Made by a program: the position numbers and the translations under genes | Notes under the pieces: generated by a model | The model's database searches: none | Seen by the model: the letters and a program-made list of their open reading frames with translations, nothing else | Told to the model about the DNA's origin: nothing | Part shown: positions 1 through 64,000 of the stretch, piece by piece | Layout: every line of letters starts with the position of its first letter | How positions within the stretch are numbered: position 1 is the stretch's first letter | NCBI RefSeq assembly: GCF_008642355.1 | Contig: NZ_CP029193.1 | Location: forward strand, 4,240,001-4,304,000 | Length of the DNA stretch: 64,000 bases | Direction of reading: 5' to 3' | From: Streptomyces venezuelae | GTDB lineage: Bacteria; Actinomycetota; Actinomycetes; Streptomycetales; Streptomycetaceae

Positions 1-882
1 GCCCGGTCCATCGTGGGCGGCGGGTCACGGTCACGGGCCCGCCTACCGCGCGGCTTGGCCGCTCGGGTCATCGGCTCGCGTGGCCGGGTGCGGCCCGTCC
101 CAACGCAAGCCACCCTCACCGTCCGGGTCGGGTCATCGGCTCTCGTTGCCGGGTGCGGTCCGGTCCATCGTGGGCGGAAGTCACGGTCGATGAGCTGTAT
201 CCGGCCGGGGGCCGCCCCCCTCCGGCACCTACTTCGGGAAAGTTGCGAATGCCTTCGCCGCGCGCCCCCCTGCCAAGCCGCACACGCCCCCCTGCTCACG
301 GGCTTACCGCGCCGGATTCGCGACATCCATGACGTAACTGACGGCGCACAGGGAAGCGAGAAGGGGGCGCGCGGCCGACCGATTCGCAACTTTCCCAAAG
401 TAGGTGCCGGAGGGCGCGGCGCCCCCCGGGCCACAGCTCATCGAGCATGGCTCCCGCCCACGTTGGGCCGGTCCGCACCCGGCAACGAAAGCGGCCGACC
501 CGCCCCGAACAGTGAGGGCCACTCACGATGAGCCGGTCCGCACCCGGCAGCGCGAGCGGATGACCCGAGCGGCCAAGCCGCGCGGTAGGCGGGCCCGTGA
601 CCGTGACCCGTCGGCCACGATGGACCGGGCCGCACCCGGCGATGAACGGCAATGACCCACCCACCCGGATCCGCCGCCTCACCCCTGGCCGTCCGGGTCA
701 AGAAACAGCTCGCGGTGGAGGGACGGGAGTCAAGGGTGGAGCGCAGCGGAATCGGCGCAGCCGACGCGCAGCGCAGCGGAGCGCCCTTTACTCCCGGCCC
801 GGAACCGCCACACTCCGCAAAACCCCGGGCGGCCCCGGCAACCATCGAAGACGCAGGCCCACCGAAGTCACCGCCCGCCTTC
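1..882. repeat. Long palindromic non-coding repeat, left copy (cut by window start)
   Basis: This stretch is built of nested inverted repeats. Arms ggcacctactt..gttgcgaat (224-250) and their inverse (382-408) enclose an asymmetric core. Outside them, a unit of about 35 bp containing gccgggtgcggnccggnccat recurs in one orientation at about 80 and 145 and inverted at about 460, 520 and 610. Positions about 80-882 reappear, inverted and nearly identical, at 23421-24225. The outer 165-bp arm at 676-850 is present on both sides of the right copy, so the matching left arm should lie just upstream of this window. Open reading frames through it are open on both strands and follow the repeat symmetry, so I treat them as non-coding. 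Confidence 0.8.
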
Positions 883-918
883 CCAGGCACCCCCTGCGCC
901 GACATGCAGGATGCCCCC

Positions 919-1548
919 ATGACCGCTCTGAGCTATTCCGCCGCATTCATCACGTTCTTCTCCGTCGTCGGCCCCCCAAAGGTCCTGCTCGCCTTCGCCG
1001 GCCTCGCCCAGACCCACCCCACGACCGAGCTGCGCCGAATCGCCCTGATCTCGTCGTCGGCGGCGATCCTCGTGGGCCTGGTCACCGGCATCGCCTCGCC
1101 CTGGCTCCTCGACCTCTTCCACATCTCGACCCCCGCGCTCCAGGTCGCGGGCGGCGTCATCTTCTTCATCTACGCCGTCGGCCTCGTCCTCGGCGTCCAC
1201 CTCGGCACGGAGGCCTCGGGCCCCGACGCACCGGACCTGGTCAGCGGGGTGCGGCAACTGCTCATGCCGTACGTGGTGAGCCCCCTCGCGATGACGGCGG
1301 TACTGATCGAGGGCGCGGCCCGCGACTCGTGGACGTGGCGGTCCACGGTGGTCGGCGCGTACGTCACCGTGATCGTGATCGACCTGCTGTGCGTCGTCGT
1401 CCTGGCCCGCATCCTCAGCCGCACGCACCACGCCACGATCGAACTCCTTGGCCGCCTCCTGGGCCTGCTGCTCGCGGCCGTGGGCGTGGACCTGGTCCTG
1501 GACGGCCTGACGTCACTCGGCGTCCCGGCGGACCGCGCCGGCCACTGA
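919..1548 (+). CDS. MarC family integral membrane protein
   Basis: A 209-residue polytopic membrane protein with about six hydrophobic segments. The N-terminal FFSVVGPPKVLLAF matches the MarC/UPF0056 signature around the first half-helix (usually P-x-G-N-x-P, here GPPKVLL). The C-terminal LGRLLGLLLAAVGVDLVLDG matches the conserved family end. MarC was once linked to antibiotic resistance, a link later withdrawn, and its transport substrate is unknown. I chose the ATG at 919 because AGGA lies 7 bases upstream. An in-frame ATG at 904 has a worse context, and the reading frame further upstream runs through the palindromic repeat. It is convergent with the next gene, 2 bp away. Confidence 0.8.
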   Translation: MTALSYSAAFITFFSVVGPPKVLLAFAGLAQTHPTTELRRIALISSSAAILVGLVTGIASPWLLDLFHISTPALQVAGGVIFFIYAVGLVLGVHLGTEASGPDAPDLVSGVRQLLMPYVVSPLAMTAVLIEGAARDSWTWRSTVVGAYVTVIVIDLLCVVVLARILSRTHHATIELLGRLLGLLLAAVGVDLVLDGLTSLGVPADRAGH

Positions 1549-1550
1549 AT

Positions 1551-1994
1551 TCAGGGTCCCGCGACGTCGGAACGGTCGTTGCAGAGCGCCCAGATGACGA
1601 AGACGCCGATCGCGATGGAGATCAGCGCCCACACGGGCGTGTACGGCAGCCACAGGAACTGCGCCACGATGGCCAGCGCGGCGAGCGCGACGCCGGTCGC
1701 CCTGGCCCAGCTCGCACCCTTGAGAATGCCCCACCCGACGACGGTCACGAGGATGCCGAGGACCAGGTGGATCCAGCCCCACGCGGTGAGGTTGAACTTG
1801 TAGACGTAGTCGCCGACGCGTTCGTACACGTCGTCCTTCGCGATACCGGCGATGCCCTCGAAGATGCCGAGGATGCCGTTCACCATCATCAGGACACCGG
1901 CGAACATCGTCCCGCCGGACGCCCAGAGCGCGGAGCCGCTCTCGTCGTGGCGGTGATCGGCGGGCTTGTCGGGCGCGGTGGCACTGCTGCTCAT
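1551..1994 (-). CDS. DUF7144-like four-helix membrane protein
   Basis: A 147-residue protein with a short polar N-terminus rich in Asp/His and four predicted transmembrane helices (GTMFAGVLMMVNGILGIFEG, then WIHLVLGILVTVVGWGIL, ATGVALAALAIVAQFLWLPY and VWALISIAIGVFVIWAL). This pattern is common in Streptomyces, where such proteins are annotated as hypothetical or DUF7144 membrane proteins. No enzymatic motif is visible. The start could be GTG at 2024, adding ten residues; the ATG at 1994 is preferred because the extension is basic and not hydrophobic. It ends 2 bp from marC, converging on it. Function unknown. Confidence 0.7.
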   Translation of the reverse strand: MSSSATAPDKPADHRHDESGSALWASGGTMFAGVLMMVNGILGIFEGIAGIAKDDVYERVGDYVYKFNLTAWGWIHLVLGILVTVVGWGILKGASWARATGVALAALAIVAQFLWLPYTPVWALISIAIGVFVIWALCNDRSDVAGP

Positions 1995-2289
1995 GGCGCC
2001 GCCCCATTTCTTCCGTAGGGACACACAGGGGACTTTCAGCGTCGAGCGGGGAGGCGCGCGCGGCCAGCGGTGTGGGCCGAACGGGTGACGGACGAGTTAC
2101 GTGATGCGCGTCATCTCAGAGCGACGCTCTGATCACCCTGTGCGCAGGGGTCGAACTGCGCGACCTCACGGCGTCACTGATCGGGCAGGTGGAGACGACC
2201 AGAAGGGTGCCGCCCAGGGACTTCGCGGAACGGGTGGACGCGGCGCCGTCACCCGTACCGCCTTCACCCACCTCGTCGCGGCAGCACAG

Positions 2290-3234
2290 TCAGCGGAGAT
2301 CTGACGCGACCCGCGAGGTGACCGCCTCGGCCATGCGCCGGATGCCCGGCGAACGCACCGGGCAGGGCCGGGACCTGGCCGTGGTCGGCGCAAGGCAGAA
2401 GTGCAGGTAGTCCTTGTCACGGTGGAGAGCCGTGAGCCCCGCACCCGGCTCCGTGCAGTACGCCGCGTGGGCCCGCTCGTACGCCGTGCAGGGCAACTTC
2501 TCCACCCACGTGTAGCGATCCGCGCCCGGAGCCACCGTTTTGCCCGCGTCGGCGACGAGGCCCCCCGAGGCGCGGGCCTGCGCCTGGTAGATGGCGTTGA
2601 CGCGGCGCACGCGGTCCGGCGTGATCGCGTCGGGTCCCTGGAGGACCCACACGACACGCGTCCGCCCACCCCCCGCGCCCCGGATCTGCGCGGCGAGGCG
2701 CCGCGCGTCCGCCGCGTACCGGTCGAAGTACTCCGCGCGCCGCTTGTCGTAGGTGATCCCCTTCATGCACGGCGTGTAGCCCCACGCGTTGCCCCAGAAC
2801 TGGAGGATGACGTAGTCGGGCCGTTGAGCGCGTACGAGAGCCGCCGCCTTGTCCTTGTCGGGGACGAGGGAGGCCTCACCCGTGCCGTCGAGGTAGTCGC
2901 AGAGGGTCGTGCCGGAGTACGGCGCGCTCCGGTACCGAGCACCGAGGCGGCCCTTGAGGTGCTGTCCGAGGACGACCTGGTTCTCCATGGCGAGGGAGTC
3001 GCCGAGGTAGAGGACCTTGGGGGCGCGGACAGGCTTGCCCGGGGCGTTGCGCGCCGCGCGTTCACGGGGCGTCGTGGACGGCCCGGCGGACGAACCCGAG
3101 CGCGCCGCGGACTCCGACGCCTGGGGAAGATCCGCCGGTGCCGCGTCCCCGGACCCGGGGTCCCCGCACGCGCCCAGCAACAGCAGCCCGGCGACGACCC
3201 CCGCGCCCCAAAGACTCCGCTTCCGCTTCCGCAT
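2290..3234 (-). CDS. SGNH/GDSL-type hydrolase lipoprotein
   Basis: A 314-residue predicted lipoprotein. A basic start and hydrophobic stretch end in lipobox LLGAC (Cys23), followed by a Ser/Ala/Pro-rich linker of about 45 residues. The domain begins VLYLGDSLAMEN, with the GDS block I and nucleophile Ser80, contains FWGNAWGYTPC as a candidate oxyanion Asn block, and has a late DYLHFC that may supply the catalytic Asp-His. This fits SGNH esterase/acylhydrolase domains acting on the outer face of the membrane, possibly deacetylating or transferring acyl groups on cell-wall glycans; the substrate is not known. The ATG at 3234 has GGGAG upstream and begins the signal peptide. A longer in-frame start at 3336 would bury the signal. 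Confidence 0.78.
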   Translation of the reverse strand: MRKRKRSLWGAGVVAGLLLLGACGDPGSGDAAPADLPQASESAARSGSSAGPSTTPRERAARNAPGKPVRAPKVLYLGDSLAMENQVVLGQHLKGRLGARYRSAPYSGTTLCDYLDGTGEASLVPDKDKAAALVRAQRPDYVILQFWGNAWGYTPCMKGITYDKRRAEYFDRYAADARRLAAQIRGAGGGRTRVVWVLQGPDAITPDRVRRVNAIYQAQARASGGLVADAGKTVAPGADRYTWVEKLPCTAYERAHAAYCTEPGAGLTALHRDKDYLHFCLAPTTARSRPCPVRSPGIRRMAEAVTSRVASDLR

Positions 3235-3332
3235 GCGGCAACTCCCGCCCCAGACAGCCGAAATGGCCCTAAGGCAAACACACGCGCGGCGGGGAGGGAA
3301 GACCCTCACGGGCCAAGCCGACGCCGAGGTTA

Positions 3333-4502
3333 TCAACGTTGGGCGCGCGCGAAACGGTCCGCCAGCGCCCGGAACGACTCCTTCGGCTCCCAGTGCCAGG
3401 GGGACCCCGGGTCCTCCGGACGCTTCCGCAACACCTTGGCGAGCCCGTAACTGGCGACGTCCAGGTCATGACGGGGCGAGTCGGGCCGGTGCGGCAGCTC
3501 GGGGCTGACGAACTGGTAGACCAGCGCCGCGTGCAGGTTCATGGACTCGAAGACGTCGAAGACGTCGGAGAGGTAAGCGGCCTGCGTACGTTCGCTGCGT
3601 ACGAGCCCACCCGTGATCACCGGAGGCTCCACGGAGTAGTCGATGGACTCGTACCATCCCATGCCCCCGTCCTGCGGAGCCCCTTCGTACGTGCACGAGC
3701 CGCACTCGGTGATGGCGACGGGCTTGCCCCAACGGGCGTGCGGGGAGAGGTCTTTCACGTAGCCCCGCGCGTTCGCGTGGTACCCGTAGTAGTTCACGCT
3801 GACCAGGTCGAAGAGGGACCAGTCGACGTCGTCGTCGTGGGCGGCGCCGTACGTCAAAGGGCCTCGGAAGACGCGGCGACCGGTCTTCGCGGCGAGCCCG
3901 ACGAAGCGTCGGACCTCCCGGACCATGCGCTCAGGGTCGTAGTTGCCCCTGAGGATGTTCCGCACCCGCTCCAGCGCGTCGGCGCCCGGCACGATCCCGG
4001 GCACGAACAGCACGAACTCGCACCCGACGCTGAGGTACACGCGCGCCCCTTGCCGCCGCATGCGTTCGGCGTGCCGGCCGGTCTCGGCGAGGTGGTCGAG
4101 GATGTCCCGCTCCGGGACGTCGGCGAGGCGCGGCTGCAGCCAGACGTGGAGCCCGCGCTCGGCGGCTTCGGAGGCGGTGGCGGCGAGGCGGTCGACGCCG
4201 GTGCCGTACACGGAGACGGAGTCGGCGTGCAGCTCGTGCCTGATGGCGCGCAGATCGCGCCGCATGCGGTCCGCACTCCACGCGGTGGCGGGCCCGTCCC
4301 CGTCCCCCACCTCGTAACAGACGCCCCGATACGCCAACCCGCGCCGGGGCGGAGTGTGAGCACCGACGGCGGCCCCGGCCTCGCCCGCGCCCGCCCCCAG
4401 CACCCCGGTGGCCACCGCGGCCCCTACGGCCGCACTCCCCGCCAGAAACCGCCCCCGACTGATCCCGCCGACCGCACTGATCCCACCGACGTCGTCCCGC
4501 AC
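3333..4502 (-). CDS. Secreted glycoside hydrolase-like TIM-barrel protein
   Basis: A 389-residue protein with a Tat-like export signal (ISRGRFLAG followed by an Ala/Gly-rich hydrophobic stretch and a likely cut near AGAA). The mature part shows alternating beta strands and helices of a (beta/alpha)8 barrel: GLAYRGVCYEV, ADSVSVYG, HVWLQPRL, RVYLSVGCEF, FDLVSVNYY, PVAITECGS and AALVYQFVSP. Glu162 after strand 4 and Glu266 after strand 7 sit where clan GH-A enzymes place acid/base and nucleophile, so glycosidase activity is a reasonable inference; the family is not identified. The GTG at 4502 has GGGAGG at good spacing. It lies just upstream of the SGNH lipoprotein on the same strand, so joint expression is possible. 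Confidence 0.62.
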   Translation of the reverse strand: MRDDVGGISAVGGISRGRFLAGSAAVGAAVATGVLGAGAGEAGAAVGAHTPPRRGLAYRGVCYEVGDGDGPATAWSADRMRRDLRAIRHELHADSVSVYGTGVDRLAATASEAAERGLHVWLQPRLADVPERDILDHLAETGRHAERMRRQGARVYLSVGCEFVLFVPGIVPGADALERVRNILRGNYDPERMVREVRRFVGLAAKTGRRVFRGPLTYGAAHDDDVDWSLFDLVSVNYYGYHANARGYVKDLSPHARWGKPVAITECGSCTYEGAPQDGGMGWYESIDYSVEPPVITGGLVRSERTQAAYLSDVFDVFESMNLHAALVYQFVSPELPHRPDSPRHDLDVASYGLAKVLRKRPEDPGSPWHWEPKESFRALADRFARAQR

Positions 4503-4649
4503 AGCGCCTCCCGTGATCCCGAACCGGCGGCGGCCCCAACCGCCGCCGTCCGGTGATCCCGAGCATGCCGATCAGCGCGGGGCGCGCTCATCGCACTTTG
4601 GTCTACGCGTGGCCGCCGAAGGTCGGCACCGACGACCCCGCGGGACGGG

Positions 4650-5015
4650 TCAGCGGGCCACGAACTGGGTGAGGATCGCCTGGACCTCGTAGATGTCGAC
4701 GCCCTTCGTGAACGTCTTCTGCATCGGCGCGGGGTTGCCGGAGATCCAGATCTTCAGCTCCGCGTCGAGGTCGAAGTGGCCCGCGGTCTCCACGGCGAAG
4801 TGCGTGATGCTGCGGTACGGCACCGAGTGGTACTCGACCTTCTTGCCGGTGATCCCCTGCTTGTCGACCATGATCAGTCGACGGTCCGTGAACAGCATGG
4901 TGTCGCGTATCAGCGTGTACGCGGCGTGCACCTGCTCACCGTGGCCGAGCAGCCGCGCGTACTCGTTCTGCGCCTTCATCGGGTCTACGGTGTGCGCGTT
5001 TCCGAACAGTGCCAT
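4650..5015 (-). CDS. PH domain-containing small protein
   Basis: A 121-residue soluble protein resembling bacterial pleckstrin-homology (bPH/YokE-like) domains: GEQVHAAYTLIRDTMLFTDRRLIMVDKQGITGKKVEYHSVPYRSI is the typical pattern of a beta-sandwich with D-R-R-L-I in strand 3 and Y-x-S-V-P-Y-x-x-I after the turn. The family has no known enzymatic role and occurs in membrane-associated or stress contexts. The ATG at 5015 is preceded by a run of six G residues as ribosome site. It is divergent from the caspase-like gene, with 163 bp between the two starts. Confidence 0.75.
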   Translation of the reverse strand: MALFGNAHTVDPMKAQNEYARLLGHGEQVHAAYTLIRDTMLFTDRRLIMVDKQGITGKKVEYHSVPYRSITHFAVETAGHFDLDAELKIWISGNPAPMQKTFTKGVDIYEVQAILTQFVAR

Positions 5016-5178
5016 GGTCAGGCCCCCCTGGTAGAAGTACGAATCGTCCCGGATGGAATGCGGGATCTCGCCACTGTACGGGGGTGAGCGGGGCAGCGTC
5101 GAAGGTCTGTGCGACGTGGCCGGGCGGCAACCCCGTCCGGGAAATCCACGTCTCCCCCTACGGAGAAGGGGGACGCCG

Positions 5179-5796
5179 ATGACGAGGGAGTCGAAGCCGG
5201 AACCCGGGGCCGAAGCCCGCTGGCTCGCCACCCAACGCCCCTCCCGCATCCGCGAAGTGCAGGCTGGGCGGCCCGCGTGGACCCGGGTCGACCTGCTCGA
5301 CGTCGAGGAGGGCGGCGCCCGCGCCTTACGGGACGCCCTCGAAGTCTTCGGTGTCCAGGTCACCTACGTACGGGTGGGCCAGCCCCGCCACCTGATCGCG
5401 GCCCTGGACGACCCTGACGCCCCCTACGTGATCATCGCCTGCCACGGCGACGAAGGCCGCATCCTCCTCCCCGAACTTGCCCCCGAACTGGCGCGGTTCC
5501 AGCCGTTCGACGGCGAGATGGGACCGGCCGAGGTGCGCACGCACGTCCGTCTCTCCGGCAGTGTCGTCATCCTCACCGGCTGCGACGCCGGCGACCCGGA
5601 ACTCGTCGACGCGTTCCTCGACGCGGGCGCGAGCGCCTGCGTGGCCCCCAGGGGCGCCCCCTTCGGCTACGCGAGCGTCTTCGCGCCCCTGTTCCTCTTC
5701 TACGAGCTGACCGAGCTCCGCACCCTGGAGCAGGCCGTGGCCCGCCTCCGCGCCCACGACGACGAGCTCTCCATGTGGCACATCCGCACCCGCTGA
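5179..5796 (+). CDS. Caspase/CHAT-like fold protein (putative His-Cys protease)
   Basis: A 205-residue protein with no signal peptide. The central part reads YVIIACHGDEG (His89-Gly90) followed about 45 residues later by VVILTGCDAGDPELVDAFLDAGAS (Cys135). A hydrophobic strand ending in H-G and a second strand ending in a Cys, then an acidic residue and an A-F-L-x-x-G-A helix, is the arrangement of CHAT/caspase-like cysteine peptidases. It lacks the usual C-terminal W-P-V extension, having APFGYASVFAPLFLFYEL instead. It stands alone, without TPR or partner effector. GGGGGA precedes the ATG at 5179. Alternatively it is a non-catalytic relative. Protease activity is inferred, not shown. Confidence 0.5.
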   Translation: MTRESKPEPGAEARWLATQRPSRIREVQAGRPAWTRVDLLDVEEGGARALRDALEVFGVQVTYVRVGQPRHLIAALDDPDAPYVIIACHGDEGRILLPELAPELARFQPFDGEMGPAEVRTHVRLSGSVVILTGCDAGDPELVDAFLDAGASACVAPRGAPFGYASVFAPLFLFYELTELRTLEQAVARLRAHDDELSMWHIRTR

Positions 5797-5823
5797 CCGC
5801 GCCGAACGGCTCCTGCACAGGTC

Positions 5824-6537
5824 CTAGAAGTCGTCGGCGCCATTGCGCAGCTCGTACGTCCAGTAGCCCGTCAGCGCCTTCGCCGGGTCGACGGCGATGC
5901 CGGCGCTGCCGGGGGCCCTGACCGCGGCCATGCCGCCGCCCTGGAGCGTCACCTGGAAGGCCGAGACGGGCTCGTTGGTCTCGTCGACGCCGCCGTCCGA
6001 GATCTTGACCAGCGCGTACGCGGGGGCGCCCGCCTTCAGGACGACCGGGGACGCGGGCTTGCTCTTGGCGACGGCCGGCACGTCCTGCTTGTGGCTCTCC
6101 AGGAACTGGATCTCCGGGAAGCCGGTCATCTTGCAGCTGTGGCCCGACGTGTTCTTCGCGGTCAGGACGATGTGGGTGTAGGGCGGGCCGCCGTGGCGCG
6201 CGGCGCTGATGGTGACGTCCTTGGTGGTGCAGACGGGCGCGGCGGCCGCGGCGGTCCGCTTGCCGCCGGGCTTGGCGGCAACCGTGGCACCCGCGGCCTT
6301 GACGTCGTGGGACCCGCCGACGGTCACCGTGGTCTCGCCGTTGGCCTCGGACTTGGCCCCGGCCTTGGACTCCGCCTTGGTCCCGGTCGCCGCGACCGTC
6401 GCCCCGGCCGGCTCCGCCGCCTTCGTGTCGGAGCCGCTGCCGCAGGCGGTGAGGGAGAGGGCGAGCACGGCGGCGCCGGTGGCGGCGAGAGCGGTGGAGC
6501 GGCCGAGGACAGTGGTGCGGCTGCGGAACGTACGCAT
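5824..6537 (-). CDS. DUF4232 lipoprotein
   Basis: A 237-residue predicted lipoprotein: basic start, hydrophobic segment and lipobox LTAC (Cys32), then a low-complexity Ala/Lys/Gly/Thr linker of about 90 residues rich in short repeats such as AATGTKAESKAGAKSEANG. The C-terminal domain beginning VCTTKDVTISAARHGG and continuing HIVLTAKNTSGHSCKMTGFPEIQFL matches DUF4232, a secreted actinobacterial domain of unknown function with a conserved Cys pair. The ATG at 6537 has GGGGGAAA upstream; an earlier in-frame start at 6633 lacks a ribosome site. It is convergent with the caspase-like gene, leaving 27 bp between the stops. Confidence 0.8.
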   Translation of the reverse strand: MRTFRSRTTVLGRSTALAATGAAVLALSLTACGSGSDTKAAEPAGATVAATGTKAESKAGAKSEANGETTVTVGGSHDVKAAGATVAAKPGGKRTAAAAAPVCTTKDVTISAARHGGPPYTHIVLTAKNTSGHSCKMTGFPEIQFLESHKQDVPAVAKSKPASPVVLKAGAPAYALVKISDGGVDETNEPVSAFQVTLQGGGMAAVRAPGSAGIAVDPAKALTGYWTYELRNGADDF

Positions 6538-6651
6538 GGGATTTCCCCCGAGGTGAATGGTCATGAACTGCTGGGAGTCAGCGCCTGACCTGCAGGCCTG
6601 CCGACACGCACCACTCTGACCGGCCCCGCTCACGTTCCGCTGCCGTACCGC

Positions 6652-7419
6652 TCACGTCCCGCTGTCGCGCCCCTCCGGGGCCGCGCCGGTGGGGTCGGTC
6701 AGCGCCGGGTCAGCCTGTCCGTCGACCACCTCGCGCGCCACGTCGTTCAGCGGCCGCCGCTGGGACCTGGCATGCGAGCGCAGCGCGTCGAACGCGTCGT
6801 CCATGGTCAGCGACCTGCGCGTCGCGAGCACGCCCTTGGCCTGCTCGATGACCACGCGGCTGGTCAGGGCCCGCTCCAGCTGGCCGGTGAGCGTCCGGCC
6901 CTGCTCGGCCTCCTGCGCGCGGTGCAGCGTGACGGCGGTGAAGTCGGCGAGGGACTGGCCCAGCGCCCGCGCGTCGGCCGAGGGGACGTTTCCCCGGTCG
7001 GAGAAGAGGACGAGCGCCCCGAGCGTACGGTCCGGCACCACGAGAGGCAGGGCGACGACGTGCGTGTGACCGAGCGCCAGGGCCCGCGGGACGTAGCGGG
7101 GCCAGTGGCGTCGCAGCGGCGTGTCGTCCAGCGACAGCGGCGCCGTGAGGCGCGCGTCGGTGCGGCGCGGGCCGTGGCCGGGGCCCTCCTGCCAGGAGAG
7201 CGCCTCGTGCTCCAGGCGCGTCACGTCGGAATCGGAACCGTTCACCCGCGCCTTCTCGCGCCCGCCCGGCGTGTACACCACGGACGCGGCGCGCACCTGG
7301 AGCAGGGCCGGGCTGCGGTCCGCCAGAATCGCGAGGGTTTCGGATACGTCCGGTGAGCCTTCCGTCGCGCTGCCGGCCAGGGCCACGAACACGTCGGCCA
7401 GCTGCTGTTGGGGCGTCAT
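6652..7419 (-). CDS. GAF-ANTAR regulatory protein (downstream of pair)
   Basis: A 255-residue protein with an N-terminal GAF-like sensor (residues about 5-165, including ALALGHTHVVALPLVVPDRTLGALVLFS) and a C-terminal ANTAR domain (LERALTSRVVIEQAKGVLATRRSLTMDDAFDALRSHARSQ, about 180-230). ANTAR domains bind RNA dual hairpins and antiterminate transcription, so this is probably a ligand- or redox-responsive RNA-level regulator. It is the second gene of a two-gene unit; the first ends 18 bp upstream and encodes a homologue. No nearby dual-hairpin target was identified by eye. Confidence 0.82.
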   Translation of the reverse strand: MTPQQQLADVFVALAGSATEGSPDVSETLAILADRSPALLQVRAASVVYTPGGREKARVNGSDSDVTRLEHEALSWQEGPGHGPRRTDARLTAPLSLDDTPLRRHWPRYVPRALALGHTHVVALPLVVPDRTLGALVLFSDRGNVPSADARALGQSLADFTAVTLHRAQEAEQGRTLTGQLERALTSRVVIEQAKGVLATRRSLTMDDAFDALRSHARSQRRPLNDVAREVVDGQADPALTDPTGAAPEGRDSGT

Positions 7420-7437
7420 GCCGAGCTCCTCAGGAAT

Positions 7438-8301
7438 TCAGGGATACGGATCTCCGTTCAGGATCCGCCGGGCGATGGCCGCGGTCGTCGTCTCGTCGGC
7501 GAACGCCCGTGCCTTGATCAGTGCCAGTGCGTCGGCGATGCCGCAGCCGATCCGCACGGAGAGGACGCCCACCGCCTGCTGCACGACGTCCCTGTGGTCC
7601 GTGCCGCCGTACAGTTCCGGATCGGCGTCCGGCCCCAGCAGCACGATGCGGGTGAGGGCGGCGGTGACCTCCGCGAGGTCGGTGGACCTCAGGAGCCCCG
7701 CGCGTGGGTCGAACACCGCCAGGGAACCGAAGCAGCCGGCCTGCGTCTCCAGGGGGACGGCGAGCACCGACGTGAAACCCATGGAGGTGAACACCGGGCC
7801 GTACCCGGGCCAGCGCCGCTCGATCTGCGCGCCCGCCGAATGGACCGGACGGCGCTCGTACGCCGCGTCGCGGCTCGGCCCCTCGCCCAGGACGAACTCC
7901 AAGTCCTGGGCGGACAGGGCGGGTTCGTCGGAGACAGCGACCGCCAGCTGGTTCTGCGCGGAGTCGACCAGCGTGATCGCGGCGCTTGCCGTGCCCAGCG
8001 CCTCCGCCACGCCGGTCATGAAGCGGGGCCGGCTCCCCTTGCCCCGGACCCACGCCGACGTACGGTCGGCGAAGGCGGCGTGCAGGACGGCGAAGGAGCG
8101 GTGGCAGGCGGCCGACCGCCGGTGGGTCTGGGCGACGTGCGTGTGGAACTTCCTGCAGTCGGGGTCTGGATCGGACGCCGCGAGGTGTTCGTGCCGGGCG
8201 GCCGAGGCCGCGGCCCTCTCCGCCCGGTCGAGCGCGCGGGAGGCACGTCCTCGTGCGGTCGACACCAGGCCGAGGGCTTCGTCGTACCCCTGCGGCTCCA
8301 T
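7438..8301 (-). CDS. GAF-ANTAR regulatory protein (upstream of pair)
   Basis: A 287-residue protein with an extra N-terminal helical region (residues 1-90, rich in Ala/Arg/His, probably coiled coil), a GAF domain (about 95-225, including GFTSVLAVPLETQAGCFGSLAVFD) and a degenerate ANTAR domain (DVVQQAVGVLSVRIGCGIADALALIKARAFADETTTAAIARRIL). The usual I-x-Q-A-K-G is V-Q-Q-A-V-G here. It is cotranscribed with the adjacent GAF-ANTAR gene, so the two may hetero-oligomerise. Its start is ATG, and the next gene upstream is divergent and 303 bp away. Confidence 0.78.
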   Translation of the reverse strand: MEPQGYDEALGLVSTARGRASRALDRAERAAASAARHEHLAASDPDPDCRKFHTHVAQTHRRSAACHRSFAVLHAAFADRTSAWVRGKGSRPRFMTGVAEALGTASAAITLVDSAQNQLAVAVSDEPALSAQDLEFVLGEGPSRDAAYERRPVHSAGAQIERRWPGYGPVFTSMGFTSVLAVPLETQAGCFGSLAVFDPRAGLLRSTDLAEVTAALTRIVLLGPDADPELYGGTDHRDVVQQAVGVLSVRIGCGIADALALIKARAFADETTTAAIARRILNGDPYP

Positions 8302-8604
8302 GCCAGAAGCGTACGCCCGCAGCCTCGTTCGGCGGGGGAATCCGGCTCTCTTCCATCATCAGGACGACCCCGCCGTTGTGACCGCCGTGCAGGTCGCGGA
8401 CGGTGTCGCAAGTCGCCTGGATGGCGTCCGGCGGCGGAGCCGGTTGATACCCGGGTCGGGCGGCCCGTCCTCGTAGGCGCTGGTCCGCAGAAGGTCCGTG
8501 TACTGGACGACGATGCTCGACACCACAAGCCCCGTGATCGTTCAGCATCAGGGCCCTTCACAGGTGAGGGATCGCAGAAGCACCGGACGCTGTACCGTCC
8601 GTGC
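8302..8604. other. Intergenic region without a recognised gene
   Basis: These 303 bases separate the divergent GAF-ANTAR pair from the next plus-strand gene. I see no coding signature. The only clear element is a TACCGT -10-like hexamer at 8593-8598, six bases before the next start codon. Confidence 0.5.
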
Positions 8605-9123
8605 ATGGCCGATCTAGCCTCCCTGATCCAGCTGCTCGGAGCCGGCAGTGTCGGCGCCGTCGTGACGCAGTACGTGTCGGCCGGCCCGGAACGCCGCCGG
8701 GCTCGTGCCACCGCCCGCGAGGCCATGGCGACCCTTGAGCAGGCGCACTGGGCTCACGGCAGGGACAACGAATGGCCGCAACTGCGCACAGCGGTCCACG
8801 CCTTCGAGTCGGCCGCCATGGCGGCGGGAGTGCCTCGCGAGGTCTCGGGCTGGTACGTGAAAACACGCGTGGCCATCTACCTGGAGAGCCGCCGCGAGTG
8901 GGAGCGCAACCCTGACCCGGAGTTCGGCGGAGGCGTGTCCACGACGTACATGGACGCGTTCTCCGGAGCCACGGAACTCGTCTACCAGTCCCTGTGGCAC
9001 CCACAGCGTTCCCGCCTGACCTGGCGACGCCGCCTGAAGAGGTCGAAGGAGCGCACCAGGACGGCCGCCGCGAACGCCCCCACGATCCTCCGCGACATCG
9101 AGGACCGCCCGACGGCGCTCTGA
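8605..9123 (+). CDS. Hypothetical protein with N-terminal hydrophobic anchor
   Basis: A 172-residue protein I do not recognise. It begins with a short hydrophobic stretch (MADLASLIQLLGAGSVGAVVTQYV), then a helical, charged body with GPERRRARATAREAMATLEQAHWAHG and a basic C-terminus (WRRRLKRSKERTR). No known motif is visible. The pattern is similar to small Streptomyces proteins with one membrane helix. There is no ribosome site before the ATG; TACCGT at 8593-8598 with six bases to the ATG suggests a leaderless transcript. A much longer frame opening upstream is an artefact of reading antisense to the GAF-ANTAR genes. Confidence 0.6.
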   Translation: MADLASLIQLLGAGSVGAVVTQYVSAGPERRRARATAREAMATLEQAHWAHGRDNEWPQLRTAVHAFESAAMAAGVPREVSGWYVKTRVAIYLESRREWERNPDPEFGGGVSTTYMDAFSGATELVYQSLWHPQRSRLTWRRRLKRSKERTRTAAANAPTILRDIEDRPTAL

Positions 9124-9164
9124 GCGGCATCCCCGAAGACCACGCCGCGCTCCTGCGCGTCCTG

Positions 9165-9208
9165 ACATGTCCCAACCTGGTACATGGACTAACATTGGTA
9201 CATGTCCA
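9165..9208 (+). promoter_or_regulatory. Leaderless promoter and repeat operator of the VapBC-type module
   Basis: The start of the antitoxin gene carries two copies of acatgtcc (9165-9172 and 9200-9207) and two of tggtacatg, with catggac and gtccatg as an inverted pair around them. TAACAT at 9190-9195 is a good -10 box exactly six bases before the ATG, so the transcript should be leaderless and the repeats would overlap the start point. This fits autoregulation by the RHH antitoxin. The -35 is not clear. Confidence 0.5.
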
Positions 9209-9468
9209 TGAAGCGTACGAACGTCTATGCCGATCCCGACGACTTGGCGATCATCAAGGAAGCCGCCAAGCGCCGAGGCATAAGCGAGGCGGAGATCATC
9301 CGCCAGGGCATCCACCTCGCTGCCATGGCAAACCGTGTCTGGGACGAGCCCCTGTTCTCGCGCACTTTCACAGGCTCGGGACGCACGCCGTCCAAGGCCG
9401 AGGTCCGCGAGACGGTCGCTGACGCGGTACGGAGTGATCGCGACACGGACTCCGGAACCGCCGCGTGA
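9202..9468 (+). CDS. Ribbon-helix-helix antitoxin (VapB/CopG type)
   Basis: An 88-residue protein whose first 45 residues form a ribbon-helix-helix domain: MKRTNVYADPDDLAIIKEAAKRRGISEAEIIRQGIHLA, with beta-strand residues T-N-V-Y and the G-x-S-x-A-E turn. The C-terminus is acidic and probably disordered, as expected for the part that wraps the toxin. It overlaps the following PIN-domain gene (GTGA), a classic toxin-antitoxin arrangement. Start at ATG 9202 with no leader; a second in-frame ATG is at 9208. Confidence 0.82.
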   Translation: MSMKRTNVYADPDDLAIIKEAAKRRGISEAEIIRQGIHLAAMANRVWDEPLFSRTFTGSGRTPSKAEVRETVADAVRSDRDTDSGTAA

Positions 9469-9908
9469 TCATCGTCGTCGCGGACACTTCCGGGTTGCTG
9501 GCCGCTCTGGACTCCACGCACCCCGAACACGAGGCGGCGAACGAGGCGATCCTGGCTGCCGGCCTCCTCGTCATGTCCCCGCTTCTGCTCGCCGAACTCG
9601 ACCACGTAGCGACGCGCGAACTCGGCAGGGAGGCCGCGCTCAGCGCGATCGACGACATCAGGCGGTGGATGGGTCGAGGCCGCGTCATCGCCCCCGAGAT
9701 CACGGACGATCACTTGGGCGCCGCCCAAGCGGTCAGGGCGCGCCACGGCGCACTGGACCTCGACCTCACGGACGCGGTGAATGTCGCGCTCGCCGCCGAC
9801 TACGACACGGACGCGATCCTCACCCTCGACCGCCGGGACTTCCGCGCCGTACGACCCCTGGGCCGCCACAAGGCTTTTCGCGTACTGCCCGACGACCTGC
9901 CTCTCTGA
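9465..9908 (+). CDS. PIN-domain ribonuclease toxin (VapC type)
   Basis: A 147-residue PIN-domain protein. The acidic metal ligands are visible: Asp7 in VVADTSGLLAAL, Glu44 in LLLAELDHVA, and Asp98/Asp100/Asp103 in ALDLDLTDAVNVALAA, followed by TLDRRDF. VapC toxins cleave RNA, commonly tRNA or 23S rRNA, and are neutralised by the cognate antitoxin. Its GTG start overlaps the antitoxin stop by four bases, which implies translational coupling. It sits next to the tRNA-Gly integration site but outside the 47-bp duplication, so it was probably resident before the element inserted. Confidence 0.85.
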   Translation: MIIVVADTSGLLAALDSTHPEHEAANEAILAAGLLVMSPLLLAELDHVATRELGREAALSAIDDIRRWMGRGRVIAPEITDDHLGAAQAVRARHGALDLDLTDAVNVALAADYDTDAILTLDRRDFRAVRPLGRHKAFRVLPDDLPL

Positions 9909-9974
9909 CGGAAAGACCAGGGCTGTGCACGCCAACTGCCCGTCGCCACGTACGAACGCAGCGGGGCAGCAAGA

Positions 9975-10001
9975 AACCCCCGGGTCCATGACCCGGGGGT
10001 T
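9975..10001 (-). terminator. Original tRNA-Gly terminator, now stranded at the left junction
   Basis: Perfect 11-bp stem (AACCCCCGGGT / ACCCGGGGGTT) with a 5-base loop. It lies directly downstream, in the minus sense, of the truncated tRNA-Gly copy, at the same place that the other hairpin (13933-13959) occupies beside the intact tRNA. It probably terminated the tRNA before the element inserted, and may now terminate vapC on the plus strand. Confidence 0.65.
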
Positions 10002-10008
10002 CGAGTAA

Positions 10009-10055
10009 GAGCGGGTGACGAGAATCGAACTCGCACTCTCAGCTTGGGAAGCTGA
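10009..10055 (-). repeat. attL-like duplicate of tRNA-Gly 3' half
   Basis: 47 bases identical to 13967-14013, covering the T-arm, variable loop, anticodon stem-loop and acceptor 3' strand of tRNA-Gly(CCC). The match ends exactly at the 5' base of the anticodon stem, where the sequence diverges to gtgatctatggg. The D-arm and 5' acceptor strand are missing, so no tRNA is made here. Confidence 0.82.
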
Positions 10056-10269
10056 GGTGATCTATGGGCGCTTGTCTTGCTGACCTGCGGTGGAGCTGTG
10101 CTGGTGCGCGAACGGGCGCCCCCTTGCTGCCCGGTGTTCCCCGTGATTCCCCGCAGGATCTGGCACGGATTTGGCACATGACCTGTGACCTACCTCAAGG
10201 CCGCGTCGGTACCGCCGTAGCCGGACGTGCGCCACGAGCAGTCGCGAAAAGTGCCCCCAACTCTTCTGC

Positions 10270-10278
10270 TATATATGT
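10270..10278 (+). promoter_or_regulatory. AT-rich promoter of the PadR gene
   Basis: TATATATGT, an unusually AT-rich stretch for this genome, lies 12 bases before the PadR start and is followed by agagttag. It is a plausible -10 region and partial dyad for PadR autorepression. No clear -35 is seen, and no ribosome site separates it from the ATG. Confidence 0.4.
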
Positions 10279-10289
10279 AGAGTTAGCCT

Positions 10290-10640
10290 ATGGAGCAACC
10301 CTTTCGGATCACGTCGGCGATGCTCGACGTCATGGAGGCGTTCCTGACCTCCGGCGAGCTGCACGGGTTCGCTGTGGCCAGAGCTGCAGGAAGGCCGACG
10401 GGCAGTGTGTATCCCATCCTTGCCCGCCTGGAACAGGCCGGATGGCTGGAGAGCCGTTGGGAGGATGAGCACCCTGAGGAAGGTCGCCCTCGGCGGCGCT
10501 TCTACTCCCTCACCAGTGACGGGGCCGCAGCAAGCAGGGCCACCGTGTTGGAGAGGCGAGGCGAACTACCCTCCGCACGGAGTGGGGGCAGACTACGGCC
10601 TGCCCTACGGCTGATGCTCCGTTGGGGGTACGCCTGGTGA
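10290..10640 (+). CDS. PadR family transcriptional regulator
   Basis: A 116-residue winged-helix protein: FRITSAMLDVMEAFLTSGELHGFAVARAAGRPTGSVYPILARLEQAGWLESRWE carries the PadR core with G-S-V-Y-P-x-L-x-R-L in the recognition helix, followed by the wing (GRPRRRFYSLTSDG). The C-terminal dimerisation helix is short and basic. PadR proteins repress nearby genes, often for detoxification or transport. The stop overlaps the next gene's GTG by four bases, so it is coupled to the membrane protein. This PadR-plus-membrane-protein pair is common in actinobacterial mobile islands. Confidence 0.85.
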   Translation: MEQPFRITSAMLDVMEAFLTSGELHGFAVARAAGRPTGSVYPILARLEQAGWLESRWEDEHPEEGRPRRRFYSLTSDGAAASRATVLERRGELPSARSGGRLRPALRLMLRWGYAW

Positions 10641-11227
10641 GCGCGCTCGAGATCCTCGTCCCTCTCGTGCTAGGTGCCGTCGTCAACGAGGCGATTGACG
10701 TCTGTCCCTGGCTGGCTCGTAAGTTGGTGCGTTGGTCTGCGCGGCGCATCACTGATGCTTCGATGGCTCAGCGGTACGAAGAGGAGTGGCTTGCTGGCCT
10801 CGAAGATCGCCCTGGAAAGCTGCTGCAACTGATCTCTGCGATCTCCATCGTTGTCGGAGCGTCCTGGCGGATGCGAGACATCTTCCGTACAGCGGATACA
10901 GGAGCCGGCGCGAGGGAGCGAAGGCGGAGGCCCCGTTCTCATGTGCGGCTAGCATTTCCGGACAGCCTTGGTGGGCTTCGCTCGTACTGGGGCTACGCAA
11001 CGTCTGTGCTGTCGCCAGCCGTTTGGATGACTGAGGGCGTGGCGTTGGCCCTAGTCCTTGCTGGCGCGAGCGTCCTGTACTTCGCATTTCAGGTGCCGAC
11101 TTACTGTGGTGCTGCGACTCGTGATGGCACGGGATGCCGGAACAACGCACGCGGTCTGTTGCTGGGATGCCGTATTCACCAGCACCGCTGGGCCCGGCTG
11201 AGAAGGCTTCGGCGCACGGCTCGCTGA
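10637..11227 (+). CDS. Membrane protein with Cys-rich tail, coupled to PadR
   Basis: A 196-residue protein of unknown function. It starts with a hydrophobic helix (LEILVPLVLGAVVNEAI), has a second weaker one (LLQLISAISIVVGASW) and a third near residue 145 (EGVALALVLAGASVLYFAFQV). It ends with a Cys/His-containing basic tail (TYCGAATRDGTGCRNNARG then CRIHQH) that could bind a metal. GTG at 10637 overlaps the PadR stop; a start 15 bases earlier is possible. It is probably the target or partner of the PadR regulator. Confidence 0.65.
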   Translation: MSALEILVPLVLGAVVNEAIDVCPWLARKLVRWSARRITDASMAQRYEEEWLAGLEDRPGKLLQLISAISIVVGASWRMRDIFRTADTGAGARERRRRPRSHVRLAFPDSLGGLRSYWGYATSVLSPAVWMTEGVALALVLAGASVLYFAFQVPTYCGAATRDGTGCRNNARGLLLGCRIHQHRWARLRRLRRTAR

Positions 11228-11918
11228 GATTCCATTCTGGCCAGCCCTGCGAACGACCGGCCCTTGATCTCGTGCGGGCCGGTTTTTCGTGTGCTGCCGC
11301 TTCTGAACGAGAACCGGTGACAGGCGCTTTAGGAGTTTGATCCCCTGTCGCCCTGGATGGAGCCCGGCTCAGCCACCGGTGCCGCATCTGGGTGCCGAGG
11401 GTCGCCGTCGTCCGGGGGCGTTGATGTCAACGTTGGATGTCAGGGTAAGAGCTCCGGCATTGGGCAGGGCTCCACGGGCTCGTCCAGCCGGTCGGCCCAG
11501 GTCCACCAGACATGCCGACCGCTACACCTCCACAACGTCTGGCAGATCCGCCAGCCATCGTCCGCCCGCCTGGAGAGGATGAAGTGCACCTCCCGGTCAC
11601 GGGATTAGCGCATGTCAGATCAGTTCTCCGGGCTTCGGCATAACCCTTCCAGCGTGGCAGATCAACTCAGGGTGCCCAGGCCAGAGCGGGGTGGGGGTGG
11701 TCACCTGTGGGTGCCGACTGTCGGCGTTGGTCGCCCTCGGACGGCCCAGGGACGGCCCAGGGATCCGAGCGCGCCGACCCTCGAGCGCCGACACGGGCAA
11801 GTACGGCAGAGGATCACCTTTTGCGAAAATCGAGACACCTGCGCAGGTTGGGTGTTCAATCTCGTCACATGGGGCCGCGGTCGAGCCCGCGAAGAACGTG
11901 CAAGGCGAGGAGAGACCA
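11228..11918. other. Gene-poor stretch inside the element
   Basis: About 690 bases without a convincing gene: the short open frames here have no codon bias and overlap one another. It contains a short dyad gttgatgtcaac (11421-11432) and a tandem duplication of ggacggccca near 11740. It probably represents decayed element DNA plus the promoter of the following gene. Confidence 0.5.
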
Positions 11919-12905
11919 ATGATCCTACGTGAGTTCCTCTACGTCGACACCGATAAGGTGCGCGCCCTACTCGCTCAACTCGACGGCGGAATCGCGGAAG
12001 AATCGCGCGAAACGGAACGCAAAGAGAAGAGAACCACTTTCGGCCCGCGCTCGGCAGCTCAGCAGCTACAGGGAACCGGCAGTGAGAGCTACACAAACAA
12101 GTCCCTCGGCGACGCACTCTTCCCAACACTTGAAGAAGCGTTGGAATCCGAACTCCTTCTACATGACATCTCAGAGGAAGCATCGGATGCCGACGCCTGG
12201 GAATCAGGTAGCTTGAAGACCAAATACCCCCCGGGATCACTCGTCCGAATCACAGCCCCAGGGTCCCTATTCGACACCAGGTATGCGGCCGCCGCGTTCG
12301 CAGCCTTCGGCCATGTGAATGTCGGACTTAAGGGAATCGGGGCCTCGCCGTCTAACGAGCCACAGCGGACAGGAAAGGGTAAGCAGAGCCAGCAACGCCC
12401 GAGGGCAGCAAAGAACGGAGAGGTCAGCGCCGTCCAGCTGGAGGATGCAATCCCGGACTTCCCAGCGGTCAACGGAACGGACGGGAACACTCTCCGATCT
12501 TTCGTGCAGATCTCAAAGGGGGTATTCACCCCAGGCTTGCACATGAACATGACCCCAGCCGAGGGCGCCCTGATCAGCGCACGCCTCCAGGAGGGGCGTC
12601 AATATCTCGATACAGAGGCAGAGATTCTTTTCGCCCGCTACGGCACGGAGCGACACGATTGGACACTAGTCGGCAGCATCGGAAGCTACGGAACCGAAGA
12701 AACCGAACTGCCCGATATGAACTTCTACAATCCCGGCGGAGACATTAATCGTGGACTATTCGCCGAGACCATGAATGCTCAAATGCGTAACCTCGGTAGG
12801 ATCGGCTTTATCGACCTGCCTCAGCATCCTGGTTTTTCCCTTATCCCGTTCGCTGTCTACAGAGGTATTCCTCGCCGTACAGAATTGGTGCAGGTGCAGC
12901 CGTAG
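11919..12905 (+). CDS. DUF6414-like accessory protein
   Basis: A 328-residue soluble protein. The N-terminus ILREFLYVDTDKVRALLAQL matches the start of DUF6414 proteins (F-x-Y-x-D-x-x-x-V-x-x-x-x-x-Q). A charged region rich in Gln/Lys/Arg (about 155-190) links two parts, and the C-terminal half (FVQISKGVFTPGLHMNMTP onwards) is beta-rich. No catalytic motif is recognised, and the family has no assigned function, though it tends to occur on phages and islands. GAGGAGAG precedes the ATG at 11919. Its GC content is lower and its codon use less biased than in flanking genes, consistent with recent transfer within the tRNA-Gly element. Confidence 0.6.
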   Translation: MILREFLYVDTDKVRALLAQLDGGIAEESRETERKEKRTTFGPRSAAQQLQGTGSESYTNKSLGDALFPTLEEALESELLLHDISEEASDADAWESGSLKTKYPPGSLVRITAPGSLFDTRYAAAAFAAFGHVNVGLKGIGASPSNEPQRTGKGKQSQQRPRAAKNGEVSAVQLEDAIPDFPAVNGTDGNTLRSFVQISKGVFTPGLHMNMTPAEGALISARLQEGRQYLDTEAEILFARYGTERHDWTLVGSIGSYGTEETELPDMNFYNPGGDINRGLFAETMNAQMRNLGRIGFIDLPQHPGFSLIPFAVYRGIPRRTELVQVQP

Positions 12906-12934
12906 GTCGGCGGAGCGGCTTTGGGGTGGCGCTG

Positions 12935-13045
12935 CTTTGGCGCGAGTGATCATGGCCCCGTAAGCTTCCGGCGCGTCGGGCAGTCTGTGGACCTGCCCGG
13001 TAAAGCACGACGTTGGGGCCATGATCTTCGAGGCTCGCGCCAAAG
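12935..13045. other. Large nested hairpin downstream of the DUF6414-like gene
   Basis: Outer arms ctttggcgcgag (12935-12946) and gatcatggcccc (12948-12959) pair perfectly with ggggccatgatc (13015-13026) and ctcgcgccaaag (13034-13045), with a one-versus-seven base bulge. The 55-base loop itself holds a 7-bp hairpin, cgggcag (12977-12983) with ctgcccg (12993-12999). This is larger than an ordinary terminator and could be a structured RNA, an element-borne recombination or transfer site, or a miniature repeat. Confidence 0.55.
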
Positions 13046-13275
13046 TGGCTCCGTAAAACCGCGTAACCGACCGCCCCAGCCACGACGTACGCCTTCTCTG
13101 GCATCAGGCGGCTGCATGCTTTGAGCGCGGCACGGGCGCCGGCCGGGCTGGAGCGGGGCGGAGACAGGAGCGCAGGCCCGGCCGGGGGCCGTACCGCGCG
13201 CGGGGAGCGGAGCGAGCCGCCTTGAACCAGTAGAGAAAGTTGTAACTCAGCCCGGCTGCCGGGGCTTGAAGTCGT

Positions 13276-13881
13276 GTGCGCAGGCTGGGAGTTCTGCCGC
13301 CCGCCAGTGTGCGAGGGGCAGGAAGAGGACTGGTCTTCGTACGACCGCGGCCTCCCGTGCGACGGCTCGCCTCCGACCGCTTCGCCCGGCGCCACCGTGA
13401 GCAGGGCAAGTCCGCCTTCATCGTCGAGGCCGACGCTGCGGGCAGTCACCCCCAGGTGGACAGCCTGGAGGTCAAGGAGGAGAAGGCCAGTCAGGACATC
13501 TCCACCCGGCTTGGCTCGGTGCGGCGGGTGCTCGCTCGTCGGCGGCGGTATCTGCTCGACGGCCGGCCGGTCGAGTTCGCCGCCTCGTACCTCCCGCTCG
13601 ACATCGCACGCGGTACGCAGATCGCCGAACCCAACCCCGGTCCCGGCGGCATCTACGCCCGCCTGGAAGAACTGGGCCACCATCTCGACCACTTCGACGA
13701 GGAGATCCGGGCCCGGATGCCCGCACCGTCCGAGGTGAAGACGCTCCGGCTGGCCTCCGGTGTACCCGTGATCCACTTGGTCCGCACCGCGTACGACACG
13801 GAAGGGCGGGCTGTGGAGGTCTGCGACACCGTCATGGCGGCGGACGCCTACGTCCTGTCGTACCAGCTCCCGGCCACGTGA
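13276..13881 (+). pseudogene. Truncated GntR regulator, UTRA domain only
   Basis: The 201-residue frame contains a complete UTRA-type effector domain (RLASDRFARRHREQGKSAFI through VIHLVRTAYDTEGRAVEVCDTVMAADAYVLSYQLP), but only the tail of the GntR winged helix (GAGRGLVFVRPRPPV). The DNA-binding helices are missing: the upstream sequence reads into non-homologous GC-rich DNA. GntR/UTRA proteins such as KorSA regulate transfer of actinobacterial integrative elements, so this is best read as a fragment of such a gene left beside the right junction. It has no credible start signal. Confidence 0.7.
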
Positions 13882-13932
13882 GGGACTGACACGGATGTGG
13901 CACGCGACGGCTGAGCGGAAGCGGACAGCAGA

Positions 13933-13959
13933 AAGGCCCGGGTCGATGACCTGGGCCTT
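13933..13959 (-). terminator. Terminator downstream of tRNA-Gly
   Basis: AAGGCCCGGGT and ACCTGGGCCTT form an 11-bp stem with one mismatch and a 5-base loop, a few bases beyond the tRNA 3' end in the minus direction. Its sequence differs from the hairpin at 9975-10001, as expected if the element supplied its own tRNA 3' end and terminator on integration. Confidence 0.65.
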
Positions 13960-13966
13960 CTTCGTG

Positions 13967-14013
13967 GAGCGGGTGACGAGAATCGAACTCGCACTCTCAG
14001 CTTGGGAAGCTGA
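13967..14013 (-). repeat. attR-like half of tRNA-Gly
   Basis: The 47-bp direct repeat partner of 10009-10055, lying inside the intact tRNA gene from the acceptor 3' strand to the anticodon stem. Recombination between the two copies would remove 3,958 bp and leave an intact tRNA. Confidence 0.8.
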
Positions 14014-14038
14014 TGTTCTACCACTAAACTACACCCGC
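13968..14038 (-). tRNA. tRNA-Gly, anticodon CCC
   Basis: The minus strand folds into a full cloverleaf: acceptor GCGGGTG with CACCCGC, D-arm GTTT..GAAC, anticodon stem TCAGC/GCTGA around loop TTCCCAA (anticodon CCC at 14004-14006), and T-arm GCGAG-TTCGATT-CTCGT. The discriminator is T, and CCA follows directly in the DNA (13965-13967), so the 3' end may be encoded. The 3' half is duplicated at 10009-10055, which marks this gene as the integration site of the element to its left. Confidence 0.93.
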
Positions 14039-14328
14039 GAAAGACGCCGTATGAACCGGTGTCGTAACGTCGCACACTCTACCTCATCCCGGGCCCCCGG
14101 CGCTCTCGCCGCGGGGCCCGAGTGCTGTCCGGGAGGGGGACGTGCCGTGCGTCCGCAGGGAGTTGGGGCGTACCGTGGCACGCGGTCGTGCCGCCTGGAT
14201 GAGCGTCCCTTTCATACCGTAATGTGGCCTTTCGTCGTCGGCTCGGAGGCGAGCGTGAGACGAGTTGGTACGGGTGGTACGGGTACGTACGAGCTCACCT
14301 ACGACTGGGGAAGGGACTCGAGGACTTG

Positions 14329-14487
14329 ATGGAGCACACCGTCGTCCGATGTGCCGAAGGGCACGTGTTCAGCACCGCTTCGTTCCCGATGCAGAAGGCG
14401 GACCGGCTCGGTCCCGGCCGGCTCATCCGCTGCCCGCGGTGTGCCCGGCTCCGGCACGCCGTGCCGGTGACCCTGCAGCGACGGTAG
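14329..14487 (+). CDS. Small conserved Cys-containing protein
   Basis: A 52-residue protein ([20 protein letters not shown], then [18 protein letters not shown]). Cys8 with His12 and the C-P-R-C pair form a likely zinc ribbon. Such small proteins are conserved in Streptomyces near dcd, as far as I recall; no function is known. GAGG precedes the ATG. It lies 70 bp upstream of dcd on the same strand, with dcd having its own promoter between them. Confidence 0.7.
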
Positions 14488-14545
14488 AACACGAGCACCG
14501 AGGCGCGCGGGTCCGTCCGATTGGGGGCGGCCCGCGCGCTCTGCG

Positions 14546-14551
14546 TATCCT
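14546..14551 (+). promoter_or_regulatory. -10 box of the dcd leaderless promoter
   Basis: TATCCT is followed by exactly six bases and then the GTG start of dcd, with no ribosome site between. This is the geometry of leaderless actinobacterial promoters, in which transcription starts at the first base of the start codon. Confidence 0.5.
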
Positions 14552-14557
14552 CGGTGC

Positions 14558-15133
14558 GTGCTTCTCTCAGACAAGGACATCCGGGCCGAGATCGACTCCG
14601 GACGGGTGCGGATCGACCCGTACGACGAATCCATGGTGCAGCCCTCGAGCATCGACGTGCGGCTGGACCGCTACTTCCGGGTGTTCGAGAATCACCGCTA
14701 CCCCCACATCGACCCCTCCGTCGAGCAGGCCGACCTGACGCGGCTCGTGGAGCCCGAGGGCGACGAGCCGTTCATCCTCCACCCCGGGGAGTTCGTGCTC
14801 GCCTCGACGTACGAGGTCATCTCCCTGCCCGATGATCTCGCCAGTCGGCTCGAGGGCAAGTCCAGCCTCGGGCGGCTCGGGCTCGTCACGCACTCCACCG
14901 CCGGGTTCATCGACCCGGGCTTCAGCGGGCACGTGACCCTTGAGCTGTCGAACCTGGCGACTCTGCCGATCAAGCTCTGGCCCGGGATGAAGATCGGGCA
15001 GCTCTGCATGTTCCGGCTCACCTCACCCGCCGAGGCCCCCTACGGGTCGGAGCGGTACGGATCGCGTTATCAGGGACAGCGGGGCCCCACCGCCTCCCGT
15101 TCCTTCCTCAACTTCCATCGGACCCAGGTGTGA
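14558..15133 (+). CDS. dcd: dCTP deaminase
   Basis: A 191-residue trimeric dUTPase-fold enzyme that deaminates dCTP to dUTP (some actinobacterial forms go on to dUMP) in pyrimidine deoxynucleotide synthesis. Recognisable blocks are [70 protein letters not shown] with the catalytic Glu/Ala region, and the C-terminal [11 protein letters not shown] lid. Length matches the family. It starts with GTG and no leader. The stop overlaps a possible GTG start of the following phosphoribosyltransferase, so the two are likely cotranscribed, joining deoxynucleotide synthesis with base salvage. Confidence 0.96.
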
Positions 15134-15141
15134 CATCCAGC

Positions 15142-15639
15142 ATGAGTGACGTGCGCGAGAACCTTACGTACGACAAGTTCGGCCATGCGGTGCGCGAGCT
15201 CGCGCAGGCCGTCGCCGACGACGGGTACCAGCCCGACGTGATCATCTCCATCGCCCGCGGTGGCGTCTTCGTCGCGGGCGGCCTCGCGTACGCACTCGAC
15301 TGCAAGAACATCCACCTGGTGAACGTCGAGTTCTATACGGGGGTGGGAACGACGCTCGAGATGCCGGTGATGCTCGCGCCCGTTCCCAACGTCATCGACT
15401 TCACCGACAAGAAGGTGCTGATCGCCGACGACGTCGCCGACACCGGCAAGACGCTGAAGCTCGTACACGACTTCTGCCTCGACCACGTCGCCGAGGTGCG
15501 GTCCGCCGTCATCTACGAGAAGTCGCACTCCCTCGTGAAGTGCGAGTACGTGTGGAAGCGCACCGACGAGTGGATCAACTTCCCGTGGAGTGTCGAGCCT
15601 CCCGTCGTGAAGCGGCAGGGGCAGGTTCTCGACGCCTGA
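15142..15639 (+). CDS. Phosphoribosyltransferase (PRTase type I fold)
   Basis: A 165-residue protein with the PRPP-binding loop VLIADDVADTGKT (residues about 94-106) and an early hydrophobic strand PDVIISIARGG that forms the PPi loop. The hood differs from hypoxanthine or orotate enzymes; the protein resembles xanthine/guanine-type (Gpt-like) transferases, but the base is not certain. The ATG at 15142 gives the usual MSDVRENLTY start; a GTG at 15130, overlapping the dcd stop, would add four residues. A strong bidirectional terminator follows. Confidence 0.82.
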   Translation: MSDVRENLTYDKFGHAVRELAQAVADDGYQPDVIISIARGGVFVAGGLAYALDCKNIHLVNVEFYTGVGTTLEMPVMLAPVPNVIDFTDKKVLIADDVADTGKTLKLVHDFCLDHVAEVRSAVIYEKSHSLVKCEYVWKRTDEWINFPWSVEPPVVKRQGQVLDA

Positions 15640-15647
15640 GCAGGCGT

Positions 15648-15695
15648 GAACGAGCAGGGCCCGGGGGACGGAAGTCCCCCGGGCCCTGCTCGTTC
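15648..15695. terminator. Bidirectional terminator
   Basis: A perfect stem of about 22 bp (gaacgagcagggc... with its inverse) around the tetraloop GGAA, between the convergent phosphoribosyltransferase and Yip1-like genes. Confidence 0.85.
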
Positions 15696-15742
15696 GTGCG
15701 CCCTGTTTGTTCGTGCGCTCTGCTCGTTCGTGCCTCGTACTT

Positions 15743-16735
15743 CTAGAACGTGCCCAGCTTGATGATCGACAGAATCGCCAGCAGCTGGATCGTCGACGCG
15801 CCCAGCGCCTTCGGCCACGGCAGGTCGTGGGACTTGCTGACCATCGTCGTGAGCAGCGCGCCCGCCGCGAGCCACGTCGCCCAGCCGAGGAGCTGGACGA
15901 AGGGCTGGCCGCCGCCGAGGAACATCGCCACGATCACGCGCGGCGCGTCCGTCAGCGACATGATCAGCATGGAGAGGCCGACCGTCGGCTGCCACGCGCC
16001 GTTGCCGCCGAGCTGGCGGGCGAGGGTGTGGGTGACCACGCCCAGGACGAACGCGCTGATGGTGATCGCGACGCCGGTGGTGAGGACGAACGGGACCGCC
16101 GACGACAGCGTCGCGTTGATCGCGTCCTCGCGCGCCTCGTCGAAGCCGAAGATCGCCAGCGTGCCGTAGAGGAACGTGACGATGAGGGCGGGGGCCCACA
16201 TCGCGTAGTCCCGCATCTGGAAGAACGTCGGGCCGGGGCGGAGTACGACGCCGCGGAGCAGGTCCTTCCAGTGCAGGCGCGGGCCCACGGGGGCCGCGCT
16301 CGCCTGGCCCGCGCGGTACGTGTCGCCCTGGGTGTACGGGTCCTCGCCGATGGAGAAGGCCTGCGTGTGCCCAGGGTTGTTCGCCGCGTACGGGTCGTAG
16401 CCGCCCTGGGGCGCGCCATGGCCGCGGTCGTCGGGGCCGCCGAAGTACTCCGGCTCGCCGTGGTTGCCGGGGCCGCCGCCCGCCTGGGGCCACTGCTGGT
16501 TGCCGCCGCCACCGCCGCCGTAGGGCCGGCCACCGCCCTGCGGTGCGCCGCCCCCGTACTGCGGGGCCGACGGCGCAGGCGGGTAGCCGTACGGCTGCTG
16601 CCCTCCCTGCTGCGGGGCCTGCTGTCCGTACGGCTGCTGCCGCGGTTGTTGATGCGGTTGCGGTTGCGGTCGCGGTTGTTGTTGCGGTCGCGGGGCGCGG
16701 TTGTCCCGGCCGCGTCCGATCCTGAATCCAGCCAC
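15743..16735 (-). CDS. Yip1 domain membrane protein with Gln/Gly/Pro-rich N-terminus
   Basis: A 330-residue protein. The first 150 residues are a low-complexity cytoplasmic region of Gln, Pro, Gly and Tyr (for example QQPRPQPQPHQQPRQQPYG). The C-terminal 170 residues hold five hydrophobic helices (APALIVTFLYGTLAIFGF, FVLTTGVAITISAFVLGVV, TVGLSMLIMSLTDAPRVIVAMF, LLGWATWLAAGALLTTMV, IQLLAILSIIKLGTF) that match the Yip1 fold. Bacterial Yip1 proteins have no firm role. The GTG start is at 16735. The disordered Q/P/G tail could phase-separate or bind partners, which is only inference. Confidence 0.72.
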   Translation of the reverse strand: MAGFRIGRGRDNRAPRPQQQPRPQPQPHQQPRQQPYGQQAPQQGGQQPYGYPPAPSAPQYGGGAPQGGGRPYGGGGGGNQQWPQAGGGPGNHGEPEYFGGPDDRGHGAPQGGYDPYAANNPGHTQAFSIGEDPYTQGDTYRAGQASAAPVGPRLHWKDLLRGVVLRPGPTFFQMRDYAMWAPALIVTFLYGTLAIFGFDEAREDAINATLSSAVPFVLTTGVAITISAFVLGVVTHTLARQLGGNGAWQPTVGLSMLIMSLTDAPRVIVAMFLGGGQPFVQLLGWATWLAAGALLTTMVSKSHDLPWPKALGASTIQLLAILSIIKLGTF

Positions 16736-16822
16736 GAATCGAACGTACCTGGTCTGCGGGGGTGGGGTCGTCCCTCCTCGGGAGGAGACGCGGCTTTGCG
16801 GCCGACCTGTGACAACCCCTAG

Positions 16823-16852
16823 GGGTACCCGGAGGGGTCCCCCCGGGTACCC
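16823..16852. terminator. Hairpin terminator of the FG-GAP array
   Basis: GGGTACCCGG (16823-16832) pairs with CCGGGTACCC (16843-16852) across a 10-base loop, ten bases beyond the stop of the last FG-GAP gene on the minus strand. Confidence 0.6.
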
Positions 16853-16861
16853 GTACGCGTG

Positions 16862-18346
16862 CTAGCGCGCCAGCGACGCTCCGTACGTCAGCGGGCCCGA
16901 AGACGTCGGCAGGCCCAGCGAGTTCGGGGTGACGACCGACGCGCCCGTCGTGCCGGTCGCCAGGTGCGGGAGGTTCCAGACGCCGCCCGCCGACGCGTTC
17001 TCGCCGGGCGCGGCGGCCGAGAGGTCCGGGCCGCCGTCGCCGTTGTGGTCCGCGAAGCCGAGCGCCGCGCCGAACCGGTCGCCCGCCTCGGCGCCGCCCG
17101 GGACGCCGGGGGAGTTCTGCTGGTACGAGACCGCGCCGACCGCCTTGCCGTCCTCGGTGAGGATGCCGTTCGCGCCGCCCCTGAGGACGGTGACGGCGCC
17201 CGCGCCGGCCGCGCTGCCGATGGCCTCGCCCGGGGCGCCCGCGATCAGGTCGTCCCTGCCGTCGCCGTCGATGTCCGCGGCGGCCAGCGCGTCGCCGAAG
17301 TCGTCACCCTTTTCGGCGACACCCGGGACGCCCGGGGTGTCCTGGTTGAGGGTCTGGCCCTCCCACACGAGGCCGTCGCCGTCCCCGTAGTGGATGTGGA
17401 TGCCACCGCCCTCGGCGAGCTCCTCGGGGCCGCACGGGTCGTCGATGTTCTCGTCGGCGATCTCACGGCAGTTGCCGAGCGCGAGGTCGTCGTGGCCGTC
17501 GCCGTTGAAGTCGCCCGCGGCCAGCGCGTTCGCGGCGCTGTTGTCGCTGCTCCAGGTCAGGTCGAGGTCGCCGGGGACCTCGTCGTTCTTGTCGTAGCGG
17601 TAGAGCTGGACGTGGGACTGGGTGCGGGTGGCGTTCTGCTCGTAGTACGCGACGGCCAGCTCGGGGAGGCCGTCGGAGTCGAAGTCGCCGGTCGTCAGGA
17701 CGGGGGCGCGGCCGTCCATGCGGCGGGCCATGCCGGGGGAGGTGTCGGCGGTGTACGGGTTGGCGTTGAGGACGACCTGGTCCTTGCCGCCGATCGCCAG
17801 GTCGACGTCCGTGTCGCCGGTGAAGTCGGCGGCGGCCAGCGCGTTCCCGTACGCGTCGCCTGCCTTCGCGCCCCGCCCCGCCGTGTTGGCCAGCGCGAAG
17901 CCGTCGCCCGTGCCGTAGAGGACGGTGACGGAACCCGCGTCCGTCCTGCCGTCGATGTCCTCGCCGGGCGCGCCGATGACGAGGTCGGCGTACTTGTCGT
18001 CGTCTATGTACGCCGTGGTGACGGCCGCGCCGAAGCGGTCGCCGGTCTCCGGTGTGCCCGGCACCTCGACCGTGGCCTGCGTGATGCGCCGCACGTTGCT
18101 CGACCCCGGGCCGTCCGTGCCGCCGAAGACGACGCTCACGTATCCCGCCTTCGCCTTGCCGTCGACGGTGCCGGCGGGCACGCCCACGGCGAGGTCCGCG
18201 TATCCGTCGCCGTCGAAATCGGCCTTCAGGGGGGTGGCCGGGGCGGCCGGGGCCGCGGTGGCAGTGGCCGTGAAGGGGAGGGTCAGGCCGGTCGCGGCCA
18301 GGACGGTCGCCGCGGCCAACGCCAGGGTGTGGGTACGTGCGCGCAT
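16862..18346 (-). CDS. Secreted FG-GAP beta-propeller protein (array copy 4)
   Basis: A 494-residue secreted protein: signal peptide to about residue 32 (TLALAAATVLAATGLTLPFTATATAAPA), then seven FG-GAP/integrin-alpha repeats, each with a calcium loop D-x-[N/D]-G-D-G followed by D-L-A-x-G-A-P-G-E (for example ADFDGDGYADLAVG, DFNGDGHDDLALG, DIDGDGRDDLIAGAPGEA). Seven repeats make one closed propeller, the last supplying the ring closure. There is no catalytic residue, LPxTG or membrane anchor, so an extracellular calcium-dependent binding or scaffold role is likely. It is the last of four tandem paralogues on this strand. Confidence 0.88.
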   Translation of the reverse strand: MRARTHTLALAAATVLAATGLTLPFTATATAAPAAPATPLKADFDGDGYADLAVGVPAGTVDGKAKAGYVSVVFGGTDGPGSSNVRRITQATVEVPGTPETGDRFGAAVTTAYIDDDKYADLVIGAPGEDIDGRTDAGSVTVLYGTGDGFALANTAGRGAKAGDAYGNALAAADFTGDTDVDLAIGGKDQVVLNANPYTADTSPGMARRMDGRAPVLTTGDFDSDGLPELAVAYYEQNATRTQSHVQLYRYDKNDEVPGDLDLTWSSDNSAANALAAGDFNGDGHDDLALGNCREIADENIDDPCGPEELAEGGGIHIHYGDGDGLVWEGQTLNQDTPGVPGVAEKGDDFGDALAAADIDGDGRDDLIAGAPGEAIGSAAGAGAVTVLRGGANGILTEDGKAVGAVSYQQNSPGVPGGAEAGDRFGAALGFADHNGDGGPDLSAAAPGENASAGGVWNLPHLATGTTGASVVTPNSLGLPTSSGPLTYGASLAR

Positions 18347-18387
18347 GGGGGCTCCGGGGAGAAGTAGGAGGTCAGGAGGAGAGGCCC

Positions 18388-18408
18388 GCCCGCACCGGCG
18401 GTGCGGGC
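18388..18408. terminator. Hairpin between FG-GAP copies 3 and 4
   Basis: GCCCGCACC and GGTGCGGGC form a 9-bp stem with a three-base loop, between the stop of copy 3 and the start of copy 4. It implies that the array is not one simple operon. Confidence 0.5.
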
Positions 18409-18442
18409 CCGGTGGTCAGCCGTGAGGGCGACCGGTCATGTA

Positions 18443-19930
18443 TCAGTCGGCGAAGTTCATGCCGAGCCGCGGCGTTCCCGTCGCCGAGATCCCCACGGTC
18501 GACGTGTAGACGCCCGCGGAACCGGCGAGGGAGCCGTCCTGCTTGCTGATCAGGGGGTAGAACGCGCCGTTCGTGCCGTTCTCGCCGTACGCGCCGACCG
18601 TCACGTCACCCCGCCCGTCGCCGTTCAGGTCGTCGACGTGGACGTCGGAGCCGAAGAAGTCGTTCGTCTCGTTGGAGTTGGGCACGCCCGGCGTGTTCTG
18701 GTCGAGGAAGACCGCGCCGTTCGTGGAGAGGCCCGAGCCGTCCGCCTTGCCGTAGATGACGGTGACCGCGCCCGCGTCCTTCACGCCGCCGACGTCCTCG
18801 CCCGCCGCGCCGACGACCAGGTCGAGGTGGCCGTCGCCGTTGATGTCGCCGAGGTCGAGCTCGTTGCCGAAGGAGTCGCCCTTCTCGCCCGCCCCCGGGA
18901 CGCCCTCGGTGTCCTGGGTGAAGACCTGGGTCTCGCCGTACGGGCCGTTGGCCGCGCCGTGGGCGACGTACACCGTGCCGCCCTTGTTCGCGCCGGCGAT
19001 CTCGTCGTCCCATTCGAGACCGATGACGATGTCGCCGTAACCGTCGCTGTCCGTGTCGCCGACGTCGGTGATGATGCCGCCGGGCAGCCGCTGCTGGTTG
19101 GTCGTCTTCAGGCCGTCCGGGGTGCCGGGCACCCACAGGTTGGCGTTGTAGCCGTCGCCGGTGGAGTAGCCGTCGACGATGAGGTCTTCCCTCTTGTCGC
19201 CGTTCACGTCGCCGGAGTGCAGGTTGAAGGGGCCGGCACCTTCGCCGCTCTGGATGGCGGGCTTGATCGTGTAGTGGCCGCTGCCGGTGCCCGTGGAGCG
19301 GGAGATCTTGCCGTTCACCACGTCGATGGTGGCCGCGCCGGACCGGGCGCCGACGGCGAGGTCGGTGCTGCCGTCGCCGTCGAAGTCGCCGGCCTCGATG
19401 GGCGCGGCGAAGAAGTCGTGGCCGCCGGGGCGGGGGTCCTTCAGCGTGGTGCCGCCGGACAGGCCGTTCGGGGAGCCCCACAGGATCTGCGCGGTGCCGC
19501 CGTCCTTGTCGCTGCCGACGTCCTCGCCGGGCGCGCCGACCGCCAGGTCGTCGTAGCCGTCGCGGTCGAAGTCGCCGTACGCGGTGTCGTAGCCGAAGAG
19601 GTCGCCGGTCTCGGCGGAGCCGGGGACGCCCGCGCTGTTCTGGCTGAAGGTCTTGTGGCGCAGGGTCGAGCCGCCGTACGTGACGGCGACCTGACCCGCA
19701 CCGTCCTTGCCCGCGACGTTCGCGTTGAACGCGGAGGTGGCGAGGTCGGCGACGCCGTCGCCGTTGAAGTCGGCCTCGTGCGAGGGCAGCGGCTCGGCCG
19801 GTGCGGCGGAGGCGGTCGCTCCCGTGGCGGCGAGCAGTCCACCGGTCAGCGCGGCCGTGACGGCCGTCGCGGCGGCGAGCCGCGTACGTCTGGGGCGGCC
19901 GGTGGTGGAGGTGCGCTTGTGCTTGGCCAT
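18443..19930 (-). CDS. Secreted FG-GAP beta-propeller protein (array copy 3)
   Basis: A 495-residue secreted protein. The signal region is long and basic at the start (AKHKRTSTTGRPRRTRLAAA) with a hydrophobic core ending near ASAAP. Seven FG-GAP repeats follow, such as EADFNGDGVADLA, DFDRDGYDDLAVGAPGED, DTDSDGYGDIVIG and DLNGDGRGDVTVGAYGEN, each with an Asp-rich calcium loop. It differs enough from its neighbours that duplication is not recent. GGAGAA precedes the ATG at 19930; a longer in-frame start at 20002 would hide the signal peptide. Confidence 0.88.
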   Translation of the reverse strand: MAKHKRTSTTGRPRRTRLAAATAVTAALTGGLLAATGATASAAPAEPLPSHEADFNGDGVADLATSAFNANVAGKDGAGQVAVTYGGSTLRHKTFSQNSAGVPGSAETGDLFGYDTAYGDFDRDGYDDLAVGAPGEDVGSDKDGGTAQILWGSPNGLSGGTTLKDPRPGGHDFFAAPIEAGDFDGDGSTDLAVGARSGAATIDVVNGKISRSTGTGSGHYTIKPAIQSGEGAGPFNLHSGDVNGDKREDLIVDGYSTGDGYNANLWVPGTPDGLKTTNQQRLPGGIITDVGDTDSDGYGDIVIGLEWDDEIAGANKGGTVYVAHGAANGPYGETQVFTQDTEGVPGAGEKGDSFGNELDLGDINGDGHLDLVVGAAGEDVGGVKDAGAVTVIYGKADGSGLSTNGAVFLDQNTPGVPNSNETNDFFGSDVHVDDLNGDGRGDVTVGAYGENGTNGAFYPLISKQDGSLAGSAGVYTSTVGISATGTPRLGMNFAD

Positions 19931-20262
19931 GCGGTTCTCCTGCAGCGTGCGGGGATGCCTGGCGGGCATCCGCAGTCGATGGGGTGCGACGGGCGTGTTC
20001 ACCGGACATTGGCCCGGGCGTCACGCCACGGTCGGCGAAGGAGAGACCGATGGTGGCGGGCAAGGGTTGTACGGGGGCGCCGAGTTGTCTCACGCCTCGG
20101 TCGCCGGGCGGGCCGGGGTGGAGGTTCCGACCGGCCCGGTGGTCAGCCGCGGGACGGGCCGGGTTGGATCGCGGCCCGTCCGGCGTTCGAGGACGAACTC
20201 GGCGGAGCCGGTGATGCGACCGCGCCGGAGTCCGACCGTGGCGAGTGGGCGACGGCGCCCAC
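19931..20262. other. Intergenic region between FG-GAP copies 2 and 3
   Basis: 332 bases with no gene. The segment around 20166-20200 (cggcccgtccggcgttcgag and following) resembles a short dispersed repeat seen between many Streptomyces genes, by my recollection. It is probably the promoter and leader region of copy 3 plus the end of copy 2. Confidence 0.4.
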
Positions 20263-21714
20263 CTACCGCCCGAGAACCGTCCCGTACTCACGCGCCCCCG
20301 CGAGCCCCAGCTTCCCCGGCGTCACGGACGTGACCTCCGGCCGCGGGCCCCCGTCCTTCGGGCTCCGCGCGTACCAGACGCCGCCCTTCCGGCCGTCCTC
20401 GCCGGGTGCGCCGACCGCGACGTCGGGGCGGGAGTCGCCGTCGTAGTCGCCGGTCGCGACGGACGCGCCGAGGTGGTCGTCCGCCTCCGCCGTGCCCGCG
20501 ACGCCCGCGGTGTTCTGGCTGACGGCGGGGCCCGTGAAGGGCTGGCCCGCGCCGGCCGAGGCGAGGGTCCAGTACGTGCCCGCGTTCCGGGCGGTCCCGA
20601 CGGCCTCCGCGTCCGCGCCGACGATCAGCTCGGCGCCGCCGTTCCCGTCGAGGTCGTCGGCGGCGAGGTGCGCACCGAAGTTGTCGTCGGCCTCCGCCGT
20701 GCCGCCGACCTCGGGCGAGGACTGGGTGGTGCACGCGGTGCCGCCGTCGCCGAGCGCGCCGTCCTTCTTGCCGTAGACGGTGAGGATCGCGCCGCCGAGC
20801 CGGTCCTCGCAGTGGGTCTGCTCGGTCTCGGGGTTGGGCTGTACGTTGCCGACGGCGAGGTCGGTCGTGCCGTCCCCGTCGAAGTCGCCGGTGGCGAGCG
20901 ACGTGTTCGTGCGGTCGGAGGTCCGCCACGTCTCCTTCCACTCGCCCGACGCGCGGTTCATGACCGTCGTACCGCTGATCTCCATGCCGTTGTACGAGAC
21001 GGCGAGGTCGTCCCCGCCGTCGCCGTCGAAGTCACCGCTCGCGAGGGCGGTGGAGCCCGCGAAGTGCCAGCCGGCGACCCGCTCCAGCGTGGCGGGCGAG
21101 CCCGCGGTGAACGGTCCCGGCCGCATCCGCACGGAGCTGGACTCGTCGAAGTGGGCGTTGAAGGCGATGTCGTTGTCGCCGTCCTTGTCGAAGTCGCCGG
21201 TGGCGAGCTGCGCCCCGTACCGCGAACTGTCGAAGTTCCCGTTGGCGGCGGTGAAGCCGCCCTTGAGGCCGCCCGCGCCGCCCCACACGACGGCGACGGT
21301 ACCGACGCTCAGGCCGACGGTGGTGTCCTCGTCGGGCGCGCCCACGACCAGGTCGCTGTAGCCGTCGCCGTTCATGTCGTCGGACGCGACGGCGTACCCG
21401 AAGCCGTCGCCCGCCTCCGCGGTGCCCGGCACCCCGGCCGTGGACTGGCTGACGGTCGTCGACCCGTGCTTGCCGAGGCCCGACGCGCCGCCCCAGACGA
21501 CGTTGACGTACCCGGCCTCGGCCTTGCCGTCCACGGTGGCGCTCGGCACGCCGACCGCGAGGTCCACGTAGCCGTCGCCGTTGTAGTCGCCGCGGATCTT
21601 GGAGGGGGCGTCGACGGCCGCGGCGCTGCCCGCGGTCACGCCGGTGACGCCGAGGGCGGTGGCGGCGCAGAGGGCGGCGGCGCCGAGGAGGCGGTTACGG
21701 GTGTACGTGGCCAT
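20263..21714 (-). CDS. Secreted FG-GAP beta-propeller protein (array copy 2)
   Basis: A 483-residue secreted protein: signal peptide LLGAAALCAATALGVTGVTAGSAAA (written here in part, residues about 9-33) and seven FG-GAP repeats, for example DYNGDGYVDLAVG, DMNGDGYSDLVVGAPDED, DFDKDGDNDIAFN and DYDGDSRPDVAVGAPGED. Blade 3 is degenerate (AFNAHFDESS instead of a V-G-A-P loop), and a Cys pair (QTHCEDRLGG and GGTACTTQ) between blades 5 and 6 could form a disulfide. The architecture and tandem position match its neighbours. No anchor or enzymatic domain is present. Confidence 0.88.
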   Translation of the reverse strand: MATYTRNRLLGAAALCAATALGVTGVTAGSAAAVDAPSKIRGDYNGDGYVDLAVGVPSATVDGKAEAGYVNVVWGGASGLGKHGSTTVSQSTAGVPGTAEAGDGFGYAVASDDMNGDGYSDLVVGAPDEDTTVGLSVGTVAVVWGGAGGLKGGFTAANGNFDSSRYGAQLATGDFDKDGDNDIAFNAHFDESSSVRMRPGPFTAGSPATLERVAGWHFAGSTALASGDFDGDGGDDLAVSYNGMEISGTTVMNRASGEWKETWRTSDRTNTSLATGDFDGDGTTDLAVGNVQPNPETEQTHCEDRLGGAILTVYGKKDGALGDGGTACTTQSSPEVGGTAEADDNFGAHLAADDLDGNGGAELIVGADAEAVGTARNAGTYWTLASAGAGQPFTGPAVSQNTAGVAGTAEADDHLGASVATGDYDGDSRPDVAVGAPGEDGRKGGVWYARSPKDGGPRPEVTSVTPGKLGLAGAREYGTVLGR

Positions 21715-21780
21715 GGAGAGGTCTCCAACGTGTGTGAGGGATGCGGGAGTTGACGTAGGTGAAGTGCGGTGTGGGCCGGA

Positions 21781-23175
21781 TCAGCGCAGCGTGCGCCCGA
21801 ACCCCGCCCCCGCGCCGCCGGCCCCGAAGTCCGTGCCGTTGAACGAGGCCGCGTAGGACGCCGTCAGGCCCGTCGACGTGCCGCGCAGGACCCACACGGC
21901 GCCGACGTCCCGCGTCGTGCCGATGTCCTCGCCGAGCGCGCCCGCGGCCAGGTCGGCCTTGCCGTTCTTGTTGATGTCCTTGAGGCGTACGGACGTACCG
22001 AAGCCGTCGCCGTCCTCGGCGATGCCGGGCACGCCGGCGGTCTCCTGATGCCAGGCGCGGCCCGCGGTGAAGGCGCCACGCTCCGACGTGAGCAGGGTGA
22101 CGCTGCCGCTTTCGGCCACCCCGTCGACCGTCTCACCGGGCGCGCCCACCGCGAGGTCCGCGAGACCGTCGCCGGTGACGTCGCCCGCGGAGACGGCCGC
22201 GCCGAACCCGTCGCCCGCCTCGTCGGCACCCGGCACACCCGCGCTGCCCTGGTGGTACGTCACCGGGGTACCGAACTTGCCGTCGCCGCCGCGTCGCACG
22301 GTGACCGAGCCGCCACTGCCGCCCGCCGCGTCGCGTGCGTTGCCGGTGATCAGGTCGTCGTAGCCGTCGCCGTCGACGTCGCCCGCGGTGGCCGCGTCGC
22401 GCGTCGCCGTCGGGTCGCCGCCCTCGGCGAGGACCTCGGCCCGGTAGCCGTAGTCGCCTACGCCGCCGTTCATGTGCGCGGTCCAGGCGCCGCCGTCCGC
22501 GCGCTCGCCGTACAGGACGAAGCCGACACCGTCCTTGTACTTGAAGTTGCCGGCGACCATGCCGTCCAGCCGGACGCCTTCGGGCAGGAAGTCGACCTCC
22601 AGGCCGTGCACGTGCCCGTTCTCGCCCGCGCCGGTGTAGTAGTACCAGTTGTCGCCGCTGATGACGGCCAGTTGGGGCGAGCCGTCGTAGTCCAGGTCGG
22701 TCCAGACGGCGGCTTCGCCGAAGCGTCCTGTGGTGTCGGCGGGGGAGTTCAGGGCGCGGCCGCCGGAGGTGAAGGGGGTCCGGCCGCCGTGGACGACGGT
22801 GACGGAGCCGGACGGCTTGCCGGTGACCTGCTCGCCGGGGGCGCCGACGATCAGGTCGGCGAAGCCGTCGCCGTTCACGTCCCCGCTGGTGACGCTCTCG
22901 CCGAACTCGTCGCCGGGCTCGGTGACGCCGGGTACGCCGGGGGTGTCCTGGCTGACGGTGACGGACCGGCCCTCCGACACCCCGCTCGCCGAACCGAAGG
23001 TCACCGTGACGGAGTTGGAGTCGGGGGACCCGATGGCGAGGTCGCGGTAGCCGTCGCCGTTGAAGTCGTCCTTCAGGGCGGGGGCGGCGCTCGCCGTACC
23101 GGCCAGGGGCAGCGTGAGTCCGGCCGCCGCGAGGGCCGCGACGGTGGCGGTGACGGCCAGGTTTCTTACGCGCAC
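21781..23175 (-). CDS. Secreted FG-GAP beta-propeller protein (array copy 1)
   Basis: A 464-residue secreted protein. Translation starts at GTG 23175 (CGGGAGA upstream), giving signal peptide RNLAVTATVAALAAAGLTLP with a cut near ASAAP. FG-GAP repeats include DDFNGDGYRDLAIGSPDSN, DVNGDGFADLIVGAPGEQ, DVDGDGYDDLITGN, DVTGDGLADLAVGAPGET and DINKNGKADLAAGALGED. The central blades (DLDYDGSPQLAVISGD and KYKDGVGFVLYGERAD) have weakened calcium loops. An open frame continuing upstream to 23892 runs into the palindromic repeat and is not coding. It is the first gene of the four-gene array, directly beside the right repeat copy. Confidence 0.88.
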   Translation of the reverse strand: MRVRNLAVTATVAALAAAGLTLPLAGTASAAPALKDDFNGDGYRDLAIGSPDSNSVTVTFGSASGVSEGRSVTVSQDTPGVPGVTEPGDEFGESVTSGDVNGDGFADLIVGAPGEQVTGKPSGSVTVVHGGRTPFTSGGRALNSPADTTGRFGEAAVWTDLDYDGSPQLAVISGDNWYYYTGAGENGHVHGLEVDFLPEGVRLDGMVAGNFKYKDGVGFVLYGERADGGAWTAHMNGGVGDYGYRAEVLAEGGDPTATRDAATAGDVDGDGYDDLITGNARDAAGGSGGSVTVRRGGDGKFGTPVTYHQGSAGVPGADEAGDGFGAAVSAGDVTGDGLADLAVGAPGETVDGVAESGSVTLLTSERGAFTAGRAWHQETAGVPGIAEDGDGFGTSVRLKDINKNGKADLAAGALGEDIGTTRDVGAVWVLRGTSTGLTASYAASFNGTDFGAGGAGAGFGRTLR

Positions 23176-23420
23176 GTGGATCTCCCGGAGGGTGGGCCTT
23201 TGGGTATGGCTTCCGGGGGTGTGACTCGTGAGGCGTATGAAGGGTTGTGTGACAGTGTGCGCGCGGTAGCCGTCGGGTGAACGGCAGTTGGTCACGCCGC
23301 GGCGGAGGAGACGAACCGTGGGCCGGGCGCCACGGGGCTTCCGTCGCGGCCCGGGTACACGACGACGAGGCCCCGACTGTCCCCTCGTACGTCCCGTTCT
23401 CGTCCCACCGGGGCCGGGTT

Positions 23421-24432
23421 GGGCGGTGACTTCGGTGGGCCGGTGTCTTTGATGGTTGCCGGGGCCGCCCGGGGTTTTGCGGAGTGTGGCGGTTCCGGGC
23501 CGGGAGTAAAGGGCGCTCCGCTGCGCTGCGCGTCGGCTGCGCCGATTCCGCTGCGCTCCACCCTTGACTCCCGTCCCTCCACCGCGAGCTGTTTCTTGAC
23601 CCGGACGGCCAGGGGTGAGGCGGCGGATCTGGGTGGGTGGGTCATTGCCGTTCATCGCCGGGTGCGGCCCGGTCCATCGTGGCCGACGGCCAGGGTTGCG
23701 TGACCGCCCGCCGCGCGGCCGAGCCGCTCGGGTCATCCGCTCGCGCTGCCGGGTGCGGACCGGCTCATCGTGAGTGGCCCTCACTGTTCGGGGTGGGTCG
23801 GCCGCTTTCGTTGCCGGGTGCGGACCGGCCCAACGTGGGCGGGAGCCATGCTCGATGAGCTGTGGTCCGGGGGGCGCCGCGCCCTCCGGCACCTACTTTG
23901 GGAAAGTTGCGAATCGGCGGGCCGCGCGCCCCCTTCTCGCTTCCCTGTGCGCCGTCAGTTATGTCATGGATGTCGCGAATCCGGCGCGGTAAGCCCGTGA
24001 GCAGGGGGGCGTGTGCGGCTTGGCAGGGGGGCGTGCGGCGAAGGCATTCGCAACTTTCCCGAAGTAGGTGCCGGAGGGGGGCGGCCTCCGGCCGGATACA
24101 GCTCATCGACCGTGACTTCCGCCCACGATGGACCGGACCGCACCCGGCAGCGAGAGCCGATGACCCGACCCGGACGGTGAGGGTGGCTTGCGTTGGGACG
24201 GGCCGCACCCGGCAGCGAAAGCTGATGACTAACGAAGCGGTCCCTGTTGCCCCCACCCCTGGCCGTCCGGGTCAAGAAACAGGTCGCGGTGGAGGGACGG
24301 GAGTCAAGGGTGGAGCGCAGCGGAATCGGCGAAGCCGACGCGCAGCGCAGCGGAGCGCCCTTTACTGCCGGCCCGGAACCGCCACACTCCGCACCACACC
24401 GGGCGGCCCCGGCAACCATCCGGTGCGGGCCG
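23421..24432. repeat. Long palindromic non-coding repeat, right copy (complete)
   Basis: About 1 kb that is an inverted copy of 1-882 plus its missing arm. Outer arms of about 165-175 bp (23456-23632 and 24250-24425) are inverted repeats of each other, containing gagcgcagcggaatcggc and gggacgggagtcaagggtgg. Inner arms ggcacctacttt..gcgaat (23888-23914) and its inverse (24046-24072) enclose an asymmetric core that carries the orientation. Shorter units of about 35 bp sit between inner and outer arms. There is no transposase or convincing gene. It may be a large miniature element, or DNA that folds as a giant cruciform. Confidence 0.8.
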
Positions 24433-24435
24433 AAG

Positions 24436-24708
24436 TCAACTGCTTCCTGGCGAGGTGGCGAGGTGGCGAGGGTAAATGTGTGTGGTCGAAGGTGCCGCTC
24501 TCTCGGAGGGCAGGTTGAATTCCTCACGGGTCGTGCCCGGTTGTGTGGCGTGCGATATGAGGGCAGAGAGGGCACCGGGGGTGAGGGTGAGTATGTGGTC
24601 GGGGTCGTCGCTCTCGCGGAGGAGCAGGTTGCTCTTGTCGCGGGCGAGTTCGACGCACTGGCTTCCGTCGGCCGGACCGGAGAAGGAGGACTTCTGCCAC
24701 GGGGGCAC
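24436..24708 (-). CDS. DUF397 protein of a WhiJ-type cluster
   Basis: A 90-residue protein: WQKSSFSGPADGSQCVELARD, then LLLRESDDPDHILTLTPGALSALI, the DUF397 pattern (W-x-K-S-S-x-S-x-x-x-x-x-C-V-E-V ... R-D-S-x-x-P ... L). The last 30 residues are atypical and run to the edge of the palindromic repeat, which has probably replaced the normal C-terminus. Only three bases separate its GTG from the upstream regulator's stop, so translation is coupled. Such proteins act with their WhiJ-like partner in development or as antitoxin-like factors. Confidence 0.85.
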   Translation of the reverse strand: MPPWQKSSFSGPADGSQCVELARDKSNLLLRESDDPDHILTLTPGALSALISHATQPGTTREEFNLPSERAAPSTTHIYPRHLATSPGSS

Positions 24709-24711
24709 GGC

Positions 24712-25563
24712 TCAGAGCTCCTTGATCAGGCGGTGAATGAGGTCCCGCGAGGGAACGGGTTCGAGCGATGCGGACTCCACTTTACGGAAAAGTGTTCGCA
24801 TCGCTTCTAGTTGGCCGGACGCGTCCATGAATACCGGCCCATACGGCGTTTCACTCTGGACGGTGTCCAACGTGGGTACCGCGCCGCCCGCGTACAGCAT
24901 CATCGAGCTTGCTCCACCAAAACCGTCCACGTCGAATGGGACCACTCGCATGGTGACTTCGGGGCGCTCGGATTCGCCGAGCAGCGCGGCCAGCTGTGCG
25001 CGGGCCACGCGACGGTCTGCGACGCGGGTGTGCAACACGGACTCGTGCAGTACCGCTTCGTATGGAGTCGCCCCCTCACCGGACAGGGCCAGCTTGCGGC
25101 GCATCCGGTGGGCCAATCGCGGCTCCAGTTCACTGGCTGGGAGCTGCGGCACGCGATAGCCGAGTACGGCACGCGCATACTCCTCGGTCTGGAGCAGCCC
25201 CGGAACATGTGCAGTGTCAATCACTTGCATGAACCGAGAGTGGTGCTCCAGCTCAGCCAAGTCGGCGAAAGCGGGCGGTAGTACGTCCCGGTACTCCTCC
25301 CACCATCCTCGTGTACGTTCCGTGGCCATGGCCGCGAGCGCATTGACCAACTCGGCGTCCGCGCAGCCGTAATGCGCCGCGAGTCGACGCACCCGCTCCT
25401 CGTTGATCCCCGCGTTGCCCGCCTCGAACTGGCTCATCTGGGCCTGCTTGACCCCGAGCAGCCCCGCGGCCTGACCGGACGAGAGGCCGGCGCTTTCCCG
25501 GAGCTTGCGCAGCTCGGCTCCGAGGCGCCGCTGCCGGGCGGTTGGCTGAATCCTTGCTGGCAC
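24712..25563 (-). CDS. XRE-family regulator with DUF5753 domain (WhiJ-like)
   Basis: A 283-residue protein. Residues about 10-70 form a helix-turn-helix (LGAELRKLRESAGLSSGQAAGLLGVKQAQMSQFEAGNAGI). The rest is the DUF5753 domain (about 100-280), recognised by FMQVIDTAHVPGLLQTEEYARAVL, VTMRVVPFD and RDLIHRLIKEL. WhiJ of S. coelicolor is of this type and represses differentiation genes. The GTG at 25563 has GGAGG upstream; a much longer frame reaching 25809 lacks homology. It is coupled to the DUF397 gene downstream and divergent from an ATPase-fold gene, forming the standard three-gene WhiJ cluster. Confidence 0.87.
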   Translation of the reverse strand: MPARIQPTARQRRLGAELRKLRESAGLSSGQAAGLLGVKQAQMSQFEAGNAGINEERVRRLAAHYGCADAELVNALAAMATERTRGWWEEYRDVLPPAFADLAELEHHSRFMQVIDTAHVPGLLQTEEYARAVLGYRVPQLPASELEPRLAHRMRRKLALSGEGATPYEAVLHESVLHTRVADRRVARAQLAALLGESERPEVTMRVVPFDVDGFGGASSMMLYAGGAVPTLDTVQSETPYGPVFMDASGQLEAMRTLFRKVESASLEPVPSRDLIHRLIKEL

Positions 25564-25811
25564 GCGACTGCTACCTCCGCCAACGACCGTGTCGGAACGT
25601 GGGGTTGATGCACCCCATTCGGGTGTCAGAGTACGCGAGCGACTTGCGGGGGAGAATATTTTAGCCCTACTGTCAGTGACGCGTCGCACACGCTGAGGTC
25701 CCGGATCAACGGAAGCGCACCGCACCGCCATGCCATGGCGGTTGCGCCACAGCCACCGCCAGGTGACCGCCGCAGCAGGCCAACATCCGTATCTCACAAC
25801 GGAGTTCACCG

Positions 25812-26228
25812 ATGCCGGAAACCGAGACCTGGACCTACACCCTCGCCATCCCCAACGATCCCCTCGCCGTCCCCGTGAGCCGCCACACCCTCCGCCTCAT
25901 CCTGAGGGCATACGGCCTGCCCCACCTCGCGGACGCCGCCGAGCTCGTCGCCACGGAGCTGATCGCCAACGCCGTACAGCACACCAAGGGCCCCGCCGCC
26001 CTGCGCATGCAGTGGGCGGACGCGGTGCTCCGCATCGGGGTGTGGGACACGGATCCCACGCCGCCGTCCCCGGCCAGGGGGGCCACGGGGTGGGGTGAGA
26101 CGACGGGCAGAGGGCTCGGGCTCGTACGGGAATGTGCGGACGGGTGGGGGTGGTGCGCGCGGGAGCGTGACGAGGGGCGGGGGAAGCTCGTGTGGTGTGA
26201 GCTGACGGGGGACGTGGCAGCTGCCTGA
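25812..26228 (+). CDS. HATPase-fold anti-sigma-like protein (AbaA-type)
   Basis: A 138-residue protein with a GHKL/HATPase_c fold of the serine-kinase anti-sigma type: N box ELVATELIANAVQHT, then LRIGVWDTDPTPP (G1 region) and TGRGLGLVRECADGWG (G2). The acidic N-box residues needed for ATP binding are present. In WhiJ clusters the equivalent gene lies beside the regulator, often divergent as here. It may regulate a sigma factor or its partner protein, which is inference. The ATG follows GGAG. A terminator hairpin separates it from the convergent Fe-S gene. Confidence 0.82.
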   Translation: MPETETWTYTLAIPNDPLAVPVSRHTLRLILRAYGLPHLADAAELVATELIANAVQHTKGPAALRMQWADAVLRIGVWDTDPTPPSPARGATGWGETTGRGLGLVRECADGWGWCARERDEGRGKLVWCELTGDVAAA

Positions 26229-26237
26229 ACGGCGAAG

Positions 26238-26269
26238 ACCCCGCCCCCTCCGAGAGGAGGGAACGGGGT
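26238..26269. terminator. Bidirectional terminator
   Basis: ACCCCG-cc-CCCTCC pairs with GGAGGG-aa-CGGGGT across the loop gaga, between convergent stops at 26228 and 26294. Confidence 0.7.
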
Positions 26270-26293
26270 CGGGCCACTTCAGCGGGCCGGCGG

Positions 26294-28561
26294 CTACTTC
26301 ACCGGTTCCGGCTCCGGCTCGTCCGCCGACTCCGCCTCGTCCGCCGGATCCGCCGGCGTCTTCACCGAGTCGAGCAGCAGCTGCGCGACGTCCACGACCT
26401 GGAGGGACTCCCTGGCCTGGCCGTCGTTCTTCTTGCCGTTGACGGAGTCCGTCAGCATGACGAGGCAGAACGGACACGCGGTGGACACGATGTCCGGGTT
26501 CAGGGACAGCGCCTCGTCGACCCGCTCCGTGTTGATCCGCTTGCCGATCCGCTCCTCCATCCACATGCGCGCACCACCGGCGCCACAGCAGAAGCCGCGC
26601 TCCTTGTGGCGGTGCATCTCCTCGTTGCGGAGGCCCGGGACCTTGCCGATGATCTCGCGCGGGGGCGTGTAGATCTTGTTGTGGCGGCCCAGGTAGCACG
26701 GGTCGTGGTAGGTGATGAGGCCCTCGACCGGCGTCACGGGGATCAGCTTGCCCTCGTCGATGAGGTGCTGGAGCAGCTGGGTGTGGTGGATGACCTCGTA
26801 GTCGCCGCCGAGCTGCGGGTACTCGTTGCCGAGCGTGTTGAGGCAGTGCGGGCAGGTCGCGACGATCTTCTTCGCCGTCTTCGGCTTCTTCGTCGACTCG
26901 TCCTCGTCATCCTCGCCGAACGCCATGTTCAGCGTGGCGACGTTCTCCTGGCCGAGCTGCTGGAACAGCGGCTCGTTGCCGAGGCGGCGGGCCGAGTCAC
27001 CCGTGCACTTCTCGTCGCCGCCCATGATCGCGAACTTCACGCCCGCGATGTGGAGCAGCTCCGCGAACGCCTTCGTCGTCTTTTTGGCGCGGTCCTCCAG
27101 GGCGCCGGCGCAGCCGACCCAGTACAGGTACTCGACCTCGGTGAGGTCCTCGATGTCCTTGCCGACGACCGGCACCTCGAAGTCGACTTCCTTCGTCCAC
27201 TCCAGGCGCTGCTTCTTGGCGAGGCCCCAGGGGTTGCCCTTCTTCTCCAGGTTCTTGAGCATCGTGCCCGCCTCGGAGGGGAAGGCCGACTCGATCATCA
27301 CCTGGTAGCGGCGCATGTCGACGATGTGGTCGATGTGCTCGATGTCGACCGGGCACTGCTCGACGCAGGCACCGCACGTGGTGCAGGACCACAGGACGTC
27401 CGGGTCGATGACGCCGTTCTCTTCGTGCGTGCCGATGAGCGGGCGCTCGGCCTCCGCGAGAGCCGCGGCCGGCACGTCCTTGAGCTGCTCCTCGGTCGCC
27501 TTCTCCTCGCCCTCCATGGTCTTGCCGCCGCCCGCGAGCAGGTACGGCGCCTTGGCGTGCGCGTGGTCCCGCAGGGACATGATGAGGAGCTTCGGGGAGA
27601 GCGGCTTGCCCGTGTTCCAGGCGGGGCACTGCGACTGGCAGCGGCCGCACTCGGTGCAGGTGGAGAAGTCGAGGATGCCCTTCCAGCTGAACTGCTCGAC
27701 CTGGGAGACGCCGAAGACGTCGTCCTCGCCCGGGTCCTCCCAGTCGATCGGCTTGCCGCCGGACGTCATGGGCTGCAGTTCGCCGAGCGCCGTACCGCCG
27801 TCGGCCTCGCGCTTGAACCAGATGTTCGGGAAGGCCAGGAAGCGGTGCCAGGCCACACCCATGTTGGTGTTGAGGCCGACCACGATCATCCAGATGAAGG
27901 AGGTCGCGATCTTCAGGCCCGCGAAGAAGTACGTGAGGTTCTGGAGGGTGGAGAGGTCCATCCCCGCGAACCAGGACACGAACGGGTACGAGATGAAGAA
28001 CGACGCCTCGTAGCTGCCCACGTGGTGCTGGGCGCCCTCGAGGGCGTGCAGCGTGAAGATGCAGACGCCGACGATGAGGATGACGGTCTCGACGAAGTAC
28101 GCCTGGCCCGTCTTGGAACCCGCGAAGCGGGACTTGCGGCCCGGCCTGTCGGGACGGTTCAGCTGCCGGATGACGATCAGCGTGAGGATGCCGAGCACGG
28201 TCATCGTGCCGATGAACTCGACGAACATGTTGTACGGCGCCCAGTCACCGATGATCGGCAGCATCCAGTCGGCCTTGAAGAGCTGGCCGATGGCGTTGAC
28301 GATCGTCAGCAGCAGCGAGAAGAAGCCCACCGCCACGAACCAGTGCGCGAAGCCGACGACGCCCCACTTGTTCATGCGCGTGTGACCGAGGAACTCCTTG
28401 ACCACGGTGACGGTGCGCTGGAAGGGGTTGTCGGTCCTGAGTCCGGCGGGCACGGGCTGGCCGAGTCGCACGAACTTGTAGATCTGCACGATGGCACGGC
28501 CGAACAGCGCGACGCCGACCGCGATTAGGACCAGCGACACGATGATCGCGGCGAGTTGCAT
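26294..28561 (-). CDS. Membrane (Fe-S)-binding reductase, HdrD/GlpC-like
   Basis: A 755-residue protein. The N-terminal 250 residues hold about six membrane helices resembling NarI/DsrM-type cytochrome b subunits. Two 4Fe-4S motifs follow: CTECGRCQSQCP (about 302-313) and CTTCGACVEQCP (about 390-401). The C-terminal half has two CCG domains (CPHCLNTLGNEYP and CCGAGGARMW) that bind a cluster, as in heterodisulfide reductase HdrD. It is probably an electron-transfer reductase at the membrane; donor and acceptor are unknown. The mycobacterial homologue near dnaK is described as essential, as I recall. Divergent from dnaK by 361 bp. Confidence 0.85.
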   Translation of the reverse strand: MQLAAIIVSLVLIAVGVALFGRAIVQIYKFVRLGQPVPAGLRTDNPFQRTVTVVKEFLGHTRMNKWGVVGFAHWFVAVGFFSLLLTIVNAIGQLFKADWMLPIIGDWAPYNMFVEFIGTMTVLGILTLIVIRQLNRPDRPGRKSRFAGSKTGQAYFVETVILIVGVCIFTLHALEGAQHHVGSYEASFFISYPFVSWFAGMDLSTLQNLTYFFAGLKIATSFIWMIVVGLNTNMGVAWHRFLAFPNIWFKREADGGTALGELQPMTSGGKPIDWEDPGEDDVFGVSQVEQFSWKGILDFSTCTECGRCQSQCPAWNTGKPLSPKLLIMSLRDHAHAKAPYLLAGGGKTMEGEEKATEEQLKDVPAAALAEAERPLIGTHEENGVIDPDVLWSCTTCGACVEQCPVDIEHIDHIVDMRRYQVMIESAFPSEAGTMLKNLEKKGNPWGLAKKQRLEWTKEVDFEVPVVGKDIEDLTEVEYLYWVGCAGALEDRAKKTTKAFAELLHIAGVKFAIMGGDEKCTGDSARRLGNEPLFQQLGQENVATLNMAFGEDDEDESTKKPKTAKKIVATCPHCLNTLGNEYPQLGGDYEVIHHTQLLQHLIDEGKLIPVTPVEGLITYHDPCYLGRHNKIYTPPREIIGKVPGLRNEEMHRHKERGFCCGAGGARMWMEERIGKRINTERVDEALSLNPDIVSTACPFCLVMLTDSVNGKKNDGQARESLQVVDVAQLLLDSVKTPADPADEAESADEPEPEPVK

Positions 28562-28593
28562 TTGGGGGCTCCTCGGGCCTGCGAGGCGAACTA

Positions 28594-28612
28594 TTACTAA
28601 GCGGTAACTTAT
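28594..28612. promoter_or_regulatory. Inverted repeat upstream of the Fe-S reductase
   Basis: An unusually AT-rich dyad (ttac-taagcg-gtaa, overlapping taag-cggtaa-ctta) sits 33 bases before the reductase start on the minus strand. It is a plausible operator of a TetR- or FadR-like regulator, not identified. Confidence 0.4.
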
Positions 28613-28730
28613 GCAGTCCGTCTGAGACTACCCACTTACTCCGCCGCACTGTAGCCAGCAAGGCGGTGATCTGCGTCGCTCAGGCAACCCTTCGCGCGTA
28701 CGGACGGGTGCCGGGCGCCGTGTTGTGCCC

Positions 28731-28772
28731 AGGGGCGCGGGGAACTGCGCGACCAGCCACGACGCGCCCGCA
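28731..28772. repeat. Dispersed Streptomyces intergenic repeat
   Basis: aggggcgcggggaactgcgc followed by gaccagccacgacgcgcccg. I recognise this from memory as a short imperfect-hairpin sequence present in many copies between Streptomyces genes. Here it lies between the Fe-S reductase and dnaK. Confidence 0.6.
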
Positions 28773-28827
28773 GTCGAACAACACACCCCCGGAAGGGCCC
28801 CTCCTTGCGCGTAAGTGCTGGATAAGA

Positions 28828-28848
28828 CTTGAGTGCCCCCGACTCACA
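28828..28848. promoter_or_regulatory. HAIR operator 1 (imperfect) of the dnaK operon
   Basis: CTTGAGT-N7-ACTCACA, matching the HspR-associated inverted repeat (CTTGAGT-N7-ACTCAAG) except for the last two bases. It lies upstream of the promoter at 28853. Confidence 0.85.
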
Positions 28849-28852
28849 TCTG

Positions 28853-30787
<1,935 letters not shown>

Positions 30788-30788
<1 letters not shown>

Positions 30789-31513
30789 TGACCGAGGAGA
30801 CCCCGGGCTTCGGCGAGAACGCCGAGAAGCCTGACGTCCCCTCCGGCGCCACCCCTGATGACGCGGCGCCGAAGGCCGCCGAGCCCTCCACCGAGGAGAG
30901 CCCGGCGGCCCCGGCCGGGGACGCAGCAGCGAGCAAGACGTCCGCGCAGGACGCGCAGGACGCAAGCCTGACTGGCCTGACCGCCCAGCTGGACCAGGTG
31001 CGCACCGCGCTCAACGAGCGCACCGCGGACCTCCAGCGGCTGCAGGCCGAGTACCAGAACTACCGCCGTCGTGTGGAGCGGGACAAGGTGGCGGTGAAGG
31101 AGATCGCCTCGGCGAACCTCCTCTCCGAGCTCCTCCCCACCCTCGACGACATCGGCCGCGCCCGTGAGCACGGCGAGCTGGTCGGCGGCTTCAAGTCGGT
31201 CGCCGAGTCGCTCGAGACGGTCGTCGCCAAGCTGGGCCTCCAGCAGTTCGGCAAGGAGGGCGAGCCCTTCGACCCGACGATCCACGAAGCCCTGATGCAC
31301 AGCTACGCCCCGGACGTCACCGAGACGACCTGCGTCGCGATCCTGCAGCCCGGGTACCGCATCGGGGAGCGCACCATCCGCCCCGCGCGGGTGGCCGTCG
31401 CCGAGCCGCAGCCGGGCGCGCAGACCGTCAAGGGCGAGGAGCCCGAAGGCTCTGCGGGCTCCGCCGCGGAGAAGGCGGACGAGAAGGAGACCGGTGGCCC
31501 GGACGAGGGCTGA
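30788..31513 (+). CDS. grpE: Nucleotide exchange factor GrpE
   Basis: A 241-residue protein that releases ADP from DnaK. An acidic, Ala/Pro-rich N-terminal extension (about 65 residues) precedes a long coiled coil (LTAQLDQVRTALNERTADLQ onwards, including YQNYRRRVERDK) and the C-terminal beta domain with GVEPFDP-type motif, here GEPFDPTIHEALM. It is translationally coupled to dnaK by overlap of start and stop. The C-terminus adds a further acidic tail, common in actinobacteria. Confidence 0.98.
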
Positions 31514-31546
31514 CGGTCACGACATGAGTGAGGAGGGACGTCGGGG

Positions 31547-32740
31547 ATGAGCACCAAGGACTTCATCGAGAAGGACTACTACAAGGTCCTCGGCGTCCCC
31601 AAGGACGCCACCGAAGCCGAGATCAAGAAGGCGTACCGGAAGCTCGCGCGCGAGAACCACCCGGACGCCAACACCGGCAACACCAAGGCGGAGGAGCGCT
31701 TCAAGGAGATCTCCGAGGCGAACGACGTCCTCGGTGACCCCAAGAAGCGCAAGGAGTACGACGAAGCGCGTGCTCTCTTCGGCAACGGCGGATTCCGGCA
31801 GGGCCCCGGAGGCGGCGGCGGTTCGTTCAACTTCGACCTGGGCGACCTCTTCGGAGGCGGCGCCCCGGGTGGCGGTGGAGCGGCCGGCGGCGGCTTCGGG
31901 GGCGGCCTCGGTGACGTCTTCGGGGGCCTGTTCAACCGCGGCGGTGCGGGTGCCGGAGCCGGCACGCGTACGCAGCCGAGGCGCGGCCAGGACATCGAGT
32001 CCGAGGTCACGCTGAGCTTCACGGAGGCGGTGGACGGCGCGACGGTGCCGCTCCGCATGTCCTCCCAGGCCGCCTGCAAGGCGTGCTCCGGCACCGGCGA
32101 CAAGAACGGCACACCGCGCGTGTGCCCGACCTGCGTCGGCACGGGCCAGGTCTCGCGGGGCGGCGGCGGAGGGTTCTCCCTCACCGACCCGTGCATGGAC
32201 TGCAAGGGGCGCGGGCTGATCGCCCAGAACCCCTGCGAGGTCTGCGGCGGCAGCGGCCGCGCCAAGTCGTCGCGGACGATGCAGGTGCGGATTCCGCCCG
32301 GCGTCTCGGACGGGCAGCGCATCCGGCTGCGCGGCAAGGGCGCGCCCGGCGAACGCGGCGGCCCGGCCGGTGACCTGTACGTGGTCGTGCACGTCGACAG
32401 CCACCCGGTCTTCGGCCGCAAGGGCGACAACCTCACGGTCACCGTCCCGGTGACGTATCCGGAGGCGACGCTCGGCGGCGAGGTGAAGGTGCCGACGCTG
32501 GGCGGCCCGCCCGTCACCCTGAAACTGCCCGCCGGTACGCCGAACGGCCGTACCATGCGGGCCCGGGGCAAGGGCGCGGTCCGCAAGGACGGCACCCGGG
32601 GCGACCTGCTCGTGACGGTGGAGGTGTCGGTTCCGACCTCCCTGTCGGAGTCGGCGAAGGACGCCCTCGAGTCCTACCGCAAGGCGACTGCGGGCGACGA
32701 CCCGCGGGCAGAACTGTTCCAGGCCGCGAAGGGAGCGTGA
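31547..32740 (+). CDS. dnaJ: Chaperone DnaJ (DnaJ1)
   Basis: A 397-residue type I J protein. The J domain (about 10-75) has the HPD motif in ENHPDAN. A Gly/Phe-rich region follows (about 80-145). Four zinc-binding CxxCxGxG motifs are CKACSGTG, CPTCVGTG, CMDCKGRG and CEVCGGSG. C-terminal peptide-binding domains include DLYVVVHVDSHPVF. It delivers substrates to DnaK and stimulates its ATPase. Starts 33 bp after grpE in the HspR operon; hspR follows 4 bp later. Confidence 0.98.
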   Translation: MSTKDFIEKDYYKVLGVPKDATEAEIKKAYRKLARENHPDANTGNTKAEERFKEISEANDVLGDPKKRKEYDEARALFGNGGFRQGPGGGGGSFNFDLGDLFGGGAPGGGGAAGGGFGGGLGDVFGGLFNRGGAGAGAGTRTQPRRGQDIESEVTLSFTEAVDGATVPLRMSSQAACKACSGTGDKNGTPRVCPTCVGTGQVSRGGGGGFSLTDPCMDCKGRGLIAQNPCEVCGGSGRAKSSRTMQVRIPPGVSDGQRIRLRGKGAPGERGGPAGDLYVVVHVDSHPVFGRKGDNLTVTVPVTYPEATLGGEVKVPTLGGPPVTLKLPAGTPNGRTMRARGKGAVRKDGTRGDLLVTVEVSVPTSLSESAKDALESYRKATAGDDPRAELFQAAKGA

Positions 32741-32744
32741 CCCC

Positions 32745-33200
32745 ATGGACAGGGTCGGCCGTCGTCGTAATCCGTACCAGCTGACCGATGAAACGCCGGT
32801 GTACGTCATCTCGGTGGCGGCCCAGCTGAGCGGTCTCCATCCGCAGACCCTGCGGCAGTACGACCGTCTCGGTCTGGTCTCCCCGGACCGCACCGCGGGC
32901 CGCGGCCGACGCTACTCCGCCCGCGACATCGAACTGCTGCGCACCGTGCAGCAGTTGTCGCAGGAAGAGGGCATCAACCTCGCCGGCATCAAGCGCATCA
33001 TCGAGCTGGAGAACCAGGTCGCGGCGCTCCAGTCGCGGGTCGCGGAGCTCTCCGCGGCCGTGGACGGCGCCGCGGCGGCCATGCAGCAGCGCGAGGCGGC
33101 GGTGCACGCCTCGTACCGCCGCGACCTCGTCCCGTACCAGGACGTGCAGCAGGCGAGCGCGCTGGTGGTGTGGCGTCCGAAGAGATCGACGGAGCAGTAG
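32745..33200 (+). CDS. hspR: Heat-shock repressor HspR (MerR family)
   Basis: A 151-residue MerR-type repressor: YVISVAAQLSGLHPQTLRQYDRLGLVSPDRT forms the DNA-binding helix-turn-helix, followed by the wing GRGRRYSARDIELL and a coiled coil (ELENQVAALQSRVAEL) for dimerisation. HspR binds HAIR sites and represses dnaK, clpB and, in Streptomyces, lon. Being last in the operon it represses, it forms a feedback loop, with DnaK as corepressor. Three HAIR sites are visible in this window, at 28828, 28880 and 42923. Confidence 0.98.
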   Translation: MDRVGRRRNPYQLTDETPVYVISVAAQLSGLHPQTLRQYDRLGLVSPDRTAGRGRRYSARDIELLRTVQQLSQEEGINLAGIKRIIELENQVAALQSRVAELSAAVDGAAAAMQQREAAVHASYRRDLVPYQDVQQASALVVWRPKRSTEQ

Positions 33201-33224
33201 GTCTCGATCTCCGGTTTCGTACCC

Positions 33225-33262
33225 TGATACAGGGCCGGGAGGTGACAACCTCCCGGCCCTGT
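33225..33262. terminator. dnaK operon terminator
   Basis: A perfect 17-bp stem (atacagggccgggaggt and its inverse) with loop gaca, 24 bases after the hspR stop. Confidence 0.9.
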
Positions 33263-33289
33263 ATCGCTGTATAGGGAGGGGAACCGTTC

Positions 33290-33802
33290 ATGGCCATGGT
33301 GGGGTTGTTCTGGATCGCCGAGGGCGACGTGTACGTGGGCGCGAAGCCGGCCGGGCTCGCTCCGGGCGTGCGCCTGACCACGGAAGGCGTCCTGGCCCTC
33401 GGCGACCGGCAGTCCGGCATGTGGCCCTGGGAGGACGTACACGCGCTGACGATCGACGACGTCCCGGTGAAGTCCCTGAAGCGGCACGTGGGCGCGGCGG
33501 TCGACATGGTGCTCACGGTGGGCCTCGGGGGCGGCGACGAGGCACCGACGATGACGGTCCGTGTCACGGACGCGACGGGCACGGAGACGGAGCTGACGGC
33601 GTACACGGCGGCGGCGGTCGGCTACTCCCAGACGGAGTACGACCTCTCCCGCGCCCTCCTGTCCCGCCTCACGGAGGGCGCGGGCTCCCTCCTCACCACC
33701 CTGACCGCGATGTCGGACTGGGGCCGCCGCCGCGAGGGCGGGTCGCCCCGGGCGGGGGAGCGGGAGGCGTTGTTGCGGGAGTGGTGCGGTCTCCTGTCGT
33801 GA
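33290..33802 (+). CDS. Conserved hypothetical protein
   Basis: A 170-residue soluble, beta-rich protein (AMVGLFWIAEGDVYVGAKPAG, WPWEDVHALTIDDVPVKSL). No known family is recognised. Similar proteins seem to follow the dnaK operon in Streptomyces, by memory. A GGGAGGGGA ribosome site precedes the ATG at 33290. A hairpin terminator ends it, so it appears monocistronic. Confidence 0.75.
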   Translation: MAMVGLFWIAEGDVYVGAKPAGLAPGVRLTTEGVLALGDRQSGMWPWEDVHALTIDDVPVKSLKRHVGAAVDMVLTVGLGGGDEAPTMTVRVTDATGTETELTAYTAAAVGYSQTEYDLSRALLSRLTEGAGSLLTTLTAMSDWGRRREGGSPRAGEREALLREWCGLLS

Positions 33803-33809
33803 CATGAGG

Positions 33810-33849
33810 GCGCCCCGGTCGGCTACGGGGGAGCAGCTGACCGGGGCGC
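33810..33849. terminator. Hairpin terminator
   Basis: GCGCCCCGGTC (33810-33820) pairs perfectly with GACCGGGGCGC (33839-33849), loop of 18 bases. It lies between the hypothetical gene and the convergent permease gene. Confidence 0.7.
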
Positions 33850-34003
33850 CCGGGGAAGCGGAAGGGGGGCCGACTAGGTGCCCCCGCCGCTGCCCCCAGC
33901 CTGCCGGGCGGCGAGGAGCGGCGGTAGCGCCATCTTGTTGCGGTGCAGTGGGCTGAGGAGGAGACAAAACGGCCTGTTTCCGGCATTGGGCGGCACATTC
34001 CCG

Positions 34004-36250
34004 CTAGCCTCCGGACGGACGCCATCTCTGGGCCGCGCGCACCGCTGTGGCCGCGCCCCAGACGGCGAGGGCGGCGGAGCAGGCGAGGGCGCCGAGGCTG
34101 ATGGGGGCCACGCTCCAGGGGTCGGTTGCCGCGACGCTCCGTACTGCTGCCGACAGCCACCAAGAGACGACCACTCCTGCGGCGGACGCAAGCACGGCCG
34201 GGAGGAAAAGCGACCATGCCGCTGCCGCGCGGTAGATGCGCGTATTGGCGGAGAGGACGCTGAGGGGTGCCAGGTCACGGCCGAATCGGAGGAATTCCGC
34301 CAGGGCTCCCGTGCCGGTGGCGAGGACGATGACGCCGATCCCGACGAGGGAAAGAAGGCGTAGCCAGCCGACGGCGGTGTTGAGTTTTCCGACGCTCCCG
34401 TAGTTGTTCACCTGTTGCACGGTGGGGGCCATGGAGAGTTCTCGGTGGGCGATTCTGCTGATTTCCGTCATCGAGAGCTGCCGATGGTCGTCACCCACGA
34501 TCAGCAGGCCTCGAGAAGCCGCGGACTCACGGGGAAGTTTCCCGACACCGCCCGGGTGCGCGGCAATGGACGCTCCACCCCATGAGCCGATGGCCTCTTG
34601 CAGGCGGGCGTCCACGGGGCCCGGCACTGCCGGGGTGTCGGCGGACCGGCAAGGGAGACCCACCTCCCGAAGTGCGGCGCAGGAACCGGCCACCTCGATG
34701 CGGCCGTGCTCCTTGACGGGCACCGCGGCCGACAGGGCGTGTACTCCTTCGGGCAGGGCGGCTTCGAAGGCGCGGAGCCGCTCCGGCGTTGCGTAGGGCC
34801 GCACCTTGAGGATGCTTGTCCCGACCCGATCCCGTGAGTCCATGGCCGCCTGCCCTGCCTCTGTCATCGCACCTGCCCACACCTGGGCCTGGACCGCGAC
34901 GGCGATGGCGATGACCAACGAGGCGACGAGCCGGGTGGCCGCCCGTGGGGAGGCACTCATCCGACGCCCGGACACGAGCAGGGAAGGGCTGCCCAGACGC
35001 TCCCCGAGCCGGGCGAGCAGGGGGCTGAGCCGGCCCATTGCCATGCCGACGATCGGGGGCAGGGCGGCGAGCGTGACGAGGCAGCCGACGGCGTACAGGG
35101 GGACGGTCATGCCGGTGGGGGCGAAGTCGACGATGCGTGCCGTGAACAGAAGGGCCGGTGGGAAGACCCACAGAGGCCACGTGCGGTGTCGCGCCGAGAC
35201 ACTCGTCGGTCGTGTCGACCGCGTACGGCGTGCGGCCGGTTGCAGGAGGACGACGCACGTCAGTACACCGAGCAGCACGGCGAACTGAGAGGCGCACACG
35301 GAAAGCAGCGCGCTTCGTGCGTCGTCGGCGGCAAGAGTGAAATCCACGACGGGAAAGGACGTGTTGCGCAGAAACAGGGGCAGAAGCGCGAGCGAGCCGA
35401 CGACAGTGCCGAGCCCCACAGGGGCGATCGCTTCCCCGAGAGTGAAACAGGTGCGCGCCGCTTTGCCCGCCCCTAGGGCCGTGAGCAGAGCGGTCCTTCT
35501 GTCTCGGGAAGCGGCACCGGCTCTGGCGGCAATGATCAGGAAGACGGTGGCAGGCAGAACGAATAAACCGGAGTAGGCGGAGTACAACTCGGACGCCCCG
35601 AAGAAATGGGCGTGCTCCCCGGTGAGTCCAGGAATATCCGGATCTCCGAAACCGGATATCTTCATCATTTCCGAGCGGTCAAGCATACGGCTGTCGGGGC
35701 GCGCGTAGACGAAGAATTCGGAAGGTGACTCCAGCCCTTCTTCGCCGATCATGCCGCCGAAACGGCCGTACTCGCGTCCTACGCCCGCCTCGCCACCGGC
35801 AGCCTTCAGCAGTGCGGGCGACACAAAGGCTTCACCCGGGTCGGGCCAGCGTGGCAACCCCGGAGGCGGTGCCGCACCGTCGGAGACCGGCTCCACGTAG
35901 GTGATGTCATACGGGTGGCCGTCGTGGGAGGAGATCGACCATTTCAGCAGGGCACGTGCGGGTTCACCCGGGTGAACGGTCAGGAGCCGAGGTGACCTGT
36001 CGGCACTTCGGTCCGCGCGTCCGTCGAACGACGACTGGGCGAGGACCAGTCCGCCGATCGCCAGGCCCAGCAGGGCCGTGGCAAGGGTCAGTGACCAGAG
36101 CCTGATCCGCCCGGCTTCCGCGCGCCGGGCAGCGGAGACACCGATCCGGAGCAGCCGACGGAGGAGCCCACCGCCGTCCGTAGTGCCCCTCTCGGCTGCG
36201 GCAGCCTTCCCGGATGCGGCCTCCGCGCTCGGTCTGCCCGCGGCGCTCAC
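34004..36250 (-). CDS. ABC transporter permease, FtsX/MacB-like
   Basis: A 748-residue membrane protein. One helix at the N-terminus (LWSLTLATALLGLAIGGLVL) is followed by a large extracellular domain (about 75-225), then helix groups (FVLPATVFLIIAARAGAASR, PVGLGTVVGSLALLPLF, SQFAVLLGVLTCVVLL), a second soluble domain and a final FtsX-type block (LLSLVGIGVIVLATGTGAL to SLGALACSAALAVWG). The duplicated FtsX layout matches exporters or mechanotransmission systems rather than importers. Its GTG overlaps the stop of the ATPase gene, so the two form one transporter. Substrate unknown; a peptide or lipid is possible. Confidence 0.82.
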   Translation of the reverse strand: MSAAGRPSAEAASGKAAAAERGTTDGGGLLRRLLRIGVSAARRAEAGRIRLWSLTLATALLGLAIGGLVLAQSSFDGRADRSADRSPRLLTVHPGEPARALLKWSISSHDGHPYDITYVEPVSDGAAPPPGLPRWPDPGEAFVSPALLKAAGGEAGVGREYGRFGGMIGEEGLESPSEFFVYARPDSRMLDRSEMMKISGFGDPDIPGLTGEHAHFFGASELYSAYSGLFVLPATVFLIIAARAGAASRDRRTALLTALGAGKAARTCFTLGEAIAPVGLGTVVGSLALLPLFLRNTSFPVVDFTLAADDARSALLSVCASQFAVLLGVLTCVVLLQPAARRTRSTRPTSVSARHRTWPLWVFPPALLFTARIVDFAPTGMTVPLYAVGCLVTLAALPPIVGMAMGRLSPLLARLGERLGSPSLLVSGRRMSASPRAATRLVASLVIAIAVAVQAQVWAGAMTEAGQAAMDSRDRVGTSILKVRPYATPERLRAFEAALPEGVHALSAAVPVKEHGRIEVAGSCAALREVGLPCRSADTPAVPGPVDARLQEAIGSWGGASIAAHPGGVGKLPRESAASRGLLIVGDDHRQLSMTEISRIAHRELSMAPTVQQVNNYGSVGKLNTAVGWLRLLSLVGIGVIVLATGTGALAEFLRFGRDLAPLSVLSANTRIYRAAAAWSLFLPAVLASAAGVVVSWWLSAAVRSVAATDPWSVAPISLGALACSAALAVWGAATAVRAAQRWRPSGG

Positions 36251-36945
36251 GCCGCTTCCTCGCTGGTCCCTGCCGGGTGCAGTGTCTCCTCGGCGAGAGT
36301 CACCTGCCGGTCGGCACGACCGGCCATGTCGGGGTCGTGCGTGACAAGGAGCAAGGCGCAGTCCCGGCTGCGGGGCAGTTCGAACAGCAGGTCTGCCACC
36401 GCGTCACGGTGAGCCCGGTCGAGGGAGCCGGTGGGTTCGTCGGCGAGGAGGAGAGGGGGGTCGTTGATGAGCGCGCGGGCCACCGCAGCCCGCTGCCGCT
36501 CACCTCCCGACAGGGTCTCCGTTCCGCTTGAACTCGTCGGCACCCCGAGGTCGTCCAGCAATTCAGCTGCTCGTTCATAAGCCTCCGTGCGCCGCATTCC
36601 GCTGAGGAGACCGGCCAGGGCGACGTTCTCGAGCGGCGACAGCTCCGGCAGCAGCTCACCGAACTGAAACACCATGCCGACGTTGTCCCGCCGGTGCCGG
36701 GCGAGTGCGCGAGCGGACATCCGCCCCACGTCGGCCCCGACGACGCGGACGCTTCCGGCATCGGGCTTCACCAGGCCGAGAACGCACATCAGCAGCGTGC
36801 TCTTGCCGCTGCCGCTGGCCCCGGTCACCGACATCGACTCGCCGGTCCGTAACCGGAGATCCACCTGAGCGAAAAGAAGCCGATCCGGAACACGGCACGC
36901 GAGGCCGCTCAGTTCGAGAGCCTCACGGCCCGTCATCTCTTCCAT
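36247..36945 (-). CDS. ABC transporter ATP-binding protein
   Basis: A 232-residue ATPase with Walker A GASGSGKST, Q-loop MVFQFGELLPELS, signature LSGGERQR, Walker B LLLADEP and the H-loop VTHDPD. The order and the L-L-P-x-L-S-P-L-E-N-V segment fit the MacB/LolD/FtsE group that pairs with FtsX permeases. The ATG at 36945 follows ggacacacacc; a longer frame starting at 37131 has no homology. Coupled to the permease by a four-base overlap. Confidence 0.92.
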   Translation of the reverse strand: MEEMTGREALELSGLACRVPDRLLFAQVDLRLRTGESMSVTGASGSGKSTLLMCVLGLVKPDAGSVRVVGADVGRMSARALARHRRDNVGMVFQFGELLPELSPLENVALAGLLSGMRRTEAYERAAELLDDLGVPTSSSGTETLSGGERQRAAVARALINDPPLLLADEPTGSLDRAHRDAVADLLFELPRSRDCALLLVTHDPDMAGRADRQVTLAEETLHPAGTSEEAA

Positions 36946-37523
36946 GGTGTGTGTCCTGCGTCCTTCCCGTCGTGCCGTCGGCCATTGCTCCTCTGGGAAC
37001 CGCAACGGCGTGAGCATCAGCGCAGGACGGGAAGGGCGTCGAGCGGCTCGTCCTGCCCTACTGTTGTGGTCGATGGGGAGGCGTCCTGTAACGGAGGCCG
37101 CCTCCCCATCACCATTCGCTTCTGCGGTCACTCATTGAGCCGGTGATCCGTGATGGCGTGACCCTGGAAGCTGTCCCACCCGCTGCAGTAGTCGGGCAGG
37201 GCGTTGCGCTCTTCACAAACCTGAGCCAACAACCACCGCTCTGATCCGATGAGGTCCTACCAGGGAGGGACCTGGGGCAGGGCAAGAGAGATGCTCAGAT
37301 GCGCCTGCCCGCCCCCTCGCTGGTGCCATTCACCATGCTGGAGCCGTGCGGCGGGCCGCCAGCGTCAGCTTGTTGTTCTGTGGCAAACGGAGGGTCGGCC
37401 AAATGGTGCTGAAGGGTGACTTAGCGCACTACGCTCCTGGCTGCTCATCGGGCAGGTGATGCCATGGGGCATGGGCACGGACTTGGGAGGGGCATCGGTA
37501 GGGCGGCGGTGAGGGCTGCACGC
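36946..37523. other. Intergenic region without a recognised gene
   Basis: 578 bases between the transporter unit and the LuxR array. Short open frames here have no codon bias. The sequence around 37140-37280 has lower GC and may be decayed coding DNA. It must hold the promoter of the transporter genes (minus strand). Confidence 0.45.
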
Positions 37524-38498
37524 TCAAAGGGCCCGGTCGAGGATTCCTGCCCGTGCGATCAGAAAGCCGAGTTGGGCGCGGCTGTTGCTGCCGAGAGTGG
37601 CGGCGAGTTTGGCGATGTGGACGCGGGCGGTGCGGATGTTCATGCCGAGCCGGTCGGCGATCTCGGCGTCGGTGAGGCCTTCGACGAGCAGGCCGGCGAT
37701 GGCCCGCTGCCGCGTGGTGATGCCGCCCTCCGAAGGCTGCGGCGCCGTTTGCGGCCACATGGGTGTGGCCAGGCGCCACAGGCGCCAGAAGGTGGTGGCG
37801 AAGTACTCGACGAGCGCCGGGTGGCGGAGTTCGAGCGCGACGCTGCGGTCCTTGCTCGCGGGGATGAACGCCACGGTCCGGTCGAAGACGAAGAGGCGCT
37901 CGGTGACCTCGTCGAGGGTGCGGGCCTCGGTGTCGCCGTCGAGTTGTTCGTAGTACGCGAGCACGGGCAGAGAATGGCGCGTTGTGTGCTGGTAAAGGGT
38001 CCGCATCCGGCATCCACGGGACAGGATCGCCTGGTCCCGGGGGAAGACTTCGGCCAGTGTCTCGGGCGGCCGGGTGCCTCCTGGCTGGACGGCGAGGAAT
38101 TCCTCGGTGGCCTCGTTCATGGCCCGGTCGATCGCCGTGTTGATGCGGGCGAGACCGTCCAGGACGGTGATGGACGGGGCGTCGGCGCCGGGGCCGATGC
38201 GCAGGTCGAGGGAGGCGAACGGCTCGAAGGCGGCGCTGAGCCGCAGTTCACGGCGGCGGGGTGTCCGGGCGCGGCTCTCGATGGACCGGAGCAGACGGGG
38301 CAGTGCGAGGGCGGAGGCGGTCGGGTGCAGCCATTGGAGGTCGTCGCGGCTCGGCTGCAGGAGGCCGAGGTCGACGAGGCAGGGAGCGGGTGCGGCGGCG
38401 CTGTTGTGGATCCGGCCTTCGCGCAGGGCGCGGGCGTAGACGGACAGTCCCGCCTCGCAGAGCTCTTCGGCGGTGTGCGATAAGTGCTTCGTGGCCAT
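37524..38498 (-). CDS. LuxR-type HTH regulator with TrmB-like sensor (array copy 4)
   Basis: A 324-residue regulator. The N-terminal 50 residues (ELCEAGLSVYARALREGRI, then CLVDLGLLQPSRDDLQWLHP) resemble a TrmB/winged-helix unit. The middle (about 95-240) is a degenerate sensor ending in FDRTVAFIPASKDRSVALEL and LVEYFATTFWRLW. The C-terminal LuxR HTH is GITTRQRAIAGLLVEGLTDAEIADRLG then IRTARVHIAKLAATLGSNSR. It lacks a receiver domain, so it probably senses a small molecule or peptide. GGAGGGGG precedes the ATG. It is the last of four tandem paralogues transcribed away from the decapeptide-repeat gene. Confidence 0.85.
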   Translation of the reverse strand: MATKHLSHTAEELCEAGLSVYARALREGRIHNSAAAPAPCLVDLGLLQPSRDDLQWLHPTASALALPRLLRSIESRARTPRRRELRLSAAFEPFASLDLRIGPGADAPSITVLDGLARINTAIDRAMNEATEEFLAVQPGGTRPPETLAEVFPRDQAILSRGCRMRTLYQHTTRHSLPVLAYYEQLDGDTEARTLDEVTERLFVFDRTVAFIPASKDRSVALELRHPALVEYFATTFWRLWRLATPMWPQTAPQPSEGGITTRQRAIAGLLVEGLTDAEIADRLGMNIRTARVHIAKLAATLGSNSRAQLGFLIARAGILDRAL

Positions 38499-38599
38499 GC
38501 GAGCCCCCTCCTGCCTGGTTGAAGCGTCGCGATTCTATGCAGGCTGTGAGCGGCCGGGCCGGATCCCGCGGGTGGAGTGACTGCTTCTGGACGGGGGTG

Positions 38600-39574
38600 T
38601 CACCGGTCCTGATCGAGGATTGCCGACTGGCCGATGAGGTAGCCGAGTTGGGCGCGGCTGTGGCTGCCGAGGATGGTGGCGAGTTTCGCGATGTGGACGC
38701 GGGCGGTGCGGATGTTCATGCCGAGGCGTTCGGCGATCTCGGCGTCGGTGAGGCCTTCGACGAGGAGGCCCGCGATGGTCTGCTGCCGGGCGGTGATGCC
38801 GTTGTCGACCGGTGGGTGCGCCGCCTTCGGCCACATGGGGGTGGCCAGGCGCCACAGGCGCCAGAAGGTGGTGGCGAAGTACTCGACGAGGGCGGGGTGG
38901 CGCAGTTCGAGGGCGATGCCGTCGTCTTTGCTCGCCGGGATGAATGCCACGCTCCGGTCGAAGACGAAGAGACTCTCGGTGACCTCGTCGAGGGTGCGGG
39001 CCTCGATGTCGCCGTCCAGCTCTTCGTAGTGGGCGAGTTCGGGAAGGCACTCGCGGGTCGTGTGCACGCGCAGGGTCCGCAGCCGGGCGCCGCGGGACAG
39101 GATCTCCTGCTCGCGGTCGCCGATCCGCGCCTGTGTCTCGGGCGGGCGGATCGCGCCGGGCTGGATGACGAGCACCTCGTCACGGGCCTCGGCGATGGCC
39201 TGTTCGATGGCCCCCTCGATCCGGGGGAGGCCCTGGAGGACGCGGATGGCGGGGGCCTCCCCGTCGGTCGGGGAGACGCTGTCGAGTCCGAGGAAGGACT
39301 CGAAGACCGCGGTGAGCTTCTCCTCGCGGCGGCGGTGCTGGGCCACCCGGTTCTCGATGGTGCGCAGGAGCCGGGGCAGGGCCACGGCGGGCGCGGTCGG
39401 GTGCAGCCACCGCATGTCGTCCGGGCCGGGGTGGAGCAGGCCGAAGTCGATGAGGCAGGGCGCCGCTTCGGCGTCGACGGCGCGGATCCCGCCGTCGCGC
39501 AGAGCACGGGCGTAGACGGCGGCTCCCGGCTCGCAGAGGTTCTCCACTCCGTGCGGTATGTGCTCCACGGGCAC
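38600..39574 (-). CDS. LuxR-type HTH regulator with TrmB-like sensor (array copy 3)
   Basis: A 324-residue paralogue of its neighbours, same domain order: ENLCEPGAAVYARALRDGGI at the N-terminus, a central domain with VLQGLPRIEGAIEQAIAEAR and FDRSVAFIPASKDDGIALEL, and the HTH TDAEIAERLGMNIRTARVHI. It is closest to copy 4: the blocks VEYFATTFWRLWRLATPMWP and TARVHIAKLA are shared nearly word for word. Start at GTG 39574 with AGGGAG upstream; an open frame continuing to 40477 is the antisense-free extension through copy 2 in another frame and is not real. Confidence 0.84.
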   Translation of the reverse strand: MPVEHIPHGVENLCEPGAAVYARALRDGGIRAVDAEAAPCLIDFGLLHPGPDDMRWLHPTAPAVALPRLLRTIENRVAQHRRREEKLTAVFESFLGLDSVSPTDGEAPAIRVLQGLPRIEGAIEQAIAEARDEVLVIQPGAIRPPETQARIGDREQEILSRGARLRTLRVHTTRECLPELAHYEELDGDIEARTLDEVTESLFVFDRSVAFIPASKDDGIALELRHPALVEYFATTFWRLWRLATPMWPKAAHPPVDNGITARQQTIAGLLVEGLTDAEIAERLGMNIRTARVHIAKLATILGSHSRAQLGYLIGQSAILDQDR

Positions 39575-39612
39575 GTTGCGCTCCCTGCGAGTTGGTTGAA
39601 GGGCCGGTGATT

Positions 39613-40536
39613 CTATGCGCCGTTGTCCCGGTTCAGCACCCCGGACCGCCCGATGAGGTAGCCGAGTTGGGCGCGGCTGTTGCTGCCGAGGGCGGCGGCG
39701 AGTTTGGCGATGTGGACGCGGGCGGTGCGTACGTTCATGCCGAGGCGTTCGGCGACCTCGGTGTCGGTGAGACCTTCGACGAGGAGACTCGCGATGGCGT
39801 GCTGGCGGGTGGTGATGCCGTTGTCCGAGGGGAGCTGTGCGGTCTGCGGGAACATCGGGGTGCCCAGGCGCCACAGGCGCTCGAAGATGCTGACGAGGTA
39901 GTCGATGAGGACGGGGTTCCGGAGTTCGAGTGCCTTGCTGCGGTCCTTGTTCGCCGGGATGAACGCCACTCTCCGGTCGAAGATGAAGAGCCGCTCGGTC
40001 ACCTCGTCCAGGGTGCGGACCTCCCTGTCCCCCCGCAGCCGTTCGTAGTGGGCGAGGACGGGCAGTGAGTGCCGGCTCGTGTGCTGGTACAGAGTGCGCA
40101 TCCGGCCACCCCTGGAGAGAAGGCGTTGTGCGATCGGGCGCGACTGTTCCAGCCCTTCGGCCAGCCGGACTCCGCCCGGCTGGATGGCGAGCGACTCCCG
40201 GCTGGAGGAGTCCAGCGCTTCGGCGACGGCCTGCTGGATCCGGGGGATTCCGTTCAGGACGGTGACGGAAGGGTCCGTGACCGGTGTCCGGCCGTCGCGG
40301 GCGATCGTCATCAGTGGTGCGAACTGCTCGGCCAGACGTGTCTGGCGGCGCATTTCCCGGGTGATGCGTTCCTGGAGGGCTTCGCGGAGCCGGGGCAGGG
40401 CGACGGCGGGCGGGGCGGGACGGAGCCGGGCGGGGTCCTCCGGGTCCGGGCGCAGCAGCCCGAACCGGACCAGGCACGGCGTGGGTTCGGCGTCCTCACG
40501 CGGTACGTGACGCTCCCGCAGGGCACGTGCGTACAA
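39613..40536 (-). CDS. LuxR-type HTH regulator (array copy 2), unusual start
   Basis: A paralogue of about 307 residues with sensor block FDRRVAFIPANKDRSKALEL and HTH TDTEVAERLGMNVRTARVHI. No ATG or GTG is available at the expected N-terminus. The homology (ELCEAGSELYARALRERHV) extends about ten codons upstream of the TTG at 40536, where only a CTG is in frame before the paralogue-like sequence ends. So it either starts at TTG or CTG, is translated by coupling with copy 1 (whose stop is about 50 bp upstream), or has lost its start. The rest of the domain structure is intact. Confidence 0.7.
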   Translation of the reverse strand: MYARALRERHVPREDAEPTPCLVRFGLLRPDPEDPARLRPAPPAVALPRLREALQERITREMRRQTRLAEQFAPLMTIARDGRTPVTDPSVTVLNGIPRIQQAVAEALDSSSRESLAIQPGGVRLAEGLEQSRPIAQRLLSRGGRMRTLYQHTSRHSLPVLAHYERLRGDREVRTLDEVTERLFIFDRRVAFIPANKDRSKALELRNPVLIDYLVSIFERLWRLGTPMFPQTAQLPSDNGITTRQHAIASLLVEGLTDTEVAERLGMNVRTARVHIAKLAAALGSNSRAQLGYLIGRSGVLNRDNGA

Positions 40537-40588
40537 CTCCGAACCCGCCTCGCACAGCTCGTCCGGCCGTGGGAGTGGGGTTCGGGGG

Positions 40589-41578
40589 TCACTTCGGGTG
40601 GCCCGGGTCGAGGATGCCCGACTGGGCGATCAGATAGCCGAGCTGGGCGCGGCTGCCGCTGCCGAGAGCGGCGGCGATCTTGGCGATGTGGGCGCGGCAG
40701 GTACGGACGTTCATCCCGAGCCGCCGGGCTATCGCCTCGTCGACGTGGCCCTCCACGAGGAGTTTGGCTATGGAGCGCTGGACTCCCGTGATGCCGTCGG
40801 TCGACGGAGCGTACGGCGCCTCCTCGAGCAAGGGGGCCGCTCGCTGCCAGAGTTGCTCGAAGACGTTGACCAGGTACTGGACGAGCCCCGGGTGGCGGAG
40901 CTCGAGGGCTGCCTGGCGGTCTTCGCGGGCCGGGATGAAGGCGACGGTTCTGTCGAAGATCATCAACCGCTCGATGAGCTCCTCGAGAGTGCGCACCTCG
41001 ACTTTCCCTTGCCGCATGTGCTCGGCATAGGCGATGGTGGCCTGACTGTGCCGCGCGGTGTGCTGGTAGAGCGTCCGCATCCGGATGCCGCGGTCGAGGA
41101 TGCGCTGACTCTGCTTCACGGCTTCGGTGACGATCTCCTCGCTGCGGCCCCCGCCGGGCTGCACCGTGATGACCTCCGACTGGCACTCGGCTATCGCGAC
41201 TTGTATGGCCGCGTTGATGCGACTCCCGCCCTCCAGGACGGTGATCGAATGCACGGCGGGCCGGTCCTGGGCACTGATGGCCATAAATGGCTCGAAAGTG
41301 TCGGAGAGTTCGTTCGCGAGGGTCCTCCGCTCCTGAATCTCCCGCTCGATGGGCCGAAGACGCTGCGCGAGGGCAGACGTCGGCGGAACGGGGCGGAGCC
41401 ACTCGGCGTCGTCGGGATCGGGATCGAGAAGAGCGAACTCCATCAGGCAGGGAGCGGCTTCCGCTTCCGCTCGCCGGATGCGTCCGGCCCGCAGCGCCGT
41501 GGCGTAGAGCCGCTTTCCCGCGTCACATAGTTCGGCCATGGCGTGTGGATGTGCCCTAATTGGGCTGTTTGTTGTCAT
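40589..41578 (-). CDS. LuxR-type HTH regulator with TrmB-like sensor (array copy 1)
   Basis: A 329-residue paralogue, the most diverged of the four: MAELCDAGKRLYATALRAGRI, central block FDRTVAFIPAREDRQAALEL and LVQYLVNVFEQLW, and HTH VDEAIARRLGMNVRTCRAHIAKIAAALGS. A GGGGGG run precedes the ATG at 41578. It is the first gene of the array and is divergent from the decapeptide-repeat gene with only 107 bp between the starts, so a shared regulatory region is likely. The lower GC at its start suggests a more recently acquired part. Confidence 0.84.
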   Translation of the reverse strand: MTTNSPIRAHPHAMAELCDAGKRLYATALRAGRIRRAEAEAAPCLMEFALLDPDPDDAEWLRPVPPTSALAQRLRPIEREIQERRTLANELSDTFEPFMAISAQDRPAVHSITVLEGGSRINAAIQVAIAECQSEVITVQPGGGRSEEIVTEAVKQSQRILDRGIRMRTLYQHTARHSQATIAYAEHMRQGKVEVRTLEELIERLMIFDRTVAFIPAREDRQAALELRHPGLVQYLVNVFEQLWQRAAPLLEEAPYAPSTDGITGVQRSIAKLLVEGHVDEAIARRLGMNVRTCRAHIAKIAAALGSGSRAQLGYLIAQSGILDPGHPK

Positions 41579-41685
41579 AGCTCCACCCCCCAGGGTCCTG
41601 AACGTGCAGGAACATGATGCATCGGTCCTGTGGTGTTCGCATGGCTGAATGAGCCATCGTCTTTGAAGGCCGGGGGAGAGTCGCT

Positions 41686-41952
41686 ATGGAAGTGAGGACG
41701 AAGCCCGCTATGCGCAAGGGAATGCTTCGCTCGGTACTTGTCTGTGCCTTCTCCGTTGGGTTGGCTGCCAGCGCCTTCAGTGGTCTCGATGCGCTCTCGG
41801 ACGCCGATGCCGCTGCAACGCACGCGTCGGAGTCGGGTGTGACGACCCAGGATGTCATCTGGAGCTCTTCCGCCAAGGGGGACGTCGTATGGGCGTCCGG
41901 CGGTAAAGGCGATGTCATTTGGTCGTCCGTTCCCAAGGGAGGCGCGGCATGA
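41686..41952 (+). CDS. Secreted small protein with three DV[I/V]W decapeptide repeats
   Basis: An 88-residue protein. Residues 1-43 form a Sec-type signal (basic MRKGMLR, hydrophobic SVLVCAFSVGLAASAF, cut likely after DADAA). After a linker come three exact 10-residue repeats: DVIWSSSAKG (56-65), DVVWASGGKG (66-75), DVIWSSVPKG (76-85), then GAA. The period is strict, with Asp, Val, Trp, Ser, Lys and Gly invariant. The mature peptide would be about 45 residues. GGGGGAG precedes the ATG at 41686. The stop overlaps the Rieske-like gene start (ATGA). No known family is recognised; a secreted signal, a modified peptide or a surface peptide are possible. Confidence 0.75.
   Translation: MEVRTKPAMRKGMLRSVLVCAFSVGLAASAFSGLDALSDADAAATHASESGVTTQDVIWSSSAKGDVVWASGGKGDVIWSSVPKGGAA
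41851..41940 (+). repeat. Three in-frame 30-bp repeats
   Basis: Three tandem 30-bp units encode the decapeptide D-V-[I/V]-W-[S/A]-S-x-x-K-G. At DNA level the units differ at many third positions (gatgtcatctgg, gacgtcgtatgg, gatgtcatttgg), so the amino-acid pattern is better kept than the DNA, which points to selection on the peptide. Confidence 0.8.
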
Positions 41953-42305
41953 GCACCCCTCCCGACGACCGCACTTTCCGTCGTGAAATGGCCACCGCCT
42001 ATCGATCCGGATGGCACTTCATCGACCTTGTGACCGCGATCCCCCACCGCGGCGACTCGTTGATGGTGACCCTGCTCGGGGAGCCGATCGTCGTCACCCG
42101 TGACGACGAGGAGGAGATCCGGGCCTACCGGTGCCTGCGGCGGCCCCGTGGGGCGCCCCAGCCCGTGCGGTGTGCCATTCGGTACGGGATGGTCTTCGTC
42201 AATCTCGACCGGCGCGACCACCAGATGGTCGGGCAGCAGGGCCAGCAGGACCCGGACGCCGTGAGCGTCCCGGACAACATCACAGCCACCCCCCGCAGTG
42301 CCTGA
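41949..42305 (+). CDS. Rieske-like small protein lacking the histidine ligands
   Basis: A 118-residue protein. GWHFIDLVTAIPHRGDSLMV followed by LLGEPIVVTRDDEEEIRAYRC resembles the start of Rieske [2Fe-2S] oxygenase domains (W-x-x-v ... G-E-x-x-V-V-x-R-D-x-x-x-x-I-R-A-x). In true Rieske proteins the next blocks are C-x-H and C-x2-H. Here they read Cys62-L-Arg and Cys75-A-I-Arg with RPRGAP and YGMVFVN around them, so both Cys are kept and both His are replaced. It may bind a different cofactor or none. The start overlaps the peptide gene stop by four bases, implying a joint function. Confidence 0.6.
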   Translation: MSTPPDDRTFRREMATAYRSGWHFIDLVTAIPHRGDSLMVTLLGEPIVVTRDDEEEIRAYRCLRRPRGAPQPVRCAIRYGMVFVNLDRRDHQMVGQQGQQDPDAVSVPDNITATPRSA

Positions 42306-42418
42306 CGCGATTCCCCCGTCGTTGTAAATCGCGCAGGTACTTCCCCCAGCAGCGGCGCCACCGTGGACCTGAACACGGTGGCGCCGCTGTGGTGTGTAGC
42401 GGGGGAGGGCCCGGGTAC

Positions 42419-42874
42419 TCAGACCTTGCCCAGCGCAGCCGTCAGGCTGATCTCGATCAGGACCCGGTCCGGGTTCGGGGACGGGCGCCGCCCGTAGCGC
42501 TCCTCGTAGCGGCGTTCCGCTTCCGCTATCTCCGCCGGGTCCGTGCGGATCTCCGCGAGCCCCTCCAGCGTCGCCCAGCGCCTGCCCTCGAACTGGCAGA
42601 CCGCCACCCGCGCCCCGGGGCCCTCCGTTCCCGCCGCCGCCAGGACGTGCGCGACCTTGCGGCTCGTCTTGCGGGCGAGGACCCGGGCGACCCGCGCCTC
42701 CGGGTCGTACGTCACGCCGACCGGCACCACGTGCGGCGTGCCGTCCGGGCGCAGGGTCGTCAACGTGCAGACGCGCCGTTCCCGCCAGAAGCTGAGGTAG
42801 GGCTCGGGAGGGGCGGAGAGGTCGATGCGCCGGCTCGGAGGGGTGTCGGGTGTCGAAGGTGTCGTGGGTGCCAT
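42419..42874 (-). CDS. Pyridoxamine 5'-phosphate oxidase-like flavin/F420 protein
   Basis: A 151-residue split-barrel protein: LSFWRERRVCTLTTLRPDGTPHVVPVGVTYDPEA, then KVAHVLAAAG and RVAVCQFEGRRWATLEGLAEI, matching the PPOX family of FMN or F420 binding proteins (TIGR03618-like). In actinobacteria such proteins often reduce small molecules with F420. The ATG at 42874 follows a weak ribosome site. It is divergent from clpB; the HAIR operator in between should affect only clpB. Confidence 0.8.
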   Translation of the reverse strand: MAPTTPSTPDTPPSRRIDLSAPPEPYLSFWRERRVCTLTTLRPDGTPHVVPVGVTYDPEARVARVLARKTSRKVAHVLAAAGTEGPGARVAVCQFEGRRWATLEGLAEIRTDPAEIAEAERRYEERYGRRPSPNPDRVLIEISLTAALGKV

Positions 42875-42922
42875 GGGGCGGAACTTAGCCGCCCGTAGGC
42901 CGCCCGGACTTTCCGGGGCTCC

Positions 42923-42943
42923 CTTGAGTGGAATAGACTCAAC
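42923..42943. promoter_or_regulatory. HAIR operator of clpB
   Basis: CTTGAGT-N7-ACTCAAC, one base from the perfect HspR operator, 79 bases upstream of the clpB start. It places clpB in the HspR regulon, as known in Streptomyces. Confidence 0.9.
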
Positions 42944-43021
42944 TTTGTGTACGTTGGACAAGTCAGGACCCGGGAGAGTGCCGGGCCCTGTAGCCGGACC
43001 CCGTAAGGAGGAGAGACACGC

Positions 43022-45640
<2,619 letters not shown>

Positions 45641-45673
45641 GCGGCATCCCGTCCGCCCGGGGCGCAAGGTGCC

Positions 45674-45718
45674 CGTCTGCGGGCAGTGGTCCGTCCTCGC
45701 ACGGCCTGTCCGCAGACG
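45674..45718. terminator. Hairpin downstream of clpB
   Basis: CGTCTGCGGGCAG (45674-45686) pairs with CTGTCCGCAGACG (45706-45718) with one G-T pair. Loop of 19 bases. It is probably the clpB terminator. Confidence 0.6.
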
Positions 45719-45814
45719 GCGAACGGCAGAAACCCGGCAGACGAGGGGCCGGGCTTGCCCCGGGGGCCCCCTCCTGAGAGAGGATGGGCCCATCCATACG
45801 AAGGGACAAAGTAC

Positions 45815-46357
45815 GTGAGCATCGACCCGTCCTCGATTCCGAATTTCGGGGGACAGCCCGAACCGCAGCAGGGCGCAGGACCGGCGGGCCCCGTCGTCCC
45901 CGACCAGGACCTGGTCAAGCAGCTCCTGGACCAGATGGAGCTCAAGCACGTCGTCGACGACGAGGGTGACCTCGCGGCGCCGTGGGAGGAGTTCCGTACG
46001 TACTTCATGTTCCGGGGCGAGGACGACCAGCAGGTCTTCTCGGTGCGGACGTTCTACGACCGGCCGCACCAGATCGAGGAGAAGCAGCGGCTTCTCGAGT
46101 CGATCGACGACTGGAACCGCCGGACGCTGTGGCCGAAGGTCTACAGCCACACGCACGACGACGGCACGGTCCGCCTCATCGGTGAGGCCCAGATGCTGAT
46201 CGGCACCGGCGTCTCGCTGGAGCACTTCGTGTCGTCGACCGTCAGCTGGGTGCGCGCCGCGATCGAGTTCGACCGCTGGCTCGTCGAGCAGCTGGGCCTG
46301 GAGTCCGAGGTCGACTCCGCCGAGGGGGAGACCAAGCCGGGCGACGACGAGGCCTGA
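45815..46357 (+). CDS. YbjN domain-containing protein
   Basis: A 180-residue protein. A disordered N-terminus (about 1-30) precedes a domain with VKQLLDQMELKHVVDDEGDL, FRTYFMFRGEDDQQVFSVRTFY and INDWNR-like IDDWNRRTLWPKVYSH, recognisable as YbjN (type III secretion chaperone-like fold). The C-terminus is acidic. YbjN proteins are broad stress factors of unclear mechanism. AAGGGA precedes the GTG at 45815. Confidence 0.85.
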   Translation: MSIDPSSIPNFGGQPEPQQGAGPAGPVVPDQDLVKQLLDQMELKHVVDDEGDLAAPWEEFRTYFMFRGEDDQQVFSVRTFYDRPHQIEEKQRLLESIDDWNRRTLWPKVYSHTHDDGTVRLIGEAQMLIGTGVSLEHFVSSTVSWVRAAIEFDRWLVEQLGLESEVDSAEGETKPGDDEA

Positions 46358-46376
46358 GGGCCGCCCGTACGCGCGT

Positions 46377-46420
46377 GAGAGCCCGGCGGAGTGGGGTACA
46401 GCCCACTCCGCCGGGCTCTC
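46377..46420. terminator. Bidirectional terminator
   Basis: A perfect 19-bp stem (gagagcccggcggagtggg and its inverse) with loop gtacag, between the convergent YbjN and aminotransferase genes. Confidence 0.88.
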
Positions 46421-46435
46421 GGCGTTCGGTGAGCC

Positions 46436-47632
46436 TCAGCCCGCCAGGGACTTGAGCCGCGTCACCGCCTCCTCCAGAACCGCCGTCTTCTTGCAGAACG
46501 CGAACCGCACGAACGGCGCGCCCGCGTCCCGGTGGTCGTAGAAGACCGCGTTGGGGATGGCGACGACGCCGGCCCGCTCCGGGAGCGCCCGGCAGAAGGC
46601 GAAGCCGTCGCCGTCGGCGAGGCCGAGCGGGGTGATGTCGGTCGTGACGAAGTACGTGCCGGCCGGCCGATAGACGTCGAAGCCCGCCGCCGTCAGGCCC
46701 TCGCTCAGGAGGTCCCGCTTGGCGCGCATGTCCGCCCGGAAGTCGTCGAAGTAGGAGCCGGGGAGGGCGAGCGCTTCCGCCACGGCGTACTGGAACGGGC
46801 CCGAGGCGACGTAGGTGAGGAACTGCTTCGCGGAGCGGACCGCCGAGACCAGCTCCGGCGACGCGGTGACCCAGCCGACCTTCCAGCCCGTGAACGAGAA
46901 CGTCTTGCCCGCCGAGCCGATGCTGACCGTGCGCTCGCGCATGCCGGGGAACGTGGCGAGCGGGATGTGTTCGGCGTCGTCGAAGACGAGGTGTTCGTAG
47001 ACCTCGTCGGTGACGACGAGCAGGTCGCGTTCGACCGCGAGGCGCGCGATCTCGGTGAGCTCGGCGCGGGTGAGGACCGTGCCGGTCGGGTTGTGCGGGG
47101 TGTTCAGGAGGATCAGGCGGGTGCGGTCGGTGACCGCGTCGTGCAGTTCGTCCAGGTCGAGGCGGAAGCGGCCGTCGCCGGGGCGCAGCGTGACCGGGAC
47201 GCGGGTGCCGCCGGCGAGGGCGATCGAGGCGGCGTACGAGTCGTAGTAGGGCTCAAGGGCGATGACCTCGTCGCCGGGCTCGACGAGGGCGAGCAGCGAC
47301 GCCGCGATGGCCTCGGTCGCGCCCGCCGTCACGAGGACCTCGCGGTCGGGGTCGTACGAGAGGGCGTACCGGGCGAGTTGGTGCTCGGCGATCGCCGTGC
47401 GGAGCTCGGGCACACCCGGCCCCGGCGGGTACTGGTTGCCGCGCCCGTCGCGCAGCGCCCGCACCGCCGCCTCGCGGACCGCCTCGGGGCCGTCGGTGTC
47501 CGGGAAGCCCTGCCCCAGGTTGATGGCGCCCGTGGACACCGCGAGGGCGGACATCTCGGCGAAGATCGTCGTACCGAACTCGGCGAGGCGACGGTTGAGC
47601 AGCGGGCGCCCGCTCCCGGAAGTGGAGGTCAT
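46436..47632 (-). CDS. Class I/II PLP-dependent aminotransferase
   Basis: A 398-residue fold-type I aminotransferase. The PLP lysine is in GSAGKTFSFTGWKVGW, the cofactor phosphate site includes TAGATEAI, and NTPHNPTGTVLT and VTDEVYEHLVFD carry the conserved Asn and Asp/Tyr. The F-x-x-T-G-W-K-x-G-W signature places it with kynurenine/glutamine or N-succinyldiaminopimelate aminotransferases; substrate not certain. The start at 47632 follows AGGATGGCGGCC; another ATG lies nine bases upstream. Confidence 0.92.
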   Translation of the reverse strand: MTSTSGSGRPLLNRRLAEFGTTIFAEMSALAVSTGAINLGQGFPDTDGPEAVREAAVRALRDGRGNQYPPGPGVPELRTAIAEHQLARYALSYDPDREVLVTAGATEAIAASLLALVEPGDEVIALEPYYDSYAASIALAGGTRVPVTLRPGDGRFRLDLDELHDAVTDRTRLILLNTPHNPTGTVLTRAELTEIARLAVERDLLVVTDEVYEHLVFDDAEHIPLATFPGMRERTVSIGSAGKTFSFTGWKVGWVTASPELVSAVRSAKQFLTYVASGPFQYAVAEALALPGSYFDDFRADMRAKRDLLSEGLTAAGFDVYRPAGTYFVTTDITPLGLADGDGFAFCRALPERAGVVAIPNAVFYDHRDAGAPFVRFAFCKKTAVLEEAVTRLKSLAG

Positions 47633-47770
47633 GGCCGCCATCCTGCGCCGAACCTCTGGAGTTCCTCAACTCTGCTTTGCGCCGGTGCGGGCAGGGGCAT
47701 CCCCCTGTCACGCACGGAGCACGGCCCACGGGGGGACCGGCTTCGGGGGAACGGAAGGAGTGTGGGGGCC

Positions 47771-48058
47771 ATGTTCGTGGCTTTCGTCTTCGTGGCGGTG
47801 CTCGTGCTCGCCCTGGTCGCGGCGGTCGGTTACGGGGGACGCGGCCGGCGCGGGAACCGGGCGCGGTGGAGCGGTTCGGGGGCGGCGTCCGGTTCCGCGG
47901 GCGGCGGCAGCTGGTGGGCGGGGAGCGGTCACGGGAGCGGCGGGCACGACGGCGGGTCCTCGTGCGGCGGTGGCTCCTCGTGCGGAGGCGGGTCCTCCTG
48001 CGGGGGCGGTGGTTCCTCGTGCGGAGGCGGCGGGGGCGGATGCGGCGGAGGCAGCTGA
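47771..48058 (+). CDS. Small membrane protein with Gly/Cys repeat tail
   Basis: A 95-residue protein: one N-terminal transmembrane helix (FVAFVFVAVLVLALVAAVGY), a basic stretch (GRGRRGNRARW) and then a tail of SSCGGG-type repeats with five cysteines in the last 35 residues. By the positive-inside rule the tail is cytoplasmic. The tail resembles the Gly/Cys ends of TIGR04222-type membrane proteins. Function unknown; metal binding is possible. AAGGAG lies upstream of the ATG; a hairpin terminator follows. Confidence 0.6.
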   Translation: MFVAFVFVAVLVLALVAAVGYGGRGRRGNRARWSGSGAASGSAGGGSWWAGSGHGSGGHDGGSSCGGGSSCGGGSSCGGGGSSCGGGGGGCGGGS

Positions 48059-48088
48059 CACGGGGCAGCTGGTCCACCGGTTCCACGG

Positions 48089-48128
48089 AAACGCCCGGCG
48101 GGGCGACTCAAACCCCCGCCGGGCGTTT
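48089..48128. terminator. Hairpin terminator
   Basis: AAACGCCCGGCGGGG (48089-48103) pairs with CCCCGCCGGGCGTTT (48114-48128), 15 bp, loop of 10 bases, ending in a short T run. Confidence 0.82.
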
Positions 48129-48271
48129 CTGTGTGGTGCCATGTGGCTGTACTGAACAGTTGAACTGTGTGGCCCTCATGGGGATGGAAACCACACGTAG
48201 TTGGGTAAAAGTGCTGTGGCAGTGTCGCCGACCATGATTCCCTCTTAAACGTCAGCACCGCCCTCGGACGT

Positions 48272-48328
48272 CCGGTACAGGTTTCGCCGACCGGCGCAGG
48301 TCTCTCGGACCGGCGCAGGTTTTACGGA
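48272..48328. repeat. Three tandem 19-bp repeats upstream of the DUF2617 gene
   Basis: ccggtacaggtttcgccga, ccggcgcaggtctctcgga and ccggcgcaggttttacgga lie end to end at exactly 19-bp spacing within the 386-bp gap 48059-48444. The core caggt and the end cgga/ccga are kept. Iterated sites at about two helical turns suggest cooperative binding of a regulator to the upstream region. The rest of the gap has no gene. Confidence 0.6.
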
Positions 48329-48444
48329 CAGCTTTCTGGAAACCCGTAAGACGTTCTCGTGGGCACGAGCCGGCATACCGACCGCCCGGAGCCTCTTCCG
48401 GGTGCGCCGGCCCCACCTCCATTGCGTGTTAGCGGAGCCGACCC

Positions 48445-48981
48445 ATGCTCACGACCCTGAAGACTGGCTATACCGACACGCGCGCCGCGGATCTCGCCTG
48501 GGCCCTGGGGCGCGAGCCGTTGCCCGCGCTCGCCACCCTCGACCTCGAACTGGACGACGCGAGAATGCAGTTGAGGCTCCTCGGAGCGTCGCACCAGGTC
48601 CTCCTGGAGGAGGAGCGGGGCGGCTGTTCCGAGACGGTGGCCTGTATCCCCGGCAGCAGTACGCCGCTGCCGCTCGGCGTATCCAAGCGCGTCGGCGAAT
48701 GGGAGTACGAATTCGCCGCGCGGGTGGAAACCCTTTCGCACGGTCAGTTCGCGGGCCGGGCGCAGGAGTTGCTCGCTCTCGTCGCGGAGCACCCGCACGG
48801 ACTCGCGGGCGTCTTCCCCGGCAGCCCGCACGCGTTCACCGCGCTCCTCGCGCAGCGGCACGAAGGATCCCTGATGTGGCGTACGTGGCACGCGTACCCG
48901 CAGGAGGGCCAACTCGTCGCGACCCGTACACGGGTGGGGGTGCGCACCCCCGTTTACACCCATGTGGGGGACCCGGTGTGA
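48445..48981 (+). CDS. DUF2617 family protein
   Basis: A 178-residue soluble protein: DTRAADLAWALGREPLPALATLDLEL, GASHQVLLEE and a C-terminal WRTWHAYPQEGQLVATRT, the DUF2617 pattern. In actinobacteria the gene almost always precedes a membrane spermidine-synthase-like gene, as here (start 26 bp downstream), so they probably act together. The function is unknown. Confidence 0.88.
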   Translation: MLTTLKTGYTDTRAADLAWALGREPLPALATLDLELDDARMQLRLLGASHQVLLEEERGGCSETVACIPGSSTPLPLGVSKRVGEWEYEFAARVETLSHGQFAGRAQELLALVAEHPHGLAGVFPGSPHAFTALLAQRHEGSLMWRTWHAYPQEGQLVATRTRVGVRTPVYTHVGDPV

Positions 48982-49007
48982 GCGTGCGGTGACGTAGCGT
49001 TCCAGGC

Positions 49008-50576
49008 GTGATCGAGTCGACGGTGCGCCTGCCGGTCTCGCCCCGGACGGGACGCTTCCTCGTCCTCGCGGGCGTATTCGTCTGCGCTGCCTGCGGTCTC
49101 GTCTACGAACTGGAACTCGTCGCCCTCGCGGCGTACTTGATCGGCGACTCGGTCACCCAGGCGTCCGTCGTGCTCTCCGTGATGGTCTTCGCCATGGGCA
49201 TCGGCTCGCTCCTGGCCAAACGGCTCAGGCACCACGCGTCCGCCTGGTTCGGCCTCCTCGAATCGGTCCTCGCGCTGGTCGGCGGGTGCAGCGCCATGGT
49301 GCTGTACGCGGCGTTCGCGTGGTCCGGCGGCAGGGACGAGCTGTGGGCGGGCGGTTCGCGCTATCTGCTGGTCGCGTTCTCCCTGGCCATCGGCATCCTC
49401 ATCGGCGCCGAGGTGCCGCTCCTCATGGTGCTCATCCAGCGCATCCGCAGGCAGGACGCGGGCGGCGCCGTCGCCGACCTGTTCGCCGCCGACTACGTGG
49501 GGGCGCTGGTCGGCGGGCTCGCCTTCCCCTTCCTGCTCCTGCCGCTGTTCGGACAGCTGACGGGCGCCCTGTTCACCGGATCCGTCAACGCCATCGCGGG
49601 CGGCGCGCTCGTGTTCGGCCTGTTCAGACAGGACCTGAGCGTCCGTGCCCGCTGGGTGCTCCTCACCGTCAACGTCGTCGTCCTGTCCCTGCTCGCCTCC
49701 GCCGCCGTGCTCGTCGACGACTTCGAGCGGGCCGCCCGGCGCGCCGTGTACGGCAGGGACGTGCGGGTCGCCGTGCAGACCGACGTCCAGGAAGTCGTCC
49801 TCACCGGCGGGCGCCTCGGCTCCCTCGACCTCTTCCTCGACGGCCGCCTGCGCATCAGCGGACGCGACGAGGCGCGCTACCACCGCGGCCTCGTCGCCCC
49901 CGCGATGCGTGGGCGCCACGCGCGCGTGCTGATCCTCGGCGGCGGCGACGGCCTCGCGGCGCGCGAGGTCCTGCGCCACCCCGGTGTGCGCCGCGTCGAC
50001 GTCGTCGAACTCGACACGGGCGTCGTCGACCTCGCACGGCACGACCCGGCCCTCAGCGAGCTCAACGCCCACGCCTACCGCGACCCGCGCGTCCGCGTGG
50101 TCCACGCCGACGCGTTCCGCTGGCTGCGCCTGGCCCGCACGCGGTACGACGTGGTGATCTCCGACCTGCCCGACCCCGGCATCACCCCCAGCACGAAGCT
50201 CTACTCCCAGGAGTTCTACGGCCTGACCACCCGCGTCCTCGCCGACGGCGGCCGCCTCGCCGTCCACGCGGGGCCCCTGGCGACCAGGCCCCGCGTCTTC
50301 TGGACGGTCGAGGCGACGCTGCGCGCGGCGGGGCTGCGGACGGTGGCGTACCGCGTGGGCGGCAGGGAGTCCGGGTTCGCCCCCGGGCCCGACCGCACGG
50401 CGGGCGGGCCGACGGCGCCCCGCGACTGGGGCTTCGTGCTGGCCTCGCGGACCCGCCCGGTCCTGCGCAGGGCGGCGGGCTCCGCGGTGGTGCGCGCCGG
50501 GGAGCCCGCGGCCGAGCTGACGCGGCAGCGGGGTCTCGCGCCGTCCACCCTGATGCATCCGCGTTACGCGAACTGA
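49008..50576 (+). CDS. Membrane-fused spermidine synthase-like protein
   Basis: A 522-residue protein. The N-terminal 220 residues hold about seven transmembrane helices. The C-terminal 280 residues are a SpeE-like methyltransferase fold with [27 protein letters not shown] (cofactor-binding loop) and a [11 protein letters not shown] catalytic segment with the Asp. Whether it transfers aminopropyl groups is unproven; such fusions occur widely in actinobacteria. GTG start; TAGCGT at 48995-49000 and seven bases suggest a leaderless transcript despite the preceding DUF2617 gene. Confidence 0.85.
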
Positions 50577-50636
50577 CGTACACGGACCGGCGAACTGTCG
50601 CACATGGTGGCGGACACGTGGGTAGGCTCAATTGCC

Positions 50637-51533
50637 ATGGAGCATGAGGTGTTCGTCCCGGTCTCCGCAGAGCGGCTCCGGCAGGTCCTCGCCGACCCCG
50701 AGAGGGTCGCCGGGGCGGTGCCCGGACTCCAGCGCGACGAAGGGGGCGAGGGGGAGACGGCGGGGCCGCTCTCCGGGCGCCTGAAAGTCCGCGTCGACGG
50801 GCACTCGATCACCTACCGCGGCTCGGCGCGTACCGAAGCCCGCAAGGACGGGACGTACGCGCTGGAGGCAGAGGGCGAGGAGGTGCGCGGCTCCGGCACC
50901 GTGAAGTTCACGCTGACCGTGCGGCTCGAACCGGTCCCCGAGGGCACGAACCTCGTGTTCGGCGGGAGCGCGACCGCCGACGGGCGGATCACCGAGGGTT
51001 CTCCACAGGCCGTGGAGTCCGCGGTGCGCCGGCTCCTGGACCGGTTCGCCGAGGCGCTCGGCGCGGGGGCGCCGCCCGACACGGCGCCCGAGGAGCCGGA
51101 GGCACCCCCGACCCACACGGTGACCGTGTTCCAGGCCGAGGTGCCGCCGCCGTCCCTCGACCCGCTGAGCGACGTCGACGACGACCTCGACGGTGTGGAC
51201 GACCTCGACGACGTGGACGACGACGGCATCAACCTCGACGACACGAACGTTCTGGACGACGTCGACGACATCGAGGACCTGGAGACCATCGAGGACCTGG
51301 AGGACCTGGAGACCATCGGCGTACCGCCCGCCGAGGCCGCCCACGCCCGCCGCACCATGATCGGCCGCAGCGCCGAAGAGGTCGACCACGCCCCGCCCCG
51401 CGGCCGGTACGCGCCCGCGCCCGCCCCCGAGTCCCTCGCCGCCAGCGCCACGCTCCGCTGGGCCGCGCCCGCCGCGGCCCTCGCCCTCGCCTCGGCGATC
51501 GTCGTCGGCCGGGCCCTGCGCCGTCGCCGGTGA
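50637..51533 (+). CDS. SRPBCC (CoxG-like) protein with acidic repeat and C-terminal membrane anchor
   Basis: A 298-residue protein. Residues 1-150 match SRPBCC/CoxG domains (MEHEVFVPVSAERLRQVLAD, VKFTLTVRLEPVPEGTNLVF). Residues about 175-225 are almost all Asp/Leu/Glu (for example DLDDVDDDGINLDDTNVLDD), giving a strongly negative spacer. A hydrophobic C-terminal helix (AAPAAALALASAIVVGRAL) ending RRRR makes it tail-anchored. It could carry a hydrophobic ligand at the membrane. The start at 50637 lies eight bases after TAGGCT, a leaderless arrangement; an in-frame GTG/ATG upstream at 50604 is less likely. Confidence 0.78.
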   Translation: MEHEVFVPVSAERLRQVLADPERVAGAVPGLQRDEGGEGETAGPLSGRLKVRVDGHSITYRGSARTEARKDGTYALEAEGEEVRGSGTVKFTLTVRLEPVPEGTNLVFGGSATADGRITEGSPQAVESAVRRLLDRFAEALGAGAPPDTAPEEPEAPPTHTVTVFQAEVPPPSLDPLSDVDDDLDGVDDLDDVDDDGINLDDTNVLDDVDDIEDLETIEDLEDLETIGVPPAEAAHARRTMIGRSAEEVDHAPPRGRYAPAPAPESLAASATLRWAAPAAALALASAIVVGRALRRRR

Positions 51534-51558
51534 CCGTCCACGTCATAGGCTCGGCCCC

Positions 51559-52353
51559 GTGAGTACCGAAGACGTGACCCTCACCGCGGGCGACGCGGAA
51601 GTGACGGTGCAGCCGGGCAACGGCTGCCGCATCGGAAGTCTGCGCGTCGGCGGCGTCGAGCTGCTGCGCCAGGGGAAGAAGTACGGCTGCTTCCCGATGG
51701 TGCCCTGGTGCGGCCGGATCGCCGACGGACGGTTCCGCGACGGCGCCGCCGTCCACCAGATGCCGCTGAACTCCCCGCCCCACGCCATCCACGGCTTCGC
51801 GCGCGACGCCGAGTGGCGCACGGCCAGGACGTCGAAGACCGAGGCGGTCTTCACGTACGACCTGACCGACCCCTGGCCCTACCCGGGCCGCGTCACCCAG
51901 ATCGTGGAGCTCACCGAGGACGGCCTGACGCTGCGGATGGGCGTCGAGACGTACGGCGACTCGTTCCCCGCGCAGGCCGGCTGGCACCCCTGGTTCAACC
52001 GGGTCCTGGAAGACGGCGGTGAGCCCGTCCGCATCGACTTCGACGCCGCCTGGCAGGAGGAGCGCGGCGACGACCACCTGCCCACCGGCCGCCGCGTCGA
52101 GGTACGGCCGGGCCCCTGGGACGACTGCTTCGGCATGCCCGACGGCGTCGACGTGACCCTGACCTGGCCCGGCCGGATCGCCGTGAACGTCAAGAGCCGC
52201 GAGCCGTGGGTCGTCGTCTACGACGAGCAGGACGCCGCGGTCTGCGTGGAGCCCCAGACGGGCCCGCCCAACGGCCTCAACACCGACCCGCGCCTGGTCA
52301 CGCCCATCGAGCCGCTGGAGACGGCGACGACCTGGACCTGGCGTCGGCTTTAA
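51559..52353 (+). CDS. Aldose 1-epimerase (galactose mutarotase family)
   Basis: A 264-residue beta-sandwich protein: CFPMVPWCGRIADGRF, HAIHGFARDAEW with the substrate His, AGWHPWF with the catalytic His, and VCVEPQTGPPNGLN with the catalytic Glu. It interconverts sugar anomers. Length matches short actinobacterial members. GTG start, seven bases after TAGGCT (51546-51551), again leaderless. The gap to pyrE is 10 bp. Confidence 0.93.
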   Translation: MSTEDVTLTAGDAEVTVQPGNGCRIGSLRVGGVELLRQGKKYGCFPMVPWCGRIADGRFRDGAAVHQMPLNSPPHAIHGFARDAEWRTARTSKTEAVFTYDLTDPWPYPGRVTQIVELTEDGLTLRMGVETYGDSFPAQAGWHPWFNRVLEDGGEPVRIDFDAAWQEERGDDHLPTGRRVEVRPGPWDDCFGMPDGVDVTLTWPGRIAVNVKSREPWVVVYDEQDAAVCVEPQTGPPNGLNTDPRLVTPIEPLETATTWTWRRL

Positions 52354-52356
52354 GCT
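52351..52356 (+). promoter_or_regulatory. -10 box of pyrE overlapping the previous stop codon
   Basis: TAAGCT, whose first three bases are the stop of the epimerase gene, is followed by seven bases and the pyrE ATG. It fits a leaderless internal promoter. Confidence 0.45.
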
Positions 52357-52363
52357 CATAGGC

Positions 52364-52912
52364 ATGACTGACGTACGCGGCGAGCTGCTGCAGCAGATCA
52401 AGGACAAGGCCGTCGTGCACGGCAAGGTGACGCTCTCCTCCGGCCTGGAGGCCGACTACTACATCGACCTCCGCCGGATCACCCTCGACGGCGAGGCCGC
52501 CCCCCTGGTCGGCCAGGTCCTCCTCGACCTCACCGCCGACCTGGACTTCGACGCCGTGGGCGGTCTGACCATGGGCGCCGACCCGGTCGCCGGCGCGATG
52601 CTGCACGCGTCCGCCGCCCGCGGCAAGCGCCTGGACGCGTTCGTCGTCCGCAAGGCCGCCAAGGCGCACGGCATGCAGCGCCGCGTCGAGGGCCCCGACA
52701 TCAAGGGCCGCCGCGTCCTGGTCGTCGAGGACACCTCCACCACCGGCGGCTCGCCGCTGACCGCCGTCGAGGCCGTCCGCGAGGCGGGCGCCGAGGTCGT
52801 CGGCGTCGCCACCATCGTGGACCGGGCCACCGGCGCCGGCGAGAAGATCACCGAGGGCGCGGGCGTGCCCTACCTCTTCGCGTACTCGAAGGACGACCTC
52901 GGCCTGGACTGA
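52364..52912 (+). CDS. pyrE: Orotate phosphoribosyltransferase
   Basis: A 182-residue type I phosphoribosyltransferase with the PRPP loop VLVVEDTSTTGGS (118-130) and catalytic RKAAKAHG block (R96-K97 region). SGLEADYYIDLRRI and GLTMGADPVAGAM are typical of PyrE. It makes OMP from orotate and PRPP in pyrimidine synthesis. Adjacent to the class II aldolase gene, as in other Streptomyces chromosomes by recollection. Start without a ribosome site (see the -10 entry at 52351). Confidence 0.97.
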   Translation: MTDVRGELLQQIKDKAVVHGKVTLSSGLEADYYIDLRRITLDGEAAPLVGQVLLDLTADLDFDAVGGLTMGADPVAGAMLHASAARGKRLDAFVVRKAAKAHGMQRRVEGPDIKGRRVLVVEDTSTTGGSPLTAVEAVREAGAEVVGVATIVDRATGAGEKITEGAGVPYLFAYSKDDLGLD

Positions 52913-52929
52913 GGGCCGCGTCTGGAAAG

Positions 52930-52957
52930 ATGGGGGCGACGATGACGTCGCCCCCAT
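52930..52957. terminator. Hairpin between pyrE and the aldolase gene
   Basis: ATGGGGGCGACG and CGTCGCCCCCAT form a perfect 12-bp stem with a 4-base loop, 45 bases upstream of the aldolase start. It is a pyrE terminator or a 5' leader hairpin of the aldolase. Confidence 0.6.
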
Positions 52958-53002
52958 AGGTCAGGGCCAAGCACACACCCGCACATCACAAGGAGCGGAC
53001 AC

Positions 53003-54025
53003 ATGCCCATCGCAACCCCCGAGGTCTACGCCGAGATGCTCGACCGGGCGAAGGCAGGCAAGTTCGCCTACCCGGCGATCAACGTGACGTCCTCGCAGAC
53101 CCTGCACGCGGCCCTGCGCGGCTTCGCCGAGGCCGAGAGCGACGGCATCATCCAGATCTCCACCGGTGGTGCGGAGTTCCTGGGCGGCCAGCACAACAAG
53201 GACATGGTGACCGGCGCGGTCGCCCTCGCCGAGTTCGCGCACATCGTCGCCGCGAAGTACGACATCACGGTCGCGCTGCACACCGACCACTGCCCCAAGG
53301 ACAAGCTCGACGGGTACGTCCGCCCGCTGCTCGACGTCTCCGCCGAGCGCGTCAAGGCCGGCCGGAACCCGCTGTTCCAGTCGCACATGTGGGACGGTTC
53401 CGCCGAGACCCTCGCCGACAACCTGGCCATCGGCCAGGAGCTGCTCGCGAAGGCCGCCGCCGCGAAGATCATCCTTGAGGTCGAGATCACCCCGACCGGC
53501 GGCGAGGAGGACGGCGTCACGCACGAGATCAACGACGAGCTGTACACGACGGTCGACGACGCGCTGCGTACGGCGGAGGCCCTCGGCCTCGGCGAGAAGG
53601 GCCGCTACCTGCTCGCCGCGTCCTTCGGCAACGTCCACGGCGTCTACAAGCCGGGCAACGTCGTCCTGCGCCCCGAGCTCCTCAAGGACCTCCAGGAGGG
53701 CGTCGCCGCGAAGTACGGCAAGCAGTCGCCCTTCGACTTCGTGTTCCACGGCGGCTCCGGCTCCACCGCCGAGGAGATCGCCACGGCGCTGGAGAACGGC
53801 GTCGTGAAGATGAACCTCGACACGGACACGCAGTACGCGTTCACGCGTCCCGTCGCGGACCACATGTTCAAGAACTACGACGGTGTCCTGAAGGTCGACG
53901 GCGAGGTCGGCTCGAAGAAGACGTACGACCCGCGCACCTGGGGCAAGGCCGCCGAGGCGGGCATGGCCAAGCGTGTCACCGAGGCGTGCGCGAACCTGCG
54001 CTCCACGGGTACGAAGCTGAAGTAG
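53003..54025 (+). CDS. fbaA: Class II fructose-bisphosphate aldolase
   Basis: A 340-residue zinc-dependent aldolase. Zinc and catalytic residues lie in VALHTDHCPKDK (His, Asp), in the SFGNVHGVYKPG segment and in FHGGSGSTAEEI. IISTGGAEFLGG-type and MNLDTDTQYAFT blocks are typical of the E. coli FbaA-like class IIA form. It cleaves fructose 1,6-bisphosphate in glycolysis and works in reverse in gluconeogenesis. AAGGAGCGG precedes the ATG. A strong terminator follows. Confidence 0.97.
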   Translation: MPIATPEVYAEMLDRAKAGKFAYPAINVTSSQTLHAALRGFAEAESDGIIQISTGGAEFLGGQHNKDMVTGAVALAEFAHIVAAKYDITVALHTDHCPKDKLDGYVRPLLDVSAERVKAGRNPLFQSHMWDGSAETLADNLAIGQELLAKAAAAKIILEVEITPTGGEEDGVTHEINDELYTTVDDALRTAEALGLGEKGRYLLAASFGNVHGVYKPGNVVLRPELLKDLQEGVAAKYGKQSPFDFVFHGGSGSTAEEIATALENGVVKMNLDTDTQYAFTRPVADHMFKNYDGVLKVDGEVGSKKTYDPRTWGKAAEAGMAKRVTEACANLRSTGTKLK

Positions 54026-54039
54026 CCCTCGCGGTTCCT

Positions 54040-54077
54040 TACGGGCCCGGCACCCTTCCCTGGGTGCCGGGCCCGTA
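54040..54077. terminator. Aldolase terminator
   Basis: TACGGGCCCGGCACCC (54040-54055) pairs perfectly with GGGTGCCGGGCCCGTA (54062-54077), loop of six bases. Confidence 0.88.
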
Positions 54078-54101
54078 CGCGTATGGCGCAGACTTGAGCC
54101 C

Positions 54102-54515
54102 ATGGCCATTCACAAGGATCTGCTCGGGGGACCGCCCCCGACCCACCTGCCCGACGACCCCGAGCCGCGCGAGCTGCTCGCGAACGGTGCGGCGCCCGCC
54201 GACGTCGCCGCGAAGTACCCGACGTCCTCGCTCGCCTGGGCGCAGCTCGCCGACGAGGCGTATGAGCGCGGCAGCGTCGTCGAGTCGTACGCGTACGCCC
54301 GTACGGGCTACCACCGCGGGCTCGACGCCCTGCGCCGCAGCGGCTGGAAGGGCCACGGCCCGGTGCCGTGGGAGCACGAGCCCAACCGCGGCTTCCTCCG
54401 CGCGCTGCACGCGTTGGCGCGGGCGGCGCAGTCGATCGGCGAGCAGGAGGAGTACGAGCGCTGCGCGGGCTTCCTGCGTGACTCGTCGGAGACGGCGGCG
54501 AAGACGCTCGGCTGA
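54102..54515 (+). CDS. DUF3151 family protein
   Basis: A 137-residue helical protein: LPDDPEPRELLANGAAPADVAAKYPTSSLAWAQLADEAYE, then YAYARTGYHRGLDALRRSGWKG, the actinobacterial DUF3151 pattern with a TPR-like helical arrangement. It commonly follows the aldolase gene. Function unknown. CAGACT seven bases before the ATG may be its -10, and no ribosome site is evident. Confidence 0.88.
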   Translation: MAIHKDLLGGPPPTHLPDDPEPRELLANGAAPADVAAKYPTSSLAWAQLADEAYERGSVVESYAYARTGYHRGLDALRRSGWKGHGPVPWEHEPNRGFLRALHALARAAQSIGEQEEYERCAGFLRDSSETAAKTLG

Positions 54516-54599
54516 CGTGGGCGCAGGCCCCGGGGTGCTGCCACCCCGGGGCCCCTGTCGCGGGAGCTCCGCCCCCGGACCCTCGCATCGGCCTGAACG

Positions 54600-54645
54600 G
54601 CCTCGCCCTCAATCGCCGGACGGGCTGAAACCATCCCCGGCGCCG
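54600..54645. repeat. Dispersed Streptomyces intergenic repeat
   Basis: Contains ctcaatcgccggacgggctg followed by aaa, a short motif I recall from many Streptomyces intergenic regions, possibly a terminator remnant. It lies between the DUF3151 gene and the convergent reductase gene. Confidence 0.45.
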
Positions 54646-54652
54646 GTCCCCC

Positions 54653-55780
54653 TCAGGCCAGCCTGCGCAGCATCCCCGCGTCGTAGGGGGTCACCTCGTC
54701 CAGGCGGTCCGTCAGCGCCTTGTTCGCCCACTCCGGGTCCGCGATCAGGGCGCGGCCCACCGCGATGACGTCGAACTCGTCCCGCTCCATGCGGTCGAGG
54801 AGCAGATCGATGCCCGTCGACGCGGACTCCTTGGCGAAGCCCTGCGGGCCGACGAACTCCTTGTCGAGGCCGACCGAGCCGACCGACAGCGTGGCCTTGC
54901 CGGTGAGCTTCTTGACCCAGCCCGCGAGGTTCAGGTCGTCGCCCTCGAACTCGGGGAGCCAGTAGCGTCGCGTGGAGGCGTGGAACGCGTCGACGCCCGC
55001 GGCGGAGAGCGGGGCGAGCAGCGCCTCAAGCTCCGCCGGGTCCGTGGCGAGCTTCGCGTCGAACGCGTACGCCTTCCACTGCGAGAGCCGGAAGATCACG
55101 GGGAAGGACGGGGACACCGCGGCGCGCACCGCTTCGACGATCTCTGCGGCGAAACGGGTGCGGGACGCGAGGTCGCCGCCGTAGCCGTCGGTGCGTCGAT
55201 TCGTGCGGCTCCAGAGGAACTGGTCGATCAAGTAGCCGTGTGCGCCGTGGAGTTCGACGCCGTCGAAGCCGATGCGCTCGGCGGCGGCCGCACTGTCCGC
55301 GAAGGCCTTGATGACGTCGTCGATGTCGGCGCCGGTCATCGTGTGGCCCTTGGTGTCGCCGTCCAGGCCGAGGCCGGAGGGGCCCACCGAGGGGGCGGCG
55401 GGGACCGGGCCCTGGCCCTGGTCGCGGTCCGTGCCGATGTGCCACAGCTGCGGGACGATCCTGCCGCCCGCCGCGTGCACCGCCTCGGCGACGCGCCGCC
55501 AGCCCGCGAGCGCGGCCTCGCCGTGGAAGCGGGGGACGCGGTGGCTGCCGCCCGCCGAGTCGTGGTCGACGTACGTGCCCTCGGTGACGATCAGGCCGAC
55601 GCCGCCCGCCGCACGGCGCGCGTAGTACTCGGCGACGTCGGCGCCGGGCACGCCGTCCGGGGAGAACTCACGGGTCATGGGGGCCATGGCGATGCGGTTG
55701 CGCAGGCTGAGGCCGTTGATGTCGAAGGGGCGGCCGAGGAGGCGGGCGGCGCGCGAGGTGGCGGTATCCGTGGCAGTCAT
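54653..55780 (-). CDS. NADH:flavin oxidoreductase (Old Yellow Enzyme family)
   Basis: A 375-residue FMN-dependent TIM-barrel enzyme. NRIAMAPMTREFSPDGVP, GVGLIVTEGTYVD, QLWHIG and VELHGAHGYLIDQF (the two substrate His) are diagnostic, and IAVGRALIADPEW is the C-terminal flavin-phosphate site. It reduces activated alkenes with NAD(P)H. The ATG at 55780 is six bases after TACGAT (minus strand), again leaderless. Divergent from the CGNR gene with 90 bp between, so that regulator may act here. Confidence 0.93.
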   Translation of the reverse strand: MTATDTATSRAARLLGRPFDINGLSLRNRIAMAPMTREFSPDGVPGADVAEYYARRAAGGVGLIVTEGTYVDHDSAGGSHRVPRFHGEAALAGWRRVAEAVHAAGGRIVPQLWHIGTDRDQGQGPVPAAPSVGPSGLGLDGDTKGHTMTGADIDDVIKAFADSAAAAERIGFDGVELHGAHGYLIDQFLWSRTNRRTDGYGGDLASRTRFAAEIVEAVRAAVSPSFPVIFRLSQWKAYAFDAKLATDPAELEALLAPLSAAGVDAFHASTRRYWLPEFEGDDLNLAGWVKKLTGKATLSVGSVGLDKEFVGPQGFAKESASTGIDLLLDRMERDEFDVIAVGRALIADPEWANKALTDRLDEVTPYDAGMLRRLA

Positions 55781-55870
55781 GCGGCCATCGTACGCCCCGC
55801 GACAGCAGTGTAAGAGTTTTGGTCGTGTCATTTCGGAGGGTGGTGAGCGCGGGGCTAGTACCGTGGACGC

Positions 55871-56497
55871 ATGAACTGGCCCGCGACCGAGCGTCTCGGT
55901 CTGACCCCCGCGCCCGGCGGTCTCGCCCTTGTCCAGGACCTCCTGAACACCGCGCCCGCCGACCGCCCCGACTCCGTCGACCTGCTCGCCGACGGAGCGC
56001 TCGACCGCGCCCAGGGGTGGGCCGACCCGGCCGTGCGCGGCTGGGGGGCCGGGACGGGGCGGGGTGACGTGCGCCTGACGCTGTCGGCGGACGACCTGCC
56101 GAAGCTGCGCTGCCTGCGCGACCAGGTGCGGCGCGCGCTCGCCGCGGGCGACTGCGGCGGGGAAGCCGTGCGGTTCACCTCGGCGCCGGTCGTCGTCGGG
56201 CTCGCGGGCGACGGCACCCTCACCCTGGAGCCGGAGGGTGCGGGCGCGCGCTGGCTGGCCTCCGCCGTGCTCGCCGAGGGGCTGCTCGCCCAGGCGTCCG
56301 GCACCTGGCGCCGCCTGAAGATCTGCCGCAACACGGCCTGTTCCGCCGCGTTCTACGACCGCTCGCGCAACAACAGCGGCGTCTGGCACTCGGTCCGCGG
56401 CTGCGGGAACGCCGCCCATCTGCGCGCCTGCCGGGAGCGGCGCCGCGGTCACGCGGGCGCGGAGTCAGGGGCCGAGGAAAGTGGTGTCACCGTTTAG
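55871..56497 (+). CDS. CGNR zinc-finger regulator
   Basis: A 208-residue protein: an N-terminal ABATE-like domain (about 1-150) and a C-terminal zinc finger with RLKICRNTACSAAFYDRSRNN and GCGNAAHLRACRERRR. The final motif is usually C-G-N-R-x-K; here R is A, though the Cys residues are kept. CGNR proteins are predicted transcription factors or antisigma-like regulators. TACCGT at 55859-55864 and six bases precede the ATG. It probably regulates itself, the reductase or the following kyn genes. Confidence 0.88.
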   Translation: MNWPATERLGLTPAPGGLALVQDLLNTAPADRPDSVDLLADGALDRAQGWADPAVRGWGAGTGRGDVRLTLSADDLPKLRCLRDQVRRALAAGDCGGEAVRFTSAPVVVGLAGDGTLTLEPEGAGARWLASAVLAEGLLAQASGTWRRLKICRNTACSAAFYDRSRNNSGVWHSVRGCGNAAHLRACRERRRGHAGAESGAEESGVTV

Positions 56498-56627
56498 CTG
56501 CTGTCCGGCCTGAGTGTGCCTTGCCGATTCCGGGAAAGTTGCAGAAGATTCCCGTGGGGACCGGGGCCCCCGTGCCGGTAACGGCAGGGGCGGACCGCTA
56601 CCCGGAGTACGTATCGAGGAGACAGTG

Positions 56628-57521
56628 ATGTCCCCCAAGACGCATGAGGCAGCCCCCGAGGAGCGCGCGGCGTCCCCGGCGGAGCACGCGGCGTCCACCG
56701 AGGCAGGCGAGGTGGAGAGCCCGAACCTCGACTTCGCGGGCACCACCCCGTACGAGGACTACGTGCAGGCGGACGTCCTCACCCATCTGCAGCACCTGCG
56801 CTCGGACGACCCCGGCGAGATGGTCTTCCTGGTCACCACCCAGGTCATGGAGCTGTGGTTCACGGTGATCGTCCACGAGTGGGAGACCGCGGCGCACGCC
56901 CTGCGCCGCGACGACATCCCCACCGCACAGAACGCGCTCAAGCGCAGCCTGCGCGAGCTGGAGGCCCTGAACGCCTCCTGGCGCCCGCTCGCCCAGCTCA
57001 CGCCCGCCCAGTTCAACTCGTACCGCGGCGCCCTCGGCGAGGGGTCGGGCTTCCAGTCCGCGATGTACCGCCGCATGGAGTTCCTGCTCGGCGACAAGTC
57101 CGCGTCGATGCTCGTCCCGCACCGCGGCGCGCCCCGCGTCCACGCGGAGCTGGAGAAGGCGCTGCACGAGCCGAGCCTGTACGACGAGGTGCTCGGCCTC
57201 CTCGCCCGCCGCGGCCACGCGATACCCGCGTCCGTCCTGGAGCGCGACCTGACCAAGCGCTACGACCCGTCGCCGGAGGTCGAGGCCGTCTGGACCGAGC
57301 TCTACTCCGGTGACGAGCACGCCGACCTGGCGCGGCTCGGCGAGACGCTCACGGACGTCGCCGAGCTGGTCTGGCGCTGGCGCAACGACCACCTCGTCGC
57401 CACCCGCCGCGCCATGGGTTCCAAGACGGGCACGGGCGGCTCGGCGGGCGTGGCGTGGCTGGAGAAGCGCGCCACGAAGAACGTGTTCCCCGAGCTGTGG
57501 ACTGCGAGGAGCCATGTCTGA
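56628..57521 (+). CDS. kynA: Tryptophan 2,3-dioxygenase
   Basis: A 297-residue heme enzyme: TPYEDYVQADVLTHLQHLRSDDPGEMVF at the start of the core and RRAMGSKTGTGGSAGVAWLE at the C-terminal end are family hallmarks. It opens the tryptophan indole ring to N-formylkynurenine. The N-terminal 40 residues are a disordered Ala/Glu-rich extension. GAGGAGACAG precedes the ATG at 56628. Its stop overlaps kynU by eight bases, so the operon is kynA-kynU-(formamidase). Confidence 0.97.
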   Translation: MSPKTHEAAPEERAASPAEHAASTEAGEVESPNLDFAGTTPYEDYVQADVLTHLQHLRSDDPGEMVFLVTTQVMELWFTVIVHEWETAAHALRRDDIPTAQNALKRSLRELEALNASWRPLAQLTPAQFNSYRGALGEGSGFQSAMYRRMEFLLGDKSASMLVPHRGAPRVHAELEKALHEPSLYDEVLGLLARRGHAIPASVLERDLTKRYDPSPEVEAVWTELYSGDEHADLARLGETLTDVAELVWRWRNDHLVATRRAMGSKTGTGGSAGVAWLEKRATKNVFPELWTARSHV

Positions 57522-58737
57522 CGTGCGCGATCAGCTGCGGGCCGAGGCGGCGGTACGGGACGGCAAGGACGAACTCGCCGCCAAGCGCAAGGAGTTCGTG
57601 CTCGACGAGACGGTGTACCTGGACGGCAACTCGCTGGGCGCCCTGCCCGCGAACGTCCCGGGCCGCCTCGCCGAGGTCATGACCCACGAGTGGGGCAGGC
57701 TCCGCATCCGTTCCTGGGACGAGAGCGGCTGGTGGACGGCGCCCGAGCGCATCGGCGACCGCATCGCGCCGCTCGTCGGCGCGGCCCCCGGCCAGATCGT
57801 CGTCGGCGACTCCACCAGCGTCAACGTGTTCAAGGCGCTGGTGGCCGCCGTCCGCATCGCGCGGGAACCCGACAGCTCTTCCGCCCTGTCCGGGGGGCGC
57901 GACGAGATCGTCGTCGACGCCACGACGTTCCCCACGGACGGGTACATCGCGGAGTCGGCGGCCCGCCTCACCGGCTGCCGTCTGATCCCGGTGGCGCCCG
58001 CCGACGTCCCGGGTGTCCTGGGCGACCGCACCGCCGCCGTCCTGCTCAACCACGCCGACTACCGCACCGGCCGCCTGCACGACCTGCCGGGCCTCACGGC
58101 GGCCGTCCACGCGGCGGGTGCCCTCGTCGTCTGGGACCTGTGCCACACGGCGGGCGCCCTCCCCGTCGGCCTGGACGAACACGGCGTGGACCTCGCGGTG
58201 GGCTGCACCTACAAGTACCTGAACGGCGGCCCGGGTTCGCCCGCGTACCTCTACGTGCGCGAAGCCCTTCAGCCCCGCTTCGACTCGCCGCTGCCCGGCT
58301 GGAACTCGCACGCCGAACCCTTCGGTATGCGGCCCGGGTTCGAGCCTGCGGACGGCGCGCTGCGCGGCCGTGTCGGCACGCCGGACATCCTGTCGATGCT
58401 CGCCCTGGAGGCGTCCCTCGACGCCTGGGACGGCGTGTCCATCGACGCGGTCCGCGCCAAGTCCCTCGCCCTGACGGACTTCTTCCTGCGGTGCGTCGGG
58501 GCGTACGTGCCGACGGGCCGCGTCGAGTCCCTCACCCCGGCCGCACACGCCGAGCGCGGCAGCCAGGTCGCGCTGCGCTGCGAGGGGGCGGGTGATGTCA
58601 TGAAGCGGCTCGTCGAGCAGGGCGTGGTGGGGGACTTCCGCGCGCCGGACGTGCTGCGGTTCGGATTCACGCCGCTGTACGTCTCCTTCGCCGACGCCGA
58701 GCGGGCGGCTCATGTCCTCGCGCGCACGCTGGCCTGA
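57514..58737 (+). CDS. kynU: Kynureninase
   Basis: A 407-residue PLP enzyme of the fold-type I class, cleaving kynurenine to anthranilate and alanine. Visible are LDGNSLGALP, GDSTSVNVFKAL, VVWDLCHTAGALPVGLDEHGVDLAVGCTYKYLNGGPGSPA with the PLP Lys in TYKYLNGGPG, and WNSHAEPFGMRPGFEP. Overlaps kynA by eight bases with GAGGAGCC as its ribosome site, so it is translated in coupled fashion. Together with kynA and the hydrolase at 58828 it gives a complete route from tryptophan to anthranilate. Confidence 0.97.
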   Translation: MSDVRDQLRAEAAVRDGKDELAAKRKEFVLDETVYLDGNSLGALPANVPGRLAEVMTHEWGRLRIRSWDESGWWTAPERIGDRIAPLVGAAPGQIVVGDSTSVNVFKALVAAVRIAREPDSSSALSGGRDEIVVDATTFPTDGYIAESAARLTGCRLIPVAPADVPGVLGDRTAAVLLNHADYRTGRLHDLPGLTAAVHAAGALVVWDLCHTAGALPVGLDEHGVDLAVGCTYKYLNGGPGSPAYLYVREALQPRFDSPLPGWNSHAEPFGMRPGFEPADGALRGRVGTPDILSMLALEASLDAWDGVSIDAVRAKSLALTDFFLRCVGAYVPTGRVESLTPAAHAERGSQVALRCEGAGDVMKRLVEQGVVGDFRAPDVLRFGFTPLYVSFADAERAAHVLARTLA

Positions 58738-58827
58738 TAGCGTCCGGCGGATCTTGCCCCCACTCTTCCGTAGGCCGGGAGGGCGGGGGCCCGAACGCCA
58801 GCCGCACTGCTGTGGAGAGGTTGCCGC

Positions 58828-59706
58828 ATGACGGACGACGCCGCCGTGGCCCGCGATGCCGCCGAGGCCGAAGCCGCCTTCTCGCATCCCGCCGTGAAGC
58901 CGGACGCCACCGTCGCGTACGGCGATCACCCCGACCAGGTCGTGGACCTCTACGCCCCCCGGGGCGACACACCGCGCCCCGCCCCCCTCGTCGTCGTCCT
59001 GCACGGCGGCGCCTGGCGTGCGCCCTACGACCGGCAGCACGTCACCCCCTTCGCCGACTTCCTGGCCCGCCGCGGCTTCGCGGTGGCCAACATCGAGTAC
59101 CGCAGGGGCAGCCCGATCCCCGCCCAGGGCGGCAAGAGCCCCGTCGCCGGGCGCTGGCCGGAGACCTTCGACGACGTGGCCGCCGCGTTCGACGCGCTCC
59201 CGGCGCTCGTACGGGACGCGCTGCCGTCGGCCGACCCGCGCCGCACCGTCGTGACCGGGCACTCCGCCGGCGGGCACCTCGCCCTGTGGGTGGCCGCGCG
59301 CCACCTGCTGCCCGCCGACGCGCCCTGGCGCACCGACCGGCCCGCCCCGCTGCGCGGCGTCGTCGCGCTCGCGCCGATCGCGGACTTCCGCACCGCCGAG
59401 GCCCTGGAGGTCTGCGGCGGCGCGTCCGCGCAACTCCTGGGCGGCGCGGCCCGCTTCGAGGAGCGGCTGCCGTACGCCGATCCGGCCGCGCTGCTCCCCA
59501 CCGGCATCGCCACGACCGTCGTGCAGGGCCGCACCGACATCGTCGTGCCGCAGGCCGTGTCCGAGGCGTACGCCGACGCGGCTGCCCAGGCGGGCGAGGT
59601 CGTGGGCCTGACGCTCCTGGAGGACGTGGGGCACTTCCCGCTGATCGACCCGGCGGCGGACGCGTGCGCGGTCGTCGCGGAGGAGATCGCGCAACTCGCG
59701 TTCTGA
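58828..59706 (+). CDS. Alpha/beta hydrolase, probable kynurenine formamidase
   Basis: A 292-residue alpha/beta hydrolase of the HSL/AFMID type: oxyanion motif VLHGGAWRAP, nucleophile elbow VTGHSAGGHLAL with Ser, and a late LEDVGHFPLIDP with His. Kynurenine formamidases of the eukaryotic AFMID type have this HGG-x-W and GHSAG signature. The location 90 bp after kynU makes hydrolysis of N-formylkynurenine its likely role. GGAGAGG precedes the ATG at 58828. A general esterase cannot be excluded. Confidence 0.8.
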   Translation: MTDDAAVARDAAEAEAAFSHPAVKPDATVAYGDHPDQVVDLYAPRGDTPRPAPLVVVLHGGAWRAPYDRQHVTPFADFLARRGFAVANIEYRRGSPIPAQGGKSPVAGRWPETFDDVAAAFDALPALVRDALPSADPRRTVVTGHSAGGHLALWVAARHLLPADAPWRTDRPAPLRGVVALAPIADFRTAEALEVCGGASAQLLGGAARFEERLPYADPAALLPTGIATTVVQGRTDIVVPQAVSEAYADAAAQAGEVVGLTLLEDVGHFPLIDPAADACAVVAEEIAQLAF

Positions 59707-59898
59707 CGAGCCCGTCCGTTGCGCTCCGACGACCACGGGTTGATCACCCGTGAGGCCCCGGGACACCCGTAATACCTGAGAGCTACGTGCCGCTGTATAC
59801 CCCAGCGTGATGTGGGCTACAGAGACCGATCCATAACTTCCTTTCCGTGAGCGCGAGTCGGAACGCCGGCCCGCGAACCAGCGGAAAGGCAGGACGTG

Positions 59899-60870
59899 AT
59901 GAGGTTCCGGGCCGGGCGGCTGCGCCGCACCCTGCTGTCCTTCGGTGTCGCCGCCGCCGTGGTGGTCCCGCTGTCGGGCGCCGCCCGCCCGGAGATCCCG
60001 GCCCCCGCCCCCGCCTCCCTCGGCCGCGTCACGGCGGCGACCCTCCCCGGCGCGTACGCGGCGAACCGGGCCAACGCCACGGAGGCTGCGGCCCAGGCGG
60101 CGCGGTACGGCGCGAAGGACCGGGCCGCGGCCCTGCGCGCCATGGCCTCCCCGCACCGGCAGTTCCTCGCCTTCGACGGACGCGGCACCGGCCGCACCGC
60201 CGAGGTGTTCGGCGACCTGGCGGACGCGGACCGCGTCGCCGTCCTCGTACCCGGGTCGGACACGTCCCTCGACTCGTACGGCAGGCTGCGCTCCGGCGCC
60301 CTGGCGCTGCGCGCCGAGCTCGACCGGCACGCGGCACCCGGACGGGGCACGGCGGTCGTGGCCTGGCTCGGGTACGAGACGCCGGGCACCGTCAGCCCCG
60401 CCGTCCTCACCACGGGCCGCGCGGACGGCGCCGCGCCCGCCCTGCGCTCCTTCGTCGGCGAGCTCCACGGAATCAACGCCCACGCGCGCGTGTCCCTGCT
60501 CTGCCACTCGTACGGCTCGGTGGTGTGCGCCAGTGCCGCGACGGGCCCGCGCGTCCTGGACGTCGCCGACATCGCGCTCTACGGCAGCCCCGGCACCGGC
60601 GTCGACCGGGCCGCCGACCTGCACACCCGGGCCCGGATCTGGGCGGGGCGCGGCTCCGGCGACTGGATCGCCGACGTGCCGCACACCAGCGCCGACGTCT
60701 TCGGCACGACCGTCGGCTTCGGTACCGACCCGGTCTCCGACGGCTTCGGCGCCCGCGTCTTCGCGGCGGGCGGCGGCGGCCACAGCGACTACCTGGAGCC
60801 GGGCTCGGTCCCGCTCGGCAATCTCGCACGCATCGTGCGCGGCGACGCGACGGAGGTCACTCATGCGTGA
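59899..60870 (+). CDS. Secreted DUF1023 alpha/beta hydrolase
   Basis: A 323-residue protein. An N-terminal hydrophobic signal (LLSFGVAAAVVVPLSGAARP) is followed by a DUF1023-type domain: VAVLVPGSDTSLDSYGRLRSGA, the nucleophile elbow LCHSYGSVV (Ser) and DIALYGSPG. Such proteins are secreted or membrane-linked hydrolases of unknown substrate. AGGCAGG precedes the ATG at 59899; a GTG three bases earlier is equally possible. Its stop overlaps the acyltransferase start by eight bases. Confidence 0.83.
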   Translation: MRFRAGRLRRTLLSFGVAAAVVVPLSGAARPEIPAPAPASLGRVTAATLPGAYAANRANATEAAAQAARYGAKDRAAALRAMASPHRQFLAFDGRGTGRTAEVFGDLADADRVAVLVPGSDTSLDSYGRLRSGALALRAELDRHAAPGRGTAVVAWLGYETPGTVSPAVLTTGRADGAAPALRSFVGELHGINAHARVSLLCHSYGSVVCASAATGPRVLDVADIALYGSPGTGVDRAADLHTRARIWAGRGSGDWIADVPHTSADVFGTTVGFGTDPVSDGFGARVFAAGGGGHSDYLEPGSVPLGNLARIVRGDATEVTHA

Positions 60871-62044
60871 GCACCGCCTGTCCGCCCTCGTCCGGCGTGT
60901 GGACGCCGCCACACCGCCCGGCAGGGACCGCGCCGTCGACGCCCTGCGGGCCCTCGCCATTCTCGGCGTGGTGGGCGGCCACTGGCTGGTCACCGCCCTG
61001 GTCCCGGACGGCGGCACGCTGCACACGGCGAGCCCGCTGAGCGGCATGCCGTGGCTCGCCCCGATCTCCTGGGTGTTCCAGACGCTGGCCGTGTTCTTCC
61101 TGGTGGGCGGGTTCGTGGCGGCGAAGGGTTACGCGGCGGCGCGCGAGCGCGGCACCGGGTACCGCGCGTGGCTCGCCGCCCGGCTCGGCCGACTCTTCGG
61201 GCCGGTCGCCGCCGTCCTCGCGCTGTGGACGGCGGCCACCGCGGGTCTGCTCCTCTCGGGCGCGGACCCGGCCACCGTCCACACGCTGGTCAAGCCGGCG
61301 CTCTCGCCCCTGTGGTTCCTGCTGGTCTACGCGGCGCTCACCGCCGCCACGCCGCTGGTGCGGCGGCTCAACCCGCTGTGGCCGCTGGCCGTCGTTCTCC
61401 ACGTGGACCTGGTGCGGTTCGGTTTCGGCGGCCCCGCCTGGCTGGGCTGGATGAACGTGGCGGCGGGCTGGCTCGTGCCGTACACGCTGGGCGCGGCCTG
61501 GTCGCGGGGCGAGCTGACGCGGAACGCGGGGCGGGTGCTGCTGGTGGGCGGGGCGGCGGCCACCGCGGGGCTCGTCCTGTGGGCCGGCTATCCGGCCTCG
61601 ATGGTCGGCGTGCCGGGCGCCACGGTGTCGAACCTCGACCCGCCGACCCTGGCCGCCGTCGCCTTCGGCGTCGCCCAGTGCGGCCTGGCGGTGCTGCTGC
61701 GGGAGCCCCTCGGATGGTGGCTGCGCAGGCCCGCGGCGTGGACGGCGGTGGCCGTCGTGAACCTGTCCGCGATGACGATATTCCTCTGGCACCAGACGGC
61801 AATGATGGCGGTCACCGCGCTCGGCCTGCCGGCCGGGAGTCCGCTGCCCGGCCTGCACACGGCGCCGGACGGATTCGGCTGGGTCCTGGCCCGCGTGGCC
61901 TGGTTGCCGGTGTTCGGGCTGGGGCTCGCGGTGTGCTGGTCGGCGTTCCATACGTACGAGAGGGGTGGCCGGAGCCCGGCGTCCGCCGTGCGGGGACGGC
62001 GCGGGGGCAGGGGTGCGGCGGGGGAGACGGTGCGGCGTGCCTAG
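60863..62044 (+). CDS. Acyltransferase 3-type membrane protein
   Basis: A 393-residue membrane protein with about ten helices. RDRAVDALRALAILGVVGGHWLV has the R-A-x-A-x-x-x-V-x-x-H start of Acyltransferase 3 (O-acetyltransferase) domains; WFLLVYAALTAATPLV and MTIFLWHQTAMM match later family blocks. It likely transfers acyl groups across the membrane to a glycan or natural product, or serves as a partner of the hydrolase next to it. GGAGG precedes the ATG at 60863, overlapping the hydrolase gene. Confidence 0.85.
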   Translation: MREHRLSALVRRVDAATPPGRDRAVDALRALAILGVVGGHWLVTALVPDGGTLHTASPLSGMPWLAPISWVFQTLAVFFLVGGFVAAKGYAAARERGTGYRAWLAARLGRLFGPVAAVLALWTAATAGLLLSGADPATVHTLVKPALSPLWFLLVYAALTAATPLVRRLNPLWPLAVVLHVDLVRFGFGGPAWLGWMNVAAGWLVPYTLGAAWSRGELTRNAGRVLLVGGAAATAGLVLWAGYPASMVGVPGATVSNLDPPTLAAVAFGVAQCGLAVLLREPLGWWLRRPAAWTAVAVVNLSAMTIFLWHQTAMMAVTALGLPAGSPLPGLHTAPDGFGWVLARVAWLPVFGLGLAVCWSAFHTYERGGRSPASAVRGRRGGRGAAGETVRRA

Positions 62045-62054
62045 GGTTGATCTT

Positions 62055-63395
62055 GTGGCAGAGGCGGACCGCGGGAGCGGTGACGGGGAGCGGTTCGACC
62101 GGGCGGTCGCGGGCGGGCTCAAGAGGCTGCGCCGTGATCTGGTGACGGCGGCGCGGATGCCGCTGCCGCCGTTCCGGCAGCCCCGGGTGCTGCGCTGGTT
62201 CGCGCACGTCGTGGTCGTCGGCGTCGCCGTCACCACGGCCGTCGGGAACCTCGACCAGTGGTCGCAGCGTTACCACCTCGGACACACCGTCGGCACGCTG
62301 ATGGCGCTGCTGCAGGCTGCCGCGCTGCTCGTCGCACTGGTGCGTCCGGTGCCCGCGTGGTGGCTGTCGCTCGTCGTGAACACGACCGCCTCCCTCCTGA
62401 CGACGGTGCCGCTCCTCCAGGGGCCCGAACCGTGGCCGTGGGGGCCGCCCGCGCTGTTCGCGCACGGCACGGCGACGCTGCTGCTCGCGCTGCGGCTGCC
62501 GGCCAGGGCCGCCTGGGCGGCCTGCGTGCTGAGCGTCGGCGTCCCGCTCGTGCTGCAGCAGACGAGCAGCCCCGGGCCCTACGACACCACCGTGCCCCTC
62601 GCGGCCCTCGTCTTCGGCGCCGTCACCCTCGTCGGCACCCTCCTGCGCGGTCGCCGCGAGGCCCGCACCCGGCTCGTCGAGCAGGAGACCATCACCGCCG
62701 AGGAACGGGCCCGCCGCACCCTCCTGGAGGAGCGCAGCCGCATCGCCCGCGAACTGCACGACGTGGTCGCCCACCACATGTCCGTCATCTCCATCCAGGC
62801 GCAGGTCGCCCCGCACCTGGTCGAGGACCCGCCCGACGAGCTCAGGGAGAACCTCGCGGGCATCCGGGAGAACGCCCTCGAAGCCCTCACCGAGCTCCGT
62901 CGCGTCCTCGGCGTCCTGCGCTCGGAGAACCCCGGTGACCCGGAGGCCGCCCCGCAGGCCCCGCTGCCCACCCTGGAGCGCCTGGACGTCCTCGTGGACA
63001 ACGCCCGCGCGGCGGGCCTGACCGTGCGCCGCGAGACGGCGGGCGAGCCGCGCCCGCTGCCGCCCGGCGTCGACCTGTCGGCGTACCGCATCGTGCAGGA
63101 GGCGCTCAGCAACGCGATCCGGCACGCGCCCGGCTCGACGGTGCGGATCGGCCTCACGTACGCGCGGGCCGGGGTGCACGTCCGGGTCACCGACTCGGGC
63201 GCGCGCACCGCCGCGCCGCCCTCGCCGGGCGCGGGCCACGGGCTGCTCGGCATGCGGGAGCGCACGACGATGCTGGGCGGCGACCTCGCCACGGGCCCCA
63301 CGCAGGACGGCGGCTACGAGGTGTCGGCGTTCCTGCCGACCGCGACCCCGACCACCCTTACGACACCGACCACCGACGGAGAGACCACGCCATGA
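62055..63395 (+). CDS. Sensor histidine kinase (NarL-system type)
   Basis: A 446-residue membrane kinase. Four to five hydrophobic helices lie between about residues 45 and 200, with no large extracellular loop. HisKA_3 phosphorylation site [20 protein letters not shown] has His235. HATPase: [22 protein letters not shown] (N box), VRVTDSGA (G1), [10 protein letters not shown] (G2). The GTG at 62055 is seven bases after TAGGGT, a leaderless pattern; a GTG at 62037 is possible. The stop overlaps the regulator gene by four bases. Its ligand is unknown; the integral-membrane sensor type often monitors the cell envelope. Confidence 0.92.
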
Positions 63396-64000
63396 CGATC
63401 AAGGTCCTGATCGCCGACGACCAGATCATGGTCAGGCAGGGCTTCTCCGTCCTGCTCAATGCCGAGCCGGACATCGAGGTGATCGGTCAGGCCGTCGACG
63501 GCGCGGACGCGGTCGCCAAGGTCGCCGCACTCGTGCCGGACGTGGTCCTCATGGACATCCGCATGCCCGAGCTGAGCGGCATCGAGGCGACCCGCCGCAT
63601 CACGGGCGAACTGCCCGGCGCCGCCGACGTGAAGGTCCTCGTCCTGACCACCTTCGACCTCGACGAGTACGTGTACGACGCGCTGCGCGCCGGTGCCTCC
63701 GGGTTCCTGCTCAAGGACGCGTCGGCGGACCAGCTCGCCGAGGCGGTCCGGGTCGTGGCGGCCGGGGACGCGCTGCTCGCGCCCGGCATCACCCGGCGCC
63801 TCATCGCGGAGTTCTCCCGCATGGACGGCGGGACGCGCGGCCCGCTCAAGCCCCGCGTGGGTGAGCTGACCGGGCGCGAGACGGAGGTGCTCGCCCTGAT
63901 CGCGCAGGGCCTGTCGAACGCGGAGATCGCGGCGCGGCTCGTCGTCGCCGAGCAGACCGTGAAGACGCACGTCGGCCGCATCCTGGTGAAGCTGGGCCTG
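63392..64000 (+). CDS. NarL/FixJ-type response regulator (cut by window end)
   Basis: The first 203 residues are present: receiver domain [21 protein letters not shown] with phosphoacceptor Asp55 in [13 protein letters not shown] and Lys in GFLLKD, and a LuxR-type HTH beginning [23 protein letters not shown], then [10 protein letters not shown]. The C-terminal ten or so residues lie beyond the window. It is the partner of the kinase upstream (ATGA overlap). It should regulate this operon or neighbours, possibly the hydrolase and acyltransferase. Confidence 0.95.

Follow-up and report, generated by a model that had tools for sequence, protein, structure and literature searches.

What does an exported-looking peptide made of a short repeated motif do, and which of the genes around it does it work with? 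The question is raised by a locus of Streptomyces venezuelae, analysed here within a window of 64,000 nucleotides (NZ_CP029193.1, positions 4,240,001 to 4,304,000, forward strand; coordinates below are window positions). A sequence-only reading had coupled the peptide to the downstream gene for a small Rieske-like protein, as a modified or processed peptide system. Comparative analyses point instead to a regulator gene that is divergent from the peptide gene and went unmentioned in that reading, and it is there that the strongest functional evidence lies. The DxxW precursor and this regulator are probably a peptide-signal and receptor (pheromone) pair; the evidence consists of the gene pairing, the structure of the peptide word, a co-variation centred on the regulator's sensor, and one putative specificity residue whose rule was confirmed in further loci.

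Gene order and the Rieske-like protein

The features of the locus are collected in Table 1. The 88-residue precursor has, as had been proposed, what looks like a signal peptide: a Lys/Arg-containing N-terminus is followed by a hydrophobic stretch, judged by eye and with a simple rule. The coding sequence does not begin at 41579, the start previously given; an alternative GTG start at 41692 fits the V/MRTKP N-terminus with which relatives begin. With overlapping genes considered, the only gene overlapping that of the precursor is the one for the 118-residue protein, and the ATGA overlap described earlier is present. The downstream hairpin is strong (z −5.2), and scans for T-run terminators and for sigma-70 promoters returned nothing. 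A minus-strand gene lies between the hairpin and an 872-residue open reading frame (43022–45640), which we take to be clpB.

Table 1. Features of the DxxW locus, in window coordinates.
Feature	Position	Strand	Remarks
Precursor peptide gene, 88 aa	41686–41952	+	Signal-peptide-like N-terminus, then three DxxW copies
DVIW copy 1, residues 56–59	41851–41862	+	
DVVW copy 2, residues 66–69	41881–41892	+	
DVIW copy 3, residues 76–79	41911–41922	+	
Divergent regulator R1 (P0003, 329 aa)	40589–41578	−	TrmB/PLD-like sensor and C-terminal LuxR/GerE HTH; candidate receptor for the DxxW peptide; putative specificity residue V136
Candidate operator between the divergent genes	41596–41620		TCCTGAACGTGCAGGA palindrome overlapping CAGGAACATGATGC
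Degenerate Rieske-fold protein (P0002, 118 aa)	41949–42305	+	ATGA overlap with precursor gene
16-bp perfect inverted repeat	42350–42389		Possible terminator of the precursor–Rieske-like unit
R2, tandem regulator paralogue	39613–40566	−	Start approximate
R3, tandem regulator paralogue	38606–39577	−	Bounds from alignment
R4, tandem regulator paralogue	37524–38498	−	

Matches to the 118-residue protein (E ≤ 1e-3) were found in 169 of 199 genomes of the same genus; read from the individual rows, about 158 of these are strong, five intermediate (1e-18 to 1e-12) and six weak (6e-6 to 4e-4). Searches at family and class level gave no non-Streptomyces match better than 6e-9, with coverage of about residues 5–89. 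Gene order was compared in the best 80 of 441 confirmed loci. In all 80 of these, a precursor with an export-type N-terminus lies directly upstream of the Rieske-like gene and an orthologue of the divergent regulator is present (about 62–87% identical), with further paralogues nearby in most; the Rieske-like protein is 73–99% identical to the window copy. The clpB translation has matches in 79 of the same 80 (97.6% identity in L035), the exception being L078, where the sequence stops soon after the Rieske-like gene. Automatic detection returned 67 of the 80 precursors, with that of L048 in the wrong frame; for L048 and the other 13, the precursor was picked out by eye in translations of three frames. 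Four divergent loci (L153–L156) likewise have the regulator, the precursor and the Rieske-like gene in this order, and their precursors end in QQDPTWG or QQDPAWD.

The sequence CAGGAACATGATGC (41607–41620) is found upstream of the precursor gene in 79 of the best 80 loci, in 74 of them with the CCTG arm, and may be a strongly conserved local control site. It has exactly one exact site in the 8.0-Mb genome. With up to two mismatches, the operator box has 96 sites versus 67 for a reversed-pattern control, a moderate excess. A regulon reached through this box was considered and is not indicated, as the exact sequence does not recur in the genome.

The 118-residue protein in the window keeps Cys62 and Cys75 and carries Arg at both Rieske His positions, in agreement with the earlier description, and Arg replaces both His in 30 of 30 loci inspected. 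The ligands of a Rieske cluster follow the pattern C-x-H...C-x-x-H, which this protein lacks. Its predicted structure was expected to be a Rieske fold and probably is one: each of the 50 PDB entries listed as matches appears to be a Rieske oxygenase or ferredoxin, the best at E 0.011 and none at 0.001, for a model (pLDDT 72.6) built from 11 sequences. The Pfam Rieske score is 15.2, under the cut-off of 20.3, and similarity to glycine betaine monooxygenase was found at profile positions 40–103. Many residues, including the last six and the two Cys, are invariant among 11 aligned members. The fold is like that of the Rieske [2Fe-2S] domain of ring-hydroxylating oxygenases, but the 118-residue protein stands alone, has its His ligands replaced by Arg, and in four divergent relatives is also missing the first Cys.

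The repeated peptide word

The precursor in the window does contain three back-to-back repeats (DVIWSSSAKG, DVVWASGGKG and DVIWSSVPKG), as had been noted, but the decapeptide unit assigned to them does not hold, since the conserved core spans only four residues. The copies share a constant D and W and are not identical, the middle one being DVVW. The K-G that was thought to belong to the repeat trails the copies in the window precursor and is absent from most other precursors listed. Positional identity was compared for copies within one precursor and between precursors, using 77 unique precursors including that of the window (L058, L089 and L097 are missing from this table). Sixty-two have at least two copies, 14 have one, and L048 has none owing to the frame error. 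Copy number ranges from one to eight in the best 80 loci and reaches ten in one further locus.

Identity within and between precursors was 1.00 and 0.68 for D, 0.96 and 0.25 for position 2, 0.95 and 0.18 for position 3, and 1.00 and 1.00 for W. Outside the tetrad it was 0.68 and 0.14 at +1, 0.27 and 0.19 at +2, 0.40 and 0.23 at +4, and 0.36 and 0.16 at −1; beyond the tetrad and +1, the flanks gave 0.19–0.40 between copies versus 0.12–0.24 between precursors. Strong conservation therefore stops at W or W+1, which rules out a decapeptide and defines the unit as a tetrapeptide, (D/N/E)-x-x-W, possibly extended by one residue to DxxWx. The pentapeptide would also fit several single-copy precursors whose C-terminus lies exactly one residue past W (DTRWD, DSKWD and DTVWD).

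Random variation of repeat number and residues, which would have spoken against a selected peptide, is not the pattern found: words vary between species and seldom inside one precursor. All copies are identical at positions 2 and 3 in 51 of the 62 multi-copy precursors, compared with a mean of 2.2 and a maximum of 8 uniform precursors when copies were permuted 1000 times; the 11 with non-identical cores include that of the window. Synonymous codon differences were found in 102 of 204 copy pairs at position 2 and in 98 of 203 at position 3. Since about half of these codons differ between copies, a recent DNA duplication is not the source of the repeats, and the window precursor gene contains no DNA tandem repeat. 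Together, these two observations indicate that selection apparently acts on the peptide, as was suggested from the codons of the window precursor.

The divergent regulator and its co-variation with the word

By Foldseek and by sequence profile, R1 has the N-terminal winged helix and PLD-like sensor of TrmB-type regulators. Its predicted structure (pLDDT 84.3, pTM 0.59) matches archaeal TrmBL2 best (E 4e-13), and its profile matches TrmBL2 over residues 44–250 (E 2.3e-12) and LuxR-type HTHs at about 258–324 (GerE 1fse, E 2.8e-9). In Pfam, the curated TrmB model matched one of five distant regulators, under the cut-off (E 0.0092), and did not match R1, and for GerE, P0004 and the five distant regulators score over the cut-off and R1 under it (18.8 versus 23.5 bits).

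Changes in the regulator were compared with changes in the word, allowing for species divergence. The species clock was clpB DNA, for 77 loci: L042 was dropped for its split regulator frame, L078 for lacking clpB and L103 for a short clpB; 76 loci were used for comparisons that need the Rieske anchor, one locus without the anchor being dropped. A precursor with mixed words was represented by its most frequent or its first word, four words were added manually, and the sensor bounds (115–250) were chosen ahead of the structure model. Thirty different words occur among the 77 loci.

Given clpB, word difference is associated with sensor distance at a partial rank r of 0.437, and 0 of 2000 permutations were as high. 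The corresponding values are 0.336 for the HTH, 0.336 for the N-terminus, and a weak 0.193 for the Rieske-like DNA (again 0 of 2000). The sensor association remains at 0.290 given clpB, the Rieske-like gene and the HTH, whereas once the sensor, clpB and the Rieske-like gene are removed the HTH retains 0.073 and the N-terminus 0.010; the Rieske-like gene falls to −0.068 once the sensor and clpB are removed. Similarly, at clpB distances of at most 0.069, the sensor distance is six-fold higher in pairs with different words (0.167, n = 40, mean clpB 0.055) than in pairs with the same word (0.027, n = 17, mean clpB 0.046), and the Rieske-like DNA differs by 0.043 and 0.032, respectively. HTH and N-terminal distances in close pairs are four- to five-fold higher with different words.

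A scan over all columns singled out residue 136; the rule was then noted, and 60 further loci were fetched as a test. In the discovery loci, Met136 accompanies D/N-S-x-W in 33 of 33 cases and Val136 accompanies D/N-T-x-W in 16 of 17 (Leu in one), a total of 49 of 50, and Leu136 accompanies Pro at position 2 in 7 of 7. The Ser/Thr switch occurs in matched backgrounds (SG/TG, SA/TA, SR/TR, SK/TK, SV/TV and NSS/NTS). On the clpB tree there are 12 changes each for the Ser/Thr word and for residue 136, with agreement in 9 of 9 supported independent pairs; when the tree is one of the regulator with column 136 left out, 6 of 6 such pairs agree. The next-best regulator column reaches 0.82 (0.78 if columns are limited to six states or fewer), the best Rieske-like and ClpB columns reach 0.74 and 0.76, and label shuffles at most 0.82. 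The 60 further loci yielded 58 precursors automatically (none for L358 and L371), 55 of them not identical to the discovery set, although some come from close relatives of the discovery species. There, the rule held for 33 of 33 Ser/Met and 15 of 15 Thr/Val combinations (48 of 48), and for 2 of 2 Pro/Leu. In the regulator model, residue 136 begins a strand. This co-variation supports a sensor in which residue 136 would read peptide position 2, with Met for Ser and Val for Thr. A second, electrostatic rule was rejected: among discovery loci Arg145 occurred with 0 of 9 words having R, K or H at position 3 and with 54 of 68 others, but in the further loci it occurred with 5 of 10 R/K/H words, and without R, K or H at position 3 in 29 of 45.

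The tandem paralogues mostly have Val or Leu at 136 regardless of the word, which points to the adjacent R1 as the cognate regulator. Three more regulators of the same family stand in tandem beside R1 in the window, within 37524–40566 on the minus strand; because the paralogues' residue 136 in other species is independent of the word, R2–R4 may read something else. Regulator paralogues appear fragmented in several species (L042, L044, L056, L080, L090 and L110), and in L042 the first regulator is split over two frames, which suggests turnover of the tandem array.

In the proposed mechanism, the precursor would be exported through its signal-peptide-like N-terminus and cut by proteases, which would set free a single kind of peptide of four or five residues, DxxW(x), several times over. 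A general oligopeptide permease would take this peptide up (no gene for a transporter or protease was found tied to the DxxW locus), and in the cytoplasm it would bind the TrmB/PLD-like sensor of R1, for which the co-variation argues. The LuxR-type HTH would then act on the shared promoter region (41579–41685), and probably elsewhere too. Residue 136 would read position 2. Different species use different words, in the manner of pherotypes. The degenerate Rieske-fold protein would be an accessory component whose role is likely to be largely independent of the word.

Co-variation could also arise if regulator and precursor were swapped together as a block, their products making no physical contact. 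The genes are adjacent and divergent, and 49 word changes on the clpB tree reduce to 34 on the regulator tree; moreover, close pairs with different words are further apart in the HTH and the N-terminus as well, so that block exchange may contribute. As a full explanation, however, it is very unlikely: the adjoining Rieske-like gene hardly follows the word, the HTH and N-terminal associations are nearly gone after the sensor, and residue 136 alone predicts Ser or Thr across backgrounds, in all of the new precursors and in every supported independent pair of the regulator tree from which its own column was withheld. The idea of the earlier reading, a RiPP-like modified or antimicrobial peptide processed by a Rieske-like redox enzyme, draws on the overlapping genes, the two invariant Cys of the 11 aligned members, the repetitive precursor and the conserved Trp. 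We consider it hardly tenable, given that the His ligands are gone in all 30 loci inspected, the first Cys is dispensed with in the four divergent relatives, the gene follows the word weakly, and Trp-motif peptides face related regulators even where the genome has no match to the 118-residue protein. Redox modification of the Trp thus finds no support, and nor does a redox role of the protein in general.

In a third alternative, the peptide would tell a hypha about its own secretion, proteolysis or growth state and would not be meant for neighbours. Such self-sensing would suit the conserved position near the heat-shock gene clpB (79 of the best 80 of 441 loci) and the lack of an uptake gene tied to the locus, and all of the evidence above concerns the fit of peptide and regulator, none of it travel between cells. 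Repeatedly switching, species-specific words with a matching receptor are nevertheless typical of pherotypes, which the 12 Ser/Thr switches resemble, and a private sensor has little reason to diversify. Self-sensing therefore appears rather unlikely, and the pheromone pair is retained as the preferred reading.

Known systems and related regulators

That the repeat peptide has no described family agrees with the literature: a search of open-access full texts, covering listings and the starts of abstracts, returned nothing on a DxxW system. Peptide pheromones with cytoplasmic receptors are known mainly from Firmicutes, where the receptors of the RRNPP family are TPR proteins. In the RRNPP systems (Rap-Phr, PlcR-PapR and Rgg-SHP), an exported propeptide is likewise encoded adjacent to a cytoplasmic receptor-regulator and the signal is a short linear peptide. 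The DxxW locus has this pairing in 80 of 80 loci (the best 80 of 441), with export predicted from sequence. In place of a TPR peptide-binding domain, however, its regulator has a TrmB/PLD-like sensor and a LuxR/GerE HTH, its precursor contains many copies of one word, and its host is Streptomyces. The DxxW system would thus work like the Firmicutes peptide pheromones without being a member, the defining receptor feature being absent. Species-specific words, too, are part of the comparison with RRNPP quorum sensing (PMC10075063, in excerpt). In RopB-LCP, a short peptide is encoded beside a cytoplasmic regulator and peptide codes differ between species (PMC10518010, in excerpt); LCP is leaderless, whereas the DxxW precursor has a signal-peptide-like N-terminus, and the receptor families differ. 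The archaeal TrmB and TrmBL2 regulators share sensor fold and order with R1, but the title of the solved TrmB sensor structure (2f5t) calls it a sugar-binding domain, whereas R1 adds a C-terminal LuxR HTH and its ligand would be a peptide.

Within Streptomyces, S. coelicolor imports a 655-Da factor through an oligopeptide transporter, BldK; this small peptide occurs outside the cell and is presumed to be a signal for aerial growth (PMC9640686, in excerpt). It has no known link to the DxxW locus. The DxxW system might supply candidates for the BldK substrate and similar extracellular peptides. SCO3660 is cotranscribed with clpB in S. coelicolor (PMC2687793, a paper on HspR, in excerpt). A multi-copy peptide word read by TrmB/LuxR regulators across most Streptomyces would give the main antibiotic producers another language, and would point to peptides as ligands of many LuxR-type regulators that are now orphans. 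The predictions are concrete, namely the short peptide to which each species should answer and the residue whose swap should change the answer.

Pairing of this kind may extend beyond the DxxW locus. The precursor profile was run on 31 Streptomyces genomes, namely 20 of the 30 in which the Rieske-like protein had no match and the 11 in which its match was weak or intermediate. Seven of the 31 gave a hit, always a weak one (best E 4e-5); the profile's reach is limited, as it missed the single-copy precursors of L153–L156 in four of these genomes. Members of the regulator family were present in 26 of the 31, and several face small export-type open reading frames with ANYWE (twice), GNIWA, EGNYWG or DTGWGC. 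The regulator family was also found in 61 of 61 genomes at family level (10 Streptomyces) and in 121 of 246 at class level (22 of the 121 Streptomyces), with up to 18 members per genome.

A loose criterion for Trp-containing reading frames proved too noisy and was set aside, with divergent matches at 24 of 80 loci, 10, 13 and 10 at three control positions, and 11.2 in shuffled sequence. A stricter Trp-motif rule, the same for all positions, was written after the loose rule had been applied to these 80 loci, so that its results for them (43 and 37) are partly blind. Of the regulators that had prompted the idea, 6 of 22 and 13 of 31 have a divergent peptide, compared with 1 of 22 and 4 of 31 at control positions, all on the 3' side, and 0.10 and 0.05 in shuffled sequence. 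In the newly fetched Streptomycetaceae set, divergent export-type Trp-motif peptides occur at 12 of 43 regulators, of which a few (L237 and L270) are doubtful by eye; controls gave 0 for 5' co-directional, 0 for 3' convergent and 3 for 3' co-directional positions, and shuffled sequence 0.00. In the class-level set, none of the 37 regulators has such a peptide in divergent position, and three have one 3' convergent. The peptide–regulator pairing is thus clear at the level of gene arrangement in Streptomycetaceae, for a minority of regulators. The balance tips towards TrmB/PLD-LuxR regulators of Actinomycetes reading linear peptide pheromones that contain Trp, a large class so far undescribed, of which the clpB-linked DxxW system would be the Streptomyces-wide member, with residue 136 setting position 2.

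Several of the 3' matches themselves resemble Trp-motif peptides. In the class-level loci L284, L287 and L295, repeat peptides (DTSWG twice, DTAWE twice, and DGNTWP repeated) are encoded 3' convergent to the regulator. Additionally, small proteins of related look, by eye, recur divergent from distant regulators (L193, L197, L198, L203, L204, L206, L211 and L212) and could possibly be an accessory factor; that of L212 starts with MYLVHLHLHPP.
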